A stretch of DNA of 64,000 nucleotides, from positions 2,217,030 to 2,281,029 of the forward strand of contig NZ_CP064788.1 of assembly GCF_017094525.1 (NCBI RefSeq), in the 5' to 3' direction. This DNA is from Halapricum desulfuricans (GTDB lineage Archaea; Halobacteriota; Halobacteria; Halobacteriales; Haloarculaceae). Below, one piece after another: positions 1 through 64,000 of this stretch. Position 1 is the stretch's first letter, and the number at the start of each line of letters is the position of its first letter. A program made the position numbers and the translations under genes. The notes under the pieces are model-generated. The model saw only the letters and a list, made by a program, of their open reading frames with translations, was not told the DNA's origin and did not search any database.

Positions 1-801
1 TCGGTTGACGAAGTCGTGCCCGTCGAGCGCGTACACTCGCCGCTCTCGGACCGCCGTCAGTTCGTCCCAGCCCGGGCGATCCGCGAGTTCGCGTCGGGCC
101 TGCAGCGTCTGTTCGAGGTGGTAGCCACACGGCGCGGCCACCAGCACGTCCGGGTCCGTCCCGCGGATCTCGCTCCACTCGCGCGGCCGCGAGCGCTCGC
201 CGACGGCCGCCAGCGGATACGTGCCGCCCGCCGCCTCGACGAGGTCCGGGACCCAGTGGCCCGCGACCATGACCGGTTCCATCCAGTCCAGGACGGCGAC
301 CGACGGCGTTTCGAGCGCGCTCGTCCGCTCCCGAAGCGTCGCGATTCGATCCCGCCACGCCGAGACGAGGTCGATGGCCGTTCCCTCGCGGTCTGTCGCT
401 CGCCCGATCCGGCGCGTCTCCTCGTACAGATCCGACAGCGAGTGGGGATCGGTCGTCAGGATCTCCGTCTCCAGCCCGAGATCGTCGACGACGGCCGCGA
501 CGGCCACCCGATCGACCGCACAGACGTCACAGATCCCCTGCGTGATGACGAGGTCGGGGTCGAGGTCGGCCAGCAGTTCCGCGTCGATCTCGTAGAGGCC
601 GCCGTCTTCCTCGGCGGCCGCGACCTGCTCGTTGATCGCGACGCTGTCCGCCGTCTCGTCGATGCGGGTACGTTCGACAGCCGGGATCGACCGGGCCGCC
701 GGGGGGTAATCACACTCACTGGAGACGCCGACGGGCTCGATGCCGAGGGCGAAACAGATCTCCGTCGCGGCGGGTAGTAGTGACACAACGCGCATAGTCA
801 T
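1..801 (-). CDS. Cobalamin-binding (BtuF-like) ABC substrate-binding protein, 3' end cut by window edge
   Basis: About 266 residues are visible; the C-terminus lies beyond the left edge. The N-terminus reads VSLLPAATEICFALG, the opening strand and helix of the class III (TroA/BtuF) binding-protein fold, followed by a helical-backbone domain with the typical segment DLDPDLVITQGICDVCAV. Family members bind cobalamin or metal chelates for ABC import. No signal peptide or lipobox is visible, which is usual for this haloarchaeal subgroup and suggests a cytoplasmic or atypical role. The start ATG at 801 overlaps the stop of the upstream DUF6432 gene (TGATG), so the two are probably co-transcribed. 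The family is fairly sure; the ligand is inferred. Confidence 0.8.
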   Translation of the reverse strand, partial: MTMRVVSLLPAATEICFALGIEPVGVSSECDYPPAARSIPAVERTRIDETADSVAINEQVAAAEEDGGLYEIDAELLADLDPDLVITQGICDVCAVDRVAVAAVVDDLGLETEILTTDPHSLSDLYEETRRIGRATDREGTAIDLVSAWRDRIATLRERTSALETPSVAVLDWMEPVMVAGHWVPDLVEAAGGTYPLAAVGERSRPREWSEIRGTDPDVLVAAPCGYHLEQTLQARRELADRPGWDELTAVRERRVYALDGHDFVNR

Positions 802-1091
802 CAGAACGGGAGCCGATCACGGAGCCAGGAGAGCGTCGAGTTCTCCTCGTGTTGATCGGGCCCGATGACGTTCTCGTCGGGAACGACGACCGTCCGCTCG
901 TCCCCGTCGTCGGCGGAGATCAGGCCGTCGGCTTTCAGCTCGGCCAGCGCGTCCTCCAGATCGTCGATGTCGAGATCGACGTGCGACCGCAACTCGAAGA
1001 CAGTCATCCCCTCGTCTGCCCTGTCGGCGAGGGCATCGAGCACCGCGACTTCGTCGTCGTCGCGGTCGCGGTACTCCGGCTTGGCTTGCAT
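801..1091 (-). CDS. DUF6432 family protein
   Basis: A 96-residue acidic protein that begins MQAKPEYRDRDDDEVAVLDAL and has the look of a small winged helix (EVAVLDAL, MTVFELRSHV, DIDDLEDALAELKADGLI). It is recognised as a haloarchaeal DUF6432-type protein. The ATG at 1091 was chosen because it follows a promoter-like stretch and matches the family N-terminus; a longer in-frame extension to 1544 is low-complexity antisense of the next gene. It overlaps the following BtuF-like gene by one base. Its role is unknown; DNA binding is inferred only from the predicted fold. Confidence 0.8.
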   Translation of the reverse strand: MQAKPEYRDRDDDEVAVLDALADRADEGMTVFELRSHVDLDIDDLEDALAELKADGLISADDGDERTVVVPDENVIGPDQHEENSTLSWLRDRLPF

Positions 1092-1188
1092 ACCCGCCCC
1101 TTCGACCGCGACTCTCTTACGCTTGTTCCCCGGGCGCGCTGCTGTCCAAGCAGTACGCTTATAGTCCGAAGGCAGCCACGTATTGACA

Positions 1189-1944
1189 ATGAGTCTCAAG
1201 TGTTCGATCTTCGGGCACGCTTTCGAGGAGTCCACCGTCGAGCGCGAGCGAGAAGAACAGGGCAGCGAGGTGGTCATCACGATCCGCGAGATCCAGACCT
1301 GCACGCGCTGTGGCGAGACGCGCGTCGTCTCCGAGAACAAGGAGGTCACGACGCTCGAAACGCCCAACGAGGTCGGGGCGGAGCCCGAGTCCGCTGACGC
1401 CGGAACCGACACGGCAGCCGACTCTGATACCGCCGACGTCGACACCGAGCAGACGGCCGACGAGTCCCCGAGCCCTTCGACCGCCGGGGGTTCGACAGAC
1501 TCGGAGTCAGGCGGCGGGTTCGCAAGCGAGGAGCCGCCGGTCACCGACGACGCGGAGATCCTCGACGACGACTCGGAGACGCCCGAACGCGATCCGGGTC
1601 AGTGGCCACAGGAGGCCGGAGACGACTCGTCAACACCCGACGCTGGACCTGATATCGAGGAGGCCGAATCCGAGGGGGTCGACCAGAGCAAGACCGACGC
1701 CGAACTCCTCGACGACGATGTGACGGAGTCGTCCCCGCAGACCAACGAATGGCCCTCGGAAGACGAGATCGACGCCGCGAGCGATCCCGACACGGCCGGT
1801 CCCGGTGCGGTCACTGTCCCCGAGGGATCGTACGTCTGTCGGGAGTGCGGGTTCTCGACGCCGGCCGAGGAGTCGTCGCTTCGAGAGGGCGACTTCTGTC
1901 CGGAGTGTCACCGTGGGACGCTCGTCCATACCCAGGGGACCTAG
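1189..1944 (+). CDS. DUF7093 family protein, zinc-finger ends with acidic linker
   Basis: A 251-residue protein. The N-terminal part (MSLKCSIFGHAF, then CTRCGE near residue 40) holds one CxxC pair. A long acidic disordered linker rich in D, E, S and T spans about residues 55-205. The C-terminus forms a zinc ribbon with CRECGF and CPECHRG. An in-frame TTG lies six bases upstream, but ATG 1189 is preferred because a TATA-like box (cttatag, about 1158-1164) sits about 25 bases upstream, as for a leaderless transcript. The gene is divergent from the DUF6432/BtuF pair and shares its intergenic region. Function is unknown. Confidence 0.8.
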   Translation: MSLKCSIFGHAFEESTVEREREEQGSEVVITIREIQTCTRCGETRVVSENKEVTTLETPNEVGAEPESADAGTDTAADSDTADVDTEQTADESPSPSTAGGSTDSESGGGFASEEPPVTDDAEILDDDSETPERDPGQWPQEAGDDSSTPDAGPDIEEAESEGVDQSKTDAELLDDDVTESSPQTNEWPSEDEIDAASDPDTAGPGAVTVPEGSYVCRECGFSTPAEESSLREGDFCPECHRGTLVHTQGT

Positions 1945-1985
1945 AACGCGAAAAGAGTATACCATCGCCCGGCTAACGACCGCGC

Positions 1986-2381
1986 ATGCGAGAGTACAAG
2001 ATGCGGAGGGGCGAATATCTCTCCGACCGCATCCCGGACATGGAAGCGACCGTCGAGGAGTACTTCGGATCGATCTCCGGAACGGAGGAGTACAATGGCA
2101 ACGACCTCTACGTCGTCGAGGACCCCGAGAACGCTGTCTTCGAGCGCGTCGTCGTCGGGACTGTCGAATACGGCAGCAAGAAGGACAAACTCGCGCTAGA
2201 TATCATCGAGCGCCCCGCTGAGGAGGTCATCGCCTCGGGCGACGTCGAGGACGCCGAAGAAGCCGTCTCGCTCAAAAACGAGTTCCTGCTCGAAGCGACC
2301 GGCCGCGACGCAAAGGCTCGCCGCGAATCGATGAAGCGCGCTGTCGAGGACGAACCCGACAGCGTCGACGACGTCAGCTGA
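1986..2381 (+). CDS. DUF5611 family protein
   Basis: A 131-residue protein starting MREYKMRRGEYLSDRIPDME, the conserved opening of haloarchaeal DUF5611 proteins. It has a compact alpha/beta core (YFGSISGTEEYNGNDLYVV, FERVVVGTVEYGSKKDKLAL) and a charged C-terminal tail. It follows the DUF7093 gene by 41 bases on the same strand and converges on cheF with 14 bases between stops. No catalytic motif is visible. The family is well recognised; the function is unknown. Confidence 0.85.
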   Translation: MREYKMRRGEYLSDRIPDMEATVEEYFGSISGTEEYNGNDLYVVEDPENAVFERVVVGTVEYGSKKDKLALDIIERPAEEVIASGDVEDAEEAVSLKNEFLLEATGRDAKARRESMKRAVEDEPDSVDDVS

Positions 2382-2395
2382 TCCTGTCGTCCCCG

Positions 2396-3271
2396 CTAGT
2401 CGTTGACGTCCTCGAGGTGATTGTTGACGACAACGCGACCGGCGGGCGTCAACTGGAGTCCGTCCTCGCTGTCGGTCAGCAGTCCTTTCTGTTCGAGCCG
2501 ACTGCGCAGCAGTTCGACCTCGCTCGCCTCCGCATCGAGGACGCCCGCCAGCGGAATCCCATCCATGTCACCGGTCGAGTAGACAGTCACCAGCAGTTCT
2601 TTCTCCACGTCCGAGATATCGACATCCCGGATTCCCTCCATGACCTCGCGGTACTCGCGCCGGAGGTACCGTCCGAGAATGTTCATTTTCCGGGGAGAGG
2701 GTAGTGCGGCGAGGGTAACGACTGCCTGCCCGTTTCGGTTGTGCGTCGTCGACAGGACCGGCCGCGTCGCGCCGGCGATCTCACGGTTGAGGCGTTCGAA
2801 CCCGGTGACCGTCGCGAGTCGGATCGTGAACTCCCCGTCCTGTCTCTTGAATCGGATATAGCGTGGGTTCACGAACAGTTTCGCCGGCGTGAACGCCGCG
2901 TCGGTGACGCGACCGCCGATCCGGGCGGGGTGTTTGACCGTCGCCTCGGTCCCGTTGAGCAGCGCCTTGTACAGCACCGAATTGAACTTCTCGATCGTCT
3001 CGTCGTCGGCCTCGATGGCGGCGACGAACTGCCGGTCGTTGCGTTCGAACGCGATTGTCACCGTGGAGTTGAAGAAATCGCCCAGTTCGTCGGGCACCTG
3101 ACCGACGGCGACGTCGACGATCGACGAGAGCGGGATCTGCGTCTTGCCCTCCTCGGCGACCAGCACCAGCCGCTTGCGGCTGAGGAGGACCCGGCCCTTG
3201 ACGGGCTCGGACCGCGCGGACTTCTGGGAGTTGAACGACGCGACGAAGTCCGCGATAATCGATTCCGACAT
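2396..3271 (-). CDS. cheF: CheF family chemotaxis protein (DUF439)
   Basis: A 291-residue protein of the CheF/DUF439 family, which in Halobacterium links the Che signalling proteins to the archaellum motor. The N-terminal two thirds contain PH-like beta repeats (RVLLSRKRLVLVAEEG, QIPLSSIVDVAVG). The C-terminal 70 residues form a winged helix (SEVELLRSRLEQKGLL, QLTPAGRVVVNN). The start is the ATG at 3271, preceded by a short intergenic region. No other che or arl genes lie in this window, so the gene is detached from the usual chemotaxis cluster. Confidence 0.8.
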   Translation of the reverse strand: MSESIIADFVASFNSQKSARSEPVKGRVLLSRKRLVLVAEEGKTQIPLSSIVDVAVGQVPDELGDFFNSTVTIAFERNDRQFVAAIEADDETIEKFNSVLYKALLNGTEATVKHPARIGGRVTDAAFTPAKLFVNPRYIRFKRQDGEFTIRLATVTGFERLNREIAGATRPVLSTTHNRNGQAVVTLAALPSPRKMNILGRYLRREYREVMEGIRDVDISDVEKELLVTVYSTGDMDGIPLAGVLDAEASEVELLRSRLEQKGLLTDSEDGLQLTPAGRVVVNNHLEDVND

Positions 3272-3344
3272 CCCTTGCTATCGAGTTCTTGTACCGGACG
3301 AATCTTGAGCGTTTCCATCGGTCGAGAAATACCGGTCGGCCGAC

Positions 3345-3770
3345 CTAGCCGAACGAGTCGGCGATGTCCGACAGTGACCCCTGCGGAGGCTCGTGAACCG
3401 TGTACACGGCTCGTTGTCCGGGTTCGCGCAGCCCGTAGTGATAGCCCGCCGAAAGCACGTCCAGGAGCAGCGAGCGGCCCGGCTCGACCCCGGTGTCGTC
3501 GATCCAGTCGAGGAGGCGGTTCTCGTCGTCGCCCTCGCGAGCGAGGCGGGCGTTCTCGAAGGCACCGCGGAGATGCGCCGTCCCGTCCAGTCCCGCCTCG
3601 ACGAGCGCATAATAGGCCCGCCCGTCGAGGGTGAGCCGCACGATATCGCCGTCACTGGCGTCGATCGACTCGGGGAGTGCGAGTTCCGGGCGCGAGGTCC
3701 GACCGGCGGTCCCCAGCGTGACTCGGTGGGTCTGGACCGTCTCGTGGTCGCTGGCGATCCGGTCGGCCAT
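3345..3770 (-). CDS. DUF7112 family protein
   Basis: A 141-residue acidic haloarchaeal protein (starts MADRIASDHETVQTHRVTLG) with beta-rich segments (GDIVRLTLDGRAYYALVEAG) and a C-terminal helix pair (SLLLDVLSAGYHYGLREPG). It starts four bases after the stop of rps6e, so the two are very likely one transcript. It has no recognisable catalytic residues. Co-transcription with a ribosomal protein hints at a translation-linked role, which is inference only. Confidence 0.75.
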   Translation of the reverse strand: MADRIASDHETVQTHRVTLGTAGRTSRPELALPESIDASDGDIVRLTLDGRAYYALVEAGLDGTAHLRGAFENARLAREGDDENRLLDWIDDTGVEPGRSLLLDVLSAGYHYGLREPGQRAVYTVHEPPQGSLSDIADSFG

Positions 3771-3774
3771 GTGC

Positions 3775-4164
3775 CTACTCGTCGGCCTTGCCCAGCAGTT
3801 CGGCGACGTCGCCGCTCCCGGCCTCGGCGATCGCCGCGTTGATCTGGCGGACCTCGTCGCTGATCTCGCGTCCGCGGACGGTCACGCGCTTGCGCTCGCC
3901 GTCGCGGGACGGTTCGTAGCCCACGCCACCCTTCAGCAGGACGGACTTGAGGTTCGGGCCGCGAACGTCACCGCGGAGCGGCCGGCCAGCCGTATCGGAG
4001 CCACCGGTAATCTCCAGGGAGTAGCCATCGAGCCCGACGGCACTGCCTGCGACCTCGTCGCCGATCTCTCGGCCCACGAATCGGTTTGCGTCCTGTCCGT
4101 CGACGTCGATCTGGTACGTTTCGCCGCTGTCGGGATCCGCAACGGCGACGGTGAAATCTGCCAT
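3775..4164 (-). CDS. rps6e: 30S ribosomal protein S6e
   Basis: A 129-residue protein with the S6e signature: [20 protein letters not shown] at the N-terminus, then [31 protein letters not shown] and [19 protein letters not shown]. Length is normal for archaeal S6e, which lacks the eukaryotic phosphorylated tail. ATG 4164 is chosen over an upstream in-frame ATG at 4215 because it matches the family start. It is followed directly by the DUF7112 gene. S6e binds the small subunit near the mRNA exit region. Confidence 0.95.
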
Positions 4165-4225
4165 GCCTGTATCCTGCCAGTCGTGCTTAAAAAGCCCGTC
4201 GAACCGCAACGACACCCCTGTCCAG

Positions 4226-4654
4226 TCACCGACGGTCGATGCCGACGATCGTCGAGACGCGGGCGTTCTCCTTTATGTTGATCCCGGCACCGCCGATCGA
4301 CAGCGGCACGCGACCGAGCGACTGGACCGACAGCGTCGGGTGGAAGGCCCCGCGTTCGCGAACCGCCTCGCGGGTCTGGATTTCCGCGACCAGATCCGGC
4401 GGCAGGTCGAGCGACTCGTTGTATTCGATGAGGTACTGGCCCGAATCGAGGTGCCACCACTCGTAGTCGTCGTCGGGATTGCGTCGCGTCCGCTCGCAGG
4501 CCGTCAGCGCCGGAGCCTCGAGTTCGCCGCCGCCGAAATCGACACGGCCCGGCGCGTCGACCTCGTACGCCGCCGCGACGGTCAGATCGAACCCGCGTCC
4601 CTCCGCCTGAGTCGGTCCGTGAACGATGTCTTCGAGGAACTGCGTCGGATCCAT
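4226..4654 (-). CDS. dCTP deaminase / dUTPase family protein
   Basis: A 142-residue trimeric-type dUTPase/dCTP deaminase homologue. Visible motifs are [43 protein letters not shown] and [14 protein letters not shown], matching the beta-barrel core that binds deoxynucleotides. It is shorter than bacterial Dcd (about 190 residues) but normal for the haloarchaeal branch. The gene lies upstream of rps6e with 61 bases between. The reaction (dCTP deamination or dUTP hydrolysis) cannot be separated by eye. Confidence 0.75.
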
Positions 4655-4786
4655 GTCCGGGTCGACGACCGCCAGCGTGAAAAATTCCGGTCACGACCCC
4701 GGATCCGAACGATAATCCCTGCTAGTTTTCAGTCGATGGGAACGCACGCGAGGGTTATGGCCGGAACGCACCGATTGAAGGATACG

Positions 4787-5431
4787 ATGTCCGGGATGCG
4801 CGCCGAACTCGAGATACCGGCGACCGAGGCCTGTCCCGTCGCCCGGTTCACCGAACGCACAGACGGGTCGGTCACCTCGGTTCGCCGCGCCAGAAACGGG
4901 GACGGGGAGTACACCGAGGAGTTCACCGCGACCGGGAACGTCGATCCGGACGCGTTCGACCAGGACCTTGAGTCCCTCTTCGAGTACCAGTCCGCGCAGG
5001 TCTTTCAGTTCACTCACGACCTGCGGGACTGCGTCTGTGAGTACGTCGAACAGCACGAACACCCCATCGCCGACGTCCGTGCGCAGGACGGCTCGCTCGT
5101 GTTGACGCTTCACCTGACGAACATCACCGATCTGCGCGATCTCGTGACCGATCTCCGCGAGCAGTTCGGGTCAGTACGCATCCGCTATCTGCTGCAGGTC
5201 GACAGCGACGAGGAAGGGACCGACGACGTCGTCCCGATCAACCGCGCCCGCCTGACCGACCGCCAGCTCGAAGTGCTGGAAACCGCCCACGAGATGGGCT
5301 ATTTCTCCTACCCGCGCTCGGCTAACGCCACCGACGTCGCCAACGCACTCGGTATCGACGCCTCGACGTTCACCGAACACCTCGCGGCCGCCCAGTCGAA
5401 GCTCATGGACGAGATCCTGGCGACGCCATAA
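4787..5431 (+). CDS. Bat-like HTH-10 family transcriptional regulator
   Basis: A 214-residue regulator. Residues 1-150 form an input domain (ELEIPATEACPVARF, YLLQVDSDEEG). Residues about 160-214 are the HTH_10 domain found in bacterio-opsin activator proteins, with LTDRQLEVLETAHEMGYF, then ANATDVANALGIDASTFTEHL. The start ATG 4787 was chosen because ATG SGMRAELEIP matches family N-termini; ATG 4796 is an alternative. It is a stand-alone gene ending just before the cysK promoter. The target is unknown. Confidence 0.8.
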   Translation: MSGMRAELEIPATEACPVARFTERTDGSVTSVRRARNGDGEYTEEFTATGNVDPDAFDQDLESLFEYQSAQVFQFTHDLRDCVCEYVEQHEHPIADVRAQDGSLVLTLHLTNITDLRDLVTDLREQFGSVRIRYLLQVDSDEEGTDDVVPINRARLTDRQLEVLETAHEMGYFSYPRSANATDVANALGIDASTFTEHLAAAQSKLMDEILATP

Positions 5432-5440
5432 AAAGCCCGC

Positions 5441-5463
5441 TATATTTTAGGGAAACCTAATAC
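5441..5463 (+). promoter_or_regulatory. cysK promoter with DtxR/SirR-like palindromic operator
   Basis: A TATA-like box (tatatttt, 5441-5448) runs directly into the inverted repeat TTAGG-GAAA-CCTAA (5447-5460). The five-base arms and four-base spacer resemble operators of metal-sensing DtxR/SirR/Idr regulators. Overlap with the TATA box would permit repression of cysK (start 5490). A site of the same geometry, TTAGA-CGCA-TCTAA, lies upstream of the GDT1 gene at 23863. The regulator assignment is inference. Confidence 0.5.
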
Positions 5464-5489
5464 AGCGGCTGATCCCGACTGTCTCGACG

Positions 5490-6392
5490 ATGAACGTCGC
5501 AGCTGACGTGACGGAACTGATCGGAGAGACGCCGCTGGTTCGGGTCGAGTCGATCGCGCCGAACCTGCTTGTGAAGCTGGAATCGTTCAATCCCTATTCG
5601 GTCAAAGACCGGATCGCCCGCGAGATGCTCGATTCGGCCGCCGAGGCGGGCGAGTTGACAGACGAGACAGTTGTCATCGAGCCCACGAGCGGGAACACGG
5701 GGATCGGGCTGGCAGCGGTCTGTGCCGCCCGGGACCAGGAGTTGATTCTGACAATGCCCGAATCGATGAGCGAGGAGCGGCGCAAGCTCCTCCGCGCGCT
5801 TGGAGCCGAGCTGGAGCTGACCGACTCTGATAGCGGGATGAGCGGCGCGATAGAGCGTGCCGACGAACTCGCCACGGAATACGGGGACACCTTCGTCCCC
5901 CAGCAGTTCGACAATCCCGCCAACCCGAAGACCCACCGGCGGACGACGGGGCCGGAACTGGACGAGGCGACCGACGGCGATCTGGACGTGTTCGTCGCCG
6001 GCGTCGGGACCGGCGGGACGATCACGGGTGTCGGGACCTATTTCGAGCAAGCCGATACTGACATCGACCTGATCGCCGTCGAACCGGAAGACTCGGCGGT
6101 GCTGTCCGGCGGCGAGGCGGGCAGTCACGGCATCCAGGGGATCGGAGCCGGATTCGTGCCCGAGGTTCTGGAGCGCGATCTGCTGGACGAGGTCCGTACG
6201 GTCGGCAGGGACGACGCGATCGAGACGGCCCGACGACTCGCCAGCGAGGAGGGGATCGCCGGCGGGATCTCGACGGGCGCGAACGTCCACGTCGCCGCGG
6301 AGGTTGCGCGTGAACGACCGGACGAGCTCGTCGCGACAATCGTCTGTGATCCCGGCGAGCGGTATCTCTCGACGGACCTGTACGATGTCTAG
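5490..6392 (+). CDS. cysK: Cysteine synthase A (O-acetylserine sulfhydrylase)
   Basis: A 300-residue fold-type II PLP enzyme that makes cysteine from O-acetylserine and sulfide. The PLP lysine lies in NPYSVKDRIAREM (about residue 41), the substrate loop is PTSGNTGIGLA (about 64-74), and the phosphate-binding loop is GVGTGGTITGVG (about 170-181). Length is normal. It is a single-gene unit with its own promoter carrying a metal-regulator-like palindrome, which would fit coupling of cysteine supply to iron-sulfur needs (inferred). Confidence 0.93.
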   Translation: MNVAADVTELIGETPLVRVESIAPNLLVKLESFNPYSVKDRIAREMLDSAAEAGELTDETVVIEPTSGNTGIGLAAVCAARDQELILTMPESMSEERRKLLRALGAELELTDSDSGMSGAIERADELATEYGDTFVPQQFDNPANPKTHRRTTGPELDEATDGDLDVFVAGVGTGGTITGVGTYFEQADTDIDLIAVEPEDSAVLSGGEAGSHGIQGIGAGFVPEVLERDLLDEVRTVGRDDAIETARRLASEEGIAGGISTGANVHVAAEVARERPDELVATIVCDPGERYLSTDLYDV

Positions 6393-6437
6393 TCCGCGTA
6401 TCGATGGGCTTTCGCCCGCAAGCCGATAACGGGCAGT

Positions 6438-7316
6438 ATGGACTACGAGAGAGAACTCGACGCGGCGATCCGGGCCGCGAGTGCCGGGATGGCAGCGATA
6501 GCAGACTGGCGCGGGGACGGGACCGAGGCCGGCGGGACCGACCTCCGCGACGCCGGCGAAACCGAGACCAAGACGAGTGTCAACGACATGGTCACGGCCG
6601 CCGATCAGGCCAGTCAGGACGCGATCCTCGAAATACTGACGTCCGCGTTCCCCGACGATAGCGTCGTCGGCGAGGAAGGAACGGGTGAACACTACAGCGG
6701 CCACGGCCGGGAGTGGGTCGTCGATCCGATCGACGGGACGGCTAACTTCGCCGTCGGCCTCCCGTATTACTGTGTCTCGATCGCGCTGGTCGTCGATGGC
6801 ACCCCGCAGGTCGGGGTCGTCGCCTCGCCCCCGCGAGCGCTCGACCGGCTCTGGTACGGCGTCCGCGGAGAGGGTGCGTTCGTCCACCACGGAGTCGACG
6901 ACGTGACCGACGCAGCCGACCTCGACGGGACTCCCCTCGCGGTCAGCGATCGGGACGAACTCGCCGGTGCAGTCGTGTTCGGCCGACTGAGCGAGCGCGA
7001 CGCCGACGTCCGGGCGGTCGACGAGATCACGGTCAGGGAGGTCCTCGATCGGGAGGGGCAGTTCCGGCGGCCGGGCAGCGCCGCGATCAACCTCGCGCAG
7101 GTCGCGGCGGGCCACGCCGACGGCTATCTGATCCTCTCGATCCAGGAGTGGGACGTCGCGGCCGGTCTCCTGCTGGTCGAGGAGGCCGGCGGCACGGTCC
7201 GGCGACGCCCCTCCCGCATCGAAGACAGCTCTATCGAGGTGATCGTCTCGAACGGCTACATCCAGGCTGATCTCGAAGCGATCGCTGCCGAGGCGATCGA
7301 ACAGGCCGAAACGTAG
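6438..7316 (+). CDS. Inositol monophosphatase / fructose-1,6-bisphosphatase family protein
   Basis: A 292-residue metal-dependent sugar phosphatase of the IMPase superfamily. The metal site is built from GEEG (78-81), DPIDGTANF (96-104) and the C-terminal WDVAAG (about 238), all intact. Archaeal members hydrolyse inositol-1-phosphate or fructose-1,6-bisphosphate, and the two cannot be told apart here. It follows cysK by 45 bases on the same strand and converges with the amylase gene, with only 15 bases between stops. Confidence 0.85.
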   Translation: MDYERELDAAIRAASAGMAAIADWRGDGTEAGGTDLRDAGETETKTSVNDMVTAADQASQDAILEILTSAFPDDSVVGEEGTGEHYSGHGREWVVDPIDGTANFAVGLPYYCVSIALVVDGTPQVGVVASPPRALDRLWYGVRGEGAFVHHGVDDVTDAADLDGTPLAVSDRDELAGAVVFGRLSERDADVRAVDEITVREVLDREGQFRRPGSAAINLAQVAAGHADGYLILSIQEWDVAAGLLLVEEAGGTVRRRPSRIEDSSIEVIVSNGYIQADLEAIAAEAIEQAET

Positions 7317-7331
7317 CAGACGCAGGTGCGA

Positions 7332-8627
7332 TCAGGCCGGCGCGTAACAGACCCAGCCTTTCGCGGGGACGGTCAACTCGACCCAGCCGTCCTCGTCGGC
7401 CTCGATCACGTCACCGCTCCCGGTGTAATCCCGAAGCGTCGTCTCCTCCCAGCCGGTGTAAACCCACTCGGTGCGGGGACAGTCGGCCTTGTTGATCCCC
7501 GTCAGGAGATTCCGATAGCGCTCGTGGACAAACAGATCGCGATCGGCGTGGCGGACGAACTGCTCACCGTCCGCGAGTGTGCGCTTGATCCAGACGAGGT
7601 TCGACAGCCACTCGGCGTCGTAGTCGACGCCCTCGGCCGTGGCGTAGTTGGTGTACACGAACGGGTAGCCCGGGGCCGTGAGGATAAAGGCGTAGGCCAG
7701 CCGCGAGAGCTGTGGCGGCCCCTCGTCGTGGTTGGCGACGAAGGTTGCGGCACTGTCAGGGTCGCGCCCGAGCAGCGAGTCCTCGTGCTGGAGAGCCCCC
7801 TCCAGCCAGCGGAGGTCCCCGCCCTCGTGGAAGGCGTCGTGCATCGTGAAAAAGAGGGGGTAGTCGAAGGTACGCATCCCCGTGTCGGCGTAGGCCTCCA
7901 GGAAGTCGGTATCGCCGTCGAAGACCTCGCCGACCCGGAAGAAGTCGTGTTGGTCGGCCCAGTCGTTGAGGAACTCCTCGAAGTACCACATCGGGACATG
8001 CTTTGCGGCGTCCCAGCGGACCCCGGCACAGCCCGTCTGGGCGATCTTCTCGACGTACGCCCGGAGGTGACGGGTGACCTCCGGGTTGGTCTGATCGAGG
8101 TCCCACAGGTCGAACAGCTGCATCGTCGTCCGACCGCCCTCGTGGGGGTGGTGGTAGTGGTCCGGGTCGTCGAGGTGCGCGTAGGTTCCGTCGCCCGGAT
8201 CGTCCGTCGCGGTGTGGTTGACGATCGCGTCGATGTAGACCTCGACCTCGCCAGCCTGTGCGTTGGCGAGGCGATCAACCATCGCCTCGAACTCGGACTC
8301 GGTGCCGAGCGGCGAGTCCCACGTGAGGTGGTCGCGAGGATTGTAGCCGTTGCTATCGGGCGTGTTCGGCTCCATCGGCGGCTGGACCCAGACAGCGCTG
8401 TACCCCGCCCGGGCGATCCGGTCGGCCTCACGGGCAATCCGCGTCCAGTGGTCCCCTTCAGGCCCCAAGTCGTCGTCGTAGTCGAAATACTGCAGTCCGA
8501 CTGGCTCGCCCGTGGCCGGCGTCCGCTCGTCGGGGAGCGATACGCCGGTTGAGAACCCCGCGACGTCGCTTGCGTTCCAGTCAGTCGCCTCGTCCGACAC
8601 TGCCGTGCCCCGTCTGTCCCTGTGCAT
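7332..8627 (-). CDS. GH13 alpha-amylase, intracellular type
   Basis: A 431-residue (beta/alpha)8 glycoside hydrolase. Conserved regions are DAIVNH (133-138), GVRWDAAKH with nucleophile Asp206, VGEVFDG with acid/base Glu234, and ANHDEG with Asp301. There is no signal peptide or twin-arginine motif, so the enzyme should act inside the cell on alpha-glucans or maltodextrins. The start ATG 8627 was preferred to an upstream GTG at 8669 because a TATA box (about 8685-8692) and a perfect inverted repeat lie just upstream. No sugar transporter gene is adjacent. Confidence 0.88.
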   Translation of the reverse strand: MHRDRRGTAVSDEATDWNASDVAGFSTGVSLPDERTPATGEPVGLQYFDYDDDLGPEGDHWTRIAREADRIARAGYSAVWVQPPMEPNTPDSNGYNPRDHLTWDSPLGTESEFEAMVDRLANAQAGEVEVYIDAIVNHTATDDPGDGTYAHLDDPDHYHHPHEGGRTTMQLFDLWDLDQTNPEVTRHLRAYVEKIAQTGCAGVRWDAAKHVPMWYFEEFLNDWADQHDFFRVGEVFDGDTDFLEAYADTGMRTFDYPLFFTMHDAFHEGGDLRWLEGALQHEDSLLGRDPDSAATFVANHDEGPPQLSRLAYAFILTAPGYPFVYTNYATAEGVDYDAEWLSNLVWIKRTLADGEQFVRHADRDLFVHERYRNLLTGINKADCPRTEWVYTGWEETTLRDYTGSGDVIEADEDGWVELTVPAKGWVCYAPA

Positions 8628-8637
8628 GAGTATCGAT

Positions 8638-8658
8638 CCCCGATCCCATGGATCGGGG
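8638..8658. promoter_or_regulatory. Inverted repeat at amylase transcription start
   Basis: A perfect inverted repeat with arms CCCCGATCC and GGATCGGGG around CAT lies 11 bases upstream of the amylase ATG. With a TATA box at about 8685-8692 (read on the minus strand), transcription should begin near 8662, so the repeat sits at the very 5' end of the transcript. It may be a repressor operator or a 5' hairpin. It does not match the published TrmB spacing pattern. Confidence 0.4.
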
Positions 8659-8858
8659 CATGACACCAACCTACGTGCCAGGGGGCATATATGTCTTTCA
8701 TCAATTATCTATACTGATAGGAGTGGAAAAACCTGCCAACCCACGCTGACGCCGTCGTACTGACATCTGGCAGATACTATGTTCATTTCGCGTGTGTTCC
8801 AGAAGCGAGAAAGACGATAGGTCAGGGGAACGAACACGAAGGGGCAGGGGGTGGTCTC

Positions 8859-8938
8859 ATACTGCCGGCTGTAACAAACTGAAGGAATTCGCCACCCCAG
8901 GGTGGCGAATATCTTTACGAACGTACAGCAGGCAATAT
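8859..8938. repeat. 80-bp palindromic element, copy E1
   Basis: Exactly 80 bp. The ends are ATACTGCCGGCTGTA and, inverted, TACAGCAGGCAATAT (two mismatches). A 24-bp palindrome (arms ATTCGCCACCC) sits at the exact centre. It is about 95% identical to the reverse complement of 39344-39423. It lies 52 bases before the nhaP start in the 363-base gap between the amylase and nhaP genes, which otherwise holds only the amylase promoter. No flanking duplication is visible. It codes for nothing recognisable. Confidence 0.85.
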
Positions 8939-8990
8939 CACTCCGTTTTTTGCCCTGGGGTAGCGAACAAGCAACCATGGAGCGTGCTCG

Positions 8991-10883
8991 ATGAGTGCCG
9001 GATCGGCGACGCTGATCGCACTCGTTGCAGGGATCATCGCGCTGGGCGTGCTCGCACAGTTGCTCTCTGCCCGGCTGCAGCTCCCGAGTATCATCTTTTA
9101 TATTTTCGCCGGGCTCGCGCTCGGACCGGCCGCGGAGCTGGCGCTCGACACCAGAATCGTGTCGCTATCGACGTTCGGCGGGGAGACGACGCTGTCGGCG
9201 GTCGTCGGGCTCGCGGTCGCCATCATCGTCTTCGAGGGGGCTTTTCACCTGCAGGTCGACCGGATTCGCGAGGCACCGACGGCGTCGTTTCGACTGGTCA
9301 CGGTCGGTGCGGCGATCGCGCTGATCGGAACGGCGGTGGCCGTTCACCTCGTGTATCCCGAAGTCGGCTGGGGGATCGCGTTTCTGATCGGCGCGCTGCT
9401 CGTCGCGACCGGCCCGACCGTGGTCACGCCCATCCTGCAGGTCGTTCCCGTCCGCGATCGGGTGTCGGCCACGCTCGAAACCGAGGGCATCATCAACGAC
9501 GTGACCGCGGCGATCCTCGCCGTCGTCGTTTTCAAGGTGATCGTCATTCAGGGCGAGACGCCGGCGGACATCCTCACCGAGTTCATGGCCCGTCTCGGTC
9601 AGGGGCTGCTCGTCGGGGTAGCCGTCGCTGGCGTCGTCTACTACCTGCTTCGGTACGTCGATCTCTCGCCCGGCGACGCGCCGCGAAACGCCCGACTGCT
9701 CGTGCTCGCCGGTGCGCTCGTCGCGTACGCGGGCGCGAACTTTCTGGCCGGCGAAGCCGGCGTGGCCGCCGCCGCGACCGCCGGCTTCCTGCTCGGCAAC
9801 GCAGACGTCCCATACGAGGGGGACATCGTCGACTTCAAAGGCGATATCACGCTGCTGGTCCTGTCGTTCGTGTTCATCATTCTCGCTGCGCTGCTGGAAC
9901 TGGACGCGCTGGCCGACGTCGGGTGGGACGGGTTGCTGGTCGTGGTCGCGATTGCGCTCGTGCTTCGGCCTCTGCTGGTGTTCGTCTCGCTGGCGGGCGA
10001 CCGGTTCACCGTCAGCGAGAAGCTGTTCGTCGGGTTTGTCGGTCCACGCGGTATCATTCCTGCATCCGTGGCAACGCTCTTTGCCCTCCGGTTGCAGGAA
10101 CTGGGGGCCGTCCATGAGGCGAACGTGCTGCTCGGCGTCGTGTTTCTCGCTATCTTGCTGACTGCCGTCTTCGAAGGCGGACTGGCGCGGTACATCGCGG
10201 AATACCTGGACGTGATACCAATGCGAGTCATCATCGTCGGAGGCGGGAGAGTGGGCCGTGCGCTCGCCGACCGCCTCCAAGAACGCGGAGAGAACGTCGT
10301 CTTGATCGAAGACGACGAAACAGTCGTCGAACAGGCACGCAACGAGGGCTACACCGTCGAACACGGTGACGGCACCGACACGGACGTCCTCCGGTCGGCC
10401 GGGGCAGACGCTGCGAAGATCGTCGTCGCTGCGACCGGTGACGACGACGCGAACCTGCTGGTCTCCCAGCTCGCGTCCACGAAGTTCGACGTCGAAAACG
10501 TCATCGCGCGAGCGAACAACCCCGACAACGTCGAACCGTTCGAGCAACTGGGCGTGCAGACGATCTCCTCGTCGTTGGCGACCGCCTGGGCGATCGACAA
10601 CCAGATCGAGCGTCCTGCGCTCTCTCACTGGATGACCGATCTCGATCGGGTCGGCGACGTTCAGGAGGTCGAACTCAGGAACCCGGCGCTCTGCGATCGC
10701 CCTGTCCGGGAGGTCGGACCGGAACTGCCGGACACCTGCCTGATCGCGCTGGTCTGTCGCGACGGCGAGGCCGTCGTCCCGACGGCAGACTACACGGTCC
10801 ACGATGGCGATCGACTCACGCTTCTGGGCCGGACCGAGGCGGTCCGCGAGGGAATGGCTCTCTGTCGCGGCGAGGACGAATGA
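8991..10883 (+). CDS. NhaP-type Na+/H+ antiporter with TrkA-N/TrkA-C (RCK) domains
   Basis: A 630-residue fusion. Residues 1-400 form a CPA1-type cation/proton antiporter with about 12 membrane segments, including GPTVVTPILQ and the ion-site region EGIINDVTAA. From about residue 411 an RCK NAD-binding domain begins (VIIVGGGRVGRALADRL, VEHGDGTDTDVLRSAG), followed by a TrkA-C domain (about 540-630, CLIALVCRDGEAV). It exports Na+ or K+ against protons, with gating by nucleotide binding. The ATG at 8991 gives a normal N-terminus. The TnpB unit sits immediately after its stop codon. Confidence 0.88.
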   Translation: MSAGSATLIALVAGIIALGVLAQLLSARLQLPSIIFYIFAGLALGPAAELALDTRIVSLSTFGGETTLSAVVGLAVAIIVFEGAFHLQVDRIREAPTASFRLVTVGAAIALIGTAVAVHLVYPEVGWGIAFLIGALLVATGPTVVTPILQVVPVRDRVSATLETEGIINDVTAAILAVVVFKVIVIQGETPADILTEFMARLGQGLLVGVAVAGVVYYLLRYVDLSPGDAPRNARLLVLAGALVAYAGANFLAGEAGVAAAATAGFLLGNADVPYEGDIVDFKGDITLLVLSFVFIILAALLELDALADVGWDGLLVVVAIALVLRPLLVFVSLAGDRFTVSEKLFVGFVGPRGIIPASVATLFALRLQELGAVHEANVLLGVVFLAILLTAVFEGGLARYIAEYLDVIPMRVIIVGGGRVGRALADRLQERGENVVLIEDDETVVEQARNEGYTVEHGDGTDTDVLRSAGADAAKIVVAATGDDDANLLVSQLASTKFDVENVIARANNPDNVEPFEQLGVQTISSSLATAWAIDNQIERPALSHWMTDLDRVGDVQEVELRNPALCDRPVREVGPELPDTCLIALVCRDGEAVVPTADYTVHDGDRLTLLGRTEAVREGMALCRGEDE

Positions 10884-10935
10884 CATCCTCCGCGCCGTAA
10901 ACGGCGCGGTTTCCTCTCCGACGTGGGAGTCTCGG
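10884..10935 (-). ncRNA. Right end of TnpB unit, candidate omega-RNA 3' scaffold
   Basis: Directly downstream of the tnpB stop, read on the minus strand, is a GC-rich hairpin with arms CCGCGCCG and CGGCGCGG around TTTA (10890-10909), ending in GGAGGATG. Right ends of IS200/IS605-family units carry such a stem, and their guide (omega) RNA derives from the tnpB 3' region and this end. The guide would be read from sequence beyond 10884, here the nhaP 3' end. The RNA extent is inferred. Confidence 0.5.
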
Positions 10936-12282
10936 CTATGCCGATTCCCCGGAGGCAATATTCCCGTCAACGTGGACGGTACTCGGGTCTGTGCGCTGTT
11001 CTTTGGGATTTGAAGAAGCGTCTGTGGTTGAACGCCATTGATGATTGTCCCACTCGAACCGCACGGGCCGTGCCATCGGCCTGACTGCCTGTTCTGTCTG
11101 CCGCTTCAGGAACGTTTCTGAGGCTGTGAGGTCGGCGTGACCCTCGAATCCACACGGACAGGTGAGTGTATCCTGATGCCGTGTCGTTCGGTCTGTACCG
11201 CCGCACTGCGGGCACTCTTGGCTGGTCCACGCCTCTGACCGCACTTCGACCGAGATGCCGTATTCTTCGGCGGTACACGCCAGTCGTTCGGTGAATTGCT
11301 TGAACGCCCAGAAGTTGTGTGTCTTGGCGTTCACCCTGACCGACCAGTGCGTCTCCAGCACGTCGGTCAAGCCACCGATATACACTGTGTCCACGCCCTC
11401 GGCGTACAGCCGTTCCAGTAGGTCACGACACAGTGCTTCTTGGGCGTGGTCGCGGCGACGAGTCCGTTTCCGGTACAACCGCCGGATACGCTTGCTACTG
11501 TACCTGCCTTCTTCGAGTTTCGACTGCAACCGGGCAATTTCTCGCGTCGTCTCACGGAAGCGGTCGAACAACTCCCGGCCTTCGTACAGATATTGCTCGC
11601 CGGTCGTGGTGGTACAAGCGACGAGATTGTTCGCACCAATATCCAGAGCGGCTGTTTCGGAAGCCAGTGGAGTGTCCCGTGCATCATCAGAAACAGTCAC
11701 GGGCTGCGAAGCTCGGAAGGTGCTGTCTGTCTCGTCGTACCACAGTTCTAGTCGGCCTTGGTCTTCGTAGTCGGGCCAGTTCGGGTCGCCAACGATTTCC
11801 AGCCGGAGACGACTTTTCGGGCTGTTGTGCCTGTCACGGAGTTGTTTGCCGACAACCATCTCCAGCCGGGAACGGTCGCCCCATTCAACGGTGTAGGCGT
11901 CCTTTCGGACGACGCCTTTGAGAACACGTCCGTCGTCCTTGTTCCCACGGAAGCCCGGCGGTTCCGGGTGTTCCGTGACCGATGTGTTCGATTCGTCGTG
12001 GTACGCCTTCTTGTTCTCGAAGAACGACCGCCACGCTTCGGTGTTTGCTCGCCGGACAGTTTGAGCGGTGGACGCGCCGAGAACGGCTTTGTATTTGCCT
12101 TCGAGAGCGCCAGTGTCGGCGTCCCATACGTCGCCCTCGAAGCCGTCCTCGTCGTTGTAGCGCATGAGGCGCTGGTAATTGATCTCGTTCCAGAGAGCGG
12201 CAGACGCATCCAACAGGTCGCGTAGGACCTGCTCACCGTCGTCGGTGAGCGGTCGCACGGCGAACGTGTTGGTGCGCTTCAT
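10936..12282 (-). CDS. tnpB: RNA-guided endonuclease TnpB (IS200/IS605 family)
   Basis: A 448-residue haloarchaeal TnpB. The RuvC-I aspartate is in AALDIGANN (about residue 215), the RuvC-III aspartate in HADLTASE, and the zinc finger has CPQC then CPCG. The RuvC-II position, usually Glu in a VEDL-like strand, reads YIGGLTDV, so the catalytic Glu is displaced or absent; a Glu in VRSEAWTS just before the zinc finger could replace it, as in rearranged TnpB groups. ATG 12282 (MKRTNTFAV) is preferred to an upstream TTG. No tnpA is present, so this is an IS1341-type solo unit. Confidence 0.88.
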
Positions 12283-12321
12283 CCAAAGTATAATTAGTCC
12301 CAATATCTAATAAGTCCACCG

Positions 12322-12465
12322 ATGAGGCCAAACATCGACATTGACTGGGCAATCCACGGACGAATCAAAGACTACGCAGAAGCGAACGACCTGACCCTCT
12401 CGGAAGCCTATGCAAAAGTGTTAGAAGCTGGTCTGGAAGCGTTGGAGACGCAAGACCAGCAGTGA
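12322..12465 (+). CDS. Small ribbon-helix-helix-like protein divergent from tnpB
   Basis: A 47-residue protein, MRPNIDIDWAIHGRIKDYAE onward, ending LEALETQDQQ. One short strand followed by two helices (IHGRIKDYAEANDLTLSEAYAKVLEAGL) fits a CopG/Arc ribbon-helix-helix dimer. It is divergent from tnpB with about 39 bases between starts and has a TATA-like stretch (tataattag) about 27 bases upstream. Such small proteins often accompany haloarchaeal TnpB units and may control the shared promoter, which is inference. Confidence 0.65.
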   Translation: MRPNIDIDWAIHGRIKDYAEANDLTLSEAYAKVLEAGLEALETQDQQ

Positions 12466-12698
12466 CGTGGTGGTTTCTTACCGGAGCTTACGCGATTCAC
12501 CTATGGAAACGCTGCTATCTACACAAACCACCGTTTTCGGTAAAATGATTACGCCGTCTTGGAATCTGCTACTGCCACAGCCGACAGGCGGTCCATATCG
12601 TGATGCGGTGCGGTCGCTGTCTGGGGAGAGCAGTCGCTCACGGAGGGCCCCGGCCGGCCACTGAGGGCCGCCCGCCCGGCGGCCCTCAGCTCCCTCGT
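12466..12698. other. Non-coding junction between TnpB unit and IS110 element, with terminator-like hairpin
   Basis: No gene is seen here. Next to the IS110 transposase stop lies a strong inverted repeat at 12661-12689, with arms CTGAGGGCCGCC and GGCGGCCCTCAG around five bases. It would terminate transcription or mark the IS110 end. A short match, ATGGAAACGCTGCTA, occurs at about 12502 and, inverted, at about 15010, on the two sides of the IS110 gene. Confidence 0.5.
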
Positions 12699-13216
12699 CT
12701 ACGCGCTCACACCAGGTGGATCGTATACTTCGCCTCGGTCAAGCATGTGGTACATCGACACCAGCATCTTTCGAGCTGTCGCCACGATTGCTTTCTGTGA
12801 GTTCTTCCGGCTAGCTAACCGCTCGTAGAACCGACTCAGATACTCGTCGTTACAGGTGTGGACAGCAGTATGAGCGGCCTGAACGAGCAGCCACCGAGCT
12901 CTTCCTGAACCACGTTTCGAGAGTTCACCTTCGATCCGCGAGTCGCCTGACTCGCGGATCACTGGATTCAACCCGACGTAGCTGACGACTTCTTTGTCAC
13001 CATCGAACCGCCCAATCTCGCCTAATTCGGCGTAAATCGTCAACGCCGTATAGTAACTCACACCAGGAATCGTCATCAGCAGCTGGGTCTCCTCCAGAGA
13101 CCCAGCGCGTTCTTCGATTGTCTCTTCGAGATTCTGTATTTCGTCGGTGAGCGTCTCTATCACTTCGAGGTATGACTCCAGCACCGATTCCCACGGCATC
13201 GGGAGCGAGAGTTCCC
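12699..13216 (-). pseudogene. IS110 family transposase, C-terminal fragment (split by IS630)
   Basis: This carries the Transposase_20 half of an IS110-type transposase: MTIPGVSYYTALTIYAELGE, VSYVGLNPVIRESGDS, GSGRARWLLVQAAH and a C-terminal helix. The reading frame enters from inside the IS630 end. Removing 13217-14332 restores a continuous protein running REFL-E-LSLPMPW, so this and 14333-14810 are one gene. The split removes the link between the DEDD and serine-containing domains, so the enzyme is inactive. Confidence 0.85.
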
Positions 13217-14332
13217 GGAGTGGTCTGCGAAAGAGTTGACTCTTCTGGAAGCGTATAGCTCTCGATGAACACAAGCCAACGCGGAGAGTTAGTGCGGCAT
13301 TTGTCGGAAGAAGAGCTCGAGCAGGCTATCGAAGATGCACAGTCGGCGGACGAGACCCGTCTCGTCCGGCGGCTGTGTTTCATCAAGAATCTCTATCAGG
13401 GCGATACCCGCAAGCAGGCGGGCCGACGCGTCGGAATCTCCCGATCTACGACGCGTCGATGGGCTCGCGCGTGGAATGATGACGGTGTAGAGGGACTCCG
13501 CCCGCGCTTCGGCGGCGGCCGGCCGCCGAAGCTCACTCCCACGCAGTTCGATGAACTCTGTGGTATCCTCGAAGAGGATCAACCCTGGACACCGCAAGCC
13601 ATTCACGCCCTAATCGAAGACCGCTACGATGTCACCTACCACCCGGCGCATCTCAGCCGGAAACTTCGTGCCGCGGGCATGAACTACGCCAAGCCGCGGC
13701 CGATGGATCCGCGTAGTCCGGCTGACGCAGATGAGATTCTCGCCGAGCGCCTGACTGAGGCGCTCGGCGAGGACGACCACGATACCGAGGAGGATGATCC
13801 CGTCGTGTTGGGGTTTTTTCGATGAAGCGTGGCCTCAACCGTTCGAGAATTCACAGCGACTCTGGTCGTTTGATCGGACGGTCACGATCGCAAAACCGCT
13901 AGTGACGTTTCCATGGCGGTCGATCGGTTTCTACGCGCTGACTGGTCAAAGTGTGATTACGTTCAAAAAGCGGTTAGTCAAAGAGACGATCGTTGAGGCG
14001 TTAGAGGAGATCCGCGAGCAGAATCCGCGGGGCCGGATTCTGCTCGTGGCCGATAACTACGGCTCTCACCATGCGAAACTCACACAGCAACGGGCCGACG
14101 AACTCGGCATCGAGTTCGTCTTCATTCCGCCGTATTCACCGACATTGAACGCAATCGAACCGCTCTGGAAAGACCTCAAACGAGACATCTCTCCTGAAAT
14201 CTTCGATGACAAAGACAACTTTCGAGAGTTCCTCACCGAGACATTCCACCGGTTGAGTCAGCAGGTCAGCTTCGCTAGTGATTGGATCGAGACGTTCCTC
14301 CCAGATGTCCAGAAGTTACGCTGACCACTCCA
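13217..14332 (+). mobile_element. IS630-family insertion sequence inside IS110 transposase gene
   Basis: A 1116-bp element bounded by imperfect terminal inverted repeats: GGAGTGGTC(T/A)GCG at 13217 and its inverse ending at 14332. Its ends join the two halves of the IS110 transposase. The TA duplication normal for IS630 is not evident at these boundaries. The surrounding target, GAGTTCC-TGGAACTC when rejoined, is itself palindromic, which makes the exact junction ambiguous by a base or two. Confidence 0.75.
13265..14324 (+). CDS. IS630 family transposase, frameshifted at a T6 run
   Basis: An IS630-type DDE transposase. The first frame (13265-13825) has the helix-turn-helix part (RRVGISRSTTRRWARAW) and a winged segment (PWTPQAIHALIEDRYDVTYH). 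The second frame continues from FFDEAW (first catalytic Asp) through LLVADNYGSHHAKL (second Asp) to PPYSPTLNAIEPLWKDLKRD (Glu). The frames meet at six Ts (13814-13819); five Ts would give VLGFFDEAW in one frame. It is either a one-base expansion or a slippage site. Without slippage the first frame stops at TGA before the catalytic core. Confidence 0.8.
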
Positions 14333-14810
14333 GGAACTCTCGTCCCTCTTGGGTCAACGGCTTCACATCTTCGCTGATGCCGTGATCAGAGAGGAGGCCG
14401 TGGACCTTGTTGGCATACTCCGTCCGGTGTTCGACTAACGACTGTCGCCCGCGCACGAGTGCGCGGGCTTCCCTGATCTCGTCGGTCGGAACATAACTCT
14501 CAGGCACCGAGTTCAACCGCACCATCCGCGCGAGTTCTTTGGCGTCGACGCGATCAGTCTTCTTGTCGGTGTCAGCGATCTGGTTCAGTTCCTTCGGGTG
14601 GGCAACAGTCACGTCCAAATGTTCCGACAGCGTATCGTGGATGTGGTAGTAATTGCTGGTCGCCTCTATCGCGGCTTGTGCGCCAGCGTACCGCTGGGCG
14701 AGATCGTCGAGGTTCGCGTTCTCGACGCGAACCTCTTCGACAATCTCTCCAGCCTCGTCCATCACTGCCACCTGTGCGTACCGTTTGTGGACATCGATTC
14801 CGAGGTACAT
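14333..14810 (-). pseudogene. IS110 family transposase, N-terminal fragment (split by IS630)
   Basis: The N-terminal DEDD/RuvC-like domain of an IS110 transposase: YLGIDVHKRYAQVAVMDEAG (first Asp), QAAIEATSNYY (Glu) and DKKTDRVDAKELARM (last two Asp). The reading frame is cut after EGREFLEW by the IS630 insertion and ends SA-stop within that element. The start ATG is at 14810. Together with 12699-13216 the original protein would be about 330 residues, normal for the family. Confidence 0.85.
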
Positions 14811-15130
14811 GGTTTGTTCACCCGGGACGCCAGTGCGTGAAGCAGAGATTCACCTATTCGGGCTTTCCCGGGTGCCGCGCCGCGCGGCACCCGGGCTGTA
14901 ACGCCCATGACTCGGCTTCTTTCGCACACGGACCAGTCACTCCCACGTGCTCTGAGGCACGGAATCGCGTTCGGTCTCTTGCGCCCCATATCTTGTTTCA
15001 CGCTCTCATGGAGTAGCAGCGTTTCCATCGAGTCACGCCCGCCCTGTTCGCTCCTCGGTTCCGACTAAGCGTCGGAACGCTCGTCACTCACGGGAAGGGC
15101 GGGATTCTCTCGCTGAATCAAGATAGCGAC
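14811..15130 (-). ncRNA. Upstream region of IS110 transposase, candidate bridge-RNA locus
   Basis: The 300 bases before the IS110 transposase start have no convincing ORF but contain strong secondary structure, notably a near-perfect hairpin at 14867-14895 with arms CCCGGGTGCCGCGC and GCGCGGCACCCGGG. In IS110 elements (not the IS1111 group) the bridge RNA is encoded between the left end and the transposase gene, which is this position and strand. No target or donor loop was assigned, so the call is tentative. Confidence 0.35.
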
Positions 15131-15466
15131 CCACGGGCAGTTCCTGCGACACCGTCCCTTTCGAGGCGAGCGCGCGCGCGCCGAATTTTCCCCCGATATC
15201 CGCGATCGAGGCCCGACGTCGGTTGACAAACGTCCACATTCCGCTGTGAAGAGGCCAGTGAATATTGATGTCCGATGCCCTTAAACACATATTAGTCTAC
15301 CCAATATTGAACGATCGTATAGAAATCCGACCCAATTTTATCGATCCTGTAGCCAATCCTTATGTACCAGTCTTTCTTGGCCTCTCCCGTGAGACAAACG
15401 ACGAACGTAGGCTTGAACGACGAGAAGTTGGATGAAGAACAATCAAAAACCGATATAGATTGAAAT
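15131..15466. other. Intergenic region between IS110 remains and amt
   Basis: No gene is seen. The left half is GC-rich with a (GC)n run near 15172. From about 15260 the base composition becomes AT-rich, as expected for the amt promoter region. TATA-like stretches occur at about 15358 (ccttatgta) and 15458 (gatataga). No clear palindromic nitrogen-control site was found. Confidence 0.4.
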
Positions 15467-16804
15467 ATGATCGAAGCAATACCACTGCAGGTCGAACCGA
15501 GCGCGATCACCGACGCCGTCAACAACACGTGGATCCTGACGGTGTCGTTCCTGATCTTCTTCATGCACGCCGGCTTCGCGATGCTGGAGGCAGGTCAGGT
15601 GCGGGCGAAGAACGTCGCCAACCAGCTGACGAAGAACTTGCTGACCTGGAGCGTCGGCGTCACGGTGTTTTTCTTCATCGGGGCCGGCATCTCCGGGCTC
15701 GTCGGCGGCGATCCGTTCACGTCGTCGCTACCGTACCTCGCCGACGACGCCAGCGGATACATCGGCTGGCTGTACGGCGCGGTCTTCGCCATGACGGCAG
15801 CGACCATCGTGTCGGGCGCGGTCGCCGGCCGGGCGCGACTCCGCGCGTACATCACCTACACGTTCCTGCTGGCGGCGATCATCTACCCCGTCGTCACGGG
15901 AATCACCTGGGCGGGCGCGTACATCCAGATCGGCGAGGCCGGGTTCCACGACTTCGCCGGCGGGATGATCGTCCACGGGGTGGGCGGCATCGCTGGCCTC
16001 ACTGCGGCGTGGATCCTCGGACCGCGCATGGATCGTTACAACGCTGACGGGTCGGCAAACGTCATCCCCGGCCACTCGCTGACCTTCGCCGTCCTCGGGA
16101 CGCTGATGCTGGCCTTCGGCTGGTACGGGTTCAACGTCGGGACGGCCGCGGCGATGTACGAGACCGAAGCGGGGCTGATGGCGTACAACGGCGCAGTACT
16201 TGGACGAGTCGCGATGGGAACGACGATCGCCATGGCCGCCGGCGCGATGGGTGCCGGACTGGCCGCCTGGTACCGGACCGGCAAAGTCGACACGCTATAC
16301 GTCGCGAACGGCCTGCTTGCCGGCCTCGTCGGCATCACGGCCATTCCCGACACGACCCACTACCTCGGTGCGCTGGCGATCGGCGGACTGGCGGGCGCAC
16401 AGCTCCCGATCGTCTTCAGCTTCGTCGAGAAGCGCATGAAGATCGACGACGTCTGTGCGGTCTTCCCCGTCCACGGGAGTGCGGGAGTTCTCGGGACGCT
16501 GGCGTTCCCGTTCGTCCACTACGATCTGGGCGTCCCGCTCGCGGAAGCCGCGCTCACCCAGTTCGTCGGTGTCGTCGTGATCGCCGCCTGGACGGTCGGC
16601 GCGACGGCGGTCGTCTGGTACGCGCTGAAAGCTCTCGGACAGGCCCGTGTCACGCCCGAGCACGAACGCGAAGGGCTCGACATCTCCGAACACGGCGTCG
16701 ATACCTACCCCGAGTTCGGTGACGAGGAAGGTGTCGTCGCCGACGGCGGCCGCGTCCGGACCGACGGCGGCGTCTGCTGCACCACGCGAGGTGATGACAA
16801 ATGA
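15467..16804 (+). CDS. amt: Ammonium transporter Amt
   Basis: A 445-residue Amt/Mep/Rh channel with 11 predicted membrane helices. It includes [19 protein letters not shown] (TM1-2), [17 protein letters not shown] (the signature with the first pore His) and [17 protein letters not shown] (second pore His). The acidic C-terminal tail (about 395-445) ends in a CC pair. It sits in the conserved amt-glnK arrangement, with the glnK ATG overlapping the amt stop by four bases (ATGA). The GlnK trimer blocks the channel from the cytoplasm when nitrogen is plentiful. Confidence 0.95.
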
Positions 16805-17154
16805 GCGATACCGGGATCAAGATGGTCGTCGCGGTGATCCGCCCCGACAAACTCGGGGACGTGAAACAGGCGCTGGTCGAGGCCGACGCGCCCTCGCTAA
16901 CGGTCACGAACGTGTCGGGCCGCGGCTCCCAGCCGGCAAAGAAGGGGCAGTGGCGCGGCGAGGAATACGTCGTCGACCTCCATCAGAAGGTCAAAATCGA
17001 GTGTGTCGTCGCCGACACGCCCGTCGACGACGTCGTCGAGGCGATCAAAGACGGCGCACACACCGGCGAGAAAGGCGACGGCAAAATCTTCGTCCTGCCG
17101 GTCGAGGACGCCGTCCAGATCCGAACCGGCGAGGAAGGTCCCAAAGCCGTCTGA
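16801..17154 (+). CDS. glnK: P-II family nitrogen regulator GlnK
   Basis: A 117-residue PII protein. It begins with the first strand [18 protein letters not shown]. The T-loop, about residues 38-56, ends at the conserved Tyr56 (RGEEYVVDL), and the C-terminal strands carry [24 protein letters not shown] with ATP/2-oxoglutarate contacts. It overlaps amt by four bases and acts on the Amt channel. It is followed after 13 bases by an Lrp-type regulator. The T-loop and ligand residues look intact. Confidence 0.95.
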
Positions 17155-17167
17155 CCGATCGCGTGAG

Positions 17168-17641
17168 ATGACACTGACTGACACTGACGAGCCGTTGAGC
17201 GATGACGACCGGGCAGTGCTCGACGCACGGATCCGGGACGCCCAGGCGGACGCCGAGGCCATCGCCGTCGAGACGGGCATCGCGGCCGACCGCGTCGAGG
17301 CGAAACTCGACCGCTTCGAAGACGCCGGCGTGATCGACGGCTACACGGCCCGTCTCGATTACGGCGCGCTGGGGTACGACGTGACGGCCCTGTTCCGGGT
17401 ATCGGTCGCCGACGAGTCGGCGCTTGATCGGCTCCGCGACCAGTCCCGAGTCGTCGCACTCTATGCGGTGACCGGCGGTGACGACGCCGTCGCGATCGGG
17501 AAGTTCGAGGACACCGACGCGCTCAACGCGGTCGCCACCGAACTGCTGACCGACGACGCCGTCCGCTCGCTGACCGTCACCGTCGTGCGGGACGTCCTCC
17601 GGGAGTTCGAACCGACGATCCCCGACGACGGACCGTCCTGA
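17168..17641 (+). CDS. Lrp/AsnC family transcriptional regulator next to amt-glnK
   Basis: A 157-residue protein with an N-terminal helix-turn-helix (about 13-55, DAEAIAVETGIAADRVEAKL) and a RAM/ACT-like effector domain (GYDVTALFRVSV, VVALYAVTGGDDAVAIGKF). Thirteen bases separate it from glnK, so it is probably part of the amt-glnK transcript and may control nitrogen genes. The helix-turn-helix is preceded by a charged stretch longer than usual. The target and effector are unknown. Confidence 0.8.
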   Translation: MTLTDTDEPLSDDDRAVLDARIRDAQADAEAIAVETGIAADRVEAKLDRFEDAGVIDGYTARLDYGALGYDVTALFRVSVADESALDRLRDQSRVVALYAVTGGDDAVAIGKFEDTDALNAVATELLTDDAVRSLTVTVVRDVLREFEPTIPDDGPS

Positions 17642-17700
17642 CACTGCCGGCGATACCATTTGATTCGGCACGACTCTGTGCCGAATGCCTTTCCCGGCGT

Positions 17701-18160
17701 GCAGCCGACAGTATGACTTCACGAGTCGGCTGTTGTCACCGCATGACCCTGGGCTGGACTGTTCGCGGATAACACCGCTCACGAGTCCACTGTTGTCACC
17801 GCATGACTCCTGGCTGGACTGTTCGCGCATGAACGCGCTCGTGAGTCGGCCGTCGTCACCGCATGACTCCCGGCTGGACTGTTCGCGGATAAAACCGCTC
17901 GCGAGTCGGCCGTCGTCACCACATGACTCCCGGCTGGACTGTTCGCGGATAAAACCGCTCGCGAGTCGGCCGTCGTCACCACATGACTCCCGGCTGGACT
18001 GTTCGCGGATAAAACCGCTCGCGAGTCGGCCGTCGTCACCACATGACTCCTGGCTGGACGACTCGCGCATGAACGCGCTCGTGAGTCGGCCGTCGTCACC
18101 ACATGACTCCTGGCTGGACTGTTCGCGGATAAAACCGCTCACGAGTCGGCCGTCGTCACG
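17701..18160. repeat. 60-bp tandem repeat array with conserved stem, about 7 copies
   Basis: Seven adjacent units of exactly 60 bp run from 17741 to 18160, preceded by a degraded half unit at about 17710-17740. Units 3-5 are nearly identical; units 2 and 6 share another version. Each unit contains GCGG-ATAAAA-CCGC, which in units 2 and 6 becomes GCGC-ATGAAC-GCGC, so paired positions change together. The array keeps frames open on both strands because 60 is divisible by 3, but the amino-acid repeats resemble no protein. There are no unique spacers, so it is not a CRISPR array. Confidence 0.85.
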
Positions 18161-18199
18161 GATGCCGAAAAAACACTCCCGCCTATCGGCGGAACGGCG

Positions 18200-18334
18200 T
18201 CACTGCCATTCAGTATACCCGCACTTCCCACAGTGGAGCCGGTCGCCGTGATCGGCCAGGAACGCGTCGCCACACCGGGGACACTGTTCGCGGTCGGTCG
18301 TCCCGTCCTCGCCGTACAGTTCGTAGTGCGCCAT
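18200..18334 (-). CDS. rps27ae: 30S ribosomal protein S27ae
   Basis: A 44-residue zinc-ribbon protein, [20 protein letters not shown] onward. Four cysteines form the metal site (QCPRCG near 18-21 and LHCGKCGY near 35-38), and it ends YTEWQ. Length and sequence are typical of archaeal S27ae, which lacks the ubiquitin fusion of eukaryotes. Its ATG directly follows the stop of rps24e (TAGATG), a conserved archaeal pair. It was found by reading the gap after the repeat array. Confidence 0.93.
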
Positions 18335-18646
18335 CTATGCCTCCTCCGCGGCGGTTTCCTCGCCATCGGTGGCGATTTTGTTCCGTTCGAGCATGTGCTC
18401 CTGTTCGACATCGAGGGCGGCCTCGGGGTCGTCGTAGACCTTGGCGTAGCCGACGGTCTTTCGCATCCCGAACTTCGTGTCGAGCTTGTGGACGACGACC
18501 TCTTCGGCATCCTTGTTCAGCTTGGCCGCGAGCGAGTCCCGGACCGACAGCCGCGAGGGCGTCGCGTCCTCGTGGGTCATCTCGAACCGGATGTCCGTCC
18601 TGTGCAACATGGGGTTTTCCGTCTCTTCGATAATGTCGACGTCCAT
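18335..18646 (-). CDS. rps24e: 30S ribosomal protein S24e
   Basis: A 103-residue protein with the S24e signature: MDVDIIEETENPMLHRTDIR at the start, SVRDSLAAKLNKD, and the conserved TKFGMRKTVGYAKVYDDPE. It ends with an acidic haloarchaeal tail (DGEETAAEEA). ATG 18646 matches the family start. It is co-transcribed with rps27ae, whose start codon abuts its stop. A promoter with a TTTTAGG stretch lies at about 18680-18690 on the minus strand. Confidence 0.95.
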   Translation of the reverse strand: MDVDIIEETENPMLHRTDIRFEMTHEDATPSRLSVRDSLAAKLNKDAEEVVVHKLDTKFGMRKTVGYAKVYDDPEAALDVEQEHMLERNKIATDGEETAAEEA

Positions 18647-18753
18647 AGTTCGTTGCCCGTAACTTCCCTCCGAAATACCTAAAAGGATTTCGAAGCGGCA
18701 GACGACCGACGCGCGCCCAAACACCCAAGTGTCGTGGCAACGAATAACAATAT

Positions 18754-19026
18754 ATGCCGGGAGCCTGGGTCTGGATCCTGGTGTACGTGCTGGCGTTCGC
18801 CCTGTTCCAGCTGTTGCTGTATCGCTATCTGCAGGGCCAAGAGCGGCCGCCGTTCGAGCAGGCGACGCCGGACTACGGTGACACCGAACGAGCGCGCCCC
18901 CGGACTGCCGTCGCCGGCGTTGAGACCGACGACGGGGAGATGATTCGCTGTCCCCGGTGTGGGACCTACAACGAGCGCGATCCGGCCTACACCTACTGCA
19001 AGGAGTGCGTCCAGCGACTGCAGTGA
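18754..19026 (+). CDS. Membrane-anchored zinc-ribbon protein (DUF7577-like)
   Basis: A 90-residue protein. Residues 4-25 form one transmembrane helix (WVWILVYVLAFALFQLLLY). An acidic linker is followed by a C-terminal zinc ribbon with IRCPRCGTYNERD and YTYCKECVQRLQ. The cytoplasmic side probably holds the metal site. It is divergent from rps24e and converges on the threonine-synthase homologue. The DUF7577 label is from memory; the function is unknown. Confidence 0.75.
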   Translation: MPGAWVWILVYVLAFALFQLLLYRYLQGQERPPFEQATPDYGDTERARPRTAVAGVETDDGEMIRCPRCGTYNERDPAYTYCKECVQRLQ

Positions 19027-19085
19027 CGGGGCCTCGCCTCGGGCTGTCCGGGGCCAGTATGGAGCGCGTGCTGGGTCGACTCCCC

Positions 19086-20273
19086 TCAGATTCCCTTGCT
19101 CATCAGGTGGCTCCGGAGCACGTCCGACTCCCGGTTTCCCGCCGCGGGGTTGACGAGCACGACCGTCTCGTCCTCGTCGAAGACGCCCCGCTCGGCCAGT
19201 TCGATCGCGCCGCTCGCGGCCGCTCCGCCGGCCGTTCCGACCTCGACGCCCGCCGTCTGTGCGACCTCGACGGCCGCTTCCAGGATCGACGAATCCGGTC
19301 TCGCGAGAGCCGAGCCGCCGCTCTCGCGGACGGCCTCGAGCACGAGTCGACTCGCGGGCGGGTCCGCGATTTCGAGCCCCCCGCAGATCGTATCGGGGTG
19401 TTCGACCGGTTCGTGCTCGGTACGGTCGTTCTCGAACGCCTCGGCGATCGGCCCACAGCCGTCCGGCTGGACGGCGTGGAGTGCCGGTACGGCGTCGATC
19501 CAGCCCAGGTCGTCGAGTTCGCTGGCGGCCCGGGCCAGTCCGACGAGGCCGACGCCGCTCCCGGTCGGATGGACGACGTGATCGGGACCGCCCCAGTCCA
19601 GCCGTTCGGCGATTTCGTAGAGAGTCGTCTTCGCGCCTTCCTGTCGGTAGGGCGTCTCGAACGCCGCGAGCGAGTACCACGACGTTCCGGATCTGGCGTC
19701 CTCGAACGCGGTGACGGCGTCGTCGAACCGCCCGCCGACGACGGACAGCTCGCCGCCGTGGACGTTGGTCATCGCCTTGGCGTCGAAGCCCGCTCGCGAC
19801 GGGACGAACACCTCGGCGTCGAGGCCGGCGCGGGCGGCGTAAGCGCTGGTGGCCTGTGCGGCGTTGCCGGTGGAGGGCAGCGCGACCGTCGTCGCGCCGT
19901 GCTGTTTCGCGGCGGTCACCGCGAGTGCCGCACCGCGGTCGGCGATCGACCCCGTCGGGTTCGCGCCCTCGTCTTTGATCAGGACGCGCTCGACGCCCAG
20001 TCGCCGTGCCCAGCCGGGCGCGTCCACAAGCGGCGTCGTTCCCTCTCCCAACGTGACGAGCGTCTCCCGGGGGAACGGCAAGACGCCGGCGTAGCGGGCA
20101 AGTCCGTCGAGGGGTTGTGCCGGCAGTGCCTCGCGGTCGAGGTCGACCGTCGAGTGGTCGTAGGTGACCTCGAGCACGCCGCCACAGTCGGGACAGCGAC
20201 GTGTGGTCTCGAGGTCGTGTCTCGCCCCGCAGTCCGTACAGCGCAGGCCGCGGCAGGCCGCCGTCGTCTCCAT
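19086..20273 (-). CDS. Threonine synthase homologue lacking the PLP lysine
   Basis: A 395-residue fold-type II protein with an N-terminal zinc ribbon (CTDCG 12-16, CPDCGG 27-32) as in archaeal ThrC. The active-site segment, normally NPTGSFKDRG, reads NPTGSIADRG here, so residue 111 is Ala where the Schiff-base lysine should be. Other motifs are kept: PSTGNAAQATS (substrate/PLP loop) and HPTGSGVGLVG (phosphate loop). The reading frame is intact and acidic as in neighbours, which suggests a maintained pseudoenzyme rather than decay. The start is ATG 20273. It is convergent with the DUF7577-like gene. Confidence 0.8.
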   Translation of the reverse strand: METTAACRGLRCTDCGARHDLETTRRCPDCGGVLEVTYDHSTVDLDREALPAQPLDGLARYAGVLPFPRETLVTLGEGTTPLVDAPGWARRLGVERVLIKDEGANPTGSIADRGAALAVTAAKQHGATTVALPSTGNAAQATSAYAARAGLDAEVFVPSRAGFDAKAMTNVHGGELSVVGGRFDDAVTAFEDARSGTSWYSLAAFETPYRQEGAKTTLYEIAERLDWGGPDHVVHPTGSGVGLVGLARAASELDDLGWIDAVPALHAVQPDGCGPIAEAFENDRTEHEPVEHPDTICGGLEIADPPASRLVLEAVRESGGSALARPDSSILEAAVEVAQTAGVEVGTAGGAAASGAIELAERGVFDEDETVVLVNPAAGNRESDVLRSHLMSKGI

Positions 20274-20379
20274 GCCCGGCTCTCGGGGTGCTACCGACAA
20301 AGCCCTGTCCGTCCCCGATCGGGTGCCGCAGGGACAGTCCGTCGCAGTCGTTTTGTGCCCGCCGCCCGCAGATAATGGC

Positions 20380-21642
20380 ATGACTGACGTCGCCGTGGCT
20401 GGCGGTGGACTGGCCGGGCTGGTCGCCGCGCGCCGCCTCGCAGACGACGGCCACGACGTGGTGCTGTTCGAGCGCGAAGAGACCGTCGGCGGTCGCGTGC
20501 GGACGACCCGCACCGAGGGGCTGACCCTCGACCGGGGGTTTCAGGTGCTCTTTACCGCCTACCCCGCGGTCAAGCGGGAGCTGAACCTGGACGCGCTCGA
20601 CCTCCGGTCGTTCACGCCCGGCGCGACGATCGCGCGATCGGGCCACCGGTCAGTGCTGTCCGACCCGTTGCGCAACCCCCGCGACGGGCTGGAGACGCTG
20701 TTCAACCGCGAGGTCCGGACGGCCGACAAGCTCCGGACTTTCAGACTCCAGCGCGAACTCGCCCGGACCGAGCCGGGGGAGCTCCTCGATCCGAACCGCC
20801 CGGCGACGACGATCCGCGAGTTCCTCGCCGACCGCGGGTTCTCGAAGGCATACGTCGAACGGTTCGCCGCGCCCTTCTACGGCGGGATCACGCTGGATCG
20901 GTCGCTCGCGACCGATTCGCGGGTGTTCGAGTACACGTTCAAGATGCTCTCGGAGGGGTCGATCGCGATCCCGGCCGGCGGCATGGGCGAGATATCCCGA
21001 CAGCTGGCCCGGCGCGCCGAGGCGGCCGGCGCACGGATCGAGACCGGTCGGGAGATCACGGCTGTCGACGGCGACGGCACGGTCGAACTCCCCGGGGAAG
21101 CGATCGAGGCGGACACCGTCGTCGTCGCGACCGACCCGCACACTGCCCGGGAGTTGACCGGCGTCGACTCGATTCCGACGGGTGCGAAAGGCTGTGTCAC
21201 GCAGTACTACACGCTCGACAGCTACGCGGAACTGGACACCGGGAAGAAGCTGCTGCTCAACGCCGCGGACGGGCGACCGAACCAGATCGCGCCGCTGTCT
21301 GCCGTCGCGCCCGAGTACGCGCCGGAGGGGACGCAACTGCTGAGCGCCACCTTCCTCGGCGAGCAGGACGCCAGCGACGAGCGACTGGCCGAGGAGACGC
21401 GCGAGGCGCTCGCCGCGTGGTACCCCGAGCGCGACCTCGGTGGAGTGGAACTGCGCCACACCGCCCGCATCGAGTTCGCGCAGTTCCCCCAGCCACCGGG
21501 CTTTCTGTCGTCGCTTCCCGATCCGGATGCCCCCGACGGACCGGTCGTCCTCGCCGGCGACTACACGCGCTGGTGTTCGATCCAGGGCGCGCTCGAGAGC
21601 GGTCGGCGTGCGGCCGACCGCGCCCGAGGGAAGCTGCGATGA
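20380..21642 (+). CDS. FAD-dependent oxidoreductase (phytoene desaturase/amine oxidase type)
   Basis: A 420-residue flavoprotein. The dinucleotide-binding motif [18 protein letters not shown] occurs at residues 6-23, followed by [14 protein letters not shown] and LDRGFQVLF. It ends with the family motif [20 protein letters not shown], which contacts FAD. No membrane helix is seen. Related haloarchaeal proteins are annotated as protoporphyrinogen oxidase or carotenoid-desaturase-like, and the substrate cannot be assigned. The next gene overlaps its stop (ATGA). Confidence 0.82.
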
Positions 21643-22010
21643 CCAGCGAGAAAGCGAAGATGCTCGTCGGCGAGGACTTCTTCGCGAACTTCGGCTGTGT
21701 CTTTCTGGACGTCTGTGAGATCCGATTCGGCGACCAGTGCATGCTCGGTCCCGGCGTGCACGTCTACACGGCAACCCATCCACTCGACGCGGCCGCTCGC
21801 ACCAGCGGCACGGAGCTCGGCGACCCCGTAGAGATCGGTGATCGCGCCTGGATCGGCGGGCAGGCCGTGATCAATCCGGGCGTGACGATCGGCGACGACG
21901 CCGTCGTGGCGGCAGGGGCGGTCGTCGTCGATGACGTGCCGGACGGCGTGGTCGTGGGCGGGAATCCGGCCCGCGTGATCCGGGAGATCGACGAGCAGCG
22001 AAGAAATTAA
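21639..22010 (+). CDS. Sugar O-acetyltransferase (maltose acetyltransferase type), internally deleted
   Basis: A 123-residue left-handed beta-helix (hexapeptide) acetyltransferase. The first twelve residues, [12 protein letters not shown], are the normal start of Maa/NodL-type enzymes. They run directly into [13 protein letters not shown], which in full-length proteins (about 185 residues) follows a second VGE motif some 60 residues later. The N-terminal helical domain is therefore missing, probably by recombination at the two VGE/AGE codons. The catalytic His region (YTATHPLD) and C-terminal GNPARVI are intact. The start overlaps the FAD gene's stop. Confidence 0.8.
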
Positions 22011-22034
22011 TACATCCAGTACGCATCAGTACAT

Positions 22035-22394
22035 ATGCCGATCAGTGCCGACCGGTTCGACGAGATCGACGACGACAGTACCCCGACTCCGGGGACGAAC
22101 GCTCACGAGATTCTCTCGTTTCTCGAAGCCAATGCCGATCAAGCGTTCACCCGAAGCGAGATCGCAGAATCAACCGGGGTCGCTGATGGGTCCGTGGGAC
22201 CGACGCTCGTTCGCCTCCGCGAGGCCGGGCGGGTCGACCACCGGGGTCACTACTGGCGCGTCAGCGACCACGTTCGAAGCGTCACCGCTGCTACGGGCCA
22301 TGCAGACGCGGTCGCAACAAGCCACGAAGACGAACCGATAGCATACGACGAATGGCAGGACTACGCGGTCGATCCGCGTGAAGATCGTGACTAG
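22035..22394 (+). CDS. Winged-helix antitoxin-like protein
   Basis: A 119-residue protein. Residues 25-75 form a winged helix (HEILSFLEANADQAFTRSEI, then VGPTLVRLREAGRVDHRG). The C-terminal 45 residues are acidic and probably flexible, ending IAYDEWQDYAVDPREDRD. It overlaps the next, PemK/MazF-like gene, as antitoxins do. The DNA-binding domain would autoregulate the pair and the acidic tail would wrap the toxin; both are inferred from context. Confidence 0.7.
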   Translation: MPISADRFDEIDDDSTPTPGTNAHEILSFLEANADQAFTRSEIAESTGVADGSVGPTLVRLREAGRVDHRGHYWRVSDHVRSVTAATGHADAVATSHEDEPIAYDEWQDYAVDPREDRD

Positions 22395-22725
22395 TCGCTA
22401 TCGACAAGGCGATGTCTTCTGGGCGCCGGATCCCTTTCGAGAGGGGACGAACCCGCGACTCTGGTTGGTCCTTGCCACAGACAGCCTCCCGTTCCCGGAC
22501 GAAAAATACCTCTGTGCTGCGCTCACGACGAGCGACCTCCCGGCAAATCACGAAGTCGGAGACGACTGGATCGCAGGCCGCCATCCCGACAAAACGTCGT
22601 ACTGTTCACCGTGGGTTGTCGGGACGGTCAAACACCGCGCGATCGCAAATCCGCAGGGGAAGATAACGACCGAGTTCACTGAGCACATGATCGATCGTTG
22701 TGAAGACTTCTTGCGCGGGACGTAG
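22378..22725 (+). CDS. PemK/MazF-like type II toxin
   Basis: A protein of up to 115 residues with the SH3-like barrel of the PemK/MazF family: RQGDVFWAPDPF (the usual RGDIYWV strand), RLWLVLATDSLPF, YLCAALTTSD and YCSPWVVGTVKHRAI. The expected activity is mRNA interferase. The start is GTG 22378 or GTG 22387, overlapping the antitoxin gene by 8-17 bases and indicating translational coupling. The family fits moderately well; a non-toxic homologue is possible. Confidence 0.7.
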   Translation: MKIVTSRYRQGDVFWAPDPFREGTNPRLWLVLATDSLPFPDEKYLCAALTTSDLPANHEVGDDWIAGRHPDKTSYCSPWVVGTVKHRAIANPQGKITTEFTEHMIDRCEDFLRGT

Positions 22726-22759
22726 CCCCGACCAGCAACAGCTCGTCGGATCGAGAGCC

Positions 22760-23761
22760 CTATGCGATCCCGTCGGGCAGGTCGATCGGGACGGAGCCGT
22801 GGGTGTAGCCGTCGAGTCGGCCGTCGGGACGGGCGCGGAAGACGACGGCCGGGCGATGGCCGACGTCCGGCCGGTTTCGGGCGATCTCGGCCCACTCCTC
22901 GTCGGTGAACGACGAACAGTCGACGAACAGCGTCACGCCGCCGCCGTGTTCCTGCAACTGTCCGGTGGTCTTGTTGGCGGCGGTCTGGCGGATCGCCGCG
23001 ACGGCCGAATCGGCCGTCCGGTGGTCGGGCGGGACCGGACGGGTCACCTCGACCAGCGTGGTCTGGGCGCCTTCCCGATCGATCCGGAAGTCGATCGAGT
23101 GGCCCGTCGAGATCTCGATCTCCGGCGTGACCTCGTAGCCCTGCTCGAACAGGAGCTTCGCGACGGTAAACTCGCTCATCGCCGCGGCCATCCGCGAGTG
23201 GTGAACGGATTCGGAAGTCCCCAGTTTCGAGGCCATCACGTACCGGGACTCGTCGAGTGCCCCCGTCTCGAGGAACTCCTCGTAGAAGGCAAGCGCGGTT
23301 TCGCGGTCGGCATCGGGAAAGCCCGCCGCGTGTTCGCGGAAGAACACCCGCGTGCTCTCGCGGCCGTCCTTCGAGAGGAAGACCGGCAGGAAAAACCACG
23401 CCAGTTTCGGGGTCGATTCGAGCCACGGGTCCTCCTCGTAGAGCTGGGCGAGCAACTCGCGCTGTGCCCACTCCGAGACCGGGTCCGGGGCCTCGTCGAA
23501 GGTCTCCTTGTCCGTTCCCCACAGCGTCTTCGGCGTCTCCGTGTTGCCGAGCCAGTAGCCGCCGTCGTCGTTCCAGCAGAACAGCGCCACGTCGCCGTTG
23601 TCCATCTCGAACCGCCGGGCGTCGTACCCGTCAGGGGGTTTGTACCACGGCGTCGACATTTCGGCCCCCAGATTCTGATCGAGCGCCCGATAGATCTCCG
23701 CGCGGACGCGCCCCTCCGTCCAGTGGGCTTTCGACCGGCGGAACCGAAGCGGTGTCGCCAC
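22760..23761 (-). CDS. DUF5784 family protein
   Basis: A 333-residue haloarchaeal protein. GTG 23761 gives the family start ATPLRFRRSKAHWTEGRVR; no ATG fits. The C-terminal half holds SIDFRIDREGAQTTLVEVTR, similar to a PD-(D/E)XK nuclease core in which the final lysine is replaced by Arg, so a nuclease-like fold is possible but unproven. It converges with the toxin gene and is divergent from GDT1. Confidence 0.75.
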   Translation of the reverse strand: MATPLRFRRSKAHWTEGRVRAEIYRALDQNLGAEMSTPWYKPPDGYDARRFEMDNGDVALFCWNDDGGYWLGNTETPKTLWGTDKETFDEAPDPVSEWAQRELLAQLYEEDPWLESTPKLAWFFLPVFLSKDGRESTRVFFREHAAGFPDADRETALAFYEEFLETGALDESRYVMASKLGTSESVHHSRMAAAMSEFTVAKLLFEQGYEVTPEIEISTGHSIDFRIDREGAQTTLVEVTRPVPPDHRTADSAVAAIRQTAANKTTGQLQEHGGGVTLFVDCSSFTDEEWAEIARNRPDVGHRPAVVFRARPDGRLDGYTHGSVPIDLPDGIA

Positions 23762-23862
23762 GATAGCCGGTAGGCCACGGCCCCGTATATGTGTTCCGCG
23801 AGACGGCCGAGGGGAGGAGTCCGGACGCTCAATGGCGGATTTTGCTCCAAAACACTTACGTA

Positions 23863-23876
23863 TTAGACGCATCTAA
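23863..23876. promoter_or_regulatory. Operator-like palindrome upstream of GDT1 gene
   Basis: The inverted repeat TTAGA-CGCA-TCTAA has five-base arms and a four-base spacer, the same geometry as the cysK site at 5447. It sits in an AT-rich promoter stretch about 40 bases before the GDT1 start. A manganese-sensing DtxR-family regulator would be a natural partner for a GDT1 transporter. No assay supports this. Confidence 0.4.
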
Positions 23877-23916
23877 ATCTCTCCAATGAGTTGCAGTCGG
23901 ACGGGAGGGAACTGAC

Positions 23917-24630
23917 GTGTCCGAGTTCCTGACAGTCGTGTTCGTCGCTGCGGCGGCGCAACTGGCGGTCCTGCCCGGTGAGAAGGTGCAGTTCATCATC
24001 GCGGGGCTCTCGACGCGGTATCACCCGCTGATCGTCGTGTCGGCCGCCGGGGCGGCCTTTGCCGGCTGGACGGCGCTGGAGATCCTCTTCGGTAACGCCC
24101 TGAAGGGAGCGCTTCCGGGGGTCTATCTGGACCTGTTCACCGCGATCCTGTTCGCGGTGTTTGCGGTCTTACTCCTGCGGTCGGCCCCGGCGAAGCAGGC
24201 GCAGCCGACCGCGACCGACGGCGGCGCGTTCGGCACCGACGGGAAGCTGGACGTCGAGATATTCGGTCGCGAGGTCCCGAACGCGCTCGGGGGCTGGCTG
24301 CCGATCTTCGCGATGATGACCGCCGGCGAGTTCGGCGACAAGACCCAGCTGGTGACGATCTCGCTTGCGGCCCAGTACGGCGCACATCCCGGCATCTGGG
24401 TCGGCGAGATGCTCGCGATCATCCCCGTGAGCCTCGCGAACGCGTACTTCTTCCACACGTTCTCGCACAGCTTCGACGTCCGGAAGGCCCACTTCGTCGG
24501 CGGGGCGATCTTCGCGTTCTTCGCGGCCGACACCGTGCTGGCGATTACGACCGGGTTCTCCGTCTGGGAGACGGTCGTGAACGCCGTCGGATCGACGCTG
24601 GCTGACGTGGGTCCCGCACTCGGACTGTGA
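23917..24630 (+). CDS. TMEM165/GDT1 family cation transporter
   Basis: A 237-residue membrane protein with six to seven helices and the duplicated GDT1 layout. The second half carries the canonical E-x-G-D-K-T motif (AGEFGDKTQLVTI, about residue 135). The first copy is degenerate (AVLPGEKVQFIIAG, about 18). The family exports Mn2+ or Ca2+ in exchange for protons. The start is GTG 23917. A palindromic site lies just upstream. A His-rich loop (FFHTFSHSF) follows the second motif. Confidence 0.85.
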   Translation: MSEFLTVVFVAAAAQLAVLPGEKVQFIIAGLSTRYHPLIVVSAAGAAFAGWTALEILFGNALKGALPGVYLDLFTAILFAVFAVLLLRSAPAKQAQPTATDGGAFGTDGKLDVEIFGREVPNALGGWLPIFAMMTAGEFGDKTQLVTISLAAQYGAHPGIWVGEMLAIIPVSLANAYFFHTFSHSFDVRKAHFVGGAIFAFFAADTVLAITTGFSVWETVVNAVGSTLADVGPALGL

Positions 24631-24638
24631 CCGAACGG

Positions 24639-24694
24639 CCAGCGAAACTAGTTCAACCGAACGGTCCCGACGCCAGCGACGCTAGTTCAGCCGA
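24639..24694. repeat. Short direct repeat duplicating a gene end
   Basis: Two 22-base copies (24639-24660 and 24673-24694, 19 of 22 identical) lie between the convergent GDT1 and DUF5779 genes. The second copy includes the last codons (Arg-Leu-Asn-stop) of the DUF5779 gene. The first repeats them just beyond its stop, so it looks like a small tandem duplication of the 3' end. Confidence 0.6.
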
Positions 24695-24975
24695 TCCGTC
24701 TCGACGGACACGCCGGGCGGCGCGACGATCAGAAACCCACGGAAGTGGACGAGTTCGCCGCCCATGTCCCGCACCTCGCGTGCGAACCCGGCCGCGCGCT
24801 CGTTGACGTCACCCTCGACAGAGAGCACGAGGACCGCGTCGTCCTCGACCAACTCGATCCACTCCGAGTCGGCCGTCGAACCGTCGAGAATGTCCAGTAC
24901 GATCCGGGTGTCGGTCTCCTCGCCCCCTTCGAGCTTGTCCTCGACGGCCTGCAGATCGAGATCGAACTCGGCCAT
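24682..24975 (-). CDS. DUF5779 family protein
   Basis: A 97-residue acidic protein, MAEFDLDLQAVEDKLEGG onward, with VLDILDGSTADSEWIELVED and a final beta segment (HFRGFLIVAPPGVSV). It is recognised as haloarchaeal DUF5779. ATG 24975 matches the family; upstream in-frame sequence is not protein-like. No motif suggests a reaction. It converges on the GDT1 gene. Confidence 0.8.
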   Translation of the reverse strand: MAEFDLDLQAVEDKLEGGEETDTRIVLDILDGSTADSEWIELVEDDAVLVLSVEGDVNERAAGFAREVRDMGGELVHFRGFLIVAPPGVSVETDRLN

Positions 24976-25165
24976 ACCTCGACTCTCGACGGCCACCACC
25001 AAAAATTGTGCCTGTCGCGGCGAACCTGACGCCCGTCCAGCGCTGCGGCGACAGAGAACAGCAGGGCTGACAAACGTCCACTGATACTTGATCACAATGA
25101 CAGACCTAGAGGCATACCGATCCCGGGAGAACAACCTTTTTATATCGCGAGCGACCTTGATTCGG

Positions 25166-26399
25166 ATGCAAATGACCCAACACACCGAGGGCACGTCGGA
25201 GTCTCCGGCGGATCGAGTTCTTCCAGGGCACACTCGATAGCACCTCTGAAATCGACGAGGCACGAATTTTCGACACGACGCTCCGCGACGGGGAGCAGTC
25301 GCCCGGTACGTCGTTCAGTTACGAAGACAAACGCGAGATAGCCGCGCTGCTCGACGAGATGGGAACCCACGTCATCGAGGCCGGGTTCCCCGTCAACTCG
25401 GACGCGGAGTTCGAGGCGGTCCGTGACATCGCCGCCTCGACGTCCACGACCGTCTGTGGGCTGGCCCGCGTCGTCGAGGCCGACGTCGAGGCGGCGCTCG
25501 AGTCGGGCGTCGAACTGGTCCACGTGTTCGTCTCGACCAGCGACGTCCAGTTACAGGACAGCATGCACGCCACCCGCGAGGACGCGCTGGAGCGGGCCGT
25601 CACGTCGGTCGAGCGCGTCAAAGAGGCGGGCGTCGAGGTCATGTTCTCGCCGATGGACGCGACCCGAACGGACGAGTCGTTCCTGATCGAGGTCGTCGAG
25701 GCCGTCTCCGAGGCGGGCACCGACTGGATCAACATCCCGGACACGACCGGCGTCGCGACGCCCGGCCGCTTCCAGCAGCTGGTCGGGACGGTCGTCGAGC
25801 ACACGGACGCCCGCGTGGACGTCCACACCCACGACGACTTCGGGCTGGCGACGGCAAACGCCCTGTCGGGCTACGAGGCCGGGGCCGCCCAGTCGCAGGT
25901 GTCAGTCAACGGTATCGGCGAACGGGCCGGTAACGCCGCCTACGAGGAAGTCGCGATGGCGCTTGAGAGCCTCTACGACGTCGATACCGGCATCGACACG
26001 ACGAGAATCACCGAGCTGTCGCGGCTCATCGAGGAGAAGAGTTCGATCGCCATTCCCGGTAACAAGCCGGTCGTCGGCGGGAACGCCTTCGCCCACGAGA
26101 GCGGCATCCACGCCGCCGGTGTCATCGAGAACGCCGACACCTTCGAGCCGGGCGTGATGACTCCCGAGATGGTGGGAGCCGAACGCGAGCTGGTGCTGGG
26201 CAAACACACCGGCACCCACTCCGTTCGCGAGCGGCTGGCCGAGGCCGGATACGACCCGACCGACGAGGAGGTCCGGCAGGTGACCCGACGCGTCAAGGAC
26301 TACGGCGCCGAGAAGCGACAGGTCACGCTGGACGTCCTCGAGCGGTTCGCCGACGAGGTCGGCGTCGATCGCACGCGACTCGAGGAGGTCAGCGCGTGA
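25166..26399 (+). CDS. leuA: 2-isopropylmalate synthase LeuA, frameshifted near the N-terminus
   Basis: An alpha-IPM synthase-type (beta/alpha)8 enzyme that would open the leucine branch. The catalytic strand RIFDTTLRDGEQSPGTSF, HTHDDFGLA and GNAAYEEVAMALE are intact. The expected start, ATG 25166, lies about 25 bases after a TATA box (ttttatat, 25137-25144) and encodes MQMTQHTEGTSESP. That frame stops at 25238, while the rest (RRIEFFQGTL onward) lies in the +1 frame, with a junction near 25205. No start codon exists in the main frame before ATG 25359, which would lose the catalytic strand. It is either a real frameshift or a sequence error. Confidence 0.8.
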
Positions 26400-26573
26400 C
26401 CATGTCGGCGACCGCGTTCGCAGCCACCGGTCAGCAGCGGCTGGCACAGCCGGGTTCCGAAATGGGGACGGGCCTGTCGCCCCAGAACGTCGGGACGGGA
26501 ACGCGACGATCAGTCCCTCGCCAGCCACTCCCACGGAACCTTTATTACCCAGGACGGACAGAATCACGTACTG

Positions 26574-26657
26574 ATGGCACAGCCCGCTGGCACCCGGGGC
26601 CGCCCCGCCACCAGCGGCGCGCTCGTCCTTCTCGGCGGTATTGTAGGGGCCCGTTAG
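26574..26657 (+). CDS. Candidate branched-chain amino-acid leader peptide upstream of ilvB
   Basis: A 27-residue ORF starting MAQPAGTRG and ending ALVLLGGIVGAR-stop. Six of the last twelve residues are Leu, Val or Ile, and they use CTT, ATT and GTA, codons that are uncommon in this GC-rich genome. The ATG lies within a few bases of the predicted transcription start, so the peptide would be translated from a leaderless RNA. The stop codon lies in the loop/stem of the downstream hairpin. It is too short to be an enzyme; the position suggests a sensing peptide. Confidence 0.5.
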   Translation: MAQPAGTRGRPATSGALVLLGGIVGAR

Positions 26658-26662
26658 GCCCC
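26646..26662 (+). terminator. Terminator-like hairpin overlapping the leader-peptide stop
   Basis: Stem GGGGCC/GGCCCC with the loop CGTTA. The leader TAG (26655-26657) spans loop and stem, so a ribosome finishing the peptide would cover it. GGGGCC at 26596-26601 is an alternative partner for the 3' arm. A short T run lies eleven bases beyond. Whether it terminates transcription is unproven. Confidence 0.4.
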
Positions 26663-26757
26663 ACCACACCACATTTTCGTCCCGGTCGGTACCGCTCTCG
26701 AACACCAACCCAGCAACCAGCAATGCAGACACGACACCCAACACACAGTGATCGATC

Positions 26758-28521
26758 ATGAGTGAACGCGCATCGATTCCCAAACGCGACCCGGAAGAAG
26801 TTCCCGAACGAGAGAACGGCATCGAGGAGGTCACGACCGGTTCCCAGTCGGTGATCGCCGCGCTCGAACAGGCCGGCGTCGAGCACGCCTTCGGCGTCCA
26901 GGGCGGCGCGATCATGCCCGTCTACGACGCCCTGTACGACTCCTCGATTAACCACATCACAATGGCTCACGAGCAGGGTGCGGCTCACGCGGCCGACGCC
27001 TACGGGATCGTCACCGGCGAGCCCGGTCTGGCGATGGCCACCTCCGGTCCCGGCGCGACGAACCTGGTGACGGGCATCGCCGACGCGGCGATGGACTCCG
27101 ATCCGCTGATCGCGCTGACCGGGCAGGTCGCGACCGATTTCGTCGGTAACGACGCGTTCCAGGAGACCGACACGACCGGCATCACGATGCCGATCACCAA
27201 GCAGAACTACTTCGCCGATCACTCGGATACAGTCGGCGACGACGTCAGCGAGGCGTTCGCGCTGGCCGAAAAGGGGCGGCAGGGGCCGACGCTGGTCGAC
27301 CTCCCGAAAGACATCACAAAAGGCGAGACCGACCAGTGGCCGAACCCACCGAAGACGCCCGAAACCCACGACGAACCGGTCGAGGCCGACGAGTCGGCGG
27401 TCGAGGCCGCCGTGACAGCCCTCGAAGACGCCGAGCGTCCGCTGATCCTCTCCGGTGGCGGCGTCGTGAAAAGCGAGGCCAGCGAAGAGTTGCGGTCGTT
27501 CGCTCACGAGCAAGAGATACCAGTTATCACGACGATGCCCGGACTGGGGACGTTCCCGGAGACCGACGATCTGTCGCTGGGGATGGCCGGGATGCACGGA
27601 ACCGGCGCGGCGAACATGGCCGTCACGAACTGTGACGTGCTGCTGGGCGTCGGCACCCGATTCGACGACCGACTGACCGGCGGCGTCGACACGTTCGCGC
27701 CTGACGCCGACATCATCCACGTCGAGATCGATCCCGCCGAGATTTCCAAGAACATCGAAGCGGACTACCCGCTGGTCGGCGACGCCAAGCGCGTACTCGA
27801 ACAGATCGACGACGCGATGACGGACGCTCCCGAGGCGGACCAGTGGCGCGAGCAGTGTCAGATCTGGACCGAGGAGTATCCGCTGACCTACGAGACCCCC
27901 GACGACGAGCCGCTCAAACCCCAGTACGTCGTCGAGACGTTCGACGAACTGGCCGACGACGACGCGATCGTCACGACCGGCGTCGGGCAACACCAGATGT
28001 GGGCGGCCCAGTTCTGGACCTACGAGTACCCGCGGACGTGGGTCTCTAGCAACGGGCTGGGGACGATGGGGTATGGCGTCCCCTCGGCCATCGGCGCGAA
28101 GATCGGCGCGCCGGACACGGAGGTCGTCGCCTTCGACGGGGACGGCTCCTTCCTGATGACGATACAGGAGCTGTCGGTCGCGGTCCGGGAGAACCTCGAT
28201 ATCACCTACGTCGTCCTCAACAACGAGGCGATCGGGATGGTCCGCCAGTGGCAGGACGGCTTCTACGAGGGTCGCCGGATGGCCTCCGAGTACCCCTGGG
28301 TGCCGGAGTTCGACAAACTCGCGGAAGCGTTCGGCGCACGCGGGTTCCGGCTAGAAGAGCCCGAAGACGTCGAGGAGACGATCCAGGCCGCCCGCGAGTA
28401 CGACGGGCCGGCCGTGATCGACGCGATCATCGATCCCGCGGAGAACGTCTTCCCGATGGTCCCCAGCGGCGGCGACAACGGACTGTTCGCTCTGAACGAG
28501 CAGCACCTGGAGATGATCTGA
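26758..28521 (+). CDS. ilvB: Acetolactate synthase large (catalytic) subunit
   Basis: A 587-residue ThDP enzyme that condenses two pyruvates (or pyruvate and 2-oxobutyrate) at the first common step of Val, Leu and Ile synthesis. The PYR domain has the catalytic Glu in MAHEQGAAHAADAYG. The central FAD-binding-type domain contains GVGTRFDDRLTGG. The PP domain carries GDGSFLMTIQELS to NN, the ThDP/Mg motif. It has a 25-residue acidic N-terminal extension. It begins the ilvB-ilvN-ilvC-leuC-leuD run behind a leader region. Confidence 0.95.
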   Translation: MSERASIPKRDPEEVPERENGIEEVTTGSQSVIAALEQAGVEHAFGVQGGAIMPVYDALYDSSINHITMAHEQGAAHAADAYGIVTGEPGLAMATSGPGATNLVTGIADAAMDSDPLIALTGQVATDFVGNDAFQETDTTGITMPITKQNYFADHSDTVGDDVSEAFALAEKGRQGPTLVDLPKDITKGETDQWPNPPKTPETHDEPVEADESAVEAAVTALEDAERPLILSGGGVVKSEASEELRSFAHEQEIPVITTMPGLGTFPETDDLSLGMAGMHGTGAANMAVTNCDVLLGVGTRFDDRLTGGVDTFAPDADIIHVEIDPAEISKNIEADYPLVGDAKRVLEQIDDAMTDAPEADQWREQCQIWTEEYPLTYETPDDEPLKPQYVVETFDELADDDAIVTTGVGQHQMWAAQFWTYEYPRTWVSSNGLGTMGYGVPSAIGAKIGAPDTEVVAFDGDGSFLMTIQELSVAVRENLDITYVVLNNEAIGMVRQWQDGFYEGRRMASEYPWVPEFDKLAEAFGARGFRLEEPEDVEETIQAAREYDGPAVIDAIIDPAENVFPMVPSGGDNGLFALNEQHLEMI

Positions 28522-28522
28522 G

Positions 28523-29137
28523 ATGCCTGGAGAAATGCCCGGTCCGGCCCCGGACCAGCGGATGCGGCCCGAGGGCCGGCGCAACACGCAAGGTATTCGT
28601 ATCGATCCGGAAGCAGAGGCGACTCACGAGCCGCGGATGGCCGTGCTGTCGGCGCTGGTCAAACACGAGCCCGGCGTCCTGTCGGAGGTTTCGAGCCTGT
28701 TCAGCCGCCGGCAGTTCAACATCGAGAGTCTCACTGTCGGGCCGACGCAGGACGGTGACACCGCCCGGATGACGATCGTCATCGAGGAGCCCGAGCCGGG
28801 TGTCCAGCAGGCCAAAAAGCAACTCCGCAAGCTCATCCCCGTCATCGACGTCGAGGAGCTGGAGTCGGCCGCCATGCGCCGTGAGCTGGCGCTGATAAAG
28901 GTCGCCGGCGACAGGCCCGGCGACGTGCAGGCGGTCGCAGAGATGTACGGCGGTGACGCCGTCGACGCCTCGAAAGACGCCGTGACCGTCGAGATAACCG
29001 GTAGCAAGCAGAAGATCGACGCCGCGATCGAGGCGTTCGAACAGTTCGACGTGCTCGAGATCGTCCGCACCGGCGCGGCCGCCCTCGAGCGCGGTTCGAA
29101 GACGATGGACTCGACGACAATGGAAAGCGATAACTGA
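28523..29137 (+). CDS. ilvN: Acetolactate synthase small (regulatory) subunit
   Basis: A 204-residue regulatory subunit. An N-terminal ACT domain (MAVLSALVKHEPGVLSEVSS, FNIESLTVG) binds valine as feedback inhibitor, and a second ACT-like domain (LALIKVAGDRPGDVQAVAEM) completes it. A 37-residue N-terminal extension precedes the ACT domain. The start lies one base after the ilvB stop, so expression is coupled. Regulation by branched-chain amino acids is family knowledge. Confidence 0.93.
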   Translation: MPGEMPGPAPDQRMRPEGRRNTQGIRIDPEAEATHEPRMAVLSALVKHEPGVLSEVSSLFSRRQFNIESLTVGPTQDGDTARMTIVIEEPEPGVQQAKKQLRKLIPVIDVEELESAAMRRELALIKVAGDRPGDVQAVAEMYGGDAVDASKDAVTVEITGSKQKIDAAIEAFEQFDVLEIVRTGAAALERGSKTMDSTTMESDN

Positions 29138-29158
29138 GCGATCCCCGACCAGTTAGTT

Positions 29159-30172
29159 ATGGTAGACGAATTTAGTACGGACGTATACTACGACGCCGAC
29201 GCCGACGAATCGATACTTGACGACCAGACCGTCGCGGTGCTGGGCTACGGAAGCCAGGGCCATGCTCACGCGCAGAACCTCGCCGACAGCGGGGTCGACG
29301 TGGTCGTCGGCCTTCGCGAGGGGTCGTCCTCGCGCGAGGAGGCCGAGACCGACGGGATGGCGATCGCGACCCAGTCCGAAGCAGCCGCCCAGGGTGACAT
29401 CGTAGTCATGCTGGTCCCCGATACGGTCCAGCCTGACGTCTACGAGAACGCGGTTGAGCCGAACCTGGAAGAAGGCGACACGCTGCAGTTCGCTCACGGG
29501 TTCAACATCCACTACGGACAGATCGAGCCTCCCGAGGACGTCGACGTGACGATGGTCGCGCCCAAGTCGCCGGGCCACCTCGTCCGGCGGACGTACAAGC
29601 GCGGCGAGGGGACGCCCGGGCTGGTCGCGGTCTATCAGGACGCTACCGGAGCGGCCAAAGACGAGGCGCTGGCCTACGCGAAGGCCATCGGCTGCACGCG
29701 AGCGGGCGTCATCGAGACGACGTTCCGCGAGGAAACCGAGACCGACCTGTTCGGCGAGCAGGCCGTCCTCTGTGGCGGCGTGACCGAGATGATGAAAGTC
29801 GGTTACGAGACGCTCGTCGATGCTGGCTACAGCCCGGAGATGGCCTACTTCGAGGTCATGAACGAGATGAAACTCATCGTCGATCTCATCTACGAAGGCG
29901 GGCTGATGGAGATGTGGGACTCGGTCTCCGATACGGCCGAGTACGGTGGCCTGACCCGCGGCGAGTACGTCATCGACGAGTCGGCCCGCGAGGGAATGGA
30001 ACAGATTCTGCAGGAGGTTCAGGACGGCGAATTCGCGAAGGAGTGGATCTCCGAGAACCAGACGAACCGACCCAGCTACAAGCAGCTGCGAGAGGCCGAG
30101 CAGAACCACGACATCGAAGACGTAGGTGGTCGCCTGCGCGAGCTGTTCGACTGGGACGAGAGTGCGGAATGA
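29159..30172 (+). CDS. ilvC: Ketol-acid reductoisomerase
   Basis: A 337-residue class I enzyme that isomerises and reduces acetolactate or acetohydroxybutyrate with NAD(P)H. The Rossmann motif is [13 protein letters not shown] (about residue 29). The KARI core includes [19 protein letters not shown], and the metal ligands lie in [12 protein letters not shown] and the following [10 protein letters not shown] helix. The dinucleotide loop reads [12 protein letters not shown], which suggests NADPH use (inferred). It lies 21 bases after ilvN. Confidence 0.95.
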
Positions 30173-30215
30173 GGGCGCAGACGATGAACACGAAGACGAG
30201 ACACGGAGACGGACA

Positions 30216-31682
30216 ATGAGTGACGGAACGCTGTACGACAAGGTATGGGACAGACACAAGGTAACCGAACTGCCGAACGGACAGGACCAGCTGTTCATCG
30301 GGCTCCACCTCGTCCACGAGGTCACCAGCCCGCAGGCGTTCGGCATGCTCCGGGAGCGCGATCTGGACGTCGCCTATCCCGAGCGGACCTTCGCGACGAC
30401 CGATCACATCGCGCCCACGACCGAGGAGAAGCGCAAGCGACCGCTCGAGGACGATCAGGCCGAGAAGATGCTGGACGCGCTGGACACGAACACGGCCGAG
30501 AACGGGATCACGTTCTTCGACTTCGAGTCCGGCAAGCAGGGAATCACCCACGTCGTCGCGCCGGAACTGGGCCTGACCCAGCCGGGGATGACCGTCGCCT
30601 GCGGCGACAGTCACACGGCGACTCACGGTGCCTTCGGCTCGATCGGCGTCGGCGTCGGCACCTCCCAGATCCGGGACATCCTCTCGACGGGCTGTATCGC
30701 GGCCGAGAAACAGGACGTCCGCCGGATCGAAGTCGAGGGGAGCCTCGGCGAGGGCGTCTACGCGAAGGACATCATCCTGAAGATCATCCAGCAGCTGGGC
30801 GTCGACGGCGGTGTGGGTCACGTCTACGAGTACGGCGGTCCCGCGATCGAAAATCTGGGCATGGAAGGCCGGCTGGCGGTCTGTAACATGTCCATCGAGG
30901 GCGGCGCTCGCGCCGGGTACGTCAACCCCGACGAGACCACCTACGAGTATCTGGAAGGCCGAGAGTACGTCCCCGAGGGCGAGGCGTTCGAGGAACTGAA
31001 AGAGTACTGGGGGTCGATCGCGAGCGACGCGGACGCCGAGTACGACGACGTGGTCACGATCGACGTCGACGACATGGACCCGATGGTCACGTGGGGCATC
31101 AACCCCGGACAGGTCGTCGAAGTCTCCGAACCGGTTCCCGCGCCCGCGGACTTCGAGACCGAGACCGACCGGGAGGCCGCCCAGAAGGCGCTGGATCACA
31201 TGGACCTCGAACCCGGCCAGTCGATGCTGGGCTACGACATCGACGTCGCGTTCCTCGGCACCTGTACGAACGGGCGGGTGAGCGACTTCCGGCGCGCCGC
31301 CGAGATCCTCGAGGGCCACACGGTCGACGAGGACGTTCGCGCGCTGGCGGTTCCCGGTTCCGAGACCGTCCGCCGGCAGTGCGAGGCCGAGGGCATCGAC
31401 GAGACGTTCATCGAGGCCGGCTTCCAGTGGCGACGCGCCGGCTGTTCGATGTGTCTGGCGATGAACGAGGACTCCCTGGAGGGCGACGAGGCGGCCGCCT
31501 CGTCGTCGAACCGGAACTTCATCGGCCGACAGGGAAGCAAGGACGGGCGGACCGTCCTGATGAGCCCCGTGATGGTCGCCGCCGCGGCCATCGAGGGTGA
31601 AGTGACCGACGTTCGCCGATTCTACGATGACGATCAGGCCGATGCACTGACCGCTGACGATGTCTCGGAGGTGGCTGACTGA
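30216..31682 (+). CDS. leuC: 3-isopropylmalate dehydratase large subunit
   Basis: A 488-residue aconitase-family subunit that converts 2- to 3-isopropylmalate with LeuD. The [4Fe-4S] cysteines are in FLGTCTNGR and AGCSMCLAMN. Substrate motifs TTDHIAPT and ACGDSHTATHGAFG are intact. ATG 30216 (MSDGTLYDKVWD) matches the family start; an in-frame extension overlaps ilvC. Its stop overlaps the leuD start by one base (TGATG). Confidence 0.93.
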   Translation: MSDGTLYDKVWDRHKVTELPNGQDQLFIGLHLVHEVTSPQAFGMLRERDLDVAYPERTFATTDHIAPTTEEKRKRPLEDDQAEKMLDALDTNTAENGITFFDFESGKQGITHVVAPELGLTQPGMTVACGDSHTATHGAFGSIGVGVGTSQIRDILSTGCIAAEKQDVRRIEVEGSLGEGVYAKDIILKIIQQLGVDGGVGHVYEYGGPAIENLGMEGRLAVCNMSIEGGARAGYVNPDETTYEYLEGREYVPEGEAFEELKEYWGSIASDADAEYDDVVTIDVDDMDPMVTWGINPGQVVEVSEPVPAPADFETETDREAAQKALDHMDLEPGQSMLGYDIDVAFLGTCTNGRVSDFRRAAEILEGHTVDEDVRALAVPGSETVRRQCEAEGIDETFIEAGFQWRRAGCSMCLAMNEDSLEGDEAAASSSNRNFIGRQGSKDGRTVLMSPVMVAAAAIEGEVTDVRRFYDDDQADALTADDVSEVAD

Positions 31683-32287
31683 TGGTCGACAAACCTCAGC
31701 ACATCACAGACGTATCGGGTTCGGGCGTACCGATCTACGGCGACGACATCGACACCGACCAGATTCTACCGGCGCGGTTCATGAAAGAGGTCACCTTCGA
31801 GAACATGGCCGATTACCTCTTCTACGACGCGCGCCGCGACGAGGACGGCGAGTTCAACGATCACTCGCTCAACCGGTTCGAGGGGGCGAACGTCGCCGTC
31901 GTCAACAAGAACTTCGGGATGGGATCCTCGCGCGAACACGCCCCGCAAGCGATGATGCGGTGGGGCATTGACGGGATCGTCGGCGAGTCCTACGCCGAGA
32001 TCTTCCGCGACAACTGCAAGTCACTGGGGATCCCCGCGGCGACTGCGGACCACGAAACGGTCACCGAACTCCAGGAGTGGATCGAGGACAACCCCGACGG
32101 CGACATCGAGATCGACGTCGAGACGGAGACGGTCACCTACGGCGACACGACCGTCGACGTCGAGATCGACGACGCGATGCAGGAGGCGCTCGTCGAGGGC
32201 ATCTGGGACACGACCTCACTGATGTACTCCAACATGAGCAAAGTCGAGGAGACCGTCGCGGACCTGCCCTACGTCGAGGCCGAGTAG
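31682..32287 (+). CDS. leuD: 3-isopropylmalate dehydratase small subunit
   Basis: A 201-residue swivelling-domain subunit. Key segments are YGDDIDTDQILPARF, NFGMGSSREHAPQAM (the substrate-binding GSSREH) and FRDNCKSLGIPA. It is coupled to leuC by a TGATG overlap. It is the last gene of the cluster: leuB (3-isopropylmalate dehydrogenase), which often follows in haloarchaea, is absent, and the next gene converges from the opposite strand. Confidence 0.93.
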   Translation: MVDKPQHITDVSGSGVPIYGDDIDTDQILPARFMKEVTFENMADYLFYDARRDEDGEFNDHSLNRFEGANVAVVNKNFGMGSSREHAPQAMMRWGIDGIVGESYAEIFRDNCKSLGIPAATADHETVTELQEWIEDNPDGDIEIDVETETVTYGDTTVDVEIDDAMQEALVEGIWDTTSLMYSNMSKVEETVADLPYVEAE

Positions 32288-32293
32288 CGATCG

Positions 32294-32833
32294 TCAATCA
32301 GCGCTGGCACTCGCTGTGGCGTATTTTCCGGCCGAGAGGTCGAACGCCTCGCCGTCGAAGGTGGCGACGGATTCACAGAGATTCGAGAAGAGTACCCGCA
32401 GTTCGGTCCCGGAGGTGGCACTGTCGAGGTGGTACGCACCCAGTGCGTCCGCACGACGGACCCGCTCGCTCAGCAGGTGCAGGAACTTGAACAGCGGTTC
32501 TCGTTCGACGAACTGTAACAGCGCCGAGATCGAGTGCAGACAGACGCCGACCCGTTCGTCGTCTCCCTGCAGCAGGGCGTCCATCGCCGTCCCCAGCGCC
32601 GTCAGATCTTCCGGATCGGCGACTGTCGTAACAGACGACGATCGGTCGCCGGCGGGACTGGCGCTCGTCGACCGGGCGAACGTCTCGACGTCGACGTACT
32701 CGACGGACGGTACCTGTCGGGACAACTGACGCAGCTGTCGGTCCCACTCCGCTGGCGTGTGTTCGACAGTAACGACCCCGATCCGATCGAGATCCGCTTC
32801 GAGAGTCCGCTCATCGTGGGCACCTCTGTCCAC
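32294..32833 (-). CDS. DUF7504-like protein, short at the N-terminus
   Basis: A 179-residue protein similar to haloarchaeal DUF7504 proteins, which look like degenerate RecA/KaiC-type ATPases. The visible core is VGVCLHSISALLQFVEREPL, LHLLSERVRRADALGAYHLD and LFSNLCESVATFDG. The only start is GTG 32833. The N-terminal strand and P-loop region expected in longer homologues are not present, so it may be truncated. It lies 6 bases from leuD, tail to tail, and 190 bases from the divergent DUF7503 peptide gene. Confidence 0.6.
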   Translation of the reverse strand: MDRGAHDERTLEADLDRIGVVTVEHTPAEWDRQLRQLSRQVPSVEYVDVETFARSTSASPAGDRSSSVTTVADPEDLTALGTAMDALLQGDDERVGVCLHSISALLQFVEREPLFKFLHLLSERVRRADALGAYHLDSATSGTELRVLFSNLCESVATFDGEAFDLSAGKYATASASAD

Positions 32834-33023
32834 CCGGGCTCATGTTACAGGAACAAATACCCTGCAATATCAAGAATGTTATGCCGGCACACGCGAATCG
32901 CCAGCAGTGCGTGCGACCAGAAGCCGCATCCAGAACCCGATCCGGGACCATTATATCAGCAATTTACTATAATAATTATTTAGAAAAATTCAATCCAACG
33001 CGCGTCGAAGCCGTTCACGCACC

Positions 33024-33164
33024 ATGAGTCAAAGTGCGTCGTCGGTACGAAACTTCGTGGAAGAACACCCCAAATGGATCGGTGTCCTGTTCTGGATGGC
33101 CGTGCTGCTTACGCAGGCCGGGACGGCTGTGGGCGGTCACGCTAGCTCGACAGTTGGTCCATAA
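33024..33164 (+). CDS. DUF7503 family small membrane peptide
   Basis: A 46-residue protein, MSQSASSVRNFVEEHPKWIG then a hydrophobic helix (VLFWMAVLLTQAGTAVGG) and the tail HASSTVGP. It matches the short haloarchaeal DUF7503 peptides. It ends two bases before the stop of the CHAT protease gene on the other strand. The AT-rich stretch at about 32950-32990 gives a strong promoter. It has one membrane span and a small polar tail; the role is unknown. Confidence 0.7.
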   Translation: MSQSASSVRNFVEEHPKWIGVLFWMAVLLTQAGTAVGGHASSTVGP

Positions 33165-33166
33165 CC

Positions 33167-35314
33167 TCAGTCAAACGGATAATTTTCGCTCCAATGTATT
33201 GATCCGCCAATTTCTACAGGGAATCCATGTTTATTGAAGAAAGCGTTGACATCCCCCGTGAGCAGCCAGTCTTTCGTTTCACTTCCTGCAAGATATTGTT
33301 TTGTCATCTTATCTAATTTTGGAGATATGAGTGTTCCCATCGCATAGTTTTTTGATGGATAGAATTGGAGTTTTATATATAATTCTCCATCTTTATTCGA
33401 GGCTTTTGCTAAGTACGGGGATCCAGTCTGGCTCTCTACAATTTGTGTATTCCCATCACCGACAATCAAATAATGGTTTCCGACTATGCTCTTCCGCTCC
33501 AACAGTTCTAGCGCTGAAAAGAGAGAAAAGCCACCATCAAGCAGGTGGGCCAACGTCTTCCCGAGATCCGTCGCTGTCTTGTTCAACAGGTCCGCGACAG
33601 TTACAATCCCGCCGATCGATCCTTTCTTGACGAGCGCCCGGCCCTGTTCGTAGGACTTGCACGCGTTCAAAAGGAACGCACTGACGTTGACTTCCTCCAG
33701 CGTCCGGGTATCGAGCCAGCCGTCGGTACACCGGATCCCTTCCTCGTCGACGTGGCCGATGTAGTGGAAGAAATCGGCGTCGGTCGCCAGCACGTCCTCC
33801 ATTTCGTCGGTCGTGAGCTCGTGGCGGATCGTGATGTCGAAATCGAGCCATTCCCGGGTTCCATAGATATCGGAAACGACGTTCTCATCGGCCATCTCTT
33901 CTTCGTTGGAGACGACGATAACGCTCGTTCGCGCGTCCTCCGAAGGCTGATATCGAAGCCGACGCATAAACGCCTCGGTGGTGAGCTTGCTGGCCCGGAT
34001 CGGGATCCCGTCGCCGACGTACGCCTGTTCGATGCTGTCGGACTCCGGGGGCCGAAACACGTGCTCTTCGAACGGTCCGCTAGAGTCGGACCGTGACGCC
34101 CGCGTCGAACGGGTCGGCGTCGAGCGCGAGCGCTTCGAACTCGGGCCGAAGAAGTCCTCGACTGTCGCCACTCCGTCATGAACTGAACGCGATTGGATCT
34201 CCGACTCGGCCAGAGTTCGGATCTTCGCCAGGTCGTTCGCCAGGAAAGGCAGCGCTTCAGCGTGTTCCGGTTTCGGGACGATATCGGCGGTTAGTTTCCA
34301 CCGCGGCATGGCGTCCGCGATGTCCTCGAAGGGGATCGACAGGTAGGTCCGGACCTGCGCTGCAGTCGACTGGTCGTACAGCGCCTCGAAGTCGAGATCG
34401 ACGGCATCCTCGACGACCTTTCGCTCGTGCAGGTCGACCGTGTAGTAGCCCTCGGTTCGTGTGACACAGTCCATGAGAAAGGCCTGTTCGAGCACCCGTG
34501 CGACGGTCGACTCGAAGTCCCCGTCGGCCGTCAACGAAAACGTCTCGCCGTCTGCACGTAGTCGCGGTCGCTCGCCCGGGACGACCGTCGCTCCCAGGTA
34601 GTAAGCCAGCGACGCGACCGGATAGACGTAGTCTCGCTCCCGCGGGACTTCGATTCGGATTCCAGTTTCGGGCACGTCAAGTACGTCCGGCACGTCGAGT
34701 TCCTCTCCGCGTTCGAGCAAGGGCGGATGCCCTCGCAGCGTCGGGAACGATCGCTCACAGGAGGTGGTCTTCAGTGCCGATCCGAACGCTGATATCGCGG
34801 CCATCAGGTCCTCGGGGTCGTCCGTCGTCGTGATCGTCGCCGCCGGCTGTTCGTGCAGCGATCGAGCGCCGATAGACACGCACTCTGACTCCGCGAAGTC
34901 GAGTCGCACGCGGTCTTCGCCCGTCGTAACGCGTACGCTTCCCTCGACTGCGATGTAGAGTTTCATCTGGGCGGACGATACTTCCAGATTGTACCGTCCC
35001 GGTGGGACCGCTATCGATCCCTCGTCGGTGCTCTCCGCGACCAACTCCCCCTCCCCGTCCCGGATCCAGATGTCGACGAGGTACGGCGTCTCGAGTGCTG
35101 GCGTACAGATAGACGCTGCAGTGTCGACAGGGAAATAGAACTCATCAGGATTGCCCGACGTCGGCTCGACGGAAGCAGGTGTCAACAGCGAGAACTGCGA
35201 CCCTTCGATCGGATCGACGATTCTGACGCCGTCGAACAGCGGGTGGGGCTGCACTCGCGGGTGCGTGCTGTCCGTACGCGTCTGCCCGCCGTGTTCCGAC
35301 CGGTTCGTAGTCAC
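33167..35314 (-). CDS. CHAT-domain (caspase-like) protein
   Basis: A 715-residue protein. The N-terminal 500 residues contain a beta-rich region (SIAVPPGRYNLEVSSAQMKLYIAVEG) and an alpha/beta middle part. The CHAT domain occupies about 500-680, with the catalytic His in FFHYIGHVDEEG and Cys in AFLLNACKSYEQG, followed by GGIVTVADLLNKTA and LIVGDG. CHAT proteases act in programmed cell death and defence in bacteria. A Ser/Arg-rich linker lies near residue 400. It is tail to tail with DUF7503 and close to DUF7504. Confidence 0.75.
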   Translation of the reverse strand: MTTNRSEHGGQTRTDSTHPRVQPHPLFDGVRIVDPIEGSQFSLLTPASVEPTSGNPDEFYFPVDTAASICTPALETPYLVDIWIRDGEGELVAESTDEGSIAVPPGRYNLEVSSAQMKLYIAVEGSVRVTTGEDRVRLDFAESECVSIGARSLHEQPAATITTTDDPEDLMAAISAFGSALKTTSCERSFPTLRGHPPLLERGEELDVPDVLDVPETGIRIEVPRERDYVYPVASLAYYLGATVVPGERPRLRADGETFSLTADGDFESTVARVLEQAFLMDCVTRTEGYYTVDLHERKVVEDAVDLDFEALYDQSTAAQVRTYLSIPFEDIADAMPRWKLTADIVPKPEHAEALPFLANDLAKIRTLAESEIQSRSVHDGVATVEDFFGPSSKRSRSTPTRSTRASRSDSSGPFEEHVFRPPESDSIEQAYVGDGIPIRASKLTTEAFMRRLRYQPSEDARTSVIVVSNEEEMADENVVSDIYGTREWLDFDITIRHELTTDEMEDVLATDADFFHYIGHVDEEGIRCTDGWLDTRTLEEVNVSAFLLNACKSYEQGRALVKKGSIGGIVTVADLLNKTATDLGKTLAHLLDGGFSLFSALELLERKSIVGNHYLIVGDGNTQIVESQTGSPYLAKASNKDGELYIKLQFYPSKNYAMGTLISPKLDKMTKQYLAGSETKDWLLTGDVNAFFNKHGFPVEIGGSIHWSENYPFD

Positions 35315-35520
35315 GTTGGTCGTTCCCCTGTCATCCGCTCACCGGTGACGCCGTCCGTCCGTCGGTCCCAGCGATCCGCTCCCGACAGTGCCTATGGCCG
35401 GGTTCCGTCGAAAGTACACGACTCATCGTCTCGTGGAGGGTTCCATCGTACATCTTGTATGTACATACGCGAGTCAAAAACGCTGCCGGTAGCCGTTCCG
35501 ATTTTCAGTAATACACCGGT
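35315..35520. other. Promoter region of CHAT gene and accessory DNA
   Basis: No gene is recognised. The part next to 35315 should hold the CHAT gene promoter, but no clear TATA box was found. Sequence becomes AT-richer from about 35440 (tgtatgtacatacg, a short palindrome). Confidence 0.3.
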
Positions 35521-35904
35521 TGGCTTCCTCACCGCGCTGAAGCGCGAGGAGTCCTCCGTGGGTAATCCAGTCGGGCGATCACCCCGGCTGTGAACTTCCG
35601 GGTTTGCTGAGGCTGGGTTGGTCGAACGACCGCGGCTGTTCCCACAATCGACGGGTGTCCAATTGTGGTCGTTCCACTGCCAGTACGCCCCATCCGTGGG
35701 TGCGTCGCTGCCGCGTTCAGCAGACAGGGCAGCAGCCGACCAGTACGCCGGTCAAATCACCGACGTACACCGCGACGTTACGTTCGAGGAGCCACTCAGC
35801 AGCGTGTTTCACCGCGGCATCGCGGCTATGATCACGCCGCCGTGACCGCTCGTCGTACAGGCGTCGAATCTGGTCTGCCGCTGTTCACGGAGATCGTCTG
35901 ACTG
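35521..35904 (-). pseudogene. tnpB remnant with right-end hairpin (IS200/IS605 type)
   Basis: Translating the minus strand gives QIRRLYDERSRRRDH and ERNVAVYVGDLTGVL, which align with [14 protein letters not shown] and [15 protein letters not shown] of the intact TnpB at 10936. The tail WQWNDHNWTPVD matches its [13 protein letters not shown]. Stops and frame changes break it, and the zinc-finger part is lost. A right-end hairpin (CGCGCT-GA-AGCGCG, 35533-35546) with GGAGTCCTC beside it marks the element end. The right side abuts palindromic element R1. Confidence 0.75.
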
Positions 35905-35986
35905 ATAGTGACCGTTGGTCGTCCCTTCCGGATCGACCGCACGAAGCCGTGCGGTCGCACCGGTAAATCGTTACAACGGTTACTAT
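35905..35986. repeat. 80-bp palindromic element, copy R1
   Basis: Inverted termini TAGTGACCGTTG and CAACGGTTACTA enclose 80 bp (82 with one more base pair on each side). A 24-nt hairpin, arms CGACCGCACG and CGTGCGGTCG with loop AAGC, lies exactly at the centre (35934-35957). It is 67/80 identical without gaps to 57484-57563. It sits at the broken edge of the tnpB remnant. Confidence 0.85.
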
Positions 35987-36216
35987 GGATGCGGACAGGG
36001 TACTGGGCGCGAAGCCTCTCGTTGCGGAGGAGGTCGTGCAACTCGTAGCTCTCGTCACAGTTGCCCCAGTAGCCGGGCGGTGACCTCGTTATCGCGGGTG
36101 TGGTCGTGCTGGGACTGCCCCCGTCTCCTGTTCGCCCGTCTCGGCGGGTGGCTGACGGACAGCGTCACCACGTGACAACCATCCGATTCCCGCTCCGGGT
36201 GCCCCCAGAAATACGG
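35987..36216. other. Accessory DNA without a recognised gene
   Basis: No intact gene is seen. One minus-strand segment at about 36015-36080 reads GYWGNCDESYELHDLLRNER and could be the remains of another transposon protein, but it cannot be assigned. Confidence 0.3.
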
Positions 36217-36675
36217 TCAGTATTCCTGATCGAGGTGCTCCCCGATCCAGCCCGTTTCCAACTCCTCCAGCAGCGACGGCTTCGGCGCGAACGGCTTGAG
36301 ATCGAGCACGGGCGTTCCGTCAAGCAGATCCAGTCCGTCGACGTGCAGCGTCGATCCCTCGATCGCCTCGAGTCGGACGACAGTCTGGGCGATCGGGTTC
36401 GGGCGGTTCGGGCTAGCGGTGGCGAACACCCCCACCTCGAGTCCCTCGGCAAAGGGCGGGTGCGCCCGCAGCGCATCGGCCGGGCTCCGGTGAAGGTGAG
36501 CGAGGATCGTGACGTGTGAAAAGCCGTCCAGCCCGTCGAGCCCGGGTTCGTACTCGGGCTCGAGTTCGACGCGTCCGGCCGCGCCCGACGGCTCGTCCGG
36601 ATCGACTGGCACCTCTGAGGGGTCCTCGAACGGCGAACGGATCTCGCCGATCGGTTCGTAGGTGATCGGTTCCAT
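36217..36675 (-). CDS. trmO: tRNA (N6-threonylcarbamoyladenosine(37)-N6)-methyltransferase TrmO (UPF0066)
   Basis: A 152-residue TsaA/UPF0066 protein. The hallmark SPNRPNPIAQTVVRLE is present, with the start PITYEPIGEIRSPFEDPSEV and the C-terminal LDLKPFAP. The family methylates t6A37 in some tRNAs using SAM. ATG 36675 was chosen because homologues begin there; the upstream in-frame extension is not protein-like. It stands alone, between accessory DNA and a GNAT remnant. Confidence 0.85.
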   Translation of the reverse strand: MEPITYEPIGEIRSPFEDPSEVPVDPDEPSGAAGRVELEPEYEPGLDGLDGFSHVTILAHLHRSPADALRAHPPFAEGLEVGVFATASPNRPNPIAQTVVRLEAIEGSTLHVDGLDLLDGTPVLDLKPFAPKPSLLEELETGWIGEHLDQEY

Positions 36676-36914
36676 ACCGTCGCTTGCACAAGCGGCGCCA
36701 TAGAGGCGACGATAGAGACGCCGCGACCTCACTCCGCTCGCGGGACTCCTCCTCGATATCGTCTTTGCGGCTCCTGCCTGAGCTAGTGAAACAACTATTC
36801 GGTGTGTGACATGGGCCAATACTGACTGCTGAATATAGAGGTTGGATGCACCACGACGGACTCGTTTATTCCGAGTAGGTTGTCTGCATTGTCTGGTAAG
36901 ATTGTATAGCAAAT

Positions 36915-37220
36915 CTATGGTATCAGCTGTTTTTCCATCTCGACAAGCGTGAGTTCGATACCGTCCTGATACTCGTGATTATGCTCCATCACACGTTCGT
37001 GCCCCTGGGCCTCGTAGAATGACACCGCGTTACGTGAGGCCCACAATCCCAACGAATTGGAGCCATCCACTCCGGAGCCGCCGCCAGCGCCGCTATCGTC
37101 CGTCTTCATATCTTCAAGTTTGTCGGTGTCCACGCCGAGTTGTTCCACGAGTTGCTGTAATTCGGTGGTGTTCGTGGTCTTATAGGACCGTTCTGGACTA
37201 GAGAGTTCAACATCCTCCAT
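36915..37220 (-). pseudogene. Chimeric fragment ending in a GNAT acetyltransferase tail
   Basis: The last 45 residues (LGLWASRNAVSFYEAQGHER, then MEHNHEYQDGIELTLVEMEK) are the C-terminal strand and helix of a GNAT N-acetyltransferase. The first 55 residues (MEDVELSSPERSYKTTNTTE onward, with a GAGGGSG linker) belong to something else, and the acetyl-CoA loop is missing. It is probably a recombined remnant. It is divergent from the PAP2 gene. Expression is unknown. Confidence 0.5.
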
Positions 37221-37285
37221 TTCGTGCCGACCGAGTGGGACATCGACGGATACGTGTAAGCCCAATGTGAACAGCCAGACTGGCA

Positions 37286-38092
37286 ATGCCATTTCTGACT
37301 GTCACAGCCACTGTTGGAGCCGCCGTTGCTGTTGCCCTTACGCTTACTGGTATCGTGTGTCTTGATCGCGAGGGCGTCCGGCGGACAACCCACTCAATAT
37401 GGGGGCAGATCATCGAACTAGGACCGTATCTCGGCCTGGCCGGGGCGATATTCTTGCTAAAACAGCTTACTGGCGACGCCAGCCTCCGATTATCGAAGGC
37501 GATCGGCCTGAACATCACGGCCGCGATATACAGCATCGAGGGAGAAGCAGTCGCACACATTCAGCAGTTGACGCCATCAGTCTTGATTCCCGTTTTCTCC
37601 GGCGTTTACCTCTTAGGATTCGCATATCTGGTTGCAACGCCGGTCGTGCTGTACTTTTTCTCCTCGTCAATGGAGACACTGAAACAGCTGATCGTGGCGT
37701 ATATTATCAACTACATCGGTGGAATCGTATTTTACACACTGTTTATCGCCTACGGACCCCGGAAATACGTGAGCGAACACGTCGACGGTCTGCTGTTCGA
37801 TCTGTTCCCGCAGACGCGACACTTGACCGGCGCTGTCTCGGTCAGTTCAAACGTCTTTCCGTCACTGCATACGTCACTTTCGGTGACCGTTCTGCTGTTT
37901 GCCTTGCGGACTCAGCGGACGTACCCTGCCTGGGCTGTGATCGCAACTGTCGTCGCTGGGGCAGTTGTGCTCTCAACGATGGTCCTGGGAATCCACTGGC
38001 TTACCGACGTCGTTGCCGGCGTCGCTCTGGCATTTGTCGCCGTCTGGAGTGCAGAACGAGCGCTGTCCGCTCCAAAAGAGACTGCCTCGTGA
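37286..38092 (+). CDS. PAP2 superfamily membrane phosphatase / inositol-phosphotransferase-like protein
   Basis: A 268-residue integral membrane protein with about seven helices. PAP2 motifs appear as YGPRKYV (about 153), SNVFPSLHTSLSV (about 191, PSLH in place of PSGH) and VLGIHWLTDVVAGV (about 233, with catalytic His and Asp). PSLH/HWLTD variants occur in the inositol-phosphorylceramide-synthase branch, so a lipid head-group phosphatase or transferase is likely. The surrounding DNA is accessory in character. Confidence 0.8.
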   Translation: MPFLTVTATVGAAVAVALTLTGIVCLDREGVRRTTHSIWGQIIELGPYLGLAGAIFLLKQLTGDASLRLSKAIGLNITAAIYSIEGEAVAHIQQLTPSVLIPVFSGVYLLGFAYLVATPVVLYFFSSSMETLKQLIVAYIINYIGGIVFYTLFIAYGPRKYVSEHVDGLLFDLFPQTRHLTGAVSVSSNVFPSLHTSLSVTVLLFALRTQRTYPAWAVIATVVAGAVVLSTMVLGIHWLTDVVAGVALAFVAVWSAERALSAPKETAS

Positions 38093-38222
38093 TGGAATGC
38101 CATTCGACACGATGCTGTGCTGACACCGGTGGCTATTGAACCCCGTGCTCATCCTGAAATACGCCGAGATATCAGTGTGACAAAGACCCATTATTTTGGT
38201 GTGCGCACAGCTAGTCTCTCGT

Positions 38223-39212
38223 ATGCCGTTCACGACAACTTGGCACAACCTCCTCGAAAATCTCGACGAACTCCCGCCTGATGCCACACTCGTGACACCG
38301 CTGTCGAACAAGGCGTTCCAGATTACCGAGACCCAGCAACATCGCATCCTGATACAGTACCGTGATGACGACCAGACGATCCCGCTCCAGCAAGACCAGT
38401 TCGAGACGCTCTACCATCGGATTCAGGACACGCATGGCACATTCAATCTCGATCGACTCCCGCCAGACGCCGAACCCTATGCCACCGTCCTCTCGTTGCA
38501 TCCACGCTACGAGATTGACGACCGTGAAGGCACGATTACCGAAAGCGAGCAGTCTACAGGCTCGCCACTCGTGAAAGCCCAAGAGACGACTGACGAGACC
38601 GACCAGCAACGCGAAGAACCTGATGTCGATGTCTACGCTGACGCGCTCCTCCTCATTGACGCCCTCGAACGCCACGATCTCACGACGCTCGAAGACACTG
38701 AGACGCCCGCGTTGGTCAATCTCTATACGCTCCTGTCGGACGTCCAGCGCAACGCCAACGAGTTGCGCAAAGAGATTCGGAGTCTCCTTCTTGATCGGCT
38801 CCACCACGATCAGCCCGTTAGCGGGCAGTTTGGCTCCGTCCAGCGCGCCACTCGCCGGAATCGGTCGCTCAAAGACGACGAACTCGTGTTGAATGCTTTC
38901 GAATCGGCTGGGATTGAGCGCGAACAACTCACCACCGTCGATTCGAGCAAGGTGGACGACGCGCTCGATGTGACCGAACTTGCCGAATCGGATATCTATG
39001 ACATCGAAGAAAGCGAGTATATCCGCAAGGCGGAGGTAGACGAAGCAGAGAAGGAGACGCGTCTGCAGGGGCTTAAGGATCAACTCGCGGCCACAGAGGG
39101 TGAGGAAGCTGACGAACTCCGCTCCGAAATCGCCGAACTCGAAGACCGCATCGAAGAACTCACCGAGTTCCGTTCTGGGCGCTCCTTCCATAAGCCAACA
39201 ACCGGCGAGTGA
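38223..39212 (+). CDS. Conserved hypothetical protein with C-terminal coiled coil
   Basis: A 329-residue protein that I do not recognise firmly. Residues 1-105 are globular (PFTTTWHNLLENLDELPPDA). An acidic linker spans about 105-140. The central part has VQRATRRNRSLKDDELVLNA and SKVDDALDVTELAESDIYDI, reminiscent of phage-type recombination accessory proteins. The C-terminus is a Glu/Lys-rich coiled coil (about 270-320). A TATA-like ttatttt lies about 28 bases upstream. The DNA is less GC-rich than the core genes, suggesting acquisition. Confidence 0.6.
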   Translation: MPFTTTWHNLLENLDELPPDATLVTPLSNKAFQITETQQHRILIQYRDDDQTIPLQQDQFETLYHRIQDTHGTFNLDRLPPDAEPYATVLSLHPRYEIDDREGTITESEQSTGSPLVKAQETTDETDQQREEPDVDVYADALLLIDALERHDLTTLEDTETPALVNLYTLLSDVQRNANELRKEIRSLLLDRLHHDQPVSGQFGSVQRATRRNRSLKDDELVLNAFESAGIEREQLTTVDSSKVDDALDVTELAESDIYDIEESEYIRKAEVDEAEKETRLQGLKDQLAATEGEEADELRSEIAELEDRIEELTEFRSGRSFHKPTTGE

Positions 39213-39248
39213 TGGGAGTGCTGTTTGACACCGTGTCATAAAACCCGT

Positions 39249-39262
39249 CTCACAGCTGTGAG
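39249..39262. terminator. Perfect 14-bp palindrome after the coiled-coil gene
   Basis: CTCACAGCTGTGAG is a perfect palindrome 37 bases beyond the stop at 39212. It could end transcription or bind a dimeric regulator. No T run follows, so the terminator call is weak. Confidence 0.3.
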
Positions 39263-39343
39263 GGGTGGCCTGAACAGGCTGGAAGATAATCGGGGGTATT
39301 TGCTAGTGCCGGTGAAATCTGTCACAAGCGGCGTGCAAGACTT

Positions 39344-39423
39344 ATACTGCCGGCTGTAAGTTCGTAAAGATATTCGCCACCCCGGGGTGGCGAATTCCTT
39401 CAGTTTGTTACAGCCGGCAGTAT
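39344..39423. repeat. 80-bp palindromic element, copy E2 (best preserved)
   Basis: Exactly 80 bp, with perfect 16-bp terminal inverted repeats (ATACTGCCGGCTGTAA / TTACAGCCGGCAGTAT). A perfect 24-bp palindrome is centred at 39383.5, the exact midpoint (arm ATTCGCCACCCC). It is inverted relative to E1 at 8859, with which it shares about 95% identity. No flanking duplication is seen. It lies in a gene-free stretch between a hypothetical gene and a small zinc protein gene. Confidence 0.9.
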
Positions 39424-39478
39424 TAGAGGTTGAAGTCAGCACAGGTGAGTCGATTTGCCTGGGCTAGATAACGTTAGA

Positions 39479-39715
39479 TTACCAGTCGTACAGGATTGAT
39501 AAGATGTGACCGTTGACACATGATGTCTGGTGTTCCCGAGGCCGTTCAATTGCCGTTCTGTCGATATCGTGCTCTTTAGTCTGAGGCTGGACGATAATAG
39601 ATACAATATTCGCAGACCATGGTAGAGTGACGTCAACATTGTCCGAACACTCTGGACATTCAACGCTCGTTATACCCCCATCTTCTGTTGTCATTTTCGT
39701 CAATACAGTTGCCAT
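39479..39715 (-). CDS. Small protein with two Cys/His clusters
   Basis: A 78-residue protein. VECPECSDNVDV (about residue 18) and TSCVNGHILSILYDW at the C-terminus supply CxxC and CxxGH groups that could bind one zinc. The core PWSANIVSIIVQPQTKEHDI is beta-rich. The start ATG 39715 is preceded by tatata and a perfect palindrome at 39724-39739. It is not assigned to a family. It lies in less GC-rich accessory DNA. Confidence 0.55.
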   Translation of the reverse strand: MATVLTKMTTEDGGITSVECPECSDNVDVTLPWSANIVSIIVQPQTKEHDIDRTAIERPREHQTSCVNGHILSILYDW

Positions 39716-39723
39716 ATGTATAT

Positions 39724-39739
39724 ACCTGGTGTACCAGGT
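39724..39739. promoter_or_regulatory. Palindrome upstream of the small zinc protein gene
   Basis: ACCTGGT-GT-ACCAGGT is a perfect 7-2-7 inverted repeat nine bases upstream of the start of the 39479-39715 gene and next to a TATA-like stretch. It may be an operator. Confidence 0.35.
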
Positions 39740-39991
39740 GATAGAATCGAATAATTGGGCGTTTCTTGAATGTCTCGATGACCCACCAGAAGTTGCTGCA
39801 TACGCGCCCTGTATTCATCACAGGCGGTCTTGACAAGTCCCAGTCAAATACCTCTGTTTCACTGTATTCGGCAAGAGCCTCTTCAAACCAGAACGTGCCA
39901 GTTCGAACGTTTTCCGCTCGGGTCGCACCGGCGACCGCTCGCGCAAAAACGTCGATGAAAAAGCGCAACCTCGCTCCGCTCGCTCGCGGGA
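39740..39991 (-). other. Non-coding stretch with a copy of the aminopeptidase 3' end
   Basis: No convincing gene is seen. At about 39883-39906 the minus strand encodes GTFWFEE, identical to the last residues of the aminopeptidase that ends at 39992, with 16 of 17 bases matching. The fragment continues ALAEYSETEVFDWDLSRPPV in an open frame. It looks like a partial duplication or gene-end remnant. Confidence 0.4.
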
Positions 39992-41074
39992 TTACTCTTC
40001 AAACCAAAACGTACCGTTTCGCTGGACGACCTCACCGTCCAGTTCGATGTAGCTGTCCTCGCTCATGTCCAGGATCATGTCGACGTGGACGGCTGACTCG
40101 TTCTGGACGTTGTTCTCGCCGACAGTCTCGGGGTAGGCACGGCCGACAGCCATGTGGACGGTGTCGCCCATCTTCTCGTCGAAGAGGATGTTGCGGGTGA
40201 ACCGGTCGATGTCGCGGTTCATCCCGATTCCGAGTTCGCCCAGGTATCGTGCGCCCTCGTCGGTCTCCAGGACGTCCGTCAGCAGTTCCTCGTTCTTCTC
40301 GGCGCTGTGCTCGATGACTTTCCCGTCCTCGAAGACCAGACGCGCGCCGTCGATCTCCCGTCCCTGGTGGTAGATCGGGATGTCGAAGTAGGCCTCGCCG
40401 TCCACACTGTCCTTGACGGGCGCGGTGAAGACCTCGCCGCCGGGAAGGTTGTTCTCGCCGTAGTCGTTCAGCGTCTCGTTGCCCGCGACGGACATCGTGA
40501 GGTCCGTGGTCTCCCCCGAGACGATCCGAACCTCATCGGCGTCGGTCAGTCGGTCCGCCATCTCCTGCTGGTGGTCCCGGACGGCGTCCCAGTCCTTGAC
40601 GATGGCGTCGTAGACGAAGTTTTCGTACTCCTCGGTGGCCATCTCGGCCTGCTGGGCGTTGGCAGCCGCCGGATACAGCGTCAGGTTCCAGGTCTTGTTC
40701 AGGCGGGTCTCCCGGACCGGTTCGTAGGCCTTCTCGTAGGCTGACTGGGTCTCCGTGTCGACGTCGCCCAGTTCGGTCTCGTTGTCGCCGCCCTTGATCG
40801 CGATGTAGGCGTCCATCGCCTCGTAGAGCGCGTGGGTGTGCTCTGGCGCTTCGAACTCCCCGTCGTAGTGTTTGAGATACGCCCGCCGGAAGCGCTTGCC
40901 GAGTCGCTCCTGGATCACGAGCGGATGACCGCCGACTTCGGCGACGGCCTCGACGATGGCCGTGACGAGGCCCTCCGCGACCGGATGCGCGTCGATGACG
41001 ACGTTGTCGCCCTCGCTGCAGTCGATCGAGTGATTGACGATGATCTCTGCGTGTTCGCGAATGCGCGGGTCCAT
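39992..41074 (-). CDS. M29 family aminopeptidase
   Basis: A 360-residue metallo-aminopeptidase of the AmpS/PepS (M29) family. Typical segments are GDNVVIDAHPVAEGLVTAIV at the N-terminus, NLPGGEVFTAPVKDSVDGEA (metal ligand Glu) and ELGIGMNRDIDRFTRNILFDEKMGDTVHMAVGRAYPE with the metal-binding Glu and His. It ends GTFWFEE, as in the family. ATG 41074 is used because upstream in-frame sequence is basic and not conserved. It removes N-terminal residues from peptides in the cytoplasm. Confidence 0.88.
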   Translation of the reverse strand: MDPRIREHAEIIVNHSIDCSEGDNVVIDAHPVAEGLVTAIVEAVAEVGGHPLVIQERLGKRFRRAYLKHYDGEFEAPEHTHALYEAMDAYIAIKGGDNETELGDVDTETQSAYEKAYEPVRETRLNKTWNLTLYPAAANAQQAEMATEEYENFVYDAIVKDWDAVRDHQQEMADRLTDADEVRIVSGETTDLTMSVAGNETLNDYGENNLPGGEVFTAPVKDSVDGEAYFDIPIYHQGREIDGARLVFEDGKVIEHSAEKNEELLTDVLETDEGARYLGELGIGMNRDIDRFTRNILFDEKMGDTVHMAVGRAYPETVGENNVQNESAVHVDMILDMSEDSYIELDGEVVQRNGTFWFEE

Positions 41075-41201
41075 ACACGTCGCCTCGGAACGGCAGCGGC
41101 TAACCGCTTTCGACCGAGCGGCGCAGCCACCTCCGCGCACGACGGAAGTGGTCGCAAAGGGATAGTCAGCCTCTTGGGTCGATCGGGGCCTAACGACACC
41201 C

Positions 41202-41651
41202 ATGGATATCGAGATACGGACCGTCGACGCGCCCGCGGAAGACGATCCGATCTACCGGGACGCGCTCTCGGTGCGAACGGACGTGTTCGTCGAGGAGCAA
41301 GGCGTCCCGGCGGAGATTGAAGTCGACGAGCACGAGTCGACGGCGACCCACTTCGTGGCTTACGACGACGGCGCGGCGATCGGAACGGCGCGACTCCGCG
41401 AACCCGAGGAATCGACGGGGAAGGTCGAGCGCCTCGCGGTGCGGGCGGAGTACCGGGACGACGGGGTCGGGACGACCCTGATGGAGCGAGTCGAAGCGGC
41501 CGCTCGCGAGCGCGAGTTCGAGCGGTTGCGCCTGCACTCGCAGGTCGGAGCCGCCCCCTTCTACGCCAGCCTGGGCTACGAGCGCGTCGGCGACCAGTTC
41601 GAGGAAGCCGGCATCCCCCACGTCGAGATGCGAAAGTCGCTCGGCGGATGA
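41202..41651 (+). CDS. GNAT family N-acetyltransferase (ElaA-like)
   Basis: A 149-residue GNAT protein. The start region LSVRTDVFVEEQGVPAEIEV is typical of the ElaA/YjcF group. The acetyl-CoA loop is VRAEYRDDGVGTTLMERVEA (about 80-100, RxxGxG/T pattern modified to RDDGVGT), and the C-terminal strand is VGAAPFYASLGYERVGD. It is divergent from the aminopeptidase gene. The acceptor substrate is unknown. Confidence 0.85.
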   Translation: MDIEIRTVDAPAEDDPIYRDALSVRTDVFVEEQGVPAEIEVDEHESTATHFVAYDDGAAIGTARLREPEESTGKVERLAVRAEYRDDGVGTTLMERVEAAAREREFERLRLHSQVGAAPFYASLGYERVGDQFEEAGIPHVEMRKSLGG

Positions 41652-41682
41652 CTTTTCACCGTCGCCGCTCCACTAGTAGGCG

Positions 41683-42390
41683 ATGGAGTCAGCCGAACCG
41701 CCGAGCGAGGAGATCGACTCCGAGTTCGAACCCCTCGAAACCGGCGGAACGACGGGACGACCGCTATTCCGGGGGACACACCACTACGACCGCGCGACCG
41801 TCGAGCGCACCTACTACGTCGAAGACGGAGTACTCAACGTCGAGACGGCCTACCTCGACGGTGGGACGGAAGTGACGACCGTCACCGAAAGCTGGCTGCT
41901 CGACGGCGACCGGCTCCGGCACACGGGCGAACCGGTTGCGCAGTTCTGTCGCAACCATCACTTCGAAGCGCCGGCGACGGACGTTCGGTTCTGTCTGGAC
42001 GGTGCGGCCGAGGAGAGCGATCCGCTCCCCGAGACCGACGTGCGATCGACATTCCAGCCAGCGACGGCGGTCACGGTCGAAGAAGGGGCTGCCCTCCGCT
42101 ACGAGGGGGTACACCGTGCGGGCGGGGCGCGCGTCAAACGGTCGTTTTTCGTCAACGACACCGACTCGTGCTTGCGCGTGCGGACGACGTATTTCTGGGG
42201 CGAGGAACGACTCGGCAGTCTCGAACAGCGACGGGAGTTACTCGAGGACGGGTTCGTCGCCGCGACCGGCGAACCGGTCGAGGCGTTCTGTCGGCGGACC
42301 CACCTCGTCGATCCCGAAAGCGACGTCCGCTACTGTGCGCGTCTCGGAACTGCCGGGGCAGACACCGGGGACGAGCGAGCCGGTCGGTGA
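41683..42390 (+). CDS. Hypothetical protein with an internal tandem duplication
   Basis: A 235-residue protein of unknown function. It contains two related halves: residues about 27-108 (RGTHHYDRATVERTYYVEDG to FCRNHHFEAPATDVRFC) and about 130-226 (YEGVHRAGGARVKRSFFVND to FCRRTHLVDPESDVRYC). Each ends with TGEPV-x2-FCR-x2-H-x3-P-x2-DVR-x-C, so paired Cys/His residues could bind metal. No signal peptide is present. It lies 32 bases after the GNAT gene. Confidence 0.65.
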   Translation: MESAEPPSEEIDSEFEPLETGGTTGRPLFRGTHHYDRATVERTYYVEDGVLNVETAYLDGGTEVTTVTESWLLDGDRLRHTGEPVAQFCRNHHFEAPATDVRFCLDGAAEESDPLPETDVRSTFQPATAVTVEEGAALRYEGVHRAGGARVKRSFFVNDTDSCLRVRTTYFWGEERLGSLEQRRELLEDGFVAATGEPVEAFCRRTHLVDPESDVRYCARLGTAGADTGDERAGR

Positions 42391-42430
42391 GAGCGTCGTC
42401 GGACAACCGCCGACAGAACAGGAATCGTCG

Positions 42431-42595
42431 TTACTCGCCCCAGTCCTCTTCGAGTTCCGGGGCGAGTTCCAGTTCGACGGGATCGACCGCGACGACCTCC
42501 AGTTCCGCGCCGCAGGTCGAGCAGTCGACGATCTCTCCGATCTCGATGTCATCGTGCAGCGCCACGTCGGCACCGCATTCGGGGCAAGTTGCCAT
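42431..42595 (-). CDS. lysW: LysW family amino-group carrier protein
   Basis: A 54-residue acidic protein with a zinc ribbon (ATCPECGADVAL and VDCSTCGAELEVV) and the C-terminal hallmark EEDWGE, whose terminal Glu gamma-carboxylate is linked to the alpha-amino group of intermediates in LysW-mediated lysine, ornithine or arginine synthesis. The partner genes (argX/lysX, lysZ, lysY) are not in this window, so it is an orphan copy here. ATG 42595 was chosen; longer upstream sequence is not conserved. Confidence 0.88.
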   Translation of the reverse strand: MATCPECGADVALHDDIEIGEIVDCSTCGAELEVVAVDPVELELAPELEEDWGE

Positions 42596-42684
42596 AGCAC
42601 TCGAACAGTCGGGTCGGTCCCCTATCAAACGGTCGAAACACGATCGGCGAACAGGTTTTTGTGACTGGTCGCCCCTGTGAGCAT

Positions 42685-43287
42685 ATGACACTCGCGTTCG
42701 ACGCGATCCTGATCGCGGTGGGACTCGTACTGGCGACGACGGGGATCTTCGTCTACCGGAAGGCGCTGTACGGGTTCGGCGGACTGCTCGGGGCGGCCGG
42801 CGGCCTCCTGATCGGGACGAACCTCACCGGAGGGTGGTTACTCGTCCTCGGCTCGGCGGTCGTCGGCGCAATCGTCGGGATCTGGCTCGTGCTCTCGGCC
42901 TACCGGATGGCGATCCTCGCGGCCGGTGCCGTCAGCGGACTGGCGATCGGACTGTACGCGTCCGGCGGATCGCTCGCTCGGCCGGCGACGCTCGCCGACC
43001 CGCTGGTACTCGTGGGACTGCTCGCCGGGGCAGTCGCCGGGTGGCTGCTCAGGAGAGTCATCGTGCTCGTCGTCTCCGCGGCGTGGGGCGCAGCGCTGGT
43101 TTCGCTGGCGTTCGCACCGCCGATCGGCGACGTGGCCGACGCCGCCGAACTCGTCGATGCGTTCGTTTCGCCGTGGCTGTACGGCGTCTTCGTCGCCGGG
43201 ATCGCGGTCCAGATCGGCCTGTACGCGTATCTTCAGTATTCCGACGGCGACGACCCCGAACCCGGACTCCTCGGTCGATTCCGGTGA
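42685..43287 (+). CDS. Polytopic membrane protein of unknown function
   Basis: A 200-residue protein with about seven hydrophobic helices rich in Gly, Ala and Leu (ILIAVGLVLATTGIFVYRKAL, GLLGAAGGLLIGTNLTGGW), similar in layout to DUF4203/TMEM198-type proteins. The acidic tail (YSDGDDPEPGLLGRFR) faces the cytoplasm. It is divergent from lysW with about 90 bases between starts. There is no catalytic motif. Confidence 0.65.
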   Translation: MTLAFDAILIAVGLVLATTGIFVYRKALYGFGGLLGAAGGLLIGTNLTGGWLLVLGSAVVGAIVGIWLVLSAYRMAILAAGAVSGLAIGLYASGGSLARPATLADPLVLVGLLAGAVAGWLLRRVIVLVVSAAWGAALVSLAFAPPIGDVADAAELVDAFVSPWLYGVFVAGIAVQIGLYAYLQYSDGDDPEPGLLGRFR

Positions 43288-43327
43288 CTCACAAAACTAT
43301 TTTTCCACCGACAGCGTAGTATTGGGT

Positions 43328-43495
43328 ATGTCGAACACTATCGCACGAGAGAGCGGCGCGAAACAGGTACTTCAGATGGGGATCATAGGGTGCGTCATCG
43401 CGCTCGGCGTCGCACTGTTGCTGTTACCGTTGCTTCCGCTACTTGCCGCGCTCAAACTCGTGGACATGCTGCGGCGCTCGCCGGGACAGACCTGA
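43328..43495 (+). CDS. Small membrane protein
   Basis: A 55-residue protein, MSNTIARESGAKQVLQMGI, then one long hydrophobic helix (GCVIALGVALLLLPLLPLLA) and the basic tail LKLVDMLRRSPGQT. It resembles small haloarchaeal DUF7535-type proteins, though this is uncertain. A TATA-like actattttt lies about 25 bases upstream, so it probably has its own leaderless transcript. Confidence 0.6.
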   Translation: MSNTIARESGAKQVLQMGIIGCVIALGVALLLLPLLPLLAALKLVDMLRRSPGQT

Positions 43496-43742
43496 CCAGA
43501 CAGTGGGACGCGAGGAAGAGAGGACTTCTCGGGTCAAGATAGGATTGTGTTCGGATTAAAACCCAATGTGCGCTCTGATCTCCGTGGCGTCTCCGTACAT
43601 ATTACGGGGTGGCCCAATTCGACCGATTGCGTCGCTGAAGCGTGCGTTTTTGTCGTGTTGTCGTCCATCATTGTCCGCTCTGAGCCACACGCCGTGACTC
43701 TCACCGAACACTTTTTATCGGGTCGACCCAAGCCCTGAACGC

Positions 43743-44897
43743 ATGTTCGAACTGGTCCCGCTACAGTTGATTGGCCCTTTGCCACTGATCGGTCTGGTTG
43801 TCCTATCCATCGCCGTTGCCGTCGTCTGGCAGATGGTCGTCATTGTACAGGCATACGAGAAGAAAGCCCTCACCGTGCTGGGGGAGTATCGAAAGCTGCT
43901 GGAGCCGGGGATCAACTTCGTCCCGCCGTTCGTCTCCAAGACCTACGCCTTCGACATGCGTACCCAGACGCTGGATGTCCCGCGCCAGGAGGCGATCACC
44001 CGTGACAACTCGCCGGTGACCGCCGACGCCGTCGTCTACATCAAGGTCATGGACGCCAAGAAGGCATTTCTGCAGGTCGACGATTACAAGCGCGCGGTGT
44101 CGAATCTGGCCCAGACGACGCTGCGAGCGGTGCTGGGTGACATGGAACTGGACGATACGCTCAACAAGCGCCAGCAGATCAACTCGAAGATCCGCGAGGA
44201 ACTGGACGAGCCGACAGACGAGTGGGGGATCCGCGTCGAGAGCGTCGAGGTCCGGGAGGTCAACCCGAGCAAGGACGTCCAGCAGGCGATGGAACAGCAG
44301 ACCTCCGCCGAGCGTCGCCGCCGCGCGATGATCCTCGAAGCCCAGGGTGAACGGCGTTCGGCCGTCGAGGAAGCCCAGGGTGAGAAACAGTCGAACATCA
44401 TCCGCGCGCAGGGTGAAAAGCAGAGCCAGATCCTCGAAGCACAGGGTGACGCCATCTCGACGGTCCTGCGGGCCAAATCCGCCGAGGCGATGGGCGAACG
44501 CGCTGTCATCGAACGCGGCATGGAGACCCTCGAGGAGATCGGCAAGGGCGAGTCGACGAAATTCGTCCTGCCGCAGGAACTGACCTCGCTGGTCGGCCGC
44601 TACGGCAAACACCTCACCGGATCCGACGCCCGGACCGACGGCGAGATACTCGAAGGACTCGAGTTCGACGCCGAGACCCGCGAGATGCTCGGCCTGGACG
44701 ACATCGAAGAGATCCTCGGACAGATCGATCAGGAGGCCGAAGTCGACGTCGAACAGATGGAGGACCAGGCCGAGGCCGTCAAGCACGGCGCCGACGACGC
44801 CGATATCAAAGACCCTGACGAGGTAATCGACGAGATGGACGCCGAGATGCCGGAAGCCGAAGAGTTCAACGAGACCACCGACGGCTCGGACAACTGA
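43743..44897 (+). CDS. SPFH/Band 7 domain (stomatin/prohibitin-like) protein
   Basis: A 384-residue membrane-associated scaffold. One N-terminal helix (about 8-37) anchors it. The SPFH domain follows (about 38-200), with EKKALTVLGEYRKLLEPGIN, TRDNSPVTADAVVYIKV and the WGIRVESVEVREV signature. A coiled coil with repeated AQGE(K/R)QS heptads spans about 205-245. The acidic C-terminus (about 310-384) is haloarchaeal. Such proteins organise membrane microdomains and often bind proteases; an NfeD partner is not adjacent. ctttttatcg at 43701 is the probable TATA box. Confidence 0.88.
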   Translation: MFELVPLQLIGPLPLIGLVVLSIAVAVVWQMVVIVQAYEKKALTVLGEYRKLLEPGINFVPPFVSKTYAFDMRTQTLDVPRQEAITRDNSPVTADAVVYIKVMDAKKAFLQVDDYKRAVSNLAQTTLRAVLGDMELDDTLNKRQQINSKIREELDEPTDEWGIRVESVEVREVNPSKDVQQAMEQQTSAERRRRAMILEAQGERRSAVEEAQGEKQSNIIRAQGEKQSQILEAQGDAISTVLRAKSAEAMGERAVIERGMETLEEIGKGESTKFVLPQELTSLVGRYGKHLTGSDARTDGEILEGLEFDAETREMLGLDDIEEILGQIDQEAEVDVEQMEDQAEAVKHGADDADIKDPDEVIDEMDAEMPEAEEFNETTDGSDN

Positions 44898-44968
44898 TCG
44901 ACGGCTCGACGCGACGTTTTTCCGTTATTTCCGTTGAGAGCGCCTGCTCCGCCCTCGGCGAACGCCGA

Positions 44969-45592
44969 TCAGTCGCTCGCGCCGCGGTCCGAACGCGAGG
45001 GTGGCGGCACGGACCGATCACCGGACGAAAGCGGTTCGGGCCGGACGCATCGGGCGGGGCTATCGTTGACGTGTGCGTACTCGTCAGGTGTGTTCGCGAG
45101 GGGATGAGCGGGGTTGTCGCCGCTTGCGATCCGTGCCGCCCTGATCTCGCCGAACCCGTTGATGCGGGCCCGAATGCCACGCCAGTGGTGAGTCGTCGCC
45201 GGCGGAACGACGAGCCGGTGCGGGGACGTGGCGGTCGGTCGGCAGGCGTCGAGGACAGCGGCGTTGACGTTGCTGGCCAGCTGGTCGTGATCGATCAGGA
45301 CGCCGACGCGGGCGTCGGGTGGCGTCCGTTCCGCGAGCACGTCCAGCCCGAGATGCAGCGCCCGGTACTCGGCGACGTTGTTGTCGGGGACGGACTGGTC
45401 GAGCGCGAGGCGGGCGACACCCTCCCCGTCGCGCGTCTCGATGACAACGCCGAGGCCGCCGCTGTCCCCACGGAAGGAGCCGTCGGTCGCGACGTAGAAG
45501 TCTCGGTGGTGAGTGCGAGGCGGGTGGGCGATGTGCGGCGTCGGCGACTCGTCGAACAGGTCTCGAAGTGACGGCCGGCCGTATGCGGCCAT
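44969..45592 (-). CDS. Ribonuclease HI family protein
   Basis: A 207-residue RNase H-fold protein. Acidic active-site residues appear in FYVATDGSFRG (Asp), NNVAEYRALHLG (Glu) and GVLIDHDQLASN (Asp), with a possible fourth in ASGDNPAHPLAN. It has a 30-residue N-terminal extension and a C-terminal disordered tail of about 35 residues. It would cleave the RNA strand of RNA-DNA hybrids. It is divergent from the CBS gene. Confidence 0.78.
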   Translation of the reverse strand: MAAYGRPSLRDLFDESPTPHIAHPPRTHHRDFYVATDGSFRGDSGGLGVVIETRDGEGVARLALDQSVPDNNVAEYRALHLGLDVLAERTPPDARVGVLIDHDQLASNVNAAVLDACRPTATSPHRLVVPPATTHHWRGIRARINGFGEIRAARIASGDNPAHPLANTPDEYAHVNDSPARCVRPEPLSSGDRSVPPPSRSDRGASD

Positions 45593-45737
45593 ATCGGTCG
45601 TTCGTCACCCAGTTACCTAAATCTGTGGCTCGACGCAGCCCCTGCACGCACCTGATCGATCCGGACGCGTTTGCGTGCGGCCGGCTGGTCCGACACCCAC
45701 CGGAACGCATACGGGCCGGCCGGTCGTTGGCCGACGT

Positions 45738-46232
45738 ATGGTTACCGCCCGAGAGATCATGACCCGCCCGGTCGAGACGGTCGCTCCCGACGACGACGTC
45801 AGCGACGTGCTGACACGACTCGCGAAAGCCGACTTCAGCGGCTTCCCGGTCGTCGAAGACGGGACAGTCGTCGGAATCGTCACCGAGACGGACCTGGTCG
45901 ATCTCTTCCAGCCGTCGGATCGGCGGCTGTGGATCCCGGTCGGGTTCCCGCCGTTCATCGAGACGATGACCTACGGCGTCGATCTCTCCTGGAGCGACCT
46001 CGACGTCGGCGTCGACCTCGTGAAAAGCGCCGGCAAGCCGATCCGCGAGGTGATGGTCACCGACGTCGTGACGGTCTCGCCCGATGACACCGTCGAGACG
46101 GTCATCGACCACCTGGCGGACCCGGGCCGGGACATCAATCGCCTCCCGGTCATCGAGGACGGCGAACTCGTCGGGATCATCTCCCGCGAGGACGTGCTCC
46201 GGACGCTCAGCGAACACGACGTCGCCGTCTAG
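45738..46232 (+). CDS. CBS domain protein
   Basis: A 164-residue protein made of two CBS motifs: AREIMTRPVETVAPDDDVSD to GIVTETDLVDLF and PIREVMVTDVVTVSPDD to GIISREDVLRTLSEHD. They are separated by a 35-residue insert (RRLWIPVGFPPFIETMTYGVD) seen in related haloarchaeal and cyanobacterial-type CBS proteins. CBS pairs bind adenosine nucleotides and act as energy sensors. ATG 45738 matches the domain start. The partner is not known. Confidence 0.85.
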   Translation: MVTAREIMTRPVETVAPDDDVSDVLTRLAKADFSGFPVVEDGTVVGIVTETDLVDLFQPSDRRLWIPVGFPPFIETMTYGVDLSWSDLDVGVDLVKSAGKPIREVMVTDVVTVSPDDTVETVIDHLADPGRDINRLPVIEDGELVGIISREDVLRTLSEHDVAV

Positions 46233-46234
46233 CT

Positions 46235-47155
46235 GTGCGATACCGAAACGCCCTGCTGTTCGTCGTGCTGTCGGTCGTCTGGGGGAGCGCCTTCGTCGCG
46301 ATCAAGGCCGGACTGGCGGACATCCCGCCGGTGCTGTTCGCGGCGATTCGCTACGACGTTGCGGGCGCGCTCGTGCTTGGGTACGCAGTCCTGACCGTCG
46401 AGCGATGGCGACCACGGACGCGCCACGAGTGGGCCGCCGTCGCGGTCGGATCCGTGTTTCTCATCGCGGGCTATCACGCGCTGTTATTCGTCGGCGAACA
46501 GGGAACGACCAGCGCTGCCGCCGCCGTCGTGGTGAGTCTCTCGCCCGTGCTCACCACCGGGTTCGCCCGGCTACTGCTCCCCGAGGAGCGCCTGACCGGA
46601 GTCGGAATCGCCGGTCTCTTGCTCGGGCTGGTCGGCGTGGCCGTCCTCGTGCGTCCCGATCCGGCGAACCTCTTCGGCCGGGATGTCGTCTCGGTCGGCC
46701 TCGTCTTCGGTGCCGCGCTCTCGTTCGCGTTCGGGAGCGTCCTCCTCCGGTGGCTCGACGCCGGTCTGCCGATCGAGACGCTGGAAGCGTGGTCAATGGT
46801 CGGCGGCGCGATCCTCATGCACGTACTGTCGGTTGCCCTGCTCGGGGAGTCGCCCGCAGCGATCGACTGGACGCCGCGGGCGATCGTCGCGCTGGGGTAT
46901 CTCTCGCTGATCGCCAGTGCGGTCGGGTTTCTGGTGTATTTCGACCTGCTGGATCGGCTCGGCCCCGTCGAGATCAACCTCGTCTCCTATCTCGCGCCGG
47001 TCGTGGCAGCGGTAGTCGGATTTGCCTTCCTCGGGGAGGTCATCGACGCCGCGACCGGCGTCGGCTTCCTGTTTATCTTCGCCGGGTTCGTCCTGCTGAA
47101 ACGGCGGGCACTGGCCCGGGAGCTCGATCGCTGGCGCGAGGCCGCACCGCTGTAA
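46235..47155 (+). CDS. EamA/DMT family transporter
   Basis: A 306-residue protein with ten predicted helices in two EamA repeats (VLSVVWGSAFVAIKAGLADI and SVGLVFGAALSFAFGSVLLRW). The second half ends with LVSYLAPVVAAVVGFAFLGE, a signature of the drug/metabolite exporter family. The start is GTG 46235, two bases after the CBS gene stop, so the two are coupled. The substrate is unknown. Confidence 0.85.
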   Translation: MRYRNALLFVVLSVVWGSAFVAIKAGLADIPPVLFAAIRYDVAGALVLGYAVLTVERWRPRTRHEWAAVAVGSVFLIAGYHALLFVGEQGTTSAAAAVVVSLSPVLTTGFARLLLPEERLTGVGIAGLLLGLVGVAVLVRPDPANLFGRDVVSVGLVFGAALSFAFGSVLLRWLDAGLPIETLEAWSMVGGAILMHVLSVALLGESPAAIDWTPRAIVALGYLSLIASAVGFLVYFDLLDRLGPVEINLVSYLAPVVAAVVGFAFLGEVIDAATGVGFLFIFAGFVLLKRRALARELDRWREAAPL

Positions 47156-47229
47156 CCGGAGCGTCGCTTCCGGGATCCGTCCGCGAACCTGCCGCGGAAT
47201 ATAAGCGCTTGCCGAACCGAGATATCGGC

Positions 47230-48183
47230 ATGAACCGGTCGGCGTTGCGGACGGCGATGATCGCGATCGGCGTGTCGCTGCTGATCGTCTACGTCGCGGC
47301 GGCGCTCCTCGTCTACGAGCTGGTGGTCTTTCTGGTCCGTTCCCCGCCGAACCTCGCGACGGCACTGGTGACGGTCGGCGCGATGACCGTGCTCGGGGCC
47401 TACTTCAGTTACCGGTTCGGGACGCGACAGTTGCTCGCCGGACTCGACGCAGTCGAGATCGATCGCCGCCACGCACCGGAACTGTTCCGTCGGCTCGAAC
47501 GGCTCCAGTCGTCGATGGACGTCGACCGGCCACGGGTCGTCGTCGCCCGACTGGGCGTGCCGAACGCCTTCGCACTCAGCGGGATCGGCTCGGGGGTGAT
47601 CGTGTTCGACCTGTCGCTGTTTCGCATGCTCACGTCCGACGAGCAGGAGGCAATCCTCGCACACGAACTCGCCCATCTCGAGCGCTACGACGCCCTCGTG
47701 CAGACGGTCGCATACAGCGCACTCCGGACGCTCGTCGGGCTGGTGATGATTCCGCTGTTGCCGCTGTTGCTCGCGGTGACCGGGATAGCGCGTGGGTGGG
47801 CGTGGATCCGCGGCCGGCCTGACGTCTGGAACCGGAACCCGCTCATGCTCGTTTACCAGTGGGTGAGTCTGGGCGTGACAGTGCTGGTGGTGGGACTGAC
47901 GATGCTGGTCCGTGCTCACTCTCGTCGGCGGGAACTCGCTGCCGACGACCGGGCCATTGAAGTGACCGGCAGGCCGCTGGCGCTCGCACGCGCGCTCCGG
48001 AAGATCCAGCGCGCCGGCGAACGCGAACGGGGGCTGCTGGCGACGCTGTACGTCCGGGGCGACGAGGACGGCCCCCTGACGCGGCTGCTCTCGACGCATC
48101 CGCCGATGGACGACCGGATCGACCGACTGCTCGACCGCGCCGGAACCGACCCGCTTTCCGGACATCGGATCCCGGTCGAGTGA
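47230..48183 (+). CDS. M48 family membrane metalloprotease (HtpX-like)
   Basis: A 317-residue protease. Two N-terminal helices precede the catalytic domain. The zinc site is ILAHELAHLERYD (HExxH, about residue 146) with the third ligand in RRRELAADDRA (about 239). Further helices lie between (VGLVMIPLLPLLLAVTGI and VTVLVVGLTMLV). HtpX proteins degrade misfolded membrane proteins. A TATA-like aatataag lies about 28 bases before ATG 47230. It ends with LLSTHPPMDDRIDRL, the usual M48 tail. Confidence 0.87.
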   Translation: MNRSALRTAMIAIGVSLLIVYVAAALLVYELVVFLVRSPPNLATALVTVGAMTVLGAYFSYRFGTRQLLAGLDAVEIDRRHAPELFRRLERLQSSMDVDRPRVVVARLGVPNAFALSGIGSGVIVFDLSLFRMLTSDEQEAILAHELAHLERYDALVQTVAYSALRTLVGLVMIPLLPLLLAVTGIARGWAWIRGRPDVWNRNPLMLVYQWVSLGVTVLVVGLTMLVRAHSRRRELAADDRAIEVTGRPLALARALRKIQRAGERERGLLATLYVRGDEDGPLTRLLSTHPPMDDRIDRLLDRAGTDPLSGHRIPVE

Positions 48184-48205
48184 TCGCACTCGGCGACGGA
48201 CGACA

Positions 48206-48293
48206 TATGAAATATAATATATGATAGTTATAATAAGATAATGATAACTTCATCGGGGTTGTACTTTCAGCCCCGGAAACCCGGGGAGATACA
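48206..48293 (+). promoter_or_regulatory. AT-rich promoter and 5' hairpin of the universal stress gene
   Basis: A run of almost pure A/T (about 48206-48247) is unusual in this genome and should be a strong TATA region. It is followed by a hairpin just before the start codon, arms CCCCGG and CCGGGG around four bases (48272-48287). The hairpin could affect translation initiation or RNA stability. Confidence 0.45.
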
Positions 48294-48794
48294 ATGTACG
48301 ACGATATCCTCTATCCGACGGACGGAAGTCCCGGAGCGATGGCGGCGCTCGAGCACGTCCGCGATCTGGCCGAGCAGTACGACGCGACGGTACACGTGCT
48401 GTCAGTGCTCGACACGACCCAGCCTGCGCTGGGGCTCGGCGACGACCCGGACAAGGGACAGACACCAGGGATGGTCGGTCATCAGGAAGGCGGCGGGGAA
48501 GGGATGATCGGTCATCGAGAAACGGCCGAGGACATGCACGAACACGAGCGGGAACGCGCAGAAGCCATCGTCGAGGAAGTCACCAGCCAACTCGGGTCGG
48601 TAGACACTCGGGCTGTCGTACAGGAAGGTGCACCTCACGAGGTCATCCTCGACCACGCTGAGGACGCGGACATGATCGTGATGGGGACGCACGGCTACTC
48701 CGGGATCGAACGGTATCTGCTGGGCAGTATCGCCGAGAAAGTCGTCCGGATGGCCGACGTGCCTGTTGTGACAGTCCGTGCCGACGAAGCGTAG
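48294..48794 (+). CDS. Universal stress protein (UspA family) with Met/His-rich insert
   Basis: A 166-residue UspA-fold protein. It begins MYDDILYPTDGSPGAMAALE and ends with the ATP-binding motif GTHGYSGIERYLLGS (G-x2-G-x9-G-S). Between strand 2 and helix 2 (about residues 48-82) is an unusual insert containing GMVGHQE and GMIGHRE as a near-repeat, followed by DMHEHERERAE, giving several Met and His residues that could bind metal. The promoter region upstream is exceptionally AT-rich. Confidence 0.88.
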   Translation: MYDDILYPTDGSPGAMAALEHVRDLAEQYDATVHVLSVLDTTQPALGLGDDPDKGQTPGMVGHQEGGGEGMIGHRETAEDMHEHERERAEAIVEEVTSQLGSVDTRAVVQEGAPHEVILDHAEDADMIVMGTHGYSGIERYLLGSIAEKVVRMADVPVVTVRADEA

Positions 48795-48899
48795 CCGCGA
48801 GGACACATCGCAGCCGTCGGCTGGACGTGTCCGCCCCGGTGAGCGATCGGGTACTTCCCGGCCGGGCGCTACAACGAATTCGATATATCAGCATATGAT

Positions 48900-49451
48900 T
48901 TACGCCCTGACACGGCACGTCCAGAGCCCGCGGTTCTCGTCTCTCGCAGCGTCTTCCGCGGCGGCGTAGCGATCACGGGCCGAAAAGTCGGTGTCGTACA
49001 GTCGTGCGTGCCCCTCGCGCACGAGCTGGTGGTTGATCGACTGGTTCTCGTGGACGACGATTGCCAGCAATCGCCCGTACCCACCCCGGGTATCCGCTTC
49101 GGAGTCCAGCCGGAGTGTTACGTGTTCGCCCCAGAGCCGATCTTCGACGGCGCGACTCGCGTTTTCCCCGGCGGTCCGGAGACACGCTCGCCCGGCCACT
49201 GTGTCCGGTATCCCCTCGTACTCGTCCGGCTGGGTCGCGACGTGGACCTCCGGCGTGTCGATCCCGAGCAGTCGGACCCGTTCGACGGTACCGTTCGACA
49301 GTCGCACGTCGATCGTATCGCCGTCGACGACCTCGACGACAGTTCCGTCGAGAGTATCTCCCTCGAGCCGATTGCTGTCGGTGAACGAACAGCCGCCGAG
49401 GACCGCGAGAGCGACCAGGCCGGCGACCAGGAGCCACGTCCGTTCGTCCAT
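48900..49451 (-). CDS. Thermonuclease (SNase-like) lipoprotein
   Basis: A 183-residue secreted nuclease. The signal peptide LLVAGLVALAVLGGC ends in a lipobox, so it should be a membrane-anchored lipoprotein outside the cell. The SNase domain has DGTVVEVVDGDTIDVRL, VRLLGIDTPE (catalytic Arg and Glu) and GGYGRLLAIV (second catalytic Arg). It ends GLWTCRVRA. It likely degrades extracellular DNA or RNA. It is convergent with the universal stress gene. Confidence 0.88.
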   Translation of the reverse strand: MDERTWLLVAGLVALAVLGGCSFTDSNRLEGDTLDGTVVEVVDGDTIDVRLSNGTVERVRLLGIDTPEVHVATQPDEYEGIPDTVAGRACLRTAGENASRAVEDRLWGEHVTLRLDSEADTRGGYGRLLAIVVHENQSINHQLVREGHARLYDTDFSARDRYAAAEDAARDENRGLWTCRVRA

Positions 49452-49829
49452 GTCGATGCTTCTACCTGCGGACCCCTGACGCTGTCGACTCTATCTCCTG
49501 GTAAACTAATATGGACTATATCAAACTCCCCAGGTTCAGTTGCGAATGCCCCGCTAAGCGTTCACGGATTCACCCAGTTTAGACGGCCTACCTCGGAATC
49601 TTATCCTAATCTATCCGCCGAAACCTATCAGAAAGATCGACTACCGGCGAAGAACTGAGAAATCACCCGAAAAATAGCTGCGCTGCCTACTGATGGGTCT
49701 CCTGAAACGCAATACTCAGGATCGAGATGATAGCTCAAATTATGCAAATCGTGTTCAGACATATTGTGTTCAGACATATTGTGTTCAGCCGTCGGAATAT
49801 TTATGAAATAGGAGAGTGGATACCCGTGC
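49452..49829. other. AT-rich intergenic region with direct repeats before the DUF234 ATPase gene
   Basis: No gene is found in 378 bases. Base composition is clearly less GC-rich than the neighbouring genes. A 15-bp unit, gtgttcagacatatt, is repeated two and a half times in tandem at 49751-49788, immediately upstream of a TATA-like box (gaatattta, about 49795-49803). The ATPase start follows about 27 bases later. The direct repeats could be regulator-binding sites. Confidence 0.5.
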
Positions 49830-51224
49830 ATGCCACCCTCGTTCGTCAACCGTTCGGAAGAGCTGTCGCGGATTCAGCGGGCTTACGGGAGCGAGTCCGC
49901 TGAGTTCATCGTCGTCCTGGGACGCCGGCGAATTGGAAAGTCGGCGCTTGTCCGCGAATCAATCCCCGACGAGAATACCGTCTACTACCAGGCCACACGG
50001 GATACTGCCGCGGTTCAGATCTCTGACTTCATTCAGGAAGCTCAAGGGGCGTATCCAGGAATTGAGCGGATTCGGGAAGACTGGGAATCACTGCTCGGGT
50101 ATCTCGGCGATCAGAACGCCACGGTCATCATCGATGAGTGGCCGTTCCTCGTTGAGGCGGATAGTAGCGTTCCCACGAACTTCCAGCGCGTGTGGGACAC
50201 GGAACTCGAAGAGACGGAGATGACGCTTGTCTTAGTCGGGTCGGCAATCAGCATCATGACGAACAAAATCACGGAGCAAGATGCCCCGCTGTACAACCGG
50301 GACACGGTTCGATTGGATCTCGCACCGCTCTCGCTCGGTGATGCAGCCCCGTACTACCCTGCCACGACGGACGACCCGATTGGGGTTCTCGAAAGCTGGA
50401 GTATCTTTGGCGGGACACCATTCTATCTCCAGCTCATCTCGCCGGACGAGTCGCTTGCGACGAACGTAAACCAGCATATTATCAGCCAGCACGGCCGCCT
50501 GCACGGTGAGCCAGAAACCATTCTTCAGACTGAAAGTGTGCGGAAACCGGAGCGATACATGAGTATTCTCCGGGCGCTCGCTGATGGAAACCGCGAAACG
50601 GGCGAGATCGCCGACTACGCTGGGTTCGATGACTCGCGTGGGGTGTGGCGGTACGCTGAACGACTGAAACAACTCCGGGTGATCGAAGAAGACCAACCGG
50701 TTACAGAGGAGACATCGAGCCCGAAGCGATATCGGATTCAGGAACCGCTGTTCCGGTTCTGGTTCCGTTTCCTCTACGGGAAGAACCCGCAGCACATCAC
50801 TGCTGACGATCCGTTCACGGAGCAGATTCGCCCGGACTTTCCGGCCTACGTTGGCCGCGTCTTCGAGGGAGTGTGCCGTGACGCGCTCCCGGTGCTGTTC
50901 CCGGAGGCGTCGTTCAGTCGGATCGGTGGGTGGTGGGACTCGGAGGGGGAACTGGATGTCGTTGGGCTCGATCACACTGGGCGCATCATCGGTGGCGAGT
51001 CAAAGTTCACCGCGAGTCCGATGCATCCGGGACACCTGGACGATGTCGAAACCAGAATGGAACGTATTGAGTGGACAGCACCGAACGAGTCGGAAGCAGC
51101 CCGACAGTACTGTCTGTTTAGTCGGTCTGGATTCACCGATGCACTGGAAGAAACCGCGCAAACCCGAGACGACGTGCATCTGTTTTCGGTAGCGGACGTT
51201 GTGACTGCTCTCACAGACTCATAG
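49830..51224 (+). CDS. Archaeal ATPase with DUF234 nuclease-like domain
   Basis: A 464-residue protein. The P-loop is GRRRIGKSALVRE (about residue 31) and Walker B is ATVIIDEWPFL (about 96). A winged helix follows (GEIADYAGFDDSRGVWRYAE). The C-terminal DUF234 domain has a PD-(D/E)XK-like core, GELDVVGLDHTGRIIGGESKF. Proteins of this kind are common in mobile and defence-related archaeal DNA. Less GC-rich codons and the AT-rich upstream region suggest acquisition. The role is unknown. Confidence 0.8.
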   Translation: MPPSFVNRSEELSRIQRAYGSESAEFIVVLGRRRIGKSALVRESIPDENTVYYQATRDTAAVQISDFIQEAQGAYPGIERIREDWESLLGYLGDQNATVIIDEWPFLVEADSSVPTNFQRVWDTELEETEMTLVLVGSAISIMTNKITEQDAPLYNRDTVRLDLAPLSLGDAAPYYPATTDDPIGVLESWSIFGGTPFYLQLISPDESLATNVNQHIISQHGRLHGEPETILQTESVRKPERYMSILRALADGNRETGEIADYAGFDDSRGVWRYAERLKQLRVIEEDQPVTEETSSPKRYRIQEPLFRFWFRFLYGKNPQHITADDPFTEQIRPDFPAYVGRVFEGVCRDALPVLFPEASFSRIGGWWDSEGELDVVGLDHTGRIIGGESKFTASPMHPGHLDDVETRMERIEWTAPNESEAARQYCLFSRSGFTDALEETAQTRDDVHLFSVADVVTALTDS

Positions 51225-51355
51225 CAGGTTATTTCTCCGAGAGCTACTGCGAACGTATCCCGTGAACGTTTGGTGTCGTTCGCAACTCGACCTCCAAGCT
51301 CCCCCACCGCAGATGACGAATGGTGGGCGCTGGTTTTACCGCCTTAAAAGTAGTA

Positions 51356-51371
51356 GTCTCAGACATGAGAC
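51356..51371. promoter_or_regulatory. Inverted repeat upstream of the ZIP transporter gene
   Basis: GTCTCA-GACA-TGAGAC is a perfect 6-4-6 inverted repeat 70 bases before ATG 51442, after a ttaaaagtag stretch. It may bind a dimeric (metal-responsive?) regulator, by analogy with other zinc-transporter promoters. Confidence 0.35.
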
Positions 51372-51441
51372 GGCCAACGCAATCCGAAGCAGCCGGTCAT
51401 CCGTCCCCGCTCGAAGGTCACCTGTCGAGGCCACTCACGGA

Positions 51442-52182
51442 ATGTTCACTATGGTAGCGTTCTCGGAGGCGTTCTACTGGATCGCGGCGTTCGCCGTCGT
51501 CGCGGCGCTGGTCAACAGCGCGGGTATCGTCGCGATAGTTCGACACCGAGAACGGGCCGAACGCTCGCTCCCGTATCTGATGTGCTTTGCCGCGGGCATT
51601 CTCATCACGACGCCGCTGGTTCACGCCCTGCCGAACGCGGTCGCGAACAACGCCGATGCAGGCATCACCGCTCTGGGCGGGTTCCTCTTCATGTTTCTCT
51701 CAAATCGGGTCATCAAGCACTACACCAGCGAGGAAACGCTCGCGTTCGGCGTAACGGCGGCTGAGGGCATCGGAATCCACTCACTGGTCGACGGCGTCGT
51801 CTACACCGTCACGTTCAACGTGTCGCTGCTGACTGGTGTGCTTGCCGGCACCGGACTGGTCGTCCACGAGTTCGCGGAGGGAGCGATTACCTATCTCGTC
51901 TTGCTGAAAGGCGAGGTGAGCGACCGGACCGCGGCAACGTACGCGTTCTTCATCGCGGCGCTTACGACGCCGATCGGCGCGTTCGTCGCCTATCCGCTGG
52001 TGAGTGGACTGGGGTCGGACGAGCTGGGCCTGCTCCTCGGATTCGTCTCCGGCGTGTTGATCTACGTCTCGGCGGCACATCTCCTCCCCGAGGCCCAGAC
52101 ATACGAGACGGAGCACTCGATGGTCGCGCTCCTCGCCGGCGTGGGTCTAGCGCTGTTCGTCGTCTTCGCCCGGGCGGCGTGA
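51442..52182 (+). CDS. ZIP family metal transporter
   Basis: A 246-residue protein with seven to eight helices. The metal pathway is formed by TM4 (GIGIHSLVDGVVYTVTF, in place of HNxPEG) and TM5 (LVVHEFAEGAITYLVLLKGE, the HExxE-type motif). The family moves Zn2+, Fe2+ or Mn2+ into the cytoplasm. ATG 51442 or ATG 51451 is the start; longer in-frame sequence upstream is unlikely because it crosses the palindrome and promoter. There is no cytoplasmic His loop. Confidence 0.83.
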   Translation: MFTMVAFSEAFYWIAAFAVVAALVNSAGIVAIVRHRERAERSLPYLMCFAAGILITTPLVHALPNAVANNADAGITALGGFLFMFLSNRVIKHYTSEETLAFGVTAAEGIGIHSLVDGVVYTVTFNVSLLTGVLAGTGLVVHEFAEGAITYLVLLKGEVSDRTAATYAFFIAALTTPIGAFVAYPLVSGLGSDELGLLLGFVSGVLIYVSAAHLLPEAQTYETEHSMVALLAGVGLALFVVFARAA

Positions 52183-52270
52183 ACGTCTCGTAGCGATCAC
52201 TGTACCGATGTACCGCTGCGGTCGCCTGCAATCGGGCGATCGATCCGGAAGGGACGGACAGCAGTCACGA

Positions 52271-54667
52271 TCAGTCGTCCGCGACCGCGGGCGCGTTCGG
52301 TACGTCCGCAGTCTGTTCGGTCGCCGGCGACCACGCCAGTTCCGCCTCGTAGTGGAACGCGCGGTGGTCCTGAGTGGGATCGACGACAGTCAGCGAGAGC
52401 CAGTCGTTGTCCAGCAGTTCGATCACGTCCTCGTGGTCGGCCAGCGCGTCAGTGACGCGCTCGACCGGCGCGTGGACGACCGTCGAGAGGCGCAGCGGCT
52501 GGTGGTGTGGCCGATCGGCAGCGGCCAGCAACGACTGCAGCGGGAGGCCGGTCATCAGGTCGCCGCCGTTGCCCTGATAGACGCCGACGTTGCCGACGGG
52601 GTTGTGGGTCACTTTCGACCCGCTGCCGTAGACGGCGTTGTCGACCGTCGAGAAGTAATACTGAGCGTTGATCCACTGAGTGACGACCATCGGACCCGTG
52701 AGGATTTCCTCAAGCGCCTCGCCATCGGGATCGATCGAGTAGTCATAGGAGTGGAGGAACACGCGACCGTCGAGATCGAGATCGCTCGTCAACTCGCGGG
52801 GGCCGACGACGAAGCCGGCGTTGCCGGCCAGCCCCCATTCGGGGCGCGTCTCCGCCCAGTCGGCGGTGCGGCGTTCCGTCTCGCTAACGGCCCTTGAGGC
52901 GTCGGCGTCCATCGATTCGGCTCGCTCGGCGGCCGCGCGCTCGCGGGCGGTCGCGAGGTCCGCACGCAGTCGGTCGAGGTCGTCCGCGTGACTCTCCGGG
53001 GCGTCCCCGTCGTAGAGTTCGATCTCGTCGGTGGTCGTGTTGTGTTGGGCAGCGAGGAAGACGGTGTCCTCGGGGATATCGAAGCCGCGCTCGCGGAGCG
53101 CCGTCCTGACGTCCGGGTCCGAACAGATCGACGCGAGCACGCGGGCGTTCGGGCCGCCGGGGTTGCCGGCACAGGCTCCGCAATCCAGACTCGAATCGTA
53201 GGGGTTGTTGGCCGTCTCGCCGGCGTGGCCGGTGAACACGACGAGGCGAGCGAACGTCTCCCAGCCCATCAGCTCGAAGGCCGTCTCGGCGTATTCGACC
53301 TTCCGCTCGTGGGTCATCCCGACCGGCAGGTCGCCGGCGTAGGTGTGCTGGTGATCGACCAGCGGCTCGCAGAACTCGTGGTCGTCGGGCACCGCATCGT
53401 CGACCGTATCGAACAGTTCGGCGACCCGACCGGGGACGAGCGTGCGGGCGGCGAGCGCCAGCCCGTACCCGCTGGCGGCGTTCTCGACGAAGCCGAACGC
53501 CGTCGCGGGGTTCGCCTTCAGCGTCTCGACGACCTCGCCCGCGGCCTCGCGGAGACGCGACCACCGGTCGTAGCTCGTTCGCGTGTCCGTCTCGGCCGGC
53601 ATCTCGGTGATGCGGTGCTCGGCCTCGACGATCGGTGGGCTGGCGGCGACCGAGACGTCGCTGTCGTATCCCTGATACTCCATGGGGACGCCGAAAAAGC
53701 CCGCGTAGCCGTGTGTCTCGTAGTCGCCCTCGGCCTCGACGTGACGGCGGATGATCTCCGAACGGGTGTCGATGCAGAAGACCAGTTGCGCGTCCGGGCG
53801 TCCCGACGGCCCGCCGTGAGCTAGCGACTCGCTCTCGGCAGCGACCTGATCGACGAGTTCGGCACGGTAGCTCGCCTCCCACGCGCTCAGGAACGCCTCG
53901 GCGAGTTCGTCGGTCGCGTCGGGTTCGGTGGTGTCGAGTCCCGTCGACGGCTCGATGTCGACGCCGAAGGCAGCCGAAAGTGACAGGCGGGCCGCGAGAT
54001 AACCCGCGAGAGTGATCGGGTGCGTCGCCTGCCAGGCGCTCCCGTCGCCGACGCGCTGCTTGATGAAGCCCGTCCAGCCGGGCAGGGCCGCCAGCTGTTC
54101 CTCGAAGATCGGCACCCACTGACTTTCGGGGTACGGCTCCAGCACGGCCGCGATAGCGTCGGTCGGCGTCTCGGGCAGGTCGCCGACGACGCCCTCGTCG
54201 GGAACGTCGCCATCGTGTTCGACGACCGTGCGGAACGCCGCGTAGAAGCCCGCCTCGCGGTTCGGCATCGGCCACTTCGCACGGCCCTGATCGAGGAACG
54301 CCGACAGCCACTTCGTCAGGACGTGATCAACCCGCTCGGCGTCGGTATCCGGGGGCTCCGAATCGACGGCGGTGTCCATGCGATCGAGCAGCCGCTCCGG
54401 GTCGGCCTCGCGACCCCGGTCCGCGAGTTCCGATTCGAGGACATCACGGTCGATCCGACCGTCCGCAAGCGCGGCCCGGAACGTCTCGGGGCTCGGATAG
54501 CCCCGGCCGCCGAGCAGATCGGCCGCCTGGGCTACCGCTTCCTCGAAGGGGAGATCCTCGAACCCCGAGAGCGGGTTGGCCGTCACGAACGAGTGGATCG
54601 GCCAGACCGGGGCGACGGTGGTCGCTGCCTTGTCGATGCGTTCTCCGATCGCGCGTTCAGTACTCAT
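52271..54667 (-). CDS. dabA: DabA (DUF2309/UPF0753), catalytic subunit of inorganic-carbon uptake complex
   Basis: A 798-residue protein. The beta-carbonic-anhydrase-like zinc site is visible as LVFCIDTRSE (Cys and Asp, about 322), VVFTGHAGETANNP (His, about 478) and LDCGACAGNPGGPNAR (Cys, about 494). With the membrane subunit DabB it hydrates CO2 vectorially and traps bicarbonate, driven by cation flow. The start overlaps the dabB stop by eleven bases, so the two are coupled. Haloarchaea are mostly heterotrophs, so it probably serves anaplerotic CO2 fixation (inferred). Confidence 0.9.
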   Translation of the reverse strand: MSTERAIGERIDKAATTVAPVWPIHSFVTANPLSGFEDLPFEEAVAQAADLLGGRGYPSPETFRAALADGRIDRDVLESELADRGREADPERLLDRMDTAVDSEPPDTDAERVDHVLTKWLSAFLDQGRAKWPMPNREAGFYAAFRTVVEHDGDVPDEGVVGDLPETPTDAIAAVLEPYPESQWVPIFEEQLAALPGWTGFIKQRVGDGSAWQATHPITLAGYLAARLSLSAAFGVDIEPSTGLDTTEPDATDELAEAFLSAWEASYRAELVDQVAAESESLAHGGPSGRPDAQLVFCIDTRSEIIRRHVEAEGDYETHGYAGFFGVPMEYQGYDSDVSVAASPPIVEAEHRITEMPAETDTRTSYDRWSRLREAAGEVVETLKANPATAFGFVENAASGYGLALAARTLVPGRVAELFDTVDDAVPDDHEFCEPLVDHQHTYAGDLPVGMTHERKVEYAETAFELMGWETFARLVVFTGHAGETANNPYDSSLDCGACAGNPGGPNARVLASICSDPDVRTALRERGFDIPEDTVFLAAQHNTTTDEIELYDGDAPESHADDLDRLRADLATARERAAAERAESMDADASRAVSETERRTADWAETRPEWGLAGNAGFVVGPRELTSDLDLDGRVFLHSYDYSIDPDGEALEEILTGPMVVTQWINAQYYFSTVDNAVYGSGSKVTHNPVGNVGVYQGNGGDLMTGLPLQSLLAAADRPHHQPLRLSTVVHAPVERVTDALADHEDVIELLDNDWLSLTVVDPTQDHRAFHYEAELAWSPATEQTADVPNAPAVADD

Positions 54668-56138
54668 TGTATTCCTCCGTGGCGGTCAGCACCGTGCTTT
54701 CGGGGGGTTGACTGGCGTTTACCAGCGCCACGTACAGGCGATGGCTGCGTTCGTGGACGCCGGCCTCGATTGCGACGTAGACCGCGAGGAACGCGGCCGC
54801 GACGGCGACGTGGAGCGCGCTCAGCTCGACCGGGGCCGTGACGACGGGAAGGCCGGCGAGCAGTCCAGAAATCGCCGTGTAGACGAGGGCGTAGACGCCG
54901 ATGGCCGGCAGGAAGAGCAGCGGGGCTGCCCCGTAGCGAACCGTCGAGGGGAGCGACGTGGACTGGACGGCACTGCGTGTCGCCCCCAGCGTCGTCAGCG
55001 TCACGAACAGCGCGAGCAGGAGACCGCTGTCGAGGCTCGTTCCCTTCCCGGTCAGGGCCGCGAACAGCGCGCCACCGGCCAGTCCCGTCAGGAGTGTCAT
55101 GGCCGTTCCGAGCGCACTCGTCGCGTGCTCGGTCGCCGCTTTCGGGCCAGTGTGTTCGATCCGGCCGGTGGAGCCGAGAAACTGGTAGGCCTTGTAGAAG
55201 CCGTGCAGAATCAGGTGAGTGATCGCGGCCCCGAAAAAGCCCAGTCCGGCCTGCATGATCATAAAGCCCATCTGCCCGACCGTCGAGCCGGCCAGCTTGC
55301 TCTTGACGTCAGGCTGGACGGACTTGAGCAGCTTTCCGAGCAACGCGCTGGCCGCACCGATCGCGACGACCGCGAGCATGAGCGCCGGTTCGACCGTGAC
55401 GACGGGGGCGAACCGCAGGAGCAGGATCCCGCCCGCGTTGACGAAGCCAGCGTGCATCAGCGCCGACGCCGGCGTCGGTGCGGTCATCGACGCGAAGAGC
55501 CAGCCGTGGAACGGCACCAGCGCGGACTGTACCATCGCCGCGAGGACGAGCGCCGACGCGGCGACGATCCACGCCGGCCCGCCGAGCGTTCCGGACGCCG
55601 CGGCGATCCCCGAGACTGTCGTCGCGCCGGTCGCCCACCACAGCGTCGTCAGCGCGACGCCGAGCAGCGCGCTGCTAGCGAGGAAGTACCTCCGAGCGAC
55701 CGCCTCGGCCGCCCGCGCCTGTCGCCATCCGTCGACGATCCCGATCAGCTTCGCCATCACCAGCCCCATCGCCAGCCACAGCAGGCCGAACAGCGCGAGG
55801 TGGTCAGCCGCGACCAGCGCCATCACGAGAGCTGTGAAACCGAACACGGCGACAAAAAAGCGCGTCTCGTGGGCGTTCCCCGCCATGTACCGACGCGAGT
55901 AGCTGTGGACGATCCCGCTGAAGAACGTAGCGACCACCCATAGCAGGACGGTCAGTCCATCGACGGCCACCACGCCGGCGAACTCCCGGCCGCCGAACCG
56001 GACCAGGCCGACGAGGGCCACGACGCTCATGGCGAACAGCGACCACACGAGCCACGTCAATGCAGCGGGCACGAACGGCGACTCAGCCGCCGTGTCCGGG
56101 AGCGATCCGACCGTCGTCTGTGAACTATGTCCTGACAT
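54657..56138 (-). CDS. dabB: DabB, NuoL/MrpA-like membrane subunit of inorganic-carbon uptake complex
   Basis: A 493-residue proton-conducting subunit homologue with about 13 helices. Family residues include ATFFSGIVHSYSRRYMAGN, SALVPFHGWLFASMTAPTP, SALMHAGFVNAGGILLLRF (conserved His in helix 8) and KSKLAGSTVGQMGFMIMQAG. It ends ATEEYNEY with dabA starting inside. ATG 56138 (MSGHSSQT) is preferred over a longer start because the AT-rich promoter lies at about 56220-56280. Confidence 0.88.
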   Translation of the reverse strand: MSGHSSQTTVGSLPDTAAESPFVPAALTWLVWSLFAMSVVALVGLVRFGGREFAGVVAVDGLTVLLWVVATFFSGIVHSYSRRYMAGNAHETRFFVAVFGFTALVMALVAADHLALFGLLWLAMGLVMAKLIGIVDGWRQARAAEAVARRYFLASSALLGVALTTLWWATGATTVSGIAAASGTLGGPAWIVAASALVLAAMVQSALVPFHGWLFASMTAPTPASALMHAGFVNAGGILLLRFAPVVTVEPALMLAVVAIGAASALLGKLLKSVQPDVKSKLAGSTVGQMGFMIMQAGLGFFGAAITHLILHGFYKAYQFLGSTGRIEHTGPKAATEHATSALGTAMTLLTGLAGGALFAALTGKGTSLDSGLLLALFVTLTTLGATRSAVQSTSLPSTVRYGAAPLLFLPAIGVYALVYTAISGLLAGLPVVTAPVELSALHVAVAAAFLAVYVAIEAGVHERSHRLYVALVNASQPPESTVLTATEEYNEY

Positions 56139-56469
56139 CCTTCGGTCCAGTTGCGACCACCAGCCCCGGAGACCGACGACACCGGGCGACCAGTTCTGGT
56201 CGCTCTCAACTCGTTTGAGAACGGTATGGTTATTAAATTCTTCTATAGTCACAATCTGTTCGAAAAAGGAGTATTATAGAACGTTATGGTTCCATCAGTG
56301 TCCGAACCGGAATGCACTGAAACGAGCGTGCAGACCGCGACCGGACGGGTTTGCCTGTGACAACCAGGACGAGATGGAACAGACTCCGCTACTACACGCC
56401 CTTTCACTACCGGAACGTTCGATATGCTGGATTGGGAAACTATATCGGTATCCACGGTCGAGTGCGGGC
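56139..56469. other. Divergent promoter region between dabB and amidohydrolase genes
   Basis: No gene is recognised in 331 bases. The AT-rich core (56222-56290) contains ttattaaattcttctatag and gtattatagaac, which can serve as TATA boxes in either direction. The right half is GC-mixed, with atatgctgg and actatatcgg near 56422 and 56445 as further candidates. Confidence 0.45.
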
Positions 56470-57486
56470 ATGGAAACACTCAGGGGCACCGTCCTCGCCG
56501 GGCGGTCGTTCGATCCGGTTCAGGGGCGAGTGCACGTCGAAGACGGTCGGATCGAGGCGATCGAGGAGACGGCGACGGACTCGACCGACATCATCCTGCC
56601 GGCGTTCGTCAACGCGCACACGCATCTCGGTGATTCAGTCGCCAAGGAGGCGGCCGTCGGGCTGGGGCTCGATGAAGCAGTGGCGCCGCCTGACAGCCTG
56701 AAACATCGACGGCTGGCCGCCGTCGACCACGCCGAGCTCGTCTCGGCGATGAGCCGGACGCTCCGGTTCATGCGCCGCACGGGCACGGTCTCGACGCTGG
56801 ATTTCCGGGAATCGGGCATCCCCGGCGCACGCGCGCTCTACGAGGCGGCCGAACCACTCGATTTCGAGCCGTTCGTCTTCGGGAGCGACACGTCCGACGT
56901 CCTCGAGATCGCCGACGGGTACGGCGCGTCGGGCGCGAACGACGCCGACTTCGACGAACAGCGGGCCGCCTGTGAGGAACGCGGCGTTCCGTTCGCCATC
57001 CACGCCGGCGAACCCGACGCGACCGACATCCATCCGGCGCTCGATCTCGAGCCCGATCTCCTCGTCCACATGGTCCACGCCCGCGAGGAGCATCTCGAGC
57101 GGGTCACAGACCAGTCCGTCCCGATCGCAGTGTGTCCACGCGCGAACGCCGTCCTCGACGTCGGGAAAGCCCCGCTACGGGAACTGCTGGATCACACGAC
57201 GGTCGCACTCGGGACGGACAACGTCATGCTGAACCCACCGTCGATGTTCCGCGAGATGGCCTACACCGCCAAGCACTTCGACGTGACCAGCCGGGACGTC
57301 TTGCGGATGGCCACGACCGCCGGCGCGGAGGTCGCTGGGCTCGACGCTGGTGTCGTCGCCCCCGGCCAGCGGGCGGCCCTGCTCGTCCTCGACGGCAACT
57401 CGGACAACCTCGCTGGAACTGACGATCCGGTACGCGCTGTCGTCCGGCGAGCGACCGCACTCGACGTCAAACGCGTCGTCTGCTAG
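56470..57486 (+). CDS. Amidohydrolase family protein
   Basis: A 338-residue metal-dependent hydrolase of the cytosine-deaminase-like branch. Metal and catalytic residues are in AFVNAHTHLGDS (HxH, about residue 45), FAIHAGEPDATD (His and Glu, about 178), LVHMVHAREEHL and LGTDNVMLN (Asp, about 243). The start is ATG 56470. The stop codon TAG (57484-57486) consists of the first three bases of palindromic element R2. The substrate, a deaminated base or nucleoside, is not fixed. Confidence 0.83.
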   Translation: METLRGTVLAGRSFDPVQGRVHVEDGRIEAIEETATDSTDIILPAFVNAHTHLGDSVAKEAAVGLGLDEAVAPPDSLKHRRLAAVDHAELVSAMSRTLRFMRRTGTVSTLDFRESGIPGARALYEAAEPLDFEPFVFGSDTSDVLEIADGYGASGANDADFDEQRAACEERGVPFAIHAGEPDATDIHPALDLEPDLLVHMVHAREEHLERVTDQSVPIAVCPRANAVLDVGKAPLRELLDHTTVALGTDNVMLNPPSMFREMAYTAKHFDVTSRDVLRMATTAGAEVAGLDAGVVAPGQRAALLVLDGNSDNLAGTDDPVRAVVRRATALDVKRVVC

Positions 57487-57563
57487 TGACCGTTGTACGT
57501 CTGTTCCGGGTCGACCGCACGACTGCGTGTGGTCGCACTGGTAAATCGGTACGACGGTCACTA
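57484..57563. repeat. 80-bp palindromic element, copy R2
   Basis: An 80-bp element with termini TAGTGACCGT and, inverted, ACGGTCACTA. The central 24-nt hairpin is CGACCGCACG, loop ACTG, CGTGTGGTCG, at 57512-57535, the exact midpoint. It aligns without gaps with R1 (35906-35985) at 67/80 positions, and most changes fall outside the stems. It lies between the convergent amidohydrolase and Lrp genes and supplies the amidohydrolase stop codon. It could act as a bidirectional terminator. Confidence 0.85.
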
Positions 57564-57603
57564 TGACCGTTTGCGAACTCACCATCAAACGCCTCGATGT
57601 CAC

Positions 57604-58071
57604 CTACTCGTTTTCGACCTCGAACTTGCCGAACGGCGTCGTCTCGTGCGTGCGAACGAGTACCTCATCGGCGACGGTAAGTCCCATGTCGAGCAGTTCC
57701 TGTGCGACGGGCGTGATGTCGCTGTCGTCCTCGCCGACGGCGGTCACGAGGAGGTTCTGTTCGCCCGTGACCAGTTCCTGGACGGAGACGACGCCGTCGA
57801 TCGCCAGGATCTCTGGGACGAGTTCGCCGCGTTCGGGTATCGACGCCGTACAGTAGAGCAACATCCGGAGGGGATACCCCGACTGCTGGTAGTCGACGCT
57901 GGCGCTATACCCCTTGATGATCCCTTCGGACTCGAGGCGCCGGATGCGCTTGCGGACCGTGCTGTCCGAGGTCCCGGTTCGCTCCGCGATGTCACCGGAC
58001 GACATGTTTCGGGCGTCCTCCTGCAGTGCGTGCAAGATCGCCCTGTCGACATCGTCGATCTCCCTGGCCAT
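57604..58071 (-). CDS. Lrp/AsnC family transcriptional regulator
   Basis: A 155-residue Lrp protein. It has a helix-turn-helix at residues about 5-55 (AILHALQEDARNMSSGDIAE, DSTVRKRIRRLESEGIIKG) and a RAM domain (MLLYCTASIPERGELVPEIL, VVSVQELVTGEQNLLVTAVG). ATG 58071 follows a gap that contains element E3. It is downstream of proS on the same strand. The C-terminus ends KFEVENE. The effector is unknown. Confidence 0.87.
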   Translation of the reverse strand: MAREIDDVDRAILHALQEDARNMSSGDIAERTGTSDSTVRKRIRRLESEGIIKGYSASVDYQQSGYPLRMLLYCTASIPERGELVPEILAIDGVVSVQELVTGEQNLLVTAVGEDDSDITPVAQELLDMGLTVADEVLVRTHETTPFGKFEVENE

Positions 58072-58258
58072 ACCCCCGTGTCCGCGACAGAGACACTTTA
58101 CTGTTGTATGTCGTCCAGATGGTCGTCGAGGGCGAAGCAGACAGCCCAAACCCAGCGAACGCAAGCAGAACCGCCCGTCGGAAACCGTCGATGAAAAGGC
58201 CCGCGACCCGCAGCCTCGTCGCGGCGAAACTGCGCTCCTGTCAGTCGCGCAGTACGTC

Positions 58259-58338
58259 ATACTGGTGGCTGTACGTTCGGAGAGATATCTGGCACGACGA
58301 CGTGCCAGATCATTTCGAAATGGTATAGCCACCAGTAT
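58259..58338. repeat. 80-bp palindromic element, copy E3, with 9-bp flanking direct repeats
   Basis: Exactly 80 bp. Termini are ATACTGGTGGCT and its inverse AGCCACCAGTAT. The central 24-nt hairpin has arms ATCTGGCACG and CGTGCCAGAT with loop ACGA, at 58287-58310, the exact midpoint. The left arm region GTTCG-x4-AGATAT matches E2. The nine bases CAGTACGTC occur immediately on both sides (58250-58258 and 58339-58347), as left by a transposition event. It abuts the proS 3' end and supplies the last base of its TGA stop. Confidence 0.9.
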
Positions 58339-59789
58339 CAGTACGTCTTGGCGAAGTAAGCCGTCTCCTCGGCGTCGTCACCGCAGATCGCGCATTCGTC
58401 GTGGATCGGCTCTTCGTCTTCCGCAAGCGGGACCATCACAATCTCGGCGGCGATGGCGTCCTTGATCGGCACCTCGCAGGCCTCGTCGCCACACCAGCCA
58501 CACTTGACGTAGCCGCCGTGCTGGCCGATCGTCCCGAGGATCTCCTCGCGGCTCTCGGCCTCGCGGATCTCCCCCTCGAGGGTCTGCTCGGCCTCGGCGT
58601 AGAGTTTGGCGTAGATCGTATCGAGGTGGTCCTCGACGGTCTCGACGGCCCCCTCCCGATCGACGGTCGCCTCCTCGCCGTCGGGGCGATGTACCAGCGT
58701 CAGTTCGTCGTCCTCGACCTCGTAGGGCCCAATCTCGATCCGGAGGGGGACGCCGTTGAGCTCGTGTTCGTTGTACTTGAACCCCGGATTGCGGTTGTCG
58801 CGGTCGTCGAGTTCCACCCGAACGCCTGCCTCGTCGAGTTCGGCCGCGACGTCGGCGGCGTACTCGAGCACCGCGTCTTTGCTGTCCTCGTTCCAGATAG
58901 GGACGATCACGACCTGCGTGGGCGCGAGCGTGGGCGGGAGAACCAGCCCCTGATCGTCGCTGTGGGTCATGAACAGCGCCCCGAGCGCCCGCCAGGACAG
59001 TCCCCAGGACGTCGTGTGTGCGAGCTGCTCTTCCTCGTCTTCGTCGACGTAGGTCACGTCGTAGGCCTCCGCGAAGGAAGTCCCGAGGTAGTGGGAGGTG
59101 GCGGCCTGGACGGACTTGCCGTCGGGCATCAGCGTCTCGACGGTCGTGGTCGTGTCGGCCCCGGGGAACTTGTCGTGGTCGGGCTTGCGACCGGTCAGGG
59201 CGGGCATCGCGAGCACGTCCTCGTAGAGGCGCTCGTACTGCTCGAGCCGGGTCATCGTCTCCTCGGAGGCGTCTTCGGCGTCGCGGTGGGCGGTGTGGCC
59301 CTCCTGCCAGAGGAACTCCTTGGTGCGGAAGAACGGTTTCGTCTCGGTCGCCTCCCAGCGGACGACCGAACACCACTGGTTGACCCGCATCGGCAGGTCC
59401 CGGTGGCTGCGGATCCACTGGGCGAGAAACGGTGTGATGATGCTCTCGCTGGTCGGACGGACGGCCAGTCGCTCTTCGAGTTCCTCGTAGCCGCCGTGAG
59501 TCACCCAGGCGACCTCCGGATCGAACCCCTCGACGACGTCTTTCTCCTTTTCGAGGTAGCTCTCGGGGATGAACATCGGGAAGTAGGCGTTCCGGACGCC
59601 CGTGTCCTTGAACCACGTGTCGAGGTGGTTCTGCAGGCGCTCCCAGATGGCGTACCCCCGTGGCCGGGTGACGATGAACCCGCCCATCGGCGCGTAGTCG
59701 GCCAGGCCGGCCTTCTGGACCAGTTCAGCGTACCACTCGCCCGTTTCGTGCTCTTTGCTCGTCGTGATGCCGAGTTCTTGCTCTGACAT
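58338..59789 (-). CDS. proS: Prolyl-tRNA synthetase (archaeal/eukaryotic type)
   Basis: A 483-residue class II synthetase without the bacterial editing insert. Class II motifs are RPRGYAIWERLQ (motif 1 region), MRVNQWCSVVRWE-x5-PFFRTKEFLWQEGHTAH (motif 2) and the HTTSWGLSWRALGALFMTHSDDQG segment (motif 3 region). The C-terminal zinc-type domain has CGWCGDEACEV and DECAICGD, ending YFAKTY. ATG 59789 (MSEQELGIT) matches homologues. The TGA stop is completed by element E3. Confidence 0.93.
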   Translation of the reverse strand: MSEQELGITTSKEHETGEWYAELVQKAGLADYAPMGGFIVTRPRGYAIWERLQNHLDTWFKDTGVRNAYFPMFIPESYLEKEKDVVEGFDPEVAWVTHGGYEELEERLAVRPTSESIITPFLAQWIRSHRDLPMRVNQWCSVVRWEATETKPFFRTKEFLWQEGHTAHRDAEDASEETMTRLEQYERLYEDVLAMPALTGRKPDHDKFPGADTTTTVETLMPDGKSVQAATSHYLGTSFAEAYDVTYVDEDEEEQLAHTTSWGLSWRALGALFMTHSDDQGLVLPPTLAPTQVVIVPIWNEDSKDAVLEYAADVAAELDEAGVRVELDDRDNRNPGFKYNEHELNGVPLRIEIGPYEVEDDELTLVHRPDGEEATVDREGAVETVEDHLDTIYAKLYAEAEQTLEGEIREAESREEILGTIGQHGGYVKCGWCGDEACEVPIKDAIAAEIVMVPLAEDEEPIHDECAICGDDAEETAYFAKTY

Positions 59790-59958
59790 GGTTTCGGATA
59801 GTCGCGTCGATGCGACCGGGCCGCGCACGGAGACGCGAGATCGCTCGCCGTTGTTCGAGGTGTGGCCGAGCGCACTCCTAAACGTATCGAAAGGCTGGGA
59901 ACGCCTGTCACCGTATGACGACCACAAGACACTTTTCGCTCACTTTCGAGGGGAACGT

Positions 59959-60522
59959 ATGGTCTCCCGTTCCGCGAGAGACGTGTTCGCATACGGCGTT
60001 CGGCTGTTCGGCTACCTCCTCGTGGCAGTCGTGCTCGGCGGGGCGCTGATCACCGGCGGCATCGGAGTCGTGGCGTCGCTGGAACCAGGCGTCGTCTTCG
60101 GCGACGCCTCGCCGGACAGGTACGCGCCGGTAGTCGCCGGCGGAGCGCTGGTAGTGCTCGGCGCACTCGTGCTGGCTGCGGGCGCGTTCGCGACGGCGTT
60201 CGCGGTACTCGCGGACGCGGTCGCCGTCGGGTTCGAAACCGCTTCCACGCCAGCGGGAGGTGACGAGGGACCCACGGAGCGGGACGCGGTGTCGACAGAC
60301 GCCGGCGGCGAGCGAACGGGAGACGCGACAGGCACGTCTGTCGACGGTTCGCCGGCCGAACGCGGTGACGACCCGTTGAGCGGGCCAGCGGGGACCGGCG
60401 ACGCACTGACCGGCGGATCGGACGGAGGAGATCCGCTCGCGGGTTCGAGCGAGTCGGACGAGGAAGCCTGGCGGCGCGAGATCGAGTCGAAACTGGACGA
60501 CGACGAATCGCCCGGCGAGTAG
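59959..60522 (+). CDS. Membrane protein with acidic disordered tail
   Basis: A 187-residue hypothetical protein. Two hydrophobic helices (about 15-38, YLLVAVVLGGALITGGIGVV, and about 57-88, VVAGGALVVLGALVLAAG) are followed by a low-complexity acidic tail rich in Gly, Asp, Ser and Thr, ending WRREIESKLDDDESPGE. The tail is probably cytoplasmic. It is divergent from proS. It is not assigned to a family. Confidence 0.6.
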   Translation: MVSRSARDVFAYGVRLFGYLLVAVVLGGALITGGIGVVASLEPGVVFGDASPDRYAPVVAGGALVVLGALVLAAGAFATAFAVLADAVAVGFETASTPAGGDEGPTERDAVSTDAGGERTGDATGTSVDGSPAERGDDPLSGPAGTGDALTGGSDGGDPLAGSSESDEEAWRREIESKLDDDESPGE

Positions 60523-60549
60523 CCGAACGCTCGGCCGCAACCCGCACTG

Positions 60550-60776
60550 TTTTTAACGGCTCGCATACAATAGAGAGACAACCGAGCAGACGGCCGCGCG
60601 AGCGCGGCCGAGGGACGCGCCGACGTGTCGTATGGAGACGAGCCGGTTCGACGGCGACGGCCCACCCGGGCCCGCCTATCCGGACCACGCCGGTCATCGG
60701 TGCGAGCGAGCCTTGTGCTCCAGTGGCCGTGTCGGTCCCCTGGCCCCCTCTGGCGGCCGTTCTCGGAGGGTAAACT
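60550..60776 (+). promoter_or_regulatory. Promoter and long structured 5' leader of the RNase J gene
   Basis: tttttaac (60550-60557) is the best TATA box, giving a start near 60578 and a leader of about 200 bases, long for a genome where leaderless transcripts dominate. Near its 5' end is a hairpin with arms CGGCCGCG and CGCGGCCG around CGAG (60591-60610). An out-of-frame ATG at 60632 opens a reading frame into rnj that looks like a compositional shadow. The region could mediate self-control by RNase J. Confidence 0.4.
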
Positions 60777-62117
60777 ATGGAAATCGAAATCGCAACTATC
60801 GGCGGCTACGAGGAAGTCGGCCGCCAGATGACCGCCGTTCGCGCCGGAGACGACGTCGTCGTGTTCGACATGGGGCTGAACCTCTCGAAGGTCCTCATCC
60901 ACGACAACGTCGAAACCGAGCGGATGCACAGTCTCGACCTGATCGACATGGGCGCGATCCCGGACGACCGGGTGATGTCCGAACTCGAGGGCGACGTGAA
61001 GGCCATCGTGCCGACCCACGGTCACCTCGATCACATCGGTGCCATCTCGAAACTCGCGCATCGATACGACGCGCCGATCGTCGCCACCCCCTTTACGATC
61101 GAACTGGTCAAACAGCAGATCAAGGGCGAGGAGAAGTTCGGCGTCCAGAACGACCTCGTGAAGATGGAAGCAGGTGGCCGGATGGCCATCGGCGACGAGA
61201 ACGAACTCGAGTTCGTCAACGTCACCCACTCGATCATCGACGCGATCAACCCGGTCCTGCACACGCCGGAGGGGGCGATCGTCTACGGGCTGGACAAGCG
61301 CATGGACCACGACCCGGTACTGGGCGACCCGATCGACATGGAGCGGTTTCGCGAGATCGGTCGCGAAGGCGTGCTCTGCTACATCGAGGACTGTACCAAC
61401 GCCGGCAAGAAGGGGCGCACGCCCTCCGAGTCGGTCGCGCGGCGTCACCTCAAGGACGTCATGTACAGTCTGGAGGACTACGACGGCGGGATCGTCGCGA
61501 CGACGTTTAGCTCTCACATCGCGCGCGTCAAGTCGCTCGTGGAGTTCGCCGACGACATCGGCCGCCAGCCGGTGCTGCTGGGACGCTCGATGGAGAAGTA
61601 CTCCGGCACGGCCGAACGCCTGGACTTCGTGGACTTCCCGGACGATCTGGGGATGTACGGACACCGCAAGTCCGTCGATCGGACGTTCAAGCGGATCATG
61701 AACGAGGGCAAGGAGAACTTCCTGCCGATCGTCACGGGCCATCAGGGCGAACCGCGGGCGATGCTGACGCGCATGGGCCGCGGCGAGACGCCCTACGACA
61801 TCGAGGATGGCGACAAGGTCATCTTCTCGGCGCGGGTGATCCCCGAGCCGACCAACGAGGGCCAGCGCTACCAGTCCGAGAAATTGCTCCGGATGCAGGG
61901 GGCCCGGATCTACGACGAGATCCACGTCTCGGGCCACCTCCGGGAGGAGGGCCACTACGAGATGCTCGACGCGCTCCAGCCGGAGAACGTCATCCCGGCC
62001 CACCAGGACATGCAGGGGTTCGCCCCGTACGTCGATCTGGCCGAGCAGTTCGGACTCGAGGTCGGCGAGACGCTGCACGTCACGCGCAACGGGAACATGA
62101 TCCAGCTGGTCGAGTGA
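60777..62117 (+). CDS. rnj: Archaeal ribonuclease J (beta-CASP metallo-beta-lactamase)
   Basis: A 446-residue 5'-3' exoribonuclease. The metallo-beta-lactamase motif 2 is [12 protein letters not shown] (about residue 80). Motif 3 lies in [11 protein letters not shown] and motif 4 in YIEDCTNAG. The beta-CASP part has [14 protein letters not shown] and motif C in [11 protein letters not shown]. It degrades 5'-monophosphorylated RNA. It is followed one base later by the polyprenyl synthase gene, a pairing that recurs in archaea. Confidence 0.92.
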
Positions 62118-62118
62118 G

Positions 62119-63168
62119 ATGAGCATGAGCGAGGGATCCGACACCGCGGCGGCGGTCACGCAGGCGATCGCGGCTCGGCGGGAACTCGTCAACGAAGCGA
62201 TCCCCCACCAGCTTCCGGTCCAGGAGCCCGAACGACTCTACGAGGCGTCGCGGTACCTGCTGGACGCCGGCGGGAAGCGACTGCGGCCGACGGTACTGTT
62301 GCTCGCGGCGGAAGCGATCGCGGACGTGGAACCCCTGCAGGCGGATTACCGGGAGTTTCCCGCACCCGAAGGCACAGTCGATATGATGGCCGCCGCGATC
62401 AGCATCGAGACGATCCAGTCGTTCACGCTGATCCACGACGACATCATGGACGACGACGACATGCGTCGGGGCGTCCCGGCCGTCCACCGGGAGTACGACC
62501 TCTCGACGGCGATCCTCGCGGGCGACACCCTCTACGCGAAGGCCTTCGAGCACATGCTCGAGACGGGGGCCGACCCCGAGCGGTCGGTCCGGGCGCTGTC
62601 GGAGCTGGCGACGACGTGTACGAAGATCTGCGAGGGCCAGTCCTGCGATATCCAGTTCGAGGCGCGGACCGACGTGACGACCGACGAGTACCTCGGTATG
62701 GTCGAGCTGAAGACCGCGGTCCTGTACGCGGCCGCGGCGTCGATCCCGGCGATCTTGCTGGGTGCGGACGACGCCGTGGACCCGCTCTATCAGTACGGGC
62801 TCAACGTCGGCCGGGCGTTCCAGATCCAGGACGACCTGCTGGATCTGACCACCCCCTCCGAGAAACTGGGCAAACAGCGCGGGTCGGATCTCGTCGAGAA
62901 CAAGCAGACGATCATCACGCTGCACGCCCGCCAGCAGGGCGTCGACGTGGACGACCTCGTGCCCGAAGACGAGGTGGAGGCGGTCGACGAGGCGACGATC
63001 GAACAGGCTGTCGAACGCCTCGAAGAAGCTGGCAGTATCGACTTCGCCCGCGAGCTGGCACACGACCTCATCGAAGACGGAAAGGACAGCCTTCGGGTCT
63101 TGCCCGCCAACGAGGCGCGCGGCCGACTGGACGACATCGCTGACTACCTGGTCGAACGCGAGTACTGA
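62119..63168 (+). CDS. idsA: Polyprenyl (geranylgeranyl/farnesylgeranyl) diphosphate synthase
   Basis: A 349-residue trans-prenyltransferase that elongates isoprenoids for archaeal ether lipids. The first Asp-rich motif is LIHDDIMDDDDMRRG (about residue 110) and the second is FQIQDDLLDLTT (about 235). The start segment has LLDAGGKRLRPTVLLLAAEA. The residue before the first motif, which limits chain length, is in SIETIQSFT, compatible with C20 or longer. It starts one base after the rnj stop. Confidence 0.92.
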   Translation: MSMSEGSDTAAAVTQAIAARRELVNEAIPHQLPVQEPERLYEASRYLLDAGGKRLRPTVLLLAAEAIADVEPLQADYREFPAPEGTVDMMAAAISIETIQSFTLIHDDIMDDDDMRRGVPAVHREYDLSTAILAGDTLYAKAFEHMLETGADPERSVRALSELATTCTKICEGQSCDIQFEARTDVTTDEYLGMVELKTAVLYAAAASIPAILLGADDAVDPLYQYGLNVGRAFQIQDDLLDLTTPSEKLGKQRGSDLVENKQTIITLHARQQGVDVDDLVPEDEVEAVDEATIEQAVERLEEAGSIDFARELAHDLIEDGKDSLRVLPANEARGRLDDIADYLVEREY

Positions 63169-63342
63169 TCAGCGATCCCCGTTGTCGGTCTCGATCTCGA
63201 ACATCGGCGGGAGGTCGCTGGTGTTCGTCGGCTCGAACGTCCTGGGTGCCCCTTTCCAGGCGGGACGCTGTCGAGTTGGCAGCTCCGCGCTAGATGCCGT
63301 GGGTGTGGTGCGATACTGGGTCGATTGCGGGTTCGTACTCAT
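63169..63342 (-). CDS. Small hypothetical protein
   Basis: A 57-residue polar protein, MSTNPQSTQYRTTPTASSAE, then LPTRQRPAWKGAPRTFEPTN and an acidic end. No membrane segment or motif is visible. It ends at the very next base after the idsA stop, tail to tail. It may be a disordered small protein conserved in haloarchaea, or not a gene at all. Confidence 0.4.
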   Translation of the reverse strand: MSTNPQSTQYRTTPTASSAELPTRQRPAWKGAPRTFEPTNTSDLPPMFEIETDNGDR

Positions 63343-63477
63343 TGTGACGTGGTGGAACGCGACGGTTCGAAGGCGATGCTGGCCGGTCAAACAGGGCGTG
63401 CACCACGTACGAGAAGCGACTGCATCGTAGAACCGACAACGAGAGATGGGGTCATAAATATAACGGTTTTTAATTAA

Positions 63478-64000
63478 CTATTCGACGACCAGCGACACCG
63501 GATAGTCGGTCAGGTTCTCGTAGCCGTCGTCGGTGACGACGATCAGGTCCTCGATGCGGACGCCGCCGACCGCCGGGTCGTAGAGGCCGGGTTCGATCGT
63601 GATGACGTGGCCGGGTTCGAGTTCGCCGCCGTCGGGGCCGACGGAGGGTAGTTCGTGGACGTCGAGTCCGACCCCGTGGCCCGTGCTGTGGATGAATCCG
63701 GTTTCCGTGCCGGGGTCGTCTCGGAGCGTCGGCAGACCGGCGTCCTCGTAGACGTCACAGGCGGCGTCGTGGACGTCCGCGCCCGTCGCGCCCGGCTCGA
63801 CCGCCGCCAGCGCTTCGCGGTAGGCCCGCTCGGTCAGGTCGTACCACTCCCGGACCTGTTCGTCGGGTTCGCCGACACAGAACGTCCGGGTCATGTCGCC
63901 GTGGTACTTCGTGGTCTTGTCCTGGGGAAAGATGTCAATGATGATCGGCTCGTGCGGTCGGAGCGGTCCACTCCCACGGTCGTGCGGATCGGCCGCGTCG
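63478..64000 (-). CDS. M24 family metallopeptidase (Xaa-Pro peptidase), 5' end cut by window edge
   Basis: The C-terminal 174 residues of a pita-bread fold peptidase are visible. The dinuclear metal ligands appear in PIIIDIFPQD (Asp), HGDMTRTFC (Asp), IHSTGHGVGLDVHE (His), ITIEPGLYDP (Glu) and GVRIEDLIVV (Glu). These are the complete M24 set, so the enzyme should be active against X-Pro bonds. The frame is open to the right edge. The gap 63343-63477 before it holds only an AT-rich stretch (cataaatataac, about 63454). Confidence 0.88.
   Translation of the reverse strand, partial: DAADPHDRGSGPLRPHEPIIIDIFPQDKTTKYHGDMTRTFCVGEPDEQVREWYDLTERAYREALAAVEPGATGADVHDAACDVYEDAGLPTLRDDPGTETGFIHSTGHGVGLDVHELPSVGPDGGELEPGHVITIEPGLYDPAVGGVRIEDLIVVTDDGYENLTDYPVSLVVE

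Follow-up and report, generated by a model that had tools for sequence, protein, structure and literature searches.

Predicted CHAT-family proteases of haloarchaea are encoded convergently with small peptides that end in Gly-Pro

Introduction

Among described systems, one of the closest to the locus studied here is Craspase of type III-E CRISPR, which consists of the TPR-CHAT protein Csx29 and its substrate Csx30, the C-terminal residues of the substrate being needed for cleavage (PMC10028731). Our locus in Halapricum desulfuricans shares with Craspase a predicted CHAT protease that has a His-Cys dyad, together with a partner encoded at the same locus. Unlike Craspase, it has no TPR (no Pfam match), no Cas7-11 and no CRISPR, and its neighbours are leuD and trmO; the partner is a predicted 46-residue membrane peptide with a Gly-Pro end, and the module is near-universal in haloarchaea.

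Multi-copy or small peptide systems are also known, e.g., yeast alpha-factor, Bacillus Phr/Rap and streptococcal SHP/Rgg. Our literature search found no paper naming either of the small families at this locus, DUF7503 and DUF7504, and no description of a CHAT protein paired with a Gly-Pro (GP) peptide.

Results

Layout of the locus

The window is the whole 64,000-nucleotide stretch of H. desulfuricans DNA that was analysed, and positions count from its first letter. Its relevant features, including a neighbouring housekeeping gene, are:

31682-32287 (+), leuD
32294..32833 (-), DUF7504, degenerate KaiC/RecA-fold protein by prediction (PF24336, E=3.8e-19)
32961..32994 (+), AT-rich promoter-like stretch 5' of DUF7503, TATA-like TTTAGAAAAATTCAA, judged by eye
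33024..33164 (+), DUF7503 peptide gene, 46 aa (PF24335, E=1.8e-16)
33066..33134 (+), HPK motif (residues 15-17) and hydrophobic helix (18-37, with a small-residue end, TAVG 34-37), from the DUF7503 alignment
33135..33161 (+), DUF7503 C-terminal tail GHASSTVGP (residues 38-46)
33167..35314 (-), predicted CHAT/clan-CD cysteine protease gene, 715 aa, GTG start
33659..33661 (-), predicted catalytic Cys552 codon (NACKS), invariant in A1
33752..33754 (-), predicted catalytic His521 codon (FHYIGH), invariant in A1

The original prediction had placed the 3' end of the CHAT gene two bases from the DUF7503 gene. This gap was correct, the stop codons of DUF7503 (33162-33164) and CHAT (33167-33169) having 2 bp between them; what had not been spelled out is that the two genes lie on opposite strands and converge, so that this is not an operon arrangement. 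DUF7504 and DUF7503 are divergently oriented, and leuD and trmO give the trio housekeeping surroundings in the window; in L032 the trio has different surroundings, with ftsZ and a PP-loop ATPase gene. By eye, AT-rich stretches like that at 32961-32994 occur 5' of DUF7503 in most relatives, and it is possible that they represent a shared promoter or regulator site. An RNA element at the locus was also considered and dismissed, as Rfam gave no match.

Fold and predicted active site of the CHAT protein

Both motifs attributed to the 715-residue protein were located, FHYIGH at residues 516-521 and NACKS at 550-554. Searches with the protein itself against Pfam, NCBIfam and PADLOC returned no match, and the Pfam CHAT family (PF12770) was matched by 14 of 69 homologues (best 6e-7). 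Sequence searches also found no relatives with solved structures. AlphaFold2 gave a confident model (pLDDT 89.3, pTM 0.90), with which Foldseek retrieved gingipain R, separase and SAVED-CHAT, and lower down procaspase-3; the best fold matches were the separase and gingipain entries 5fby, 5fc2, 4ief and 1cvr, at just 11-14% identity. Since the fold search confirms the assignment despite the miss against Pfam CHAT, we take the protein to be a divergent CHAT/clan-CD cysteine protease, as judged from its modelled fold and its dyad. Loss of the His-Cys pair in homologues had been named as a result that would count against the original prediction; instead, His521 and Cys552 were kept in 87 of 89 unique full-length homologues, and His517 and Cys529 were kept in all 89.

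In the model, a beta-rich N-terminal domain (residues about 20-163) is followed by a conserved alpha/beta middle domain (about 167-370) with invariant R188, R194, P224, R286 and P337, a disordered linker (about 380-412), the CHAT domain proper (about 425-620) and a C-terminal extension. The large N-terminal part made up of the beta-rich and alpha/beta domains belongs to no known family.

The DUF7503 peptide and its Gly-Pro tail

The window peptide scored 59.9 bits against a PF24335 gathering score of 27 and has a short N-terminus, the HPK motif, a single hydrophobic helix and a nine-residue tail ending in Gly-Pro. In the alignment of 81 unique DUF7503 sequences this layout reads [HN]P[RK]xxGxLFT, hydrophobic helix, SQAG, a small-residue site, 8-10 variable residues and Gly-Pro; [HN]P[RK] and G20 are near-invariant, position 35 is mostly A/V, position 37 is A/G/S only, and 30-33 residues separate the HP motif from the C-terminus. 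The R/K ahead of the helix suggests an N-in topology.

Gly-Pro formed the C-terminal end in 79 of the 81 sequences, the other two lacking it. A by-product of overlapping stop codons was dismissed as its source because the GP end was kept at all loci where the CHAT-DUF7503 gap exceeded 20 bp, with gaps up to 350 bp. A SecM-like arrest peptide was likewise dismissed, since no codirectional gene lies downstream and the tandem form described below has repeated GPs inside its chain. Between close DUF7503 pairs pN/pS was 0.55 for the tail, 0.19 for the helix and 0.42 for the N-terminal segment, ratios that are descriptive only because the pairs are not phylogenetically independent.

Distribution and pairing across haloarchaea

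The original prediction had made co-occurrence across haloarchaea a test of the idea, and the association held. Among 391 genomes, each a species of class Halobacteria, we found CHAT in 365 (about 94%), DUF7503 in 335 (about 86%) and DUF7504 in all 391; DUF7503 was present in 335 of the 365 CHAT genomes vs none of the 26 CHAT-less ones (Fisher p=2.5e-25, a value that overstates the association because species are not independent). Most of the 30 genomes with CHAT and no DUF7503 match have a divergent CHAT only, and six belong to genus g51. At the best 30 CHAT loci a convergent DUF7503 was present in 30/30, and at the best 30 DUF7503 loci, picked regardless of CHAT, a convergent CHAT was present in 30/30, one of them broken (L046). 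The stops usually lie -4 to +20 bp apart, and the convergent arrangement is far beyond chance. Of the locus sets used across this study, several were hand-picked.

Some genomes depart from a single intact pair. At L046 (genome G367) an intact DUF7503 adjoins a CHAT split into several frames, and G367 carries a further DUF7503 copy of equal score elsewhere. Four genomes of genus g19 (G004, G005, G025 and G034) each have one CHAT paralogue with an in-frame TGA in the match, reflecting either a pseudogene or an alignment that extends 5' of the start. Genome G273 (genus f6/g27) has about 14 CHATs and six DUF7503 copies, every one of which adjoins a CHAT. Some CHAT paralogues are plasmid-borne; the module is mostly chromosomal.

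In a survey of partners in a non-random sample of 121 unique CHATs, 80 had a DUF7503 ending in GP, 15 had another convergent GP-ending ORF (nine being the tandem form, and that at L099 doubtful), and 26 had no GP partner by that rule, among them two with a DUF7503 lacking GP (L077, L121) and one whose GP peptide fell under the hydrophobicity cut (L131). For about two dozen sampled CHATs, mainly of one divergent subfamily, a GP peptide was not recognisable. GP-ending hydrophobic peptides scoring under the Pfam-seeded model lie beside divergent CHATs in L131 (4328-4540, -), L132 (4463-4618, -) and L133 (2452-2586, +), and are probably distant relatives of DUF7503. CHAT homologues also occur in four genomes outside the class (L160-L163; family f19, methanogen side), where they share a common gene neighbourhood and no convincing GP peptide was found beside them; for this reason the pairing looks specific to Halobacteria.

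A tandem-repeat form of the tail in genus g51

A recognisable DUF7503 is missing in nine of 12 species of genus g51. In those nine, a helix-less protein is encoded at the same site, 3 bp from the end of the CHAT ORF. It has a DUF7503-like start (MSExDSGTV and variants) and then 2-14 or more units of the form ADGN..(I/V)SGP, e.g., ADGNGGGISGP, linked by [YFMS][TN], and it lacks a hydrophobic segment, signal peptide or export signal. The repeated unit corresponds to the DUF7503 tail (GHASSTVGP in the window). The helix form is retained in L141, L147 and L148, and the L141 tail, NGGGISGP, exactly matches the repeat core of L138, L140 and L142. Since L148 (helix form) and L149 (tandem form) are supported sisters, the switch between forms probably happened more than once. 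The tandem loci are listed among L104-L109 and L138-L149; the L146 array holds a run of N, probably an assembly gap.

The repeats are identical or nearly so within species and different between species. Units within one gene differ by pN 0-0.05 vs pS 0.2-0.58, the clearest array being that of L139, whose 13 units are all distinct as DNA (pS 0.58, pN 0); the units are under purifying selection. Because the helix was lost and the tail units were kept, it is apparently the tail that functions, with the helix serving as an exchangeable carrier. For the peptide, the roles of substrate, pore former and sensor had been proposed. Substrate or sensor is plausible, while the pore former is weakened by these nine species, which keep only the repeated tail.

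DUF7504

The description of DUF7504 as degenerate and RecA/KaiC-like agreed with our searches. The window copy scored 70.3 bits against a PF24336 gathering score of 27, the family profile matches KaiC at 2e-5, and AlphaFold2 with Foldseek pointed to FlaH and KaiC. CHAT-adjacent copies have no Walker A GK[ST] or lysine and read like GCNLLVTGxVxxxx, so that the family appears, from profile and model, to be a KaiC-fold pseudo-ATPase. Of 55 pairs, 40 have a DUF7504 no more than 1.3 kb away (17 directly upstream of CHAT, 23 beyond DUF7503), and the remaining 15 have none within that distance. Relative to its congener L002, the copy in the window has lost 91 bp that include the first strand, which would bear Walker A, and its native ATG frame (MSGLS...) is out of frame with the body; it is probably N-truncated, or may be decayed. 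The deletion (32823-32833 region, at the DUF7504 5' end) is flanked by near-identical CTCGGAGCGG/CTCGAAGCGG repeats.

Discussion

We propose that these genes form a haloarchaeal regulatory module whose CHAT protease has the GP tail as its ligand or substrate, a reading to which we give about an even chance. The CHAT protein would be a clan-CD cysteine protease equipped with a large N-terminal region for sensing or regulation, and the convergent gene would supply a carrier whose working end is the short C-terminal peptide ending in Gly-Pro, displayed singly behind a membrane helix in most species and as 2-14 copies on a soluble chain in g51. The GP peptide would be the cognate ligand or substrate that the CHAT protein recognises and possibly frees by cleavage; how much of the peptide there is, or its membrane location, would set protease activity as part of a stress or regulatory response, with DUF7504 perhaps an accessory subunit for scaffolding or signalling. 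That the proteins touch, that the peptide is processed and what the module does for the cell are what we infer here. The co-occurrence across genomes, the conserved dyad and modelled fold, the GP end, the repeat arrays with their purifying selection, the L141 tail that equals its relatives' repeat core, the convergence in both locus sets, the differing housekeeping surroundings of the trio and the paralogous and divergent CHATs, often accompanied by convergent GP peptides of their own, speak for such a module; CHATs with no GP peptide, the two DUF7503 sequences without GP and the pairs lacking a nearby DUF7504 speak against it. We consider rather doubtful the wider idea that this is class-wide archaeal peptide signalling, with short GP oligopeptides coming from a membrane precursor or, in one genus, from alpha-factor-like multi-copy precursors, and CHAT processing or sensing them.

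The favoured reading and its rivals overlap in their predictions. DUF7503 might instead stay unprocessed as a membrane tether or securin-like inhibitor, its GP tail permanently docked in CHAT as a pseudosubstrate or adaptor that keeps CHAT inactive or membrane-held, and the tandem form would then be a multivalent soluble scaffold. Inhibitors of the pseudosubstrate or propeptide type are known for separase and gingipain, the nearest folds, the carrier length is fixed, and multiplicity can replace the helix in g51; a scaffold, however, has no obvious need for identical 11-residue units in which just the two-residue linker varies, and we judge this reading rather unlikely. Identical units in multiple copies under purifying selection, differing between species and found in g51 only, would also be expected of a secreted pheromone-like signal, for which the helix would be a signal peptide cut after a small-residue -3/-1 site, releasing the 8-10 residue GP tail, with the tandem form as multi-copy precursor and CHAT as receptor or processor. 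Residues 35 and 37 would suit signal peptidase I at column 37, and tails evolve faster than the helix. Secretion is nonetheless unlikely in our view: the tandem form has neither hydrophobic segment nor signal peptide, the annotated neighbours include no exporter or importer, and conservation of the helix exceeds that of ordinary signal peptides.

The locus had been considered typical of suicidal defence, in which infection would activate CHAT and cleavage of DUF7503 would permeabilise the membrane. CHAT and caspase-like proteases do act in Craspase and CBASS defence, and some genera have enlarged sets of paralogues (14 matches in G273), with some paralogues on plasmids. This part of the original prediction was not borne out, because the module is near-universal rather than patchy, mostly present as one conserved copy on the chromosome with housekeeping genes around it, and was not found in viral contigs or phage records, nor did the PADLOC defence library match at the locus; nine g51 species, moreover, do without the helix. 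We regard suicidal defence as very unlikely.

Comparison with known systems

Returning to the GP-ligand reading, our results suggest a previously unrecognised peptide-controlled protease system; what is new is the GP end and the interchangeable membrane and tandem-repeat carriers of the tail. If this is true, peptide control of proteolysis in archaea becomes testable in tractable hosts. Caspase-like activity is strong in haloarchaea: Seth-Pasricha et al. (2012) found abundant caspase-4-like activity in Haloferax volcanii and called for the responsible protein(s) to be identified (PMC3615174). Such activity has also been reported for non-haloarchaea, most of which lack the CHAT family of the window. 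We propose this family as a candidate source of the H. volcanii activity: as a predicted clan-CD protease occurring in about 94% of haloarchaeal species, it offers a direct candidate for an orphan caspase-like activity, and one that can be tested.

The CHAT domain aligns with that of the SAVED-CHAT filaments of CBASS (PDB 8tl0) over about 195 residues only, but our protein has no SAVED domain (Pfam, PADLOC) and no cyclase neighbour, and its N-terminal region is unrelated by Pfam. Separase with securin and gingipain R share the clan-CD catalytic arrangement and are the best fold matches, whereas identity is low and DUF7503 is unrelated to securin or to the gingipain propeptide. The resemblance to alpha-factor, Phr/Rap and SHP/Rgg lies in a small gene beside its partner gene, a short C-terminal peptide and, in g51, tandem copies alike within and different between species; DUF7503 differs from these in that its partner has a protease fold and is not a TPR regulator or GPCR, and in that its tandem form lacks a signal peptide.
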